Source: Patescibacteria group bacterium (GTDB taxonomy: Bacteria; Patescibacteriota; Microgenomatia; UBA10105; UBA927). From it: a stretch of DNA of 42,604 bases. The stretch covers positions 1-42,604 of the forward strand of contig JAHJMO010000030.1 of NCBI GenBank assembly GCA_018821245.1, read 5' to 3'. The notes under the pieces are model-generated. The model had not been told where the DNA came from. It searched no databases and saw only the letters and a program-made list of their open reading frames with translations. Positions 1 through 42,604 of this stretch are shown piece by piece (within the stretch, counting starts at the first letter, position 1; each line of letters begins with the position of its first letter). The position numbers were made by a program, and so were the translations under genes.

Positions 1-17
1 CCTAAATTAGGTTTTTT
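1..17 (+). terminator. possible truncated intrinsic terminator
   Basis: CCTAAATTAGG followed by six T residues has the form of a plus-strand intrinsic terminator. The visible stem is very short, and any further 5' arm would lie outside the window. It could end a plus-strand transcript entering from the left. Weak call. Confidence 0.2.
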
Positions 18-31
18 ACTTCTCCTAACCG

Positions 32-59
32 CCTACAACCTACAACCTACAACTAACAA
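32..59. repeat. period-7 microsatellite (CCTACAA)
   Basis: Three perfect copies of CCTACAA occupy 32-52, followed by one degenerate copy (CTAACAA, 53-59). The array ends at the stop codon of the minus-strand gene relic at 60-119. The rest of 1-134 contains no gene that I can support. Confidence 0.75.
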
Positions 60-119
60 CTAATTTCCGCACCCACCCTCCGGCAGGTACTCCACTCCCT
101 CAATAATCTCGTCGCGGAA
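60..119 (-). pseudogene. relic of a C-terminal tail homologous to the giant protein
   Basis: Read on the minus strand from 119 to the TAG at 60-62, this gives FRDEIIEGVEYLPEGGCGN. The giant protein ends in FRDTIFDGVEYTPKEGCGGN at 765-827. The two share FRD, GVEY, a Pro and the GCG end, about 12 of 19 residues, and about two thirds of bases with one codon gapped. A TAG at 123-125 closes the frame upstream, and homology stops where the MNT gene begins, so this is only a remnant. It lies on the same strand as the giant gene and downstream of it, separated by the toxin-antitoxin pair. It may be the end of a lost tandem paralogue, or a duplicated tail produced when the cassette arrived. Confidence 0.7.
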
Positions 120-135
120 ACTCTATAGAAAAATG

Positions 136-144
136 TGTTATACT
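136..144 (+). promoter_or_regulatory. extended -10 promoter of the MNT/hepT pair
   Basis: TGTTATACT is an extended -10 element (TGn followed by TATACT, 139-144). No convincing -35 box is present, as is common for extended -10 promoters. The expected start point, about 7 bases downstream, is near 151, almost at the ATG at 153. No Shine-Dalgarno precedes that ATG, so the transcript may be leaderless. Confidence 0.55.
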
Positions 145-152
145 ATTTTTAT

Positions 153-455
153 ATGACTCTACTTGCAATCATACAATTGCTTAATTCCCAAAAACAGGTA
201 CTTCAAACTTTTGGCCTTCGAAGAATCGGCGTTTTTGGATCTTGCGCTCGGGAAGAAAGTGCATCATCAAGCGACATCGACCTTCTTTTAGACTTTGACC
301 CGACAAAAAAAACATATAAAAAATTTATTGCAAGCACTGTATTTCTTGAAAGTCTGCTCAAACGGCCAGTTGACGCCGTGACGCCTCAAGCACTAAGTCC
401 CTATATTAAACCATATATTGAAAAGGATATTACGTATGTCCAAATCAGCAACTGA
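153..455 (+). CDS. mntA: MNT-family minimal nucleotidyltransferase antitoxin (MntA-like)
   Basis: This 100-residue protein has the minimal nucleotidyltransferase signature: GS at residues 29-30, the acidic pair in SDIDLLLDF (D41 and D43), and a likely third acidic residue in RPVDAV (D74). Family knowledge: MntA-type enzymes transfer AMP from ATP onto a tyrosine of the partner HEPN toxin and neutralise it. The length is typical. I chose the ATG at 153 over the upstream in-frame GTG at 135 because the GTG lies within the promoter, and starting at 153 gives the usual short N-terminus. No Shine-Dalgarno is visible. The gene overlaps hepT by 20 bases, so the two are probably translationally linked. 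The symbol is by family analogy. Confidence 0.85.
   Translation: MTLLAIIQLLNSQKQVLQTFGLRRIGVFGSCAREESASSSDIDLLLDFDPTKKTYKKFIASTVFLESLLKRPVDAVTPQALSPYIKPYIEKDITYVQISN
421..427 (+). promoter_or_regulatory. Shine-Dalgarno of hepT
   Basis: AAAAGGA lies 8 bases before the ATG at 436, inside the end of the MNT gene. It supports 436 as the start rather than the in-frame ATG at 418, which would sit upstream of this site. Confidence 0.65.
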
Positions 456-768
456 ATATATCCGGCATATTCAGGATGAAATAACTTTTCTCACAGAAAA
501 AACAGCTACGCTTTCGGAAGATCAATTTATGCATGATGAAGTACTCCAACGGGCATTTACACGGAGCCTCGAGATTATTGGCGAAGCTGTTAAAAATATC
601 CCAGACGAATACAAATTGTCTCACGTAGAAATCGACTGGAAATCATTTGTAGGCTTACGGGACAAGCTCATCCATCACTATTTTGACGTAGATTATGCGC
701 TTGTATGGGATGTTGTAAAAAATGAACTTCCTGATCTAAAAAACAAGCTGCTCCCGCTTATTGGCTAA
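436..768 (+). CDS. hepT: HEPN-domain toxin (HepT-like, DUF86)
   Basis: This all-alpha protein of 110 residues ends in the HEPN RNase motif RDKLIHHY (R75, H80, Y82), an exact match to the RX4HXY pattern of HepT toxins. In that family Arg and His cleave RNA, and the Tyr is the residue AMPylated by the MntA partner. The gene follows the nucleotidyltransferase with a 20-base overlap and its own Shine-Dalgarno, the standard arrangement of this toxin-antitoxin type. Its TAA stop (766-768) overlaps the TAG stop of the convergent giant gene (765-767), so there is no room for a separate terminator. All key residues are present, so the pair looks functional. DUF86 proteins without toxicity also exist. 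Confidence 0.88.
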   Translation: MSKSATEYIRHIQDEITFLTEKTATLSEDQFMHDEVLQRAFTRSLEIIGEAVKNIPDEYKLSHVEIDWKSFVGLRDKLIHHYFDVDYALVWDVVKNELPDLKNKLLPLIG

Positions 769-1382
769 TTCCCCCCACACCCTTCTTTGGGAGTATACTC
801 TACTCCATCAAATATCGTGTCTCGGAAATACTCGTAGCGCTCGGGCGATAATTTTTTTAGTGCGCACGGATGGGTCACGTACCACGCTGCTGAATCTGCA
901 AAGTCTTCATTGCAGCCCATTCGTTCTGGTGTTGAAGCATAATCAGTAACCGGTGGTGATGTATATGAAAATTTACTCCCATCGAATACACAACCGATGA
1001 TGTCATTCATGTAAGAAGATGGGTAATATAACTTCCTTAGATTTTCTGGTATATTTACTAAATTCGGTTGTTCCAAAAATACCAACTGTGAAGACAGCTT
1101 CGCATCAATCCACGCATGAATATATTCATGTACAAGAGTATTTTCGCTAGCTTCTTGAAATGGCGTTATCATCCAAATATGAGGGAATTCTGCTTGATCC
1201 GTACCTTGATAATGGCCGGGACTGAACCCAGCGGTTCTAAAAATATCAACATAACTTCCTGCAAAATGCCAATCCATAATCACTGGGATATGAACTCCGT
1301 CAAACATATTTGCCGGAAGCTTTGCCAATGTCTCATAGATAAAAAGTCTATTCGCATTATTGTAGGGTACGACGTCCACATG
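765..1382 (-). other. C-terminal HExxH peptidase module (M34/PPEP-like)
   Basis: Residues about 13737-13941. The zinc-binding helix is HEYIHAWID (H13821, E13822, H13825). About 70 residues on comes NEDFADSAAWY, with E13895 a likely third zinc ligand. An HExxH...E/D-x-F-A-E/D-S pattern is typical of the anthrax lethal factor and Pro-Pro endopeptidase (M34) group, whose members are secreted zinc proteases. The module follows a Cys-rich segment, consistent with action outside the cell. The fold assignment is inferred from motifs only. Confidence 0.6.
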
Positions 1383-4300
1383 ATTACAAAATGTTGCTAC
1401 TTTATACTCTCCGTTTTGACATTGCAACGGACAATCACCCGAAGTGCTTCCCACGATTTTATCCTCTACTGAACACGTACTTCCTCGTCTTTCTAAACAC
1501 AAACCATTACTGCACCCATTCCGACATGTTTCCACGTGTTTTGTTATTGCTTTCCCTTTTTGTGACGAATCAAGAATATAGACGTCATTTCCTTTGCATA
1601 TTCGATCAATATAAGCCGCAGTTGATGGCGCACACGTTTCTGGCTGCATAATCTCCCAATTTGTTCCGTCTGCATTGCACTTTCTAGCACATGGGTATTC
1701 ATACGAATATTCAAATTGCTTCCCTGGTTCACATCGTTTACCAAATGTTGTACATTGAAATCCCCCGTCAATGATCTGTTGGTTTACACTACAACGGTAC
1801 TGTCTAGCAATCGATTCACAAGAGGGCACTTGAAATGTTGGATGTATGTCACAAAATGCATTACCATCACAGCGCTGTAATATATTTCCTGTCCGAACAT
1901 CGGTAATCGAGGTTAAATCTGCACTACAGACAAATAGCGATACAACAGTGGAATAATCCCTTACTTGCTTCCAAAACCCCGACTCATCGCATCGAAATGG
2001 AGCTCCTCCAATAACATCTATATCTCCAATATTTTCACAACGCGCGACTTCTTGTACACATCCTTTTTCAGGATCACATTGGCCTTGTTTACAATACGTA
2101 ATCGACGTATTGTCCTCAATATACGACTCTTCCGCAATTCCCGCTTGGAGAAATATATCTATTTCACTTTCTTCTTGTATTCTCGAGTTTGTATTATCAA
2201 ACTTATAATGAACATTACCTTTCAAAGAACAGGTATTGATCACTGGTTTTAACTGACAACATACTCCATCCGATCCACACTCTTTATTTACGCCGCAACC
2301 AGCACTGCACGCACCCAACCTACAGTAAGTACCATTCTGTTCAAAAAGAGGCACGAGTTGCTGACTTGGTGGAATTGGCGGAGGTTTATAAAGCGTAAGA
2401 AATGCCAGGTATCTTTGTAGAGTGGCAAAAACATAGCCGGTTGAATCAGAAAGCAACGTGCTTAACCCACCCACAAGTACTACGTTCCCCATCACCTTCC
2501 ACGGCGCCCGCAGGAACCACGGACATGAACCGCCTTCTTCTTCATCTTTTTCCGCTTGCCCCGCGGAGTCTTGACGAAGTGGGGCCGCATACACCTTCTG
2601 CGCTATACCCGCATCAGAAAGGCATTTTTTGATATTAAATTTGCTTGCTTGTTCTTCTTGGATGTCTTGGAGCTTATTCTGCAATTGTTGCTCGTATGCA
2701 GGACTCGTAAATTTTTCTATGTACTTCAAAATTTCGCTCATTGATTTTGGTATCTGCGTCTCCCCTTTCAAAAGTGCTTGAGTAAATGCCAAAGCCGACC
2801 GCATAAGGGGAATTTCATGCAACGTACTATGAAGAAATTCCTGCGCTTTCGCTATTTGTCCTGCCTTTATGAGTCGGTCCACTAAAACTTCTGTGTCAAG
2901 CGCATTGTTTCGTAATTCTTGTTGCACAATATAATACACTGCCTGTTTTGCTTCCGGATGGGCTTGGAGATACGTTTGCAGATCAGCCAGTGTTACTAAA
3001 GAGGATTGCTCTGCAATGTTTTGATCTTTTATGGAGATGAATTGAAGATATTGCCTAAGTTCCGGGGCTTTTTCTATAAATTCGCTCGTATGTCCAGGAT
3101 TAAGATAAAATACTTGGTCACTTACCGGAACATCCAGACGGGAAGAATAATTGGTAACGAGTTGTCCGGGTGTTTGAACGGAGGATTCGTAGGTACGAAC
3201 TTCGGTTTGTTTTGTCTTCAGTTTATCTTTTAACTCCATCAGTGTTGCCGGCGCGTTTGGGTGTTTCACAATCTTAATAAGATCAAATCGCTCACCCAAC
3301 AGTCCTGCAAATGGCAGCGGCGTATAGTAGTAAGACGTTACTGTTACTCCCGGAGTGTTACCAAGAAGGTCGAGAAAATCCGCTGTTTCCTGATCAATGA
3401 CATTTGGAAGCTGGCTATATATAACACCATCGTTCTCGTCTAACAACCTCCATGCTTGGTCAAGCATGAGAAAATACAACGCATTATGATCGTCATTCGG
3501 AATCATCTTAAATCCCCCAACCGGCTTAGCAACGATCATGTCAAATGTTTTCTTTGGCTTATGTGCAAGCCAATCACGGAGTTGCCTCCACGGTGAATTC
3601 ATGCTGAAAAAATCTAACAAATCACCTTCAATAAAATCATGGTTCTGTTGATTTTCTGATCTGTCACCTTGCGAAAGCCCAACTGCAACACCCTCATCCG
3701 CAAGATCGTCGGCAAATAAATCTGGGAGGAATTGTCCTTTTGGTGCGAATAAATCCAAAACCACTACAGAGTCCCCTCTTTCTTTCTTTTTCTGTAAATC
3801 ATCGATAATTGCCCTTCCTTGACGGTCACTTGCTACAGGTTGGAAAAAATTGGAGTATTTTTCCAGTTCGTCACCGAAATTACCTATCACTGCCCAGCCT
3901 GTTTCCAAACTCCGACTGTTTAGTTTTTCAGCCTCCGCAAGCCTACGAATATCTTCCCGCGCCTGACTCCAGATATCAAAAAAACTCTTTTGTGGCTTTT
4001 GCAGTGCTGCTGCGACAGTTTTGAAGACATCAGCAGCCTGCTCCAACCACCCTTTTTTTGCTTTCTGCAGTGAAACCTGTGGCACGCTGAACTCGTAGGT
4101 CTGCATCTGTCCTTCTTGTATTTCCTTCATATACCTCATTCCCCGTACGAGCGTCTGATACCCGTGAGTCTCTGCATAGTTTGACGAAAATCCAGTAGAA
4201 CTCCCTTCCACTATTATCCGAAACATACGGACATCTGCTGGATATACGTTGGGATACTTACGCATTTCAGAGAGAAGTTGGCCTGCTAACGTCTCCGAAT

Positions 4301-7300
4301 AATCCATGAGTGCTGTGCCTATCCCCTTTCCTGTGTAAAAGTCATTGACCTGGACATCTGCATAGACAGTGATGCTTTCATTCTGTACTACTCCAGGGGT
4401 AAATTGAATATCAATATTTGCAATACGCCTATTATTTTCGTCACTCACTGTTACCCGTGTGATATAACCGGTCTCTAAGCTTCCTTCCGATAATTTCGAA
4501 AAAACCGGAAACGCTCCTTCCAGTCGTACCGGAAACGGTGTTCCTTCAATCGTTACGTTTCCGGAACCTCGAATATCTATTCCGTCCTTCGTGATAGTAA
4601 ATGTAGCTAAATCGGAAGGAATAGTTACTGTTGAAACACGTTGCCCGCGTATCCCCTGCAATTGGCTTTGGAGCCACGTCCAAGCGCCTTTGATCAAATC
4701 CGGGCCTTTGATGACGACAGTCGGCATCCGTGTAGATGATTCATAAAGGCGCACTTGACTAGTGCCTCCTCTCCAAAGTTGACGCATAAACACCGCGGAT
4801 TTCAGCCGCATAACCTTTGCTTTCCAGACTGAATTACTAACCCCCGCTTCGCGCGCTATGTCAAACCCGGTGTTTTGCAGAACCGCATCAATCTGATTTG
4901 CTGTCCTCCACCAATAGCGGATAAATACCGGCAATGGAGTATTGAGAAACTGGTTCTTCCACAAATTAAACTGAGTGGAAAACCGGTTATAATGTTCCTG
5001 CACGGCCAAATAATCTAATCCGCGATATGCATAGCGCAGATATTCACTCTGTTTTTTTATCGCCTCTGCGCTGTACCGCTTATTTCGGGCATTCCGCGCA
5101 TATGCCGGCCATTCAGCTTTCGCCTTAGTGACCATAGATAAGGCCAGTTGAATTCGCGAGCGCAAACTCTTATCGATCTGTTTCAACCGATATTTCACTG
5201 CAACAAATTGTCTGACGGGTATGAGGCTCGCCAGCGGTTTGCCGACGGCAACATGCGATTGTCCTGTGGTTACTCCGCCTAATGGGCCATCTATTATCTC
5301 CTCGGGTGGATTATCGAGCCAGTCGTCTATCATAAATATGCTGTTTGTCTTCTCGATGTCTAATATAAACTTGGATGGGTTCGAGGAATCCCTATATGTA
5401 TAAATGAAATATGCTACACCGGTATACCGGCCGGCGGCGTCGCGGTCCAGCACAATACGCCTATATGACGCTCCTTCTGTGAGCACTAAATCACTCTCCT
5501 GTACGGTGATCCCGTAGGCTGATAATTCAGACCGCAGCGCGGATTCAGTTACAGAACTGTCCATGTAACTGCGAATCCTTTCATGCACTACATCGGTAAG
5601 CTGACCTGTGCTCTCAACCTGAAATATTTGACGAGCGATATCCTGATTTATCCCGATTTTATCTATCACATTAAGGAGTCTATTATCGGAAACTATGATA
5701 AAATGTATGCCGGTTTCGTTCTCCGTCTCAATCAGTGCATAGTCGCCGAACCGTACATATCCGGAAGTTATTAAACTTCGAATTCCCTCCTTATCCAATC
5801 CAAAGGTTTGACTAAGTAAATCATACGTATTCCCCAATGAATTTCGATCAATTCCAGCCCGCGGATCTCCTATTATCGTCCTTGCGTATCGTTGAAAAAA
5901 CAGGGGATAATATCCTTGGAAATCTGCCGCTTGCACGGCTAAGCTATTTTTTCCGGTATCATCTTCAAACGGCCGGATATCATGAAGCAGCTCTTCGCCG
6001 CGCACCTGATAGTCGTCTGCCCAACTGTTAAACGTCGGGGAGACAATGTATTCCTGATATTGCCCACCGCGATTGGTAACTATAACATACGCTTCATAAT
6101 ATCTCCCGCCCAAAGAGATATAACCAATCGGGATTATTGCAGTTTGCCCGTCTGCCACTTGGTATTTTTTGTATTGATAATAATTCCATACGCTATCGGC
6201 TATTATATATCTTTGTACACTGCCTTGAAAAATAAATACAGGATCCGTCTTTGATAAATATTCAACCGAGCCGTAAAGATTCAGCTTGCCTGCTTGAATA
6301 TCAACTCCGCTGTTTATCCGACTCATAATCATAAGCTTATCCTGCCATGCTGTTACCGCTTGTGCCGGATCGACGGAAATAAACTCTGACGTATCGCTGA
6401 CCATGGCGATATTGCCGGACCCGTCCAGCAGGGGAATGAACCGCAATATGACACCGTTATTTGAAATCAGCGGAGCTCCCCATGCAAGGTCTTGTCCTAT
6501 TTTGCTAAACAGCAAAGAATCCAGCTCTCCTTCAGTAATGGTTTCATACCAGTATGTTTTATAATAATGATAAACTTTATTTCCGTCCCAGATCCCATTG
6601 GGAAGATTTTTTTGCATCCACTGCAGTAAAATCCCCGGCATTTCTTCGGGTGAACCGGTCGCAATTACCTGTTGTAATAAAACGTGCGATGCTGAATAAG
6701 TAGAATACGTCCTCAGTATCATATCGCCAACCATTGAGCTCAATCCAGGGTCGTCTTGAAATTTGCCGGCATTGACAAAAAGCTCTTTCGGCACCGGTAC
6801 TGCCACCACCGTCATCGGGCCTAAGGTTTGTCTGTCACCGGCTGAATCTAATCCGAACATGTCAGAAAAATGAAATGCGCCGTAATCTTCATTATTCGGA
6901 TAATCGTCTGCATAGTCATAGGCGCCGATGGTTCCGATAACCCATGTTTGGCCGTTTGCGTCCACAATTACAGTCCATCCGTTGTCCCAAAGCTGTCGAT
7001 TGGCAATTGACGGATCACCTGAAAACGGGATAAACAAATCCTGCAGATTTTGCCGCAAATCTACGGTCTCGATGGTGTATGCACGGTAACCGGACACGGA
7101 ACGCATGGGGTGCGGGATGCCGACCACGCGCACGCCTGCCAGATCTTTCACTTTCGCCTCCTGCATGTTCGCTATTTCCTCCGGCGTATAGCCAACAGCT
7201 ATATAGCGTTTGCCCTCAGCGTCCGTGAATAATACCCCCTGCTGGACTTCTTCTCCCGGCCGCGCGCCGATGTCAATTATTTTTGTAGTCCGGAGGATAT

Positions 7301-10300
7301 TGACGTTTACCCCCAGCGGCACGCGAATGCCTGCGCGCACTATTAGCCCGCTTTGTGCATCTGTTATTGTATTCTTATCAAACAATATCCCCGCCTCGGC
7401 AAGCGACTGCAGATTGCTGTCGGAAATTTCATACAGGTACCGTTGAAATTGCGAAACTCCCATATTGCCTAGCAGATATTCCGTTATCAATCCCGGATCC
7501 GCACCGCTTTCTGACCCGCCTGCCTTATCTACCATCTGTCGCAACACACTGGTAAACAAATCTAAGCTCTTGATTGATGCGAATTCAACCGCCAACACCT
7601 GATGACTCTGCATACGCTCATCTTCACTTAGCTCACTGTCTGTTAATTGGATACGTCCGGCTTCATCCAACACGAATACCATTACGGCATGTCCATCTGC
7701 CGTCAGGAAATACCGGTTGAACATGTTTGTCTGATATACTGCGCTTCCCATGACACTGAAGCTGTTTATGACATCTGAAGCTAGATATTTCTGCAGCGAA
7801 CCGAACAATTGCTCCGGTATATTAAAGGTTGCCGGTTCTCTTACATTGACTACGCGGACGCCGGTCACCTGAAAAGTGTCAGTGGTGATAGCTGATAATG
7901 CCTGCTGTATGATAGTAGTATTCCTGCCAAAATTTGTTTGGTCAAAATCCTTGCTGAACGGACCAAGTTGAGGAAAATGATCAAGTAATCCCGTAATGGC
8001 ATAGTAACTTTGTTGAGCATCATAAGTATCATGAACTTGATCAACCAATGTTCCTATCACCTCTTGATCTGCAAATTTCGGACGTATCACTGCCGTAGTT
8101 ATTGAACCGCCGGAGATGCCTGCATCGCGAATTGCCGGCCAATTGCCTGCATCTTTCTTTGGTATGAGTACCGCTTGTCGTACCACTCCTATAGCTCCCA
8201 GTCGTTTGGTAATGATGCCGAATGCCCAATCGCCGGAAACCGGGTATGCTCTTTGACCGGTTATAACACTCTGCCATTGATCTACCGGAACTAATAATAA
8301 TAAATTCTGGGCATCATAATCATTTGATATTATCTCTGTCTGAATAATATTCTGGTTTAATGTTGTTGATTCTCCGCTATGAGCATAGGATCCCAATATC
8401 TGTTCCGCGGTATCCAGCCGGCTGACTGCTTCTGCCTCGCTTGCGACTTTTGCCTGCCCATGCTCGTATACGCTGCCGATTTCAAGACCAAGTGTGGCTG
8501 ATGTTACGACTTCCGAAGGCAACGTATTGAGTAGCGCTAGTTCATTAACGACATGATATGCCAAACCTATTTTATTCACCGGATCATAATCTTTGTTGCA
8601 ACTGTCACAATTCCAGTAAGTTCGTGGGGCACGGTTGGTAATTGTAGTGTATGACGGCCCATACCGCGTAAATTCGTCTTTAATGTATGTCGCTACCCAA
8701 AGTTCATTGGGTACCAAATTCGAGTTCTGACTCATCCAAACAAATTGTCCTTCCCAATCATAATTTCTGGTCATAAACTTCAAAAATAAAGTATAATCCC
8801 ATAGGGCGTAGTCCAGCCGCCCTTCGTTTTTGTTCAATAGATACACCAAAACATCTTCCGAAGAAACCGGTCCGCCTGTCTCTTGATATTCTCGCATGAC
8901 GAAATCTGCAATATCGGCAAAATACATTCTGGTGAATTCGTCTCTTTGAAAATCAATTTGATAATCACCTTGAATACTCAAGCCCAACAACCAAATATGA
9001 TGATTTAATCCACTGGGAATATTGGGATTCCAAAAATCTCTTATAGTTCCCATGATGTACCTGCTTGCGCTGACGGTATCGTACACGCCATTTTGAGAAC
9101 CTATTCCTTCCTGCCACATCCACTCAATGCCTGCACCGTTTTCTGAATTTAACTGCCACCCTCCATCTGTCCTAACGAGTGGTTTTGATAAAAATTCCTG
9201 CCACTTTTCGTTTTCCTGAATATTTTCCTGATAATAAGACAGTTCTTTATATCCCGGATGCTTGTGCCAAACCGGTCGCTGTCCGGTTTCGGCTTCGTAG
9301 CGGGAAATCGCACTGCTTAATATCTCGTCAATCGGACGGTAATCTGAATTGTCGGGCAAACTGCTTAACAATTGGTCTGCCGCCGGCTCTTTGACAAAAA
9401 GATCACGAACGAAGTCAACTGCCTGTAATACTCCCGGTATAATTTCTGCAACGAACGGCACCGCGGTCCGCAGGTCTTTGACTTCATTGACTACCGGAGC
9501 AGCGACACTAATGAGCATTGTTGTTAATACGGCACGGCGTAACGTATTTTGCCAGTTTTTCAGCGGCCGCCGTGCCTCCGTTCGGGCCCGGCGCTCGGTA
9601 CGCCAGTTTTCCAACTTTATAAACAAATTTTTTGTCGGTTGGCGGACTATCCGGAAATAACTTGTCAATAACTCATCGGTATAATTCTCACTGAACACAT
9701 CAGGATTTCTTACATTGTCCAACGCTTCGACAAAGACCTCTGCATCCAAAACCTTAGGATATTTGCCAAGCCATGCTTGGCCAAGTGCAGCCAGTTCGGC
9801 GCGTTGCCTTTTATATATTTCCCCGGATGCTTTATACCTCTCAACAATATTCTTTATCCCGCGCAGTCTTGACAGTTCTAATTGCCGGCGCGTGTCTTGC
9901 TCAAACCGCAGCTGTTCAAAAGTCAGGCCTACCGCAGTGAGAAGTTTGATTGTCGGTAAATCCCGTTCGTAATCTGCAAAAAGCAATCCGCTCTTTTCTG
10001 CTAATTCCGTAGCTAATCCTGATCTTTCCAGGTATTCCAGATAGGGATCTATCAGCTGATTGAGGCTTTCGGTTGACTTGCGCGATTTTAGTCTTTGTCC
10101 AAACGCAATCCCCTGCCTGTCAGGACCGCGACGAAATGCGATATCCAGCTCTTCAAATTGCGTCTGATAATCTTTCGCTGCATCTTCTAATTGAGCGTTA
10201 TACGCTTCAAATTTTTCCGGTGTATTGCCGAATTCCATGCGTAATTGCCGCAGTCTGTCACGCAAATCAAGCAGGCTGACAAGCTTGCCTCCTTCTTCCT

Positions 10301-13300
10301 TTGATTGCCTTGCGGCGATTGCCGCAATCCGTTCTTCAAGATAACGGTCATCAACCGTCTTTTCCGCTTGCTCCACCATTTGCACGATTGCAGCATGCCC
10401 CTCGGGGGATAAACCAACTGCTGCTTGGCTCAATACAACTTCAGGCATCATCGAACCAACGGGTGTAGGTCTATATTCGAGAATATGGAGCTTTTGAAAC
10501 CGATCCAATTCCTTCCTGTCCTGTTCTAATTTTAGCGCTTCTCTCTGCTCTGCTCTTTCGATTCGCCGCACTCTAAACGATTGCCACCATCCTCGCAAGC
10601 GTGCGCCAAGAGTTTGCGGGGCGGGCTGCTCACCTTCTGGCTGAACCATCGTGTTATGCGCTACGATGCCATTGGCAACAAAATTATGCGTGCCCTCTAC
10701 TTCGATGTCATACACCCGCTCGGCAGGCAATTGTTCTATGGATTTGATCTTTTCCCACGCGATTGTTTCTCCGTTCTGCACGGCGATTGCATCACCGGCC
10801 TTGAGATACATCACTTTAACCCACTTACCGTTGATTAAATAATCGCCGTCTGTTACATTGTCATTAATGAGAGTTGATAGTGTATGGTTTTCAATATTCT
10901 CTGATTTATTTGTTAATTTATCGGCTGGATGGCTGGGAGCTGTGATAATTGTTCCTAATTTTTCCAAAGAAAGAGGATGGAAAAAAACTTTCGTATTGAC
11001 CGGCGATGTGATATTTGCTATGCTATCGTTGATAGCGGCTTTTCTTTTAAGAAGGTTGTCATGAAAAAGAAAATTGATATTCTCGAGATTAATGTCAATG
11101 CGATGATCATCTTTGCCTTTCTGCTGATAGGTTTTTTGTTGTTGATTATTTTCGGCAAATAGCCAAAAAATACTATGAGTTTTAACAGTAAAATCGCTCT
11201 CGTTTGTTCTCTGCTTTTTATTATTGGAATCTTGTTTTATCTTGCGTTCTTCAAGTAAATTTTGTTGGACGAGGTACGGATGGTTTTCCGTTGTTTTGAT
11301 TGTTTTCCCGTTTTCGGTCGTCAGCTTGAATACAGGCTGTATTCCCATGTCAAAAAGCCCTTTAATCGTGTGAGGTTCGATTTTACCCGTCTCTTCATTG
11401 AACGAAAGCACCTGTTCACCGCCTTGAATATCCTTGATTTGTTTGTAAAGTACATCATTTTCTGCCACGATTGGCAAAAGCGTCTCTCCGGTCACGCACT
11501 TGGGCTCGACAGAGGATTTTTTGAAGGACTGCCACCGGCTTTGAAGCCATGTCCGCGCTTCCGCCAGATAATTCCTGCCGGTTTGGATGAGATTCAGTTT
11601 CGGAACAGAAAATTCATAGACACGGAGTTCCTCTCCGCCTTGATGAGTTCGCTCTTCTTTTTGGTATTGACGGATTCTCAATAACATTTTTATTCGCTGT
11701 ACAATATTAATCGGCCCTATGTATCCTTTTATGATGCTTTCGCGAGCCTCATTAAGCAATAAATCATCATTGTTATAAAAGAGGAATCTATCGTCAATTT
11801 GTAATCCCTGGTAAATGCGAGAAAACAATGGTTCTTTGAAAAGTTTTACCACGGGTGAATGATTTTTCCATTCGTCAAAGAGTTGCGTAAAAATGCGTTC
11901 ATATAATTCATACAGGCGCGTATCTTCTGTATATCCGGCAGTATAAAAAGGTACGACGTTATGTCTTTCTAATATCGTCATAATGGTGTTTTTTATTACT
12001 CCGATGTTTTTCTTCGGATCCCTCTTAAATGCATCTATCAAAGTATATTTGTTCTTCAAATATACATATGAAAATGTATTTCCGTTTTGTAACGTTCTCC
12101 GTAAATATTCATCGATTTCCTTTTCAGCCTGTACACGTTCTTCGGTTGCCTTATTCAGTACCCACCCGATAATCGCATCATAGAGTCCATCTCTTACGTT
12201 ATCACGGGGATAGTCAACTCCGAGAGATTCTAAAGATTGCTGTGTTGCGCTCTTGTTGGGTTCTTCATAAATGAGCCCATAATGACTCAACCCGTTGGTT
12301 TGAACACGCTGCTCTAGCTCCCGCTGACTCGGGTATTCCCCGCGCTGTATCTGGCTTTTTATGTTCTTCATTCCTTCATTGATACCGACGGCGTAACGCA
12401 TACGTTCCAAAGGATCTTGAAACCCCTGTAAAATATTTATTGTCTCGGTCAAAAATCCCTCTTCCGTTACATGTATCTTTTGATAAATGGAGTAGACCTC
12501 CGGATAAACCGCATCAAAAATACCATCTATCAATCGTTTCAGTTCTGCTGCTCGACCATCATCTGGATATGCAAGATCAAGGATTTGCCATGTTCTTTCG
12601 TTGTATGAATTGTCCAGAAGGTGTATGAACGGAGCAATGATAGAGGTATCTGACTGTTCTATTGCGATTTTTATCTCGTCTTTAGATTTTCCCGTAAGCA
12701 ACTGCTGGTAAATAAATATCCGCGTTTTATCTCTCCCTGAAGGTTCGTGGCCACCCCCTGGAATGATATTTCTTACTGCTTTTTGGAAATCGATATGCGC
12801 AAGATAATCTCTGGCATAGGTTTGAACCTTCGATTTGAACCAATCCGTTGCCTGATTTTTTTCTTCCTTTTTTACTGCCACTTCTTCGTTCCCTTCCGAA
12901 AGAAGCTGAAAGGGCAGGACAAATGTATCCGATTGCGGATGGTACTGTCGCTGTATATCATCGAGTACGCTGTAGAGATCGATAGTGTTGTCTGGCTCGA
13001 GAAGAAAATTTAATAACTCTCTCTGATACGTAAAAAATTCCGGCGTATGGGTCAAAACGTTCTCATCTTCATTTCTCCGAATGTGAGCGTCTTCGTGCGT
13101 CGTGGTGTCCAATATCCTCACAAGCACAGCAGCGATATCGCTGCCGTATATCGTTCCCCCGCTCCGGTCTACCCATTGATCACCGACGCGGTGTCCGCGC
13201 AGTATTGTATCCAACGCATGCAATTCCGAAATGATAGCCGGAATATTCCAGACGAGGTCTGATTGACCGGAATGCGTATAAGCAATCCCTGATATGTGTG

Positions 13301-16300
13301 GATTTGATGTAAATTGAATATCGCGGCCATGAAAAGAATATGATCTTCTATTAACAGCATCTAGGACTGCACGGGTCATGGACTCCCATGCAAGAAGCGC
13401 ATCAGCATCCTTCATCCCGTCTGTTACACGGAATGGCTTCTGCTCGGCAACGGCTTTCGAGAATTGAAGCTCGGTGATTTGAGCGTTCGCAGTGACTTCT
13501 TCTACTTTCTGACGTAAAGCCTCGGGAAGAATATTTCGGAACTCCTCATCGGAAAAAGCACGGGTGATTGCTAAAAAGAACGAATACCGTTCGCCCGCAA
13601 TTTCATACGCAGGTAGGTTAAGGAGCAGTAAATACAGATTATTTTCACCTTTGTCATCCTCTTTGCTGTATTTCTTCCAGGAATTTATTGTTTCTCCACG
13701 TCCGATTGCTTGCGCATCTCTGTGAATCTCCGGAGGGGTTGTGAAAAGGTATTTCTGTGCATTTGAAATGTAATCGTTTGGTAAGTTCGGTAATTCGACA
13801 TCACCGCGCATGAATAATTTTGCCGCTGCTACTACGCCTGCATGCGCAATGACATCCTGCATTCTCTTTATAGTTTCCCTCCTCCCGACAAAGTCTGTCC
13901 TGCTTTCCAGAGGTGTTGCTGCGGCGCTATCGATATTCATGACGACTCCTTTTTCCTGAAGGATATTCATGAGTATATAGGGAATAGGGTGTGTTTCATC
14001 GTGGCTCAATGGTTTTAGATATACATTATTCAGATTCAGCGACATTTCTCCAGACACTGAGTAAAATGCAACGCTTTCATCTCCTTTCCGATATTCGGAG
14101 AGTTTTTCTATCCGCTCGTTTATCTGCTTCTCATTAAATCGGATGATTAATTTCTGCGGATCAAACAAACCGACGTAATGACCGAGCTTTGTGCGGAGCT
14201 CCGATGCAAGAAGCACCGGATCGTTTTCATGCTTGACCCATTCTATTGTCGTCCCCACTGACGCAGACGGTGTCTGTTCCTGCATCATCTGAACCTCAAT
14301 GTCCTTTAAGGTGCCTCCTGACTTCACAGGAGTCATCCGGAAAGACGTAGTTATTAATTTTCCCGATGCATTCTTCTTCGTTGTCCTAATGCGCACTTCG
14401 TCGGCACCGCGAAAAACGGTAAAGAATCCCTGACCGAAATGCAGAAGCTCCGACTCCCAATCGCTGACACCGGGAAGTAATAATTTTGATATGACGCTGG
14501 ATAAATCCATCCCGATGCCTTGATCTGTGAGAGAAACGACCATATTATTTTGTTCATCCAGCCACGTATGCACCTGGACCTCGGAAGAGGAGCGGGCTCC
14601 CTTAGTACGCCGAGACGCCTCATATGCGTTCGTGACTATTTCCCGTAAAAAGGCAAACTGATCCGTTGTCTGTTCGTACGCCTCTTTGATGACTGCCTGC
14701 GCGCGCGATTGGAGTTCAACAGACGTATTTTCTTGTAGAAATTTTTGCATAAATCCGGACAAATCAGACGCAGATGTGATTGATTTCAAAACGCTTCCGG
14801 TACTTTTGTCTTTCATCATGGCCTGAAGTATTGATGACAAGGAAATTGAGGCTTGCGGGCGCATATCAGTGACCACCGAATCCGTCTCGCGAACACCTAA
14901 AAGAGGTTCGTCAGAGAACAATTTATACAAATACGGAGCAATCCGGACGTCTATCGTGCCGTGCGTCGAAAAGTCACTCACTAACTCTTTATAGTTTCTC
15001 CTAGATTCCTGGTGTAGTTGATTCAAAAGGGCTTCTATGTCTGCTGGTGATTTTCCCTGTATCAATCCTTGAATGAGCGCGTCGACGTCGTTATACGCAG
15101 CAAGAATTGCCTGATTATCAGAAGGCAGAATATGGCGTTTTTCAATCATGATATGCACTAAATTGAGGCGAATAGCGGAAATAGTGTGTCTATTGGGCCA
15201 ATCATTTTCCTCGGATGAATCGGATACAAAAAGAGATTTATACCGGTCATCGATATCAATCAGAGAATCAAGGCTGTGCAGAGAAATAACACTTTTCTGA
15301 ACATCATCAAGATCCAGATATCCATAGAAGGTAAGTAAGTTTTTTTGCGAAGCATACAAATACCAGTCGCGGAAAATGCGATCTCTCTTGTCAAGATTTT
15401 TAATAAAATTATTATAATGTTGAAATAAATAATAAATGAGCACTTCGCGTTTTACGTCTTCAGAAGCTTCTGACTCCAGAAAGAGAGCGATAGGTTCTCT
15501 TGTGGCATGAAATTTATCTTTTTCGTCTCCGCCTACTTCCTCAAGAGCGGCGCGGACATCCGGTGGTAGTGTCGGATCAATGGGTCTTTTTAATGTCGTG
15601 TCATTGCGTCTCTGCACCCATGTCAGGACTTCTCTCGGTGAATACCGCTGGAGGATGTAAAGATTGATTTTTTTGTATTCGTCTAGGCTTGAATAGCTAG
15701 GAAATAATTCACTTATCATTTCATCAGCATGGATGCGTTCTTCGGGATCAGTAATTGTATTTCTTTCCCTTATCAACGCCTCTTGAAACAAATCGATTGC
15801 TATATTCTGCATCTTTTGTATATCTTCCCCACTTTCCGTTTCACCAACTTGACCGGTCGATGCACTTCTAAGGGGATGACTTATGTACGACGAAAGGACA
15901 CGCGGAATGTTGTGGTTATCCGCTTCGATAACCGACTCAAGGATTGGAAGGAGAACTCTACGCTTTTGAACAACTTCCATTGCCGGCCGCAGCAACTCGC
16001 TGACCAGAAGGAGTTTGCTGTCCGAAACCTGCACATACGGATGTCCGGTGTTGGAATTGAGGGGTACATAGATTATCTGCGGTAACTCCGGATCGCGCAT
16101 CTGTTTAGGTATAGATGCTTTCTGATCGGGCAGGTATTCCGAACGGATATAATATGCTTCTAATTTTGTCCCTTCCAGAGCAGTTTTTATAAGAGGATCA
16201 TTGGGAAAAACAGGGGCTTTCGTATGAAGTAGCGCTGATTGCACAGAGTCCTTCAGATATCTCGTCGGATTCTCCGGCCTCTCTCCGGAATCGGAGGGGG

Positions 16301-19300
16301 ATGTATTTCGGAAGAATTCGTTACTGATGTCGTAGAGGATATTCGCATACGATAGTAGAGATGAAGGACTTTCATCCGCTATTGTCGAAATGAGTTTCTC
16401 CAAAGCGTTCAGTGTGTAGATATTCGGAGTTACTCCTTTCCGTTCCCTCGAATAATCCAGGTAATGTTTGTCAAAATCAAATTCGACAATCTTCGGTTCC
16501 CCAATGGTCGGAATGTATAAGCTGTCGAAATAGACGCCTTTTACGAAAATCTTCACTTCCGTATTCTCATCTTTCTTTGTTTTTCCGGCAGACTGATCAA
16601 TCCGGAATTTGACAGCAGGCTGGGCGCTTTGCGGTGCGTCTTTCTCAAGGTTTTTCGTGGCGACAATGCCGATGAGCTTGACATTCTGACGATCATTGAT
16701 GCGATACTTTTTCCCTTTTTCCACTATCTCTATTGCCGCACCCTCTACCGCTCTTAAAAAATGCTCTGTATCAGTAATAACGGTAGTTTTTACGATTGCA
16801 TCCGATAAAACTTCAACTTCTGACCCACGCTTGATCCGTGCTTTGTCAATCTCGCTTAACGTTGAATGGACAAACCATAAGCTGCCATCCGCATTCATGC
16901 CGAATTCCCAACGGTTTGCCTGCCCGCTTTCGTTTACCGTCCGAAAAATAATCCTGTCATTTATGCCTTGAAGATAGCCAAAAATAGCCTTAAACCCCGC
17001 ACCGAATTTGCCTATCGTGCCGCTTTGGCCTAAATTGCCTGTCTCTCCTGCGTTAAGCAGTGTAGCCAAAAATTCGAGCATCATTCCCTCACCGATATCG
17101 CTTACCACCGCCCGGCCGTCGTTGATTTCCAGAGTAACTCGTTTATCGATGTTTTGCCCGGTGCTAAAACTGTAACGATCTTCTGTGTCGATTGCATTAA
17201 GCAATAATTCGATAATGGGCCTGCTGTCTTTATTTTCAAATTGGTATTGAGACAGATTAATTAATATCTGCCTACTGCGGATTATGGCATCCGGTGATGC
17301 GTTATTTAATATTTTCTGGGTTGCCTCTTTTCCTTTTTGCAAAGCATTGGCTATCGCCGTTCCTTCTGTGCCCTGCATTGCCGCAATCAGCCGAACCAGC
17401 GATATTCGCTGTCCGGCTACAACTTCGCTCTGCACAATATCGCGCACGAGATTTTTTTGAGTATCGCTTAAATCACCGAGTTGGCTAATTATTTCCTGCG
17501 TACGCGTTTCAGTAGCTGGTATATCGTTGTATACTATTAGTTTTGCTGCAAGTGACGTACGCACTTTTGAATAAATTTGTTCCTCAAATAATGACAGCTT
17601 CCGGCCGGCGGATTTTGGTTGAAGTATCCACTCCAGCAATTCTAGTGCCTTTTGAACGGGAGCTTTAGTAAGATCGTCAATAATTTTGGGGGTAGAACAG
17701 GATCCTCCAGAATTGGACTGCGCAAACACCAGCGGTATCAGTCGAATCCCAATACAATTTTTGTAAAATATGGTGCGAATTAGCTTCTTCAGTGCTGAAT
17801 TTGAAGGAAAGTAAGCGTCTTTTACTCTTTGATTAAGAGAATGAATGACTCGATAAACAAAACTTGTTTTGACTATTGATTCATTTACAAAATCGGAGGT
17901 TTGAGCATTCGAGGATATGGTTTGAGGACTTTGAAGCTTCTCTGTCTCCGCCTGTATCGCGGTATCAATCTGTGCTTGTACTTCCTCTGTCGGGCTGCGG
18001 CCCGCCATGAGGGCTTTGTATTTCTCTGATTGTTTGACCAGTTCAACAAATGCATCGATATTTTCCGGCTTTGTAATATCCTGACCGCTTTGCGCATTCC
18101 AAATCTCATTCACAATTGCAGGAAATTGAGAGATGTCCGTTGTTGTTTGTGGTACTACTTCTTGTTTTTGCTCTACTCCTCCTGATCGAATATAGTCAGA
18201 TAACCCACCATAAGCAGCTGCAAAATCATACGACAGGCGCAGGATATTATCTGCGATATTTGTTACCTCCATCGATGTAAACCGGTATGACAAAATATTT
18301 TGGAAATAGTCGGCATCAGAAACACTTGCAGTTCTAATGGCATCAAGCTTTGATTGTCCGTAAACTCTTTGAATATCATCTTCAAGTCCGGTAAGGATCC
18401 GTTTTTTCTCATCTTCCGTTGCGCGGGCATATTCTGTATATGTCGCATCCATTTGATTGACAGCTGGTAATAACATGGAACCAAATACGTATTGATTCTG
18501 TAGCACTTGTTTGACGAGATTTTTATTTTTTTGTGTCCGCTCCTCATCACTTAACCCAAGATGCAGAAGTGTATCAACATCTATCGCCCGTCCGACATAG
18601 TACTGGGCCGCTGCTAACATGGCCTCCGGATGGGCTAAAAAGTATTTCGGAATAACATTATCAATGTAAATAGTAGCGCTTGCGCGGAAGGGGTCATCGC
18701 TAGGCAAAGTAATAAGTGAAGCACCAAGACCATACTCAGTTAATTTGGGATTTGCATCCCGCATAGTCCCCGTATGAATACTTAAATAGTTCATTAAATC
18801 ATACCATTCGTATGTTGTATATCGATCTGATCGTAAAAACTGTCCTTGTGCTTTATACATCGCCTCTTCAGCATTCACTGCAAGCCCTTCAGATACAATT
18901 ATTCCGAATTTATCAGTATACACTTGTATTTGAATAATTTGATCGCTTATGTCATCGAGACGTGCTTGCATCTGCACATAAGAAGTATATTGAGCTGATG
19001 TTTGTCCAAATGCCGCCATCACCATTTCCGTCAACACGCGTTTTCTTATTTCTTCTATACGGTCATACTCATATCCAAGTAATAAATCTTGTTGACCGGA
19101 AAGTTTTCTTCGTATCGTTGATAATTGCTTGTCGTAATCAGCTAACTGGCTGGAAAATACTGTATCTACGCGGGATTCCATAATTGTACGTGCTCTATAT
19201 TCCGTTTCCCTTACTTGTTTCTCTGTATCACTTCTTTCTGTACTGAGCGCAATACTATGAGAGGCAGATATTGATTGATAGACCGCATGATCTAATTCGT

Positions 19301-22300
19301 GCACCGTGGTGACTAACGCAGCAAGAATATCTGTTTCTCCGTTTTCTACGTTTAGAAAACCCATTGCACCATAATTTACCCATCCGGCTCGGAGTAAATT
19401 ATCTTGCGTAGGAAAATAACTAAACATTCCATACGCTCCGGATAATTTAGTTGGATTGTTTACTAAAGGAATCGTGTAATTTCGACCATCTGGTGTGCGG
19501 ATAGTAAGTGTCGGTATAAGCACCTGCAATGACGTCAATCCCTGAACAATGTCATCAGTTAAATTGATTTTCTCCTGCATGCGCCTATATTCTTTTTGAT
19601 ATTCGGTCGGATCTTGCTGTTTGCGTTCCGGTGTCCAATCAAGGTTAGCAAGCAATCGCTCTAATACCATTTGTGGGGACAATCGCTCTATGGAAAGTGT
19701 CATCCCTCGAGCAAGGAGCTCTTGATACCGATTCCTAAGATATGTTTCAAGTGATACCCTGTTCCCACTGGAATCAAACAGTAGTGCATCAGAGGTAAAC
19801 AATTCGTCAAGGATTTGTTGCGGATGATCGGTTTTTATTTGTTCTAAAGTTCTCCCTCCTGACAAACGAATTCCCTTAATAAATTCTTCTTCGGCGAGTT
19901 TAGCTGCAACTCCTGCGATTGTTTGTAACGGTGATGCAATAGTTAATGGTGTTTGACTAGTTTGATGTGCGCTTACAATTGCTACAGCTAGTTTTGTCTG
20001 TGTTTGATAATCTTTTATAAACGAAGTGGATCGTTTCCCTGATGCCATGCTCTCAACCAGTGAATCATGCTCTGTCAGCCAATCACTTATGGGAGACTGA
20101 AGAGTTTTCAATTGATCCTCGCTATATGTCCACACACCATCAGCATTTTTCGTTAGTACCGGAGGAAGAATACTTTGTTCTCTTCTAAACAACCCACTCA
20201 ATCTATTTCGTAATATATCAAACTGTGACTTAAACCAATTTGTAGAAACTGGTTGGATTTGGTTTATGGATTCTGAAGGGAGTTGTGCGTTGCGGGATTC
20301 GAGGATTTTGGAGACGACGGAGGAAAAAACAACCTGATCAAATTCCGGTGGGGAAAGACCGGGGTGCAAACGCTGATATTCCTCTTCCACGATCTTTTGC
20401 ACCGCTTGTGGGGCAACTTGCGAGCTGAAATCCATCCGGCCAAGAAGATCTTGATATTGTTGTGTACTAACTACTGCATCATGAAGGATTTGAATTTGCT
20501 GCTGGACTTGCTGATCAGTTTGCAATCCCGTTCTACCCCGCAAGGATTGAAAATTTCGCCATAATTCGCCGATTGGTGTCCGCCAGGATTGACTTAAAAT
20601 TGAGGTGAATGCACGACCACCGAGTGTTTTTACCAAACGCCCGAGTGCAGTACATTTTCCCCCAGTTGCTGCATAGATTTGCGAAAGCACGCGCATACTC
20701 TGTCCATCGCACTGTTCTGCTTCCCTATTAAGTTCATCTGCTAAATTACGTACAGGTCCTTTTACAATTGACTCAAGCAATACTGGTTTGAGATCTGCTG
20801 ACCGAAGTTCATTCAGTATTGGTGGAGCAAGTGTAAATGCATTTTTTGGTTCATACTTATATTGGGGTTGTAATATCTCTTCTGGAATTATTGGGACTTG
20901 ACTAGCTCCTTTCAGATATCGGGTTTCAATATAGGTTCCAACTTGAGTATGGTTCGAGTACCCTCCAATCTCGCTCGATACTCCAATCATCAATTCCCAT
21001 CCATTTGCATCAGCAATCTGTGCAAATGCCTCCATCGAACGATCAAAAAACACGTTCATTTTGTCACTGCTGACCACATCGGCAAAAGATTTGGACGGAT
21101 CAAAACCAATAAGGATCATCTTGCCGGGTTGGATAAGGAAAAGTGCGTTGCCAAATACTTCACCGTCTTTTACCATTTTAACCGGAACAATATTTTCACG
21201 CTTGGAAAGATGGTACGGATAATTTCCAAAACATGTACCTGATATCAACCCTTGCCACACGTCAAGAAGCGTCCGCTCGGAAAACACAAGGGAAATTGTT
21301 TTTGTATATTTTTGCTTTGTCTGATCTGCCTCATATTGTTTTGCGTTCGCCTGTTTAATTTGTTTCCAGATATCCGTTGATTCAAGCGTTTTTTGAAAAT
21401 CAGCAAGTCCCGGATGAAGAATGATAAATTCAGGAAGGGAAATTCTAACCAATTCCTGAAGCCGTTGTGAAAACTGACTCATGGTTTTCTTGGACAGGGT
21501 GTTGTTGGCAAATTCAGGAAGCAAATCATTTAGACCTGCTAAAGTAAATAGCTCTTGCATGACTGCCGCAAATTGTTTATCGTCAACTGTCATCACTGCG
21601 GCAATTGCTGCTCGAAACGCTGGTATTTTCTGTTCAAGCGGCAGCTTTGCTCCCAATATCCCGTTGAATTTCTTTAAAAACTGCTCCTGCCCGTCTTGCG
21701 GTATACTATCAACGATTTGTTTGTACATCGGTGATGCAACATTTTCCGATATCAACGTTGTCAGTGAATCGTCGGAAAGCATAGCGTATTGTTCTTCCAA
21801 TTGTGCAATAAGCTCTTGCTGTTGCTCCGCAGGAACAACCGGCAATGCTGCTAGTCTCGTGCGCATTGTTTGGGCTATATCATCCGGAACAGAATAATAT
21901 ACGTCCTGCATTTGAAAAGGAAACGTCAAAACCATCGGCTTTAACGATACTGTCGTTAATGCATTGCTTATCTCCCGAAGTGCCTGCTGGGGTGAAACCG
22001 TGTCTGCTATTCCGAAATGCTTTTTAATGTCAACAAAAGATTTTGCATAGTTGCCATCGATACTGTTTAAATAATAATTCAAATAGAAAAAGTCTTCATC
22101 AGAAACAGGCTTATACCCCATGGACAGCTTTTGGACAAGAGTTTTGTATGACTGATTTATTTCCTGTATTTGTTTTCTTAAATGAGCGATTTGTACCTGC
22201 TGATGTTCACCGGTGAGTGTACGGACAGATGCAACCTGGGAGTCTATATCAAATAAAGAGGTAAAGAGGTCGTATCGTTTCGTAAACGATACCCACTGTT

Positions 22301-25300
22301 CCGGCGGAATGTACTGTATAGCAGCACGTATTGCAGGATTTTTTTCTACTTGTCCCGTCAGTTTAAGAATGTCTGGCTCCGATACGCCGGCATGCAAAAA
22401 ATCAACAATGTTTTTCCAAAACGCCTTCTGATCAGGAGGCAAAAGATTCAACACGTCATCCGATATGGACTCTGTGAGTTTATTATTTACTATAACCGAC
22501 AAATGCTGCTCGGATGTTTCATCTTGAATTACAGTCGCAATCATCTCATTTGCTGTTGTCTTATCGGCAAGAGACTGTTGGAAATAGGTGAATCCGTCGT
22601 CTAATTGAAGCCGCCAGTATAAAGTTGGTGCTGTGTGATAGTAGACAGTCCAAAATGCCTTCTGGTCAGGAGGTAAAAGCGCTAATATTTCATCTGAAAC
22701 TGTAGTGAAATTATGTATAATAGCCGGTAAGGTCCCCTTTTCCGTCTGATCCCGTATCACCGTCGCAATCATCTCATTTGCTGTCGTCTTATCGGCAAGT
22801 GACTGTTGGAAATAGACATATCCGTCAGACTGTGTAAGCCGCCATTGTAAAGCTGGTGCCGTGTGATAGAAAACGGTCCAAAATGCAATCTGTTCAGCAG
22901 GCAGAAGCCGCAGGACATCATCTGACACGATCCCAAAGTGATTGAAAATCCTATTCGCCTGCCCCTTTTCCGTCTCATCCCGTATGATGGTTGCAGATAT
23001 TTCTGTTGGTGATTTTCCGGCAAGGGATTGCTTGAAATAGGCGTATCCTTCCTGATCCTGAAGCCGCCATTGCCACATGTCGTTGTTTTTGTATGCATCC
23101 CAATATAGTTTTTGTTCGGGCGGAAGAAGCGCTAATATTTCCTTTGACAGCGTATCAAAGCGATATGCTAAATCTAAAATATGTCCATTTAGAATTTCAT
23201 CTTGAATAATTAGTGCAACCTTCTCATTATCTGTTTTTCCGGCGAGAAACTGCTGATAATATGCAAATCCCCCATCTTGGCGAAATTTCCATTGGAAGTT
23301 TGTATTTTCTACATAAAAACGGACAAAATCCTGTTGAGCTGGGGACAGATACGGTATGATATCTTTGCCATATATCCGTAAAATCTCACCATGCTCTCCT
23401 GTTTTGTCATTCACAATATCGGCGGATATGAGCTCTACAATGCGCTGGTTCAGAATCGGCACCGTCTGTTCAAGCGGCACAAAATGTAATAATTTTACCA
23501 ATTCATCTATATTTAATGAGACTGTTTGAACAATCCGCTCGAGTGCGGCAATATCAACGGTACTTCGATTAACACCATAATCCGCTTCTAATAAAATATC
23601 TTGAGGTGTCAACCATGTCATAAATAAGTTTTGTATAATCGAGTCGTATTGATACATATACCTACGAAGGCCGGCGTACTTCTTTGCACTCCGGTCAATA
23701 TTCCGCCTGTTCGCATAGAGAACAAGAAGATTTTCCGGATTTTTCTTTGCGTAATCGGTAAAATATTCAAGCGCGTCCTTCCGTGCGTGAGGTAATAATG
23801 ATGCCACATATTGCTCAACCGATGCTTGCACCTGATCCGCCGTTAATATATCATTTCTATCTTCTAATCTGATTTCATGCCCTGTATAGCTCATGTAATA
23901 TCCGAGAATAGAAACAAGTTGTTGCAGGTCTTCTGGTTGTAATGACTGCATCAACCGTTTTTTTAATGAATCAGACAACGGATTCCATAAGATATACTGA
24001 CTGATGAAGTTTATCCGTTCGGATCGAACCCGTGACGCAACGGATCCGCCTCCGTCATTAACAAACAAACGGTCAAGAATCGATGAAATATTATCATAGG
24101 GACTGGCAGAAAGAAGTGATTGGAGTGAAGCGGCGTATTGATGAAATAGCCGTAAAGCATCCTCCGGAGTCTCCTGTTCCCAGTTCGTCACCATCATCCA
24201 TCCTAAAATAGCATCCTGTTGCTCCCGGGATAATCCGGCTAACGCATCCGGCACACGAAGGAGCGGTAAAAATGAAGTAAGTGAATCTGCCGAATCGCTC
24301 TCCAATTCCATTGCGCGCGCTACGCCAAAGTGCACCATATTGGACGGATACGCTACCAGCGCATCAAGAACAGCAGAGGGATTTTGTGAACGGAATAACA
24401 GTTCTAGAATATTTTTATAGGTATTCCAATTTTGAAATCGAACCGATTTATTAACATCCCTACTGGAATCGATTGTGATTTCTTTTATAAACGCATTCAA
24501 CCTTTCCACGTGTTCCGGCGTAACATGCAAAAATGCCCGCGCCAAATCAGGCTGTACACGTAATGATTCAACATATAATGAGGTATTGTGATCATAATTA
24601 TCTACAAAAATTGCCTGTATTGCTGACTTTGCTGCTGAGTAATTATCCGCATTGACTAAAATATTCAAAAGAATATATCTTTGTTGAGGATACACTCCAA
24701 ACATTTGGTCCATCACCGAAAGGATATCTTGCATCCGGTCATCAGGAAGCATACGAACCTGTTCTATGCTATGTTCAGGATGTTCCGAGAGCAAAATATA
24801 GAGAAGTGCAGCTTCTCGATATGAATGGTAGGTATATGAATAGCGGGGGTCTTGTTGGATAAATTTGTTAATTATAGGTTCGATTTTTGGTAGGAGTGTG
24901 CTCATGGCTTTTATGCCATCCGGGTTTATCTTATCCGCGAGCAATAATTCATCAAGAAGTTGATTAAAATCATATTCAGGGGGTAATATCCTTACGCGTC
25001 TGTACTGCCAGAACCTGAGTGTCCGCACCACCTGGCCAAGCGCTTGTGCGTTATCATTGATTGTCGAAAAATATTCCGGGGACGTTGTATCAAAAAGGCC
25101 TGCAGTTAAGTCATGAGGAATTGATTGCTGTTCAAAACGATCAATAATTGAATTAAATTGGCTCATATATTCCGGTATATTCGCAATATCCCGCCATGAG
25201 ATGTTAAAAATGTTTTTCATGGCTGGTATATAGCTATACCCACCCCCATTAACATTTTGAAAAGCCCGGCTAAAAATTTCCGGATGAAGTTCAATAAGTG

Positions 25301-28300
25301 ATGCAATGGTATTGATTTGAGAATTGCTTAATTCATAAAATATCATTTTGGTAAAATCATATTTTTCTTTGAAGAAAATAGTACGGATACTATTTGTCGG
25401 AACGTGTGTATCGATGAAATCCAAAACGCGAAGCATTTGCGAATGCGACAAGTCAGTTCCGTTCGTGTCCCAAAAATCAAATGAGCTGTCATACTCTCCT
25501 TTCATGTTCACCAAAAATATTAGTTTTCGTGCCGTAGACAATCCGTCGCGAAACGATGCGTGATCATCAACGATAAAATCGCAGTAGTCCTGCATGCTGG
25601 AAAAGTATTCTTCGCCGATGCCCTTCTTCTGCAATGTCTTCTGAAGCGACTTGATTGTTGCTTTATACGGATAGTAATAAACCATTTCCATAATAAATCG
25701 CGCCAGAATACGAGGTGTTTTTATCAGTGCCGTTTTTGTGTCTAAACCTCTTGTTTGATCAATAAAATAATAAGGAAGTTTCCTTCGGAGTGACGTTACT
25801 AGTGATGTCATTAACTTATTCCATGGGGATTGGTTCGTTTGAGGTTTTTGAAGTGTTTCTACTGCACCAAGTATCGTGGCATCTATCGCTGTTTGTTCCT
25901 CCTCTGTCGGGCTGCGACCAGCCATGAGCGCTTTATATTTCTCTGACTTTTGAACAAGTTCAATAAAATCCTCTATCCGCTCCGGTTTAGTAATCTCACT
26001 TACCGCCTGTGCATCCCATACTTCCTGTACAATTGCCGGAAGTTGGGTAGTATCTACCGTTGTTTGTGTCTTTTCTGACCCACTCAATCCCTCATTCTCC
26101 GCCAGCTGGCGGATACGGGCTGGCAGGCTATTTCGTAGTTCTTGCCCTGAGCGAAGTCGAAGGGCATCAAACAGTACAGGAAGCGTACCTCTAGTACGGG
26201 TCTCCGGCCACCATTTGTAAATGGTAGCGTTCGCAAGGTTCTCAAACCACTGCGCCGGACCGGAACCGATAAGGTCGTTCTTTTTCGGCGCAACGGGCGC
26301 GACAGGCTGTTGTTTCGGTATCGCTGCTAATCTCTTATCTTCTACAATATTTCCCACCTCATCGCGAAGAACTTGATAATTTTCTGTGAGGCTTAAATCT
26401 TCGTCATATACGAACGGATCCCCCTTTTTCCCTTCTTCTGTCTGGTTATATTCAGAGATTAACGTAAACAGTTGACGTTTTGCCTCTTGTGGGCTTTGCA
26501 CAATGACCGGCTCGATAGCTGTTATTCTCGCCAAAAACGCGGTATCTACTACGGAATTTCCCGGTTTTGCCATCGCCCCATCCGGGGCGGGTTGTTTTAT
26601 TGCCGTGTTGTGTGCCACGATTCCGTTGCCAAGAAATGTATGTGTGCCTTCAACCTCGATATCATAGACCTGTTCGCGGCTGCTTTTTTTGATAGAGATA
26701 ATTTCTTCAAATGCTAATTTTCCGTCGTTATCTACTGTCGCAATCTCGGTCTTTGGTTTTAGAAAACGTATCTTCGTCCAAGTATTATCGTAAAATTTTC
26801 CTATTATTTGCGGTGAGGCAACGCCATATCTTGACATTTCATCAATAAACATGATATAAAGACGCTGGAGGGCTTGACGTTGAAGGGTATCCACTCCCTG
26901 ACGTCGGTGAGATAGCCGAGAGACAGCGTCCCCCTCTTTTTTGTGGATTCCGCCGTCTGCCCCTAACCAGACAACCGAATAAAAATGTTTAATTCCGCCG
27001 TTTATTGACCGGATAACTACTCTCACCTTGATCCCGTCTACAACTTCAGTTATTGCCCAATAGTCTGTTTTTTCTCCATTTGCTGTAAGAGATTCCCGCT
27101 GTGTGACCGTTTTTGCCTGACGAATCGCTTGCTCTACTTTCGGCAGCGCCATGATGCGAGACATAACATTAAGTTTGCTTTTCTTTTCATGCACAATATG
27201 TTCGAATCCTTCCCTGCTGAATTCTACCCATGATTTCATGGCTGGTGTTTTAATGCGGCGCCCAGCTAGCAACTGGAAATAAAATCTACGACCATAAGAT
27301 TCTACAGTTTCGAATGTTAAATCATAAAGAAAATTACTGTCTACATTTTTGGTTTGACGCACTAAATACGGATGTTCGCTGGTCGTTTTGATGGACTTTC
27401 CGGAAGTCGTGGTCAATTCCCAAACCGTCTGCACGCCTTTTTTGAGCAATTTATTGACCCGCGCAACTGCAAATCGTCCGGTCGCTTCGTCCAGCGACAC
27501 TATTTCATCGCCCGGCTTAATTTCGTCAATGCGTACGTCTTCAAAGTCGTCTGGCTCCCAGCCGCCTGATACTTTTGACTTTTGACTTTTGACTTTTGAC
27601 TTCCTGCGTCTTCGCAGGAGCGTATCTCCGGTCACACACTCGGCGATCGGCAGAGTGCTTTCAACCGGCGCCGCGCCTCTCTCCGGTGCTTTTTGTCCTG
27701 GTTCAACCGCCGCGGCACCCGGAGCGGGAGGTTCTTGGTCAGAAGGATTCGGACTGTAATTATCTGGATATGCAATCTTTAGCGGATTGGCAATAACTCC
27801 ATTAAAAATGGTATTTGGTAGAATGTCCAACGTTTTTCCTAATTTTATTTTCATCGCATTTCTTTTTATGTCTCGAAGCGCCTTTCCGCCATTGACCTCG
27901 CGGATGAGAGAGAAAGCCAACGTCGGATCCATTCGAACTGCTTCAAGAAATGCTTGTGCATCCTCATTTGGCATCACAAAAATAAAATGTGTATCCAGTG
28001 GACGGCCGCCAGCATACTCGAAAGAAGAAGTGCGAACAACAACGGCTGTCAAATTTTTTGCTTCACTCTCATCAAGTTTCATCTTAGTCATAGCGTCAGA
28101 GTAAGAAAGAGGAATAAGGGTCATAGCAGAAAATCCTTCATACATTAATCCATCGTATTGTTCAAAAACTCCTTGAGTAAGCGATGTCAGATCAAAAAGA
28201 TTTTGTCGTATTTTCCCCTCTCTCCCTGTTCGAACAAAACCACCGTCGTTGTATTGGGTAATAAGTTCATATGTAACGTTTTCAGCTAATTGTTTTATAT

Positions 28301-31300
28301 CTAGAGCCGCTGGCGGGGCGGGTGTCGACGCTGACTCCTTTAATTTTTGTGTTGCTTCATTGATGGCAGTAAGAACGTCCTGGAGCGGTTGTAGACCATT
28401 CACAGCAGGGAATATCGCGCCAAGTCCGCTGCCGGAAAGAATCGAATTACTGATGTAGTCAAACAGTGTTTGTTCTTTTTGATGTGTTTTTACTGCTCCG
28501 ATAAGCCGATTGGAAACCGTCCGGATAAGTGCTGCCATATCTGTTGCTCGTGTGGAAAACACTTCCGGAAGCGCAGTAATCCCTTTACCCCGAAGTTCAG
28601 TAAATGCTTCCTGAACCTTTTGTATTGCATCTTGCAGCGCTTTTTGATCAGGTGAAGTTTCTGGTTGTGGCGCTGGTTGAGCTGGTGCAATAACTTTCTC
28701 AATTACTTGAGCCCCTTGATTCAATAGCTGGTTTTGTACATCAACCGATCCTTTCTTTTGATCATAATATTGCACTGTTACTGTGCTTCCCTCTATAGTA
28801 CTTAAGACGTGACCTTTCACCTTTTTGTCTGCGTTATCCGCATAATCAATGTTAATAAGCCGACCATTTTCTGATGTTTCGCCTCCCATACTGATATGCC
28901 CATAGTCTATTCCTGCGATTTTCGTTCCCCGTTGTTGTGCTTGTACATCAAGCTGATTAATTAAATTATTTATGCGTTCTTCTGCTTTCCGCGTTTTGGT
29001 TCCGATCGTATCCATAGAAAATTTCCACACCCCTTCCTCTTTATTCCAAAGTGGACCGGTATCATATTTTATGGATGTTTTTATCCCGTTCTGCTGCACG
29101 GTCCAAGAAGTTGCAAATAGTCGCTTAATAGTGTCATATGCTTCCGTACCTCCTTTTCGAATTCTAGACTCAAGGAGGTCAAGCGCATCTAAACCGGTAA
29201 ATCCGTCCTCTACTTCAACTAGATTTCCGTCCACATCCGTTATCGGAAGTGTGTGCATCTTTAACCGTTCGTTGACAATGGCATAAAGTTTCCCCTTTGT
29301 TTGAGCAAGAGTAGCAAACCGCAGCAATAACGGGTGGCTCTGTATTCTTGAAAGGTCGTTTAGATCAACGCCATTTACCCCTTTTGATGAATCATAGGTT
29401 ATCGGTATTCCCAATGCGTCAAGAACCATCTTCCCACCGTCGCTCAACCATGCGACATATGCTTCTTTCGCGGCATCTACACCAAACTCACTGGCATACG
29501 ATTGCAAATAAAACATAAAAAGAACTTTTATATCGTGGTTGCCGAGAATGAAAATGCTTTCACCTTTCTCAACGGCATCAAGCCACAAGGAAAACTTTTC
29601 GGGGAATATTTTTGAGTCAAAATTCTTTAAATTCGCTTCCTTAACATCTAAAATATCGCCTAAATACACTGCTGTTTGCCCACTCTCAGGCGTCTCAATA
29701 TCTCCGTGTTGATCGCCAAAGGTGACGGATTTTTTGAGATAGTAAGCATGTTGATCTTCCGCTATAATCGATCCGGCCGGGGTAGTAGACGACGGTTTTA
29801 CGCCCTGCTTTACCTTCTCTCTTAAATCAGTACGTAACGCCTGCAGATCGGTTAAACCCATTTCGGTAAGGTCATCAGACAAAACTACGCCGGACAGTGC
29901 AGGGTCTTTCAATAGCGCCTGAATCTCTCCTATTGCTTTTTCCCGTTGTTGCTGAACGTCCAGAAGCCGTGACGCATCATCGAGTGCCTTTTGCACACGA
30001 CTGTTTACATCCCCTGCTTTGTATAGTTTTTGAACAAATCCGGCCGGAGGAACTGCATCAATCAATATCGCACGGACGCGTTCTATACCACTTTTATCTA
30101 CAAATTCGCTCTGCTGTATCCCCTCAACAATCAAATCTCCTAATCGTTTTCCCAAAGTACTTATTCTTCCAATTGCATTTTGCGAAATAGTAAGCGGTTT
30201 AATCGTAACACCCTGTTGTCTTACTGTATCAAGCAGGTCTGTTAGTTGCTTTTGCGCAGTAAACACTTTCTGCGCTTTGGTAAGCAATATGAGTGCTTTG
30301 TCTAATTTCTCTTGAGCGGTTTTAAGGTTTATTCTCGCTTCCTCAATGGGAACTGCTCCTATAGCTTGAATCTGTTTTTCTAAATCATTCTTGCTTGCAA
30401 TAAACTGTGATAGTCCAAATTGAGTTGTCTGAATATTCGTATCAACTGCCGTTATTTCCTCGAGCACAGTATTCAAATCCGCTTGCAATTTCGCAAGCTG
30501 GTTTTTCGTCTCTATTGAAGCAATGGCCAATGCAGTAATCATATTTGATAACGGCCGCGCGGAAACGTTCAGATTTACTCCTTGAGGAACGCCTGTTGTC
30601 ATCGCAATACTCGTCTTTTTCTCACCCGGAACGTTTTGCGTAAAAAATCTTCCTCTATTTTGCCCTTTACCGGATTTCTTTGCGTATGATTCTGAAAGCC
30701 CGCCGTCAATATTAAGAACACGAGTATCACCCTTATTGTTCGTAAGCTCTCCCGGGGATGGGTTATTTTCAGAATGACTGTGAATAAGCTGTTTCACTCC
30801 ATATGTCGTTAACATTGTTTTAATATTCTGATCGTTTTCTTCGGTAAACTCGTAACCAACAATTTCATCTTTCTTTTTTATTTCGTTATATTTATATATA
30901 GGCGTAACAAATGCATATCTCTTTGTTAATTTTCTCATCAAATCACGTATATCTTCCAAATTGCCTTGCGTAAGGATTGATTTTACTTTGTTATTCACCT
31001 CACTTACTGTTTTTCCGAAAGAAGTGTAAAACATCGTATCACTGTGCATATAAAGTTTGTCCGCTTGAATCGTCATTGCGTCTAAATTCATTATCCAACG
31101 AGCGAGATCCGGGCGTTCGTAGAGATATAACAAATCCGCGGGACTTATTCCCGGCTTCATTCCGGTATCAGCGGCTTCTTCCGCAATCCGCTTTTTATCC
31201 TGTCTTGGATTTGCGCGCACCATCTCTACCATCTTCCAATACGCATAAATCGCATTGACATCATGATTGCCCAAAAGCACTTTCACTTTCGGCGTCCCGT

Positions 31301-34300
31301 CCGGCAAATTTCCCGCCTGCTTTTGCAATTGCATAATCCTCTCTGCTGTCTGCGCGCTCAATACGCCAGTTGGTGAACGGTCAAACAAATCGCCCGTGAG
31401 AAGAAGCATGTCTGTCGGACCGCCTATCCAGTTGCCATTCCTGTCCACCAAAGGCTTTGCAATGCGCTGACCGTTTTCGTTTGTTGTTTGACCGCTCAAA
31501 AGACGAACAAGAGCATTCCAGTCGCCATGTACATCGCCAATTGCGGTAATATCTTTCTGTTTAGCCGGGTCTATCGCTGTAGATATTTTTAATCGCGAAG
31601 ACGTCATGTGCCGGGCGATAAACCACTCCGGATTGATCAAAGACGCAATATCACTGCTGTAATTAGTTGCCCCTTCCGTATCATTGGCAAATTCAGGATA
31701 TCCCGACTGTAGTTTATTGACTGTACTTGCATAATTATATGAAGAAATTTGTCTTTGAATTACTTGCACTACCCGCGATTTGGCGGTTGCTTCATCAATT
31801 CCTTTTTGTTGATTGATAATGCTTGCTTCTTGACGGACTGCGTCATCGATTTTCTTGTCCAATTCGCCAATAATTTGTCCCAGAACCTGCTGGGCTCGTG
31901 TCGCCTGTTGTTGTTCCGTAACAACATTTCCTGCTGTACTGTTTGCTTTCTGAAGATCCCGGATTTGCCCGGTTATAGCTTTTTCCCGTGACTGATACTG
32001 TTGAATTTGTTTATTAAACTGATCTATTCTGGCTTGTGCATCAGCAATCTGTTTTTGCACAGTTGCTGCTTGTTGGTTCAATTCATCTGTTTGCTTGATT
32101 GTTTGCTCATAGTTTGCAAGTGTGGCTTGTGCATCGTTTACCTGCGCGGTCAAATTTTGTACTTCTAATTTTGCATCTTCATACGCTTGCGTTAATGTTT
32201 GAATATGTAAAGATTCAGCTTCTGCTTTTGTAGGCGGCAACGTAGCTTTTTCCGCTTCGACAGGCGCTACTGGCTCTTCCGCTGCCGGCGCGGCGGCCGG
32301 CGCTTCAGCTTTAGACTCCAACTCAACAACTTTAGCCGCAACCCATACGTCATACACGTCCTGAGCAACTTCTGCGGGCTTGGGAACAGCAGAAACCAGG
32401 GATGTTCTGATGGCGGCGGCGTCTCCACCCTCGGCAAGTGCGGCAGCACCCGCAGCAACGATAGTGTCAGGCGCGGTTAACCGGCTGTCTAAATTCCCTA
32501 TGTCTTTGACAAGAGCGTCAACTTCCACCCGTACGGCATCTGCGGCTGTAACTGCCGGTTCAAGCGCCTTCAGACTGGTAAATTCTGCGGCTGTTTCAAA
32601 CGCGGCGGCCCGATCACGAATAACTTTGTTTGGATTAATTCCTTTCAAAAGATCCCCTATCAGCACCGCCCGCTGTGAAGTTACATAATCTGCAAAAGCT
32701 TGCCGCGCTTCCGCAATTTCTGTGGCTTTTGCCCTGGCTTGGGCTAATAACCCCTCTATCATAGTCGCAACTGCATCTTGGTCTTCTTTCCCAACGGCAC
32801 CGACTGCAACGGGCTCCAAAATATTTCGTGCAGCGGCTACATTAACCGCATTATTCAAATCCGCGTCCTTCAAAAGCTCCCGGGCCGCATTCGCTATCGC
32901 GGTCTGACGTACATCACCTGCTTGGGATGAAGGCGCCTGCGCGCGCGGCAGGAAGAAGTGACCGGCTGTCCTAGCCATATCGTACCAATTGAATACGGTA
33001 GCCGGTGGAAACACCGCAGGCAGGATCGAACGCGTCAGGAGCCATCGCGTGGTTTCTGCCCAGCCGTATTTACTGAATGCATATTCTTTATTAAATAGCT
33101 TGCCGCCCCGCCCCAGCCCAAACGGCGTTGCGTTGGTCCACAGTCCGATATTTTCCCTTCCGCCGAACACCTTCCGTAACCCTGTCGTTTCCTTCTCTAC
33201 CCCCATTTGGGAAAGCTCCTCGTCCGTCGGCTTGCCGTTAAGCCACTTCCACGCGGCCAAAGGCGCTTTTATGACACCTTCTGCGCGCTCGCTTTTGGCC
33301 CAATTCCCGATCGCCTGACCGGTCCCAAAGAACCGCTTCCGCACCGCACTCACGCTTTCTTTTGGCGCAGCAACCGCCCCGCGTACATTTTTGACAAAAT
33401 TGCGTCCTGCCTGCAGAACCCGATTCACAACCTCTGCCTGCGTTGGTCTTGCTTTCCACCATTCTATATTCCGTGCATCACTCTTCAGCCAATTTCTAAT
33501 AGCTTCCGGTCTACTGGTAATCCACTCGCGAACGGACATTCGCTGTTGAGATGCCGACGCTGGTGCTGTCGGAGTTGTCGTTTGCGCTTTCGCCGCCGCG
33601 ATCGCCGCATCGATAACCGGAGAGGAAACAGCCGCCAACACATCGGCCGGTACAAATGTCATGGTATTCGCAACCCTATATTCCTCCAGCGCATCGATTG
33701 CGGCTGTTTTCGCTGTATCTATTTGCGGTTCTTGATCCAGAATGTTAATGTCTGTTATAGTTTGTTGTGCTTGTTGTTGGGTTAGAGCATCTACTACTGC
33801 AGTTTCATAATTTACTACAGCCTGCACCGCATTCTTGCCGGCCTCTGTGGTCACATCCACCGTTACCTTCGTTTCGTCCGTGCTTAAACTGTCGCCCAGC
33901 CGCGCCGCCGCGTCCTCACGAACTGTGCTCTCAAACTCTTCCTTGCTCTGCTGTGCCTCTGTTACAGCCTTTTGCGCCGCTTCAAAATCAACCTTCGCTT
34001 GTGCTACCGCGGCGGGATCCGATGGCTCCTGACGCGTTACCTGCGTATCTGCTGTCACCTCCGCTCCGCCGGCCGCAAGAACATCTGCTTTAGTTTGATT
34101 ACCTGTATACCCGTCAGGAGCGATAACATAGGTATTGTTATCAAAATCAAATACAACATCGGCAGCGTTCGTTATCGCCTTTCCGCCGGTTTTTGGTATT
34201 CGCAGGACTAACTGATCGGGACTTTCTATTTTTACCGCACCAATTGTATCTCCTACGTTAAATTGGCTCGTCGGAAGTGTAACAGCTGCATAAGCTTTCA

Positions 34301-37300
34301 GACCGTTTTGTGTCGCCGCAAGCGCCACGTTGGCTTGAGAAAGTTGTGCCTGTGCCGCTTGAGCCGCAGCCCGTGCCGCAGCAAGACCGTTAATTACCTG
34401 CACGCGCGCGGCAGGGGTACGGACAACCGCTGGACCTGCCTGCCAGCTCCGAATCACTTCCTGCCCCGCCTCAATCGCTCCCGCTCTTGTTCCGATCCCA
34501 ACCGAGACAGACGGTGCAGTTCCGTCAGTTGAAAGTGTCGGACCGCTGGGCCGTCCTGCGCGTCCTGTCAGATCATATACCTGCGGTGCGCCTCCACGGC
34601 TAACTTTCTGATTTAAGATATCCGGGTCAATTGCCTTTCGCACCGTATCCACAAAGTCATCGAGCGTTCGAAGGTTGTTTAAGGCCACAAAATCTTTTGC
34701 ATTACCTGGCCCCGTTAGGTCCGCCTCACTGTATGATTCTTTATTTGTATTGACAAGCTTTTTGTATTCCTGTTTTACGGAGTCCGGAAGTGTTTGAAAT
34801 TCCGGTTGGCTCTCAATCCCACGCAGATACCTGTGTACTTTGTTTACCGAATCCAACAGGTCTTGGCGTGCGTCAATTTTGCTTGAGCCGATGTTCGGGT
34901 CTATCTCGCTAAGCGTCCGCAGTTCTGCTCTCATTTGCTCAAAAAACGCGGATGTCCTGGCCTGTTCGGCAGTCGAAGCGCCTCCCAATAATCTCCTGTT
35001 TGCCGCAACTTCCAGCGCGTCTACTGTCGCGGGTCCCAAATTGTCTGCAACCCGCTTGAGCGCCGCCAGCTGATTTCTGGAAATAAGCGCGTCTTCGTTG
35101 CTCTGGAAAAACGCCCGCGCACTTTCTGTCTTATTAGCAATCGTTCTTCCTGAAAACTGAGCATTATCCACTCCCAGTCCTATTACGTCTAATGTGGAGT
35201 ATTTTCCTCCTGTACCGCGATCCCGCCCTGCCGCCTGAAGGAACGTCGTAAGCGTCGTGTCTTTGCCGACTATCACGGTAAACGGCTCTGTCAGTTTGGT
35301 AACCGAGTCAACGCCGTAGTGCGCACCAAACTCGTAAACTGTTATGAGGCGCTTTCCGCTGTTGTCCCCGCCGCTTCTATAGGTCACAATTACATCGTCG
35401 ACAGACGCAAAATCAGGAATCTTTGTTGGTCTTCCGTTTGCATCAATAAGGTAATGGTCGCCATTTGGACTTCGAGTGATAAAGTCCGCGCCCGGATTTG
35501 CCGCCCGCAGTTTTTCGATGATAATGCTTGTGGGCTCCCGTCCTGTTGCAATAACAACATGTTCTATGTTTGAAGATCCTTTCCTCGTTTTTGTCAACGC
35601 GCTGTATGCGCTCCCAACATCATCCGCCCCTTTGGCTACTCTGTATGTCGAAACTTTATGCACTGCATCGTTTGAAAGTACGAAATCAGCCTGCCCTACA
35701 CTGCTTTTCCCCAGGTTTATCCCGTACACAGTTTCAAATTGTGACCGCACGTAATCCGGCGTTCCGGTAAATCCGTATATTTCAGGAAAGTTTTGTAAAA
35801 ACCGCGCGTAGTTGGTGCCCATAGAAGATGATGTCACCGATACGGCGTTCTTATCCACCGCGACGCTTACTCCCTCTGTGGCGCCCCAAAGCTTACCGCC
35901 GATTATCTCCAAAGCAAGTGCGTCATACGCCCGTGATGGTGTTCTTCCGGATATAGCACGGCCTTCCGCAAGCACTACCTTCCCGTCTTTTACGACAAAG
36001 TCTGTTCCAACCACTTTTCCTATCTGGTCTACAATAGCTTCTGCCGCTGTTTTTCGATGCTGGAATTCCTCAATGACCTTGACCAGCGACTCGCTTTCAA
36101 CCCCATCTATAGAGCGCTTGCTTAAAAATTCCGTAACTTTATCCTGATATGCTTTTGATGATTGTGATTTTTCGGGTGAAAAAAGGTCTCCCTCAAGATA
36201 TGTCTTTACGGACTGATCCCCTACAGCGTCCGTCGCCTGCCGCAGAAGGTCTGCATACATCCGATTTTCAGTGTCAATATTACCTATGCGCGCGCGTTCC
36301 CCTCCTGAAGAGTCTATTGCAAGGAGTTTACGGGCTTCTTCAATCTTCACGCGCCCTTCTGTTTTGCGACCAGCTTGCGAAAGCGCCTCGCCTTCTGATA
36401 TTAAATCGAGTGCTTGTTTGACAACCGAACTTTCTTCTGTCACTTTCGTAAAGGTTTCAATCAGTCTCCTACCCTCTATTGTATTTCCTAGCTGTACCCG
36501 CTCGCCGTGGCTTATGACATAGTCTATATCCAACCTAAGAGATAACTGTGCTTCATCCGCAAGAAGCACAGCCCCTTTTGCTTTCTTCATGATGGCGGCC
36601 GACTCTGGTCCCTTAATGGATTCAAAAATGACATCTTTGGTTGTGAGAAATATCTTCCCTTCGGACACCTCTTTTGCGCTCCTTTGATTCTGTCCGTCGA
36701 GGATAATCACTTTCTCATCCAGCGCTTTAGAAAGTTTTTGTTCTATTATACGTATTTCATCTATAGAAAGATCGGATAACTGTTTACCAGCAGGTATATC
36801 CACGTATTCAGCAATGAAACTACGCAAATCACCGGTGGTGTTAAGCACCGTAAATACATTTTTGCCGGTAATTTTTGCCTTAAGCACTGCTATTTCCGGA
36901 ATAAGCACAGTAGACTTACCGCTTCCTGTAAGAGCTTCAAAAAGAATCCCTCTTCCTTCGCTTTTGAGCATCGCATCGGCAATGACTTTTAGCTGATTGC
37001 GTTCGCCCGCTTCTATTCCGCGAATGCTGGATATCTTGCCTTTGCGTACTTCTTCTCCTGTGGTTGGATCCTTTGTTTTAGGCGCAAGTTTTCCCTCTTT
37101 AAGTTCGGATAATCGCTTCTCATACGCAGCAAGCTCTGTATTGATTTGGTCAACAATCTTCTTTTGGGGAGGTGACAGTCCTCCATTTTCTCCGATACGG
37201 TTTTCCGTCTTCACCGCGCCATCCGGCAGTCTCAAGGTTTTTCCGCCAAGCGTAGTTTCGCTTACGGAGTCAAAGTACACACTGCCGTCTTTGTAAAGGA

Positions 37301-40300
37301 TATTTACTTGTTCGCCGTTGAGCTCAAGAGCGTATCTGCCGTCTTTTAGTTTTGCGCGAGCCAACGTATCGGCAACATCTTTTATTTTTGTTGCTCCTGA
37401 TACGTCAACCTCTGTTCCGCCGGTCTTTATTCGCACGCTTCCATCAGCACCAACTTCAAGTTCTGAAATTTTGCCCAACTCAAGAATTTTGTTTCCTTGA
37501 CTATCCGTTGTTGATAAGTCCGTAATCTTACTTCTATACTCTATACTGCCTTCTTGATATGCGTTCTGTACTTCTTTAATCTTAAGACCGAGCTTAGTTT
37601 CTTCGCCACCAAATGTCTTCCCAAGGAAGTTCGGCTCATCCGGCGGGCCCATGATAAAATCACGCACCCTTTCTTTTAGAGTAGGTTTCGCTTCAACTGC
37701 GGCTTCAACATTTGCTTTCAAACGAGCTATCTCTGCAGGATCCGTAATCCCTCGGCGCGCAGCTTCTTCAGCCACAGCTATATCAACCTGCGACTGTTTT
37801 GCCGCCTTGGTCTGCTTTGCCTGCGCTTGGGTAAGTACCCCCTCCGCCGTCGCTCTCAAGCCAAACGCCTCCTTTACTCTGCCCAAAAATGTTCCCGCCT
37901 CGTTGCGGGCAACATCAAGAGCATGCACTTCGGAAGACAACATGTTTGCCTGTTGTGCAAGGTCAAGAGAAGTATTCTGTATCTCTAAAACTTTCGCCTG
38001 TGCCGCAGTTTCACCGTTTTTGAAACCATTGGACAATTCAACTAATTCACTAAACCTGTCTATGCGGGCTTGTACTTTCGCAATTCCATCTGTGTTTATC
38101 GCTCGTTGTTCTGTAATCTTGCTGTTTTGGTACGCGACAACGACATCTGAATCGACAGCTCCAACTTTATTACCACTTGCATCAAATTCTGCCCAACCCA
38201 CGCCCTTTTCGTATTTGTATTTTCCTCCCATGGAATCCATAACTTCATTGCCGTTTGCGTCAGACCATTTTGGCGGAACAAATCTTGCGTCGACTGTCAG
38301 TTCTCCTTCTCCCAATGGAATTTTTCCATTCTTAATCAGTAGCTCTCTGTCTCTTACCGATGCCTCGTACGCAATTTTTGCTTTTTCCGGATCTCTAACC
38401 AAAGCAAGTCCTTCCTCCGCGGATCTATACTTTGTATTGATGTCTTCAATTTCTGCTTTTCTTGTTTTGATTGCCTCTGACAGTTTGTTTTGATTGTCTG
38501 TGAAGTGGCGTGATTGTAAAACTTCGCGCTTCTCTGCCAGCGCGATAAACTTTTGTTGCGCTTCTTCGGGACTGCCGGATCGCGCCGCTTGTTCATATTC
38601 GGTTTTCGCTTTGTTGTATTCATTTACAACATCAGGCGCGGCGATCCGGTCGCGCACCTTTTGTAACCAACTGCCCGGCTGCGTTACTTGTGCCTCTTCC
38701 ATGCGGTACGAATGTTGTGAGGCGAATAAATTGTCTTTCGCGTCTATGTACGCTTTGTATTCCGGTTTGTTCAGTTTTTCAGAAGCCGAAAGGTTTTCAA
38801 AATTCTTATATGCCTCAAGCGTCTCTTGATATTTTTGCCGTGCTTCCGCAAACCTTTGCATAGCAGGTGTCGGGTTTTCCGCATCTTCAATCTTGGCAGA
38901 CGCTTTTAACGCCATAGCAATAGCCGCGTCTTCTCTTCCTTTGGTTAGAATGGCGTTCCTCAATTCTGCTTCCGCGCTCCTCACTTGCTGTCCTGTTACG
39001 CCCTCTGCAAATTTTCCGTTCTTCGGATTGGCCGGGTCTGCATACAGTTTGGCGAGGCTCTCGGTTGCTTCATCAAATCGTATTGTTGAAGTTTCTCCGT
39101 AATTTCCAGCTCTCATTTGTCCGGTTGAAACAGCAGCTCCCCCAAGAGAAGTGCCCATCTGGCCGACTGCTATTGCGCAGGCGGTTGCGTCCCCGCTTGC
39201 GCATGCTGCCGCTGTCTGCACGCCTTGTATGCCCACGTCTCCATAATCCGCCACAGCGTTTGCCACAAGAGTCTGCGTGGACGGGCTGGTTGCCGCCAGA
39301 CCTACTCGCGCTACCGACAACACGGTCATAGCAATATTCATTCCGCAGGCAGCCGAATCCTTCTGATAGTTTCCGTCAACATCCATTACGCCTTTCGTGC
39401 ATACCTCAACTGCGTTTTGGCCGAAATAATACGCAGATGCTCCGGCAACCGCAGCTTGCGCGATTTTGGCTCCTGTGGCCATTTGTGTAGCAGAAGATAC
39501 TTTCGCCGTGTAGTTGGCGCCGTTTGCCAATAAACTCACTCCTTTTGCGCTAACTACAGCTCTGCCAAAAAGACTTCCGGTTGTTCCAAGTTGCCCTGCT
39601 ACGGCTCCGCCCATCAAAAGTCCTGATTGCCACGCGAAATCATCGACAGCTTTTTTACATTTAGGATCGTTCAAACTTTCTTCGAATGTTCTGGCATTGC
39701 AAAGCTCGGCAACCGCCGGAGCGGCTTGTGAGGATAACATGGCAACACCCATCGCCTGCGATCCATACAGAAGCGCTGTAGATCCTGCAGCCATAGCACC
39801 GCTGGCCGCTGAAGCAGCGACAATAGGCCATGCAATCGCAGCTCCTGCAATCCCAACAACCATCGTTGCCGGCGCAGCTCCTTGTATCACAGACCCGCGG
39901 ACACATGTCCATGCGCTTTTATTTTCTCCATAACATCCGCTCATTACTAAATCATTTCCACGTTTTGTTGCGCCGTGAGTAAGATTGTTGAACCATAAAA
40001 CAGTCTTAGAAAGTCCACCAAGATTTTTTAAGTTCGCTTCAATTTCCGTAGGTATGTGTTCTCCATTTCTCAAGCCTTCCATATAGTCCGCGTCATCCAA
40101 TTTGCCCAAATTTTGAAGTGAAGGCAGTATGCGCTGCAACGCTTCATCCTGTTCTCGCGTAAAATCGTCTACAGTTGTACCTTTGTTCTGCTTAAGATAG
40201 TCATTCATCAAGGAAAGATACTTTGGTGAATAGATATCTTCTACATAGTCCTTTAGTGCAACCTCGTAAAGCGCTTTTTCTTGCGGTGTCTTCCACTGGG

Positions 40301-42604: not shown

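Follow-up and report, generated by a model that had tools for sequence, protein, structure and literature searches.

An antisense operon of predicted small membrane proteins in an intein loop of a Patescibacteria group bacterium and its possible toxin-antitoxin-like role

Split or fractured inteins harbour a free-standing endonuclease gene between their halves, their own ORF being broken and made in two pieces. Type I toxin-antitoxin (TA) systems such as Hok, TisB and Ldr consist of a toxin gene and an antisense RNA, while MqsR and MqsA are a soluble RNase and a repressor. The DUF433 and DUF5615 proteins are soluble and not membrane proteins. In the mqsRA operon the toxin gene comes first and the promoters of the antitoxin gene are located inside it (PMC6918082). 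According to PMC6801210, endonuclease domains occupy one conserved site of inteins, and large inserts elsewhere have been argued to be restricted. A full-text literature search, which covered few subscription journals, provided no precedent for inteins with TA pairs or other antisense genes inside them among the titles and abstract openings listed.

The window, by which we mean the whole stretch of DNA analysed (42,604 nucleotides), corresponds to an entire contig (G000:C33) within the 1.08-Mb genome of a Patescibacteria group bacterium. Nearly the entire window is covered by a single ORF on the minus strand, at least 13,945 aa long, with two inteins inside. The second of these carries an insert between the two parts of its Hint domain, which is predicted to encode the small membrane proteins A, B and C on the opposite strand. 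The features of this region are as follows:

10653..11498, minus strand: intein 2 of the giant ORF, 282 aa, Pfam Intein_splicing (PF14890, 3.9e-22)
11268..11498, minus strand: N-terminal Hint part of intein 2 (profile match 2.7e-29)
10650..10832, minus strand: C-terminal Hint part of intein 2, which includes the WVKV..G..IAV block (profile match 1.1e-28)
10833..11267, no strand assigned: insert separating the Hint parts, 435 bp by profile edges, Asn/Lys/Gln-rich and open in the giant frame
10831..10859, plus strand: promoter-like site of gene A, TTGATT-17-TACATT, score 9.3 (cut-off 8.5), -10 ending 7 nt before the ATG (leaderless)
10867-11064, plus strand: gene A, 65 codons (65 aa), predicted two-helix membrane hairpin
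10996..11024, plus strand: promoter-like site of gene B within gene A, TTGACC-17-TATGCT, extended -10 (TG), 36 nt before B, p 0.10
11050-11055, plus strand: Shine-Dalgarno sequence AGAAGG of B, read from the sequence
11061-11162, plus strand: gene B, 33 codons (33 aa), a single membrane span, start overlapping the end of A (ATGA)
11175-11258, plus strand: gene C, 27 codons (27 aa), one span, starting 12 bases past B
11276..11291, plus strand: weak terminator-like hairpin after C, inside the DNA of the intein N-part (two such hairpins in the region vs 0.9 expected)

The gene sizes, the ATGA overlap, the 12-base spacing between B and C and the AGAAGG motif are all as a first-pass annotation of the window sequence had stated. 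Its observation that the codons of B and C match the phase of the minus-strand codons of the giant ORF was likewise confirmed, gene A being out of phase. It had further placed the insert where an endonuclease would sit, which does not hold: the insert comes after the HPY block and before the WVKV..G..IAV block, whereas in inteins of the other kind the endonuclease-like inserts are, by eye, located after the second of these blocks. The AlphaFold2 model of A (pLDDT 91.9) comprises two helices (5-32 and 38-64). The product of gene C resembles the B consensus (..YLAFFK), although the homology is weak with 27% identity to B and 23% in a second comparison.

According to its translation intein 2 has retained the catalytic residues, namely the first Cys, a TENH motif (TxxH), the terminal HN and Thr at +1, which we take to fulfil the roles of the motifs Cys1, TxxH, HN and Cys/Ser/Thr +1. 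Since these residues are intact, the loop resulting from the minus-strand translation of the insert would presumably be removed from the giant protein by splicing. A Pfam scan detected no nuclease family in the frame of intein 2; what the insert encodes is A-B-C on the opposite strand.

The proposal that the intein reads through a foreign insert of about 400 bp was supported by several lines of evidence. Free-standing copies of A and B were found in the same order, so that homologues of both genes, whose absence had been named as a possible refutation, do exist outside this intein. In four inteins of the same kind as intein 2, only 3 to 75 bp separate the Hint parts. The sequence variation tracks the codons of A and B and not the giant frame, and a protein sequence conserved in the giant frame, another refuting observation proposed, was looked for in the related inteins and none was conserved. 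A search with the joined exteins retrieved no orthologue from the 24 family genomes and only a weak partial match in G014; the absence of the insert is therefore documented for related inteins and not for the intein 2 site. Taken together, the locus is almost certainly a real operon inserted antisense into the intein and read through by the host frame. There is good support for insertion and coding; transcription, splicing and addiction we infer.

Homologues of A were detected in 6/24 family genomes at E<=0.1 and in 8/27 order genomes at 0.01, the window's own genome included. At the class level 70 of the 373 genomes contained matches at 0.001 (144 hits), a count that takes in the window's own genome and the seed genomes, and with up to seven copies per genome this compact operon of two genes is both patchy and multicopy. 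A scan of named genomes revealed 18 loci in genomes titled Gottesman-, Collier-, Woese-, Davies-, Roizman-, Amesbacteria or Microgenomates, and a search of the phylum (379 genomes) provided A matches in 11 genomes outside the class, with no Hint halves in those out-of-class loci that were read. Our set of 112 distinct A loci is not identical with all 144 class hits: it also includes loci from the named-genome scan as well as five weak intein hits taken because they overlap inteins, many other weak hits having been left out. In 104 of the 112 loci a short hydrophobic ORF (B) follows A, as compared to 186/2050 (9%) after random stops under the same rule, which also identified a third short hydrophobic ORF after B in 39 loci. 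The ATGA overlap of A and B is the commonest arrangement (59 loci), and the window itself has an A homologue with a hydrophobic B directly after it.

Comparisons of A with Pfam, NCBIfam and PHROGs resulted in weak matches only (for 50 A members, single Pfam/NCBIfam matches of 0.002-0.009), none of the cassette genes matched a known toxin or antitoxin, and a Foldseek search of the A hairpin model against the PDB produced no match at E<=0.001. Judged by their sequences, A and B represent an undescribed conserved operon family, A-B(-C). A phage origin was considered as well and rejected, as a scan of viral_contigs with one query confirmed 0 of 32 pattern matches. One free A-B copy (L034, G006:C10, ~8508-8696) lies between near-identical direct repeats of ~46 bp (AGTCGCGGCGTTGTCTTGTTTTCCGG..., recognised by eye), possibly a trace of mobility, and another locus (L139, G266:C9, 1-3530) holds four A copies on one strand within 3.5 kb, of which the first is truncated.

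Twelve of the 112 A copies lie between the two Hint parts of an intein encoded on the opposite strand, and none between Hint parts on the same strand. A thirteenth copy (L130:3111) resides in the N-terminal loop of an intein whose main loop also contains a cassette. All 13 belong to the 144 class hits and all are antisense; as the selective taking of weak hits makes 13/112 an overstatement of the intein share, at least 13/144 is the safer figure. The intein cassettes originate from eight genomes with seven family codes (G000, G028, G039, G064, G193, G239, G240 and G351). Further antisense A copies were observed in long ORFs in which Hint parts were not detected (L024, L025, L026, L146 and the truncated L178); as L025 is located at the end of a contig, it may still belong to an intein. 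L025 (G008:C28) and L026 (G009:C65) are relatives of the giant gene, and A in L026 comes after two further small hydrophobic ORFs.

The antisense frame in the register of B is open across A-B in 12/12 intein units with B vs 5/92 other units (p 4e-12), and even when any antisense frame is allowed, only 6/92 of the non-intein units have an open one. The phase of the open frame is identical in all 12 intein units. An open frame was no condition of finding intein copies, since one A without B (L130:3587) was detected inside an intein with a broken host frame; this intein (G028:C8, 2300-3962) carries two A cassettes in separate loops, the frame being broken at the second. The avoidance of TTA, CTA and TCA noticed by the first-pass annotation recurs in the B genes of the intein copies (0/423 codons vs 204/3398 in other copies), but it is another way of stating that the host frame is open and adds no independent support.

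For seven intein-borne pairs the differences per codon position amounted to 0.33/0.21/0.51 in A and 0.27/0.19/0.51 in B (six pairs), and for seven free pairs to 0.37/0.23/0.50 and 0.31/0.26/0.53, respectively; the pairs were chosen by hand, and L048, an intein copy, was left out of the free pairs. The third codon positions of A and B are thus the most variable. As the third positions of B coincide with first positions in the host codons, the host frame seems to be constrained mainly to stay open. On the poorly resolved A+B tree (105 units) the intein label changes 10 times, at least three of these changes being forced by starred branches, and it is somewhat clustered (13/500 shuffles equally low), indicating repeated entry into or exit from inteins with some clustering of kin.

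The promoter-like sites were analysed with E. coli matrix values, so that absolute scores are rough. The TTGACC-17-TATGCT promoter of the first-pass annotation is present in the window, including the TG before the -10. Since the region holds four promoter-like sites on both strands vs 1.8 (sd 1.7) in shuffles, this site is by itself weak evidence (p 0.10), and the separate site of A had been missed. The latter matches 8/12 consensus bases and fell below the threshold of a second promoter scan; both sites occupy the positions usual in the family.

For 93 A-B units the highest-scoring sigma70-like site near the end of A was compared with synonymous-codon shuffles: 31 units reached p<=0.05 and 13 units p<=0.01, as compared to 3/93 and 0 in a control window farther upstream, and p exceeded 0.5 in 15/93 units. 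The spacing is 17 nt in 71/93 best sites and in all 31 sites at p<=0.05, with a score that favours this spacing. In 30 of the 31 significant units the -10 ends 27-51 nt before B, and many of the sites read TTGACA-17-TATAxT. Of the seven intein copies tested, four reached p<=0.05, two lay at 0.05-0.10 and one (L128:1275) at 0.84. Upstream of A an above-threshold site was detected in 52/91 units vs 20.3 in mononucleotide shuffles, and in 35 of these 52 the distance from the end of the -10 to the start codon is 5-9 nt (1.4 in the control). Shine-Dalgarno-like sequences precede A in 4/91 and B in 50/91 units. From the position of the A site and these counts, A is expected to be translated from a leaderless mRNA and B from a separate mRNA with a leader. 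Across the family the operon apparently has two promoters, one before A and a second one for B inside the codons of A; the insert is no isolated case, and A seemingly starts from a leaderless promoter of its own.

Related inteins harbour other cargo. The intein most similar to intein 2 among the 84 compared is a paralogue in the same genome (L028, G000:C29, 1298-2440; 71% identity over the Hint halves), which contains antisense genes for a DUF433 (3e-18) and a DUF5615 protein (3.2e-15) in the same loop as the cassette. The same antisense pair occurs in the same loop of the L125 intein of G064 (DUF433 1.4e-15, DUF5615 1.7e-22). We take both to be TA pairs. A third antisense pair, after WxKV, was found in the second intein of L132; one gene is tentatively RelE-like (Rv2866, E 0.015; no Pfam match at 0.1). 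Cargo on the sense strand of the same intein kind comprises an NYN domain (1.6e-27, an L203 intein), a DUF3800 domain (6.5e-7, L106) and LPD3-like domains below the curated cut-off. In the window, intein 1 (26607-27638, minus strand) contains a sense-strand LPD3/EndoU-like domain, also below the cut-off, and inserts similar to it are found in the inteins L204:2611 and, by eye, L203:3873. Another recurring sense cargo, starting approximately with FEVDQS.RIE, was recognised by eye in seven inteins (including L126, L127, L203, L207 and L208); the two members scanned (L126, L208) had no credible Pfam match. In L031 (G002:C43) the intein halves are separated by 2.4 kb with a separate 492-aa ORF, the intein frame being broken.

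Among the 13 cassette inteins the insert lies between the HPY and WxKV blocks in seven, including the window, and after WxKV, the usual place of endonuclease domains, in four, two remaining unplaced by our rule; thus, in 7/11 placed inteins the cassette is off the endonuclease site. Those with the insert before WxKV look like exceptions to the site restriction argued for in PMC6801210.

Our proposal is that a small mobile A-B(-C) operon entered the loop of intein 2 in antisense orientation. Transcription of the plus strand would give rise to the tiny membrane proteins, and translation of the minus strand to a disposable intein loop that would be cut from the giant protein by splicing. A may act as a toxic membrane hairpin that is produced in small amounts and B, together with C, as an antidote produced in excess; such an addiction module would make loss of the intein costly and could replace the homing endonuclease. 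For this complete scenario, a horizontally moving operon in the intein loop that is read through, spliced away and TA-like, the balance tips slightly in favour. The TA-like part is proposed on the basis of the loop and strand shared with the TA pairs, the patchy multicopy spread and the mqsRA-like promoter design, whereas the missing toxin homology, the ordinary neighbours of the free copies and the antisense copies outside detected inteins count against it. We regard the toxin/antidote function itself as evenly poised, and which of A and B is toxic is a guess. The broader idea of an addictive class of inteins in Microgenomates, i.e., endonuclease-free inteins of giant and repeat proteins kept by antisense, self-promoted TA-like modules, one of them the new membrane module, with the other strand of the same DNA serving as a disposable spliced-out loop, is put forward tentatively and falls somewhat short of an even chance. 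The cassette may represent a new kind of self-preserving genetic passenger.

Alternatively, A-B(-C) may be a mobile or accessory operon with some role in the cell, which inserts anywhere harmless and is useless to the intein. The antisense copies in four long ORFs without detected Hint parts (L024, L025, L026, L146) are consistent with such a passive landing. So are the free copies, which adjoin ordinary genes: TA-type neighbours were few and not clearly found among the 117/169 neighbour ORFs scanned, the neighbours being mostly single housekeeping families, as judged among the 25 of 97 families listed. Furthermore, cassettes were detected at E<0.01 in 12/36 inteins of giant or repeat proteins vs 0/48 others (p 1e-5) and at E<0.1 in 13/36 vs 1/48 (L135 with a truncated A; L212; p 4e-5), and such hosts may tolerate inserts; the 84 inteins compared were taken from hit lists, partly for their A hits, and were split by a motif rule. 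However, at least 13 of the 144 hits fall into a tiny fraction of the genome. Assuming a rough intein share of 0.1%, which is our own estimate, the chance of 12/110 would be ~3e-21. Moreover, the loops of sister inteins hold TA pairs, NYN and other domains, which gives the cassette the look of preferred cargo. We therefore rate a passive landing as unlikely, though it deserves to be taken seriously.

Size and topology of the proteins would also fit a secreted-peptide or holin-like system, in which B and C would act on the membranes of other cells and A would confer immunity, or A and B would form a holin pair. One of 50 A members had a weak Holin_9 match (E 0.0094), but no relative was confirmed in viral_contigs with the one query used and no lysis family appeared among the 25 of 97 neighbour families listed, so that this scenario seems improbable. 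Control of the giant gene by the antisense transcript or by the intein loop would account for promoter-like sites antisense to that gene; as most of the 112 operon loci are not antisense to a long gene and the variation follows the protein reading of A-B, such host regulation is very improbable. Finally, the antisense of Asn/Lys/Gln-rich codons is hydrophobic by the genetic code, but chance shadow ORFs opposite an Asn/Lys-rich loop are ruled out, for practical purposes, by the independent free-standing homologues of A and B in the same order and by the third-position variation of their codons.

If the proposed addiction module is real, inteins would carry antisense genes other than endonucleases, often in a Hint loop different from the endonuclease site. 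The locus would furthermore be a natural case of double-strand coding, with conserved proteins encoded on one strand and a frame on the other that need only stay open. The ultra-small bacteria would possess a common, undescribed membrane operon, whose two-promoter design gives testable predictions.

To our knowledge, a splicing domain that repeatedly harbours antisense cargo other than an endonuclease, seemingly with promoters of its own, matches no known kind of element. The A-B products share with the type I TA membrane peptides (Hok, TisB, Ldr) that they are small and hydrophobic, but the cassette consists of two or three conserved protein genes with two promoter-like sites on one strand. 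Its predicted promoter layout resembles that of mqsRA, where the first gene has its own promoter and the second is driven from promoters within the first, whereas A and B are tiny membrane proteins unrelated to MqsR and MqsA. Like the gene between the halves of split inteins it is an independent gene between Hint halves, yet the cassette inteins keep their frame open through it. The DUF433/DUF5615 pairs likewise lie antisense in this loop in two sister inteins, of which one belongs to the window's genome, but encode soluble proteins instead of membrane proteins. As in homing-endonuclease inteins, the cargo is nested in the Hint splicing domain and would be removed along with it; unlike there, it lies on the opposite strand, seemingly has its own promoters, includes no endonuclease and, in the window, sits before the second block.
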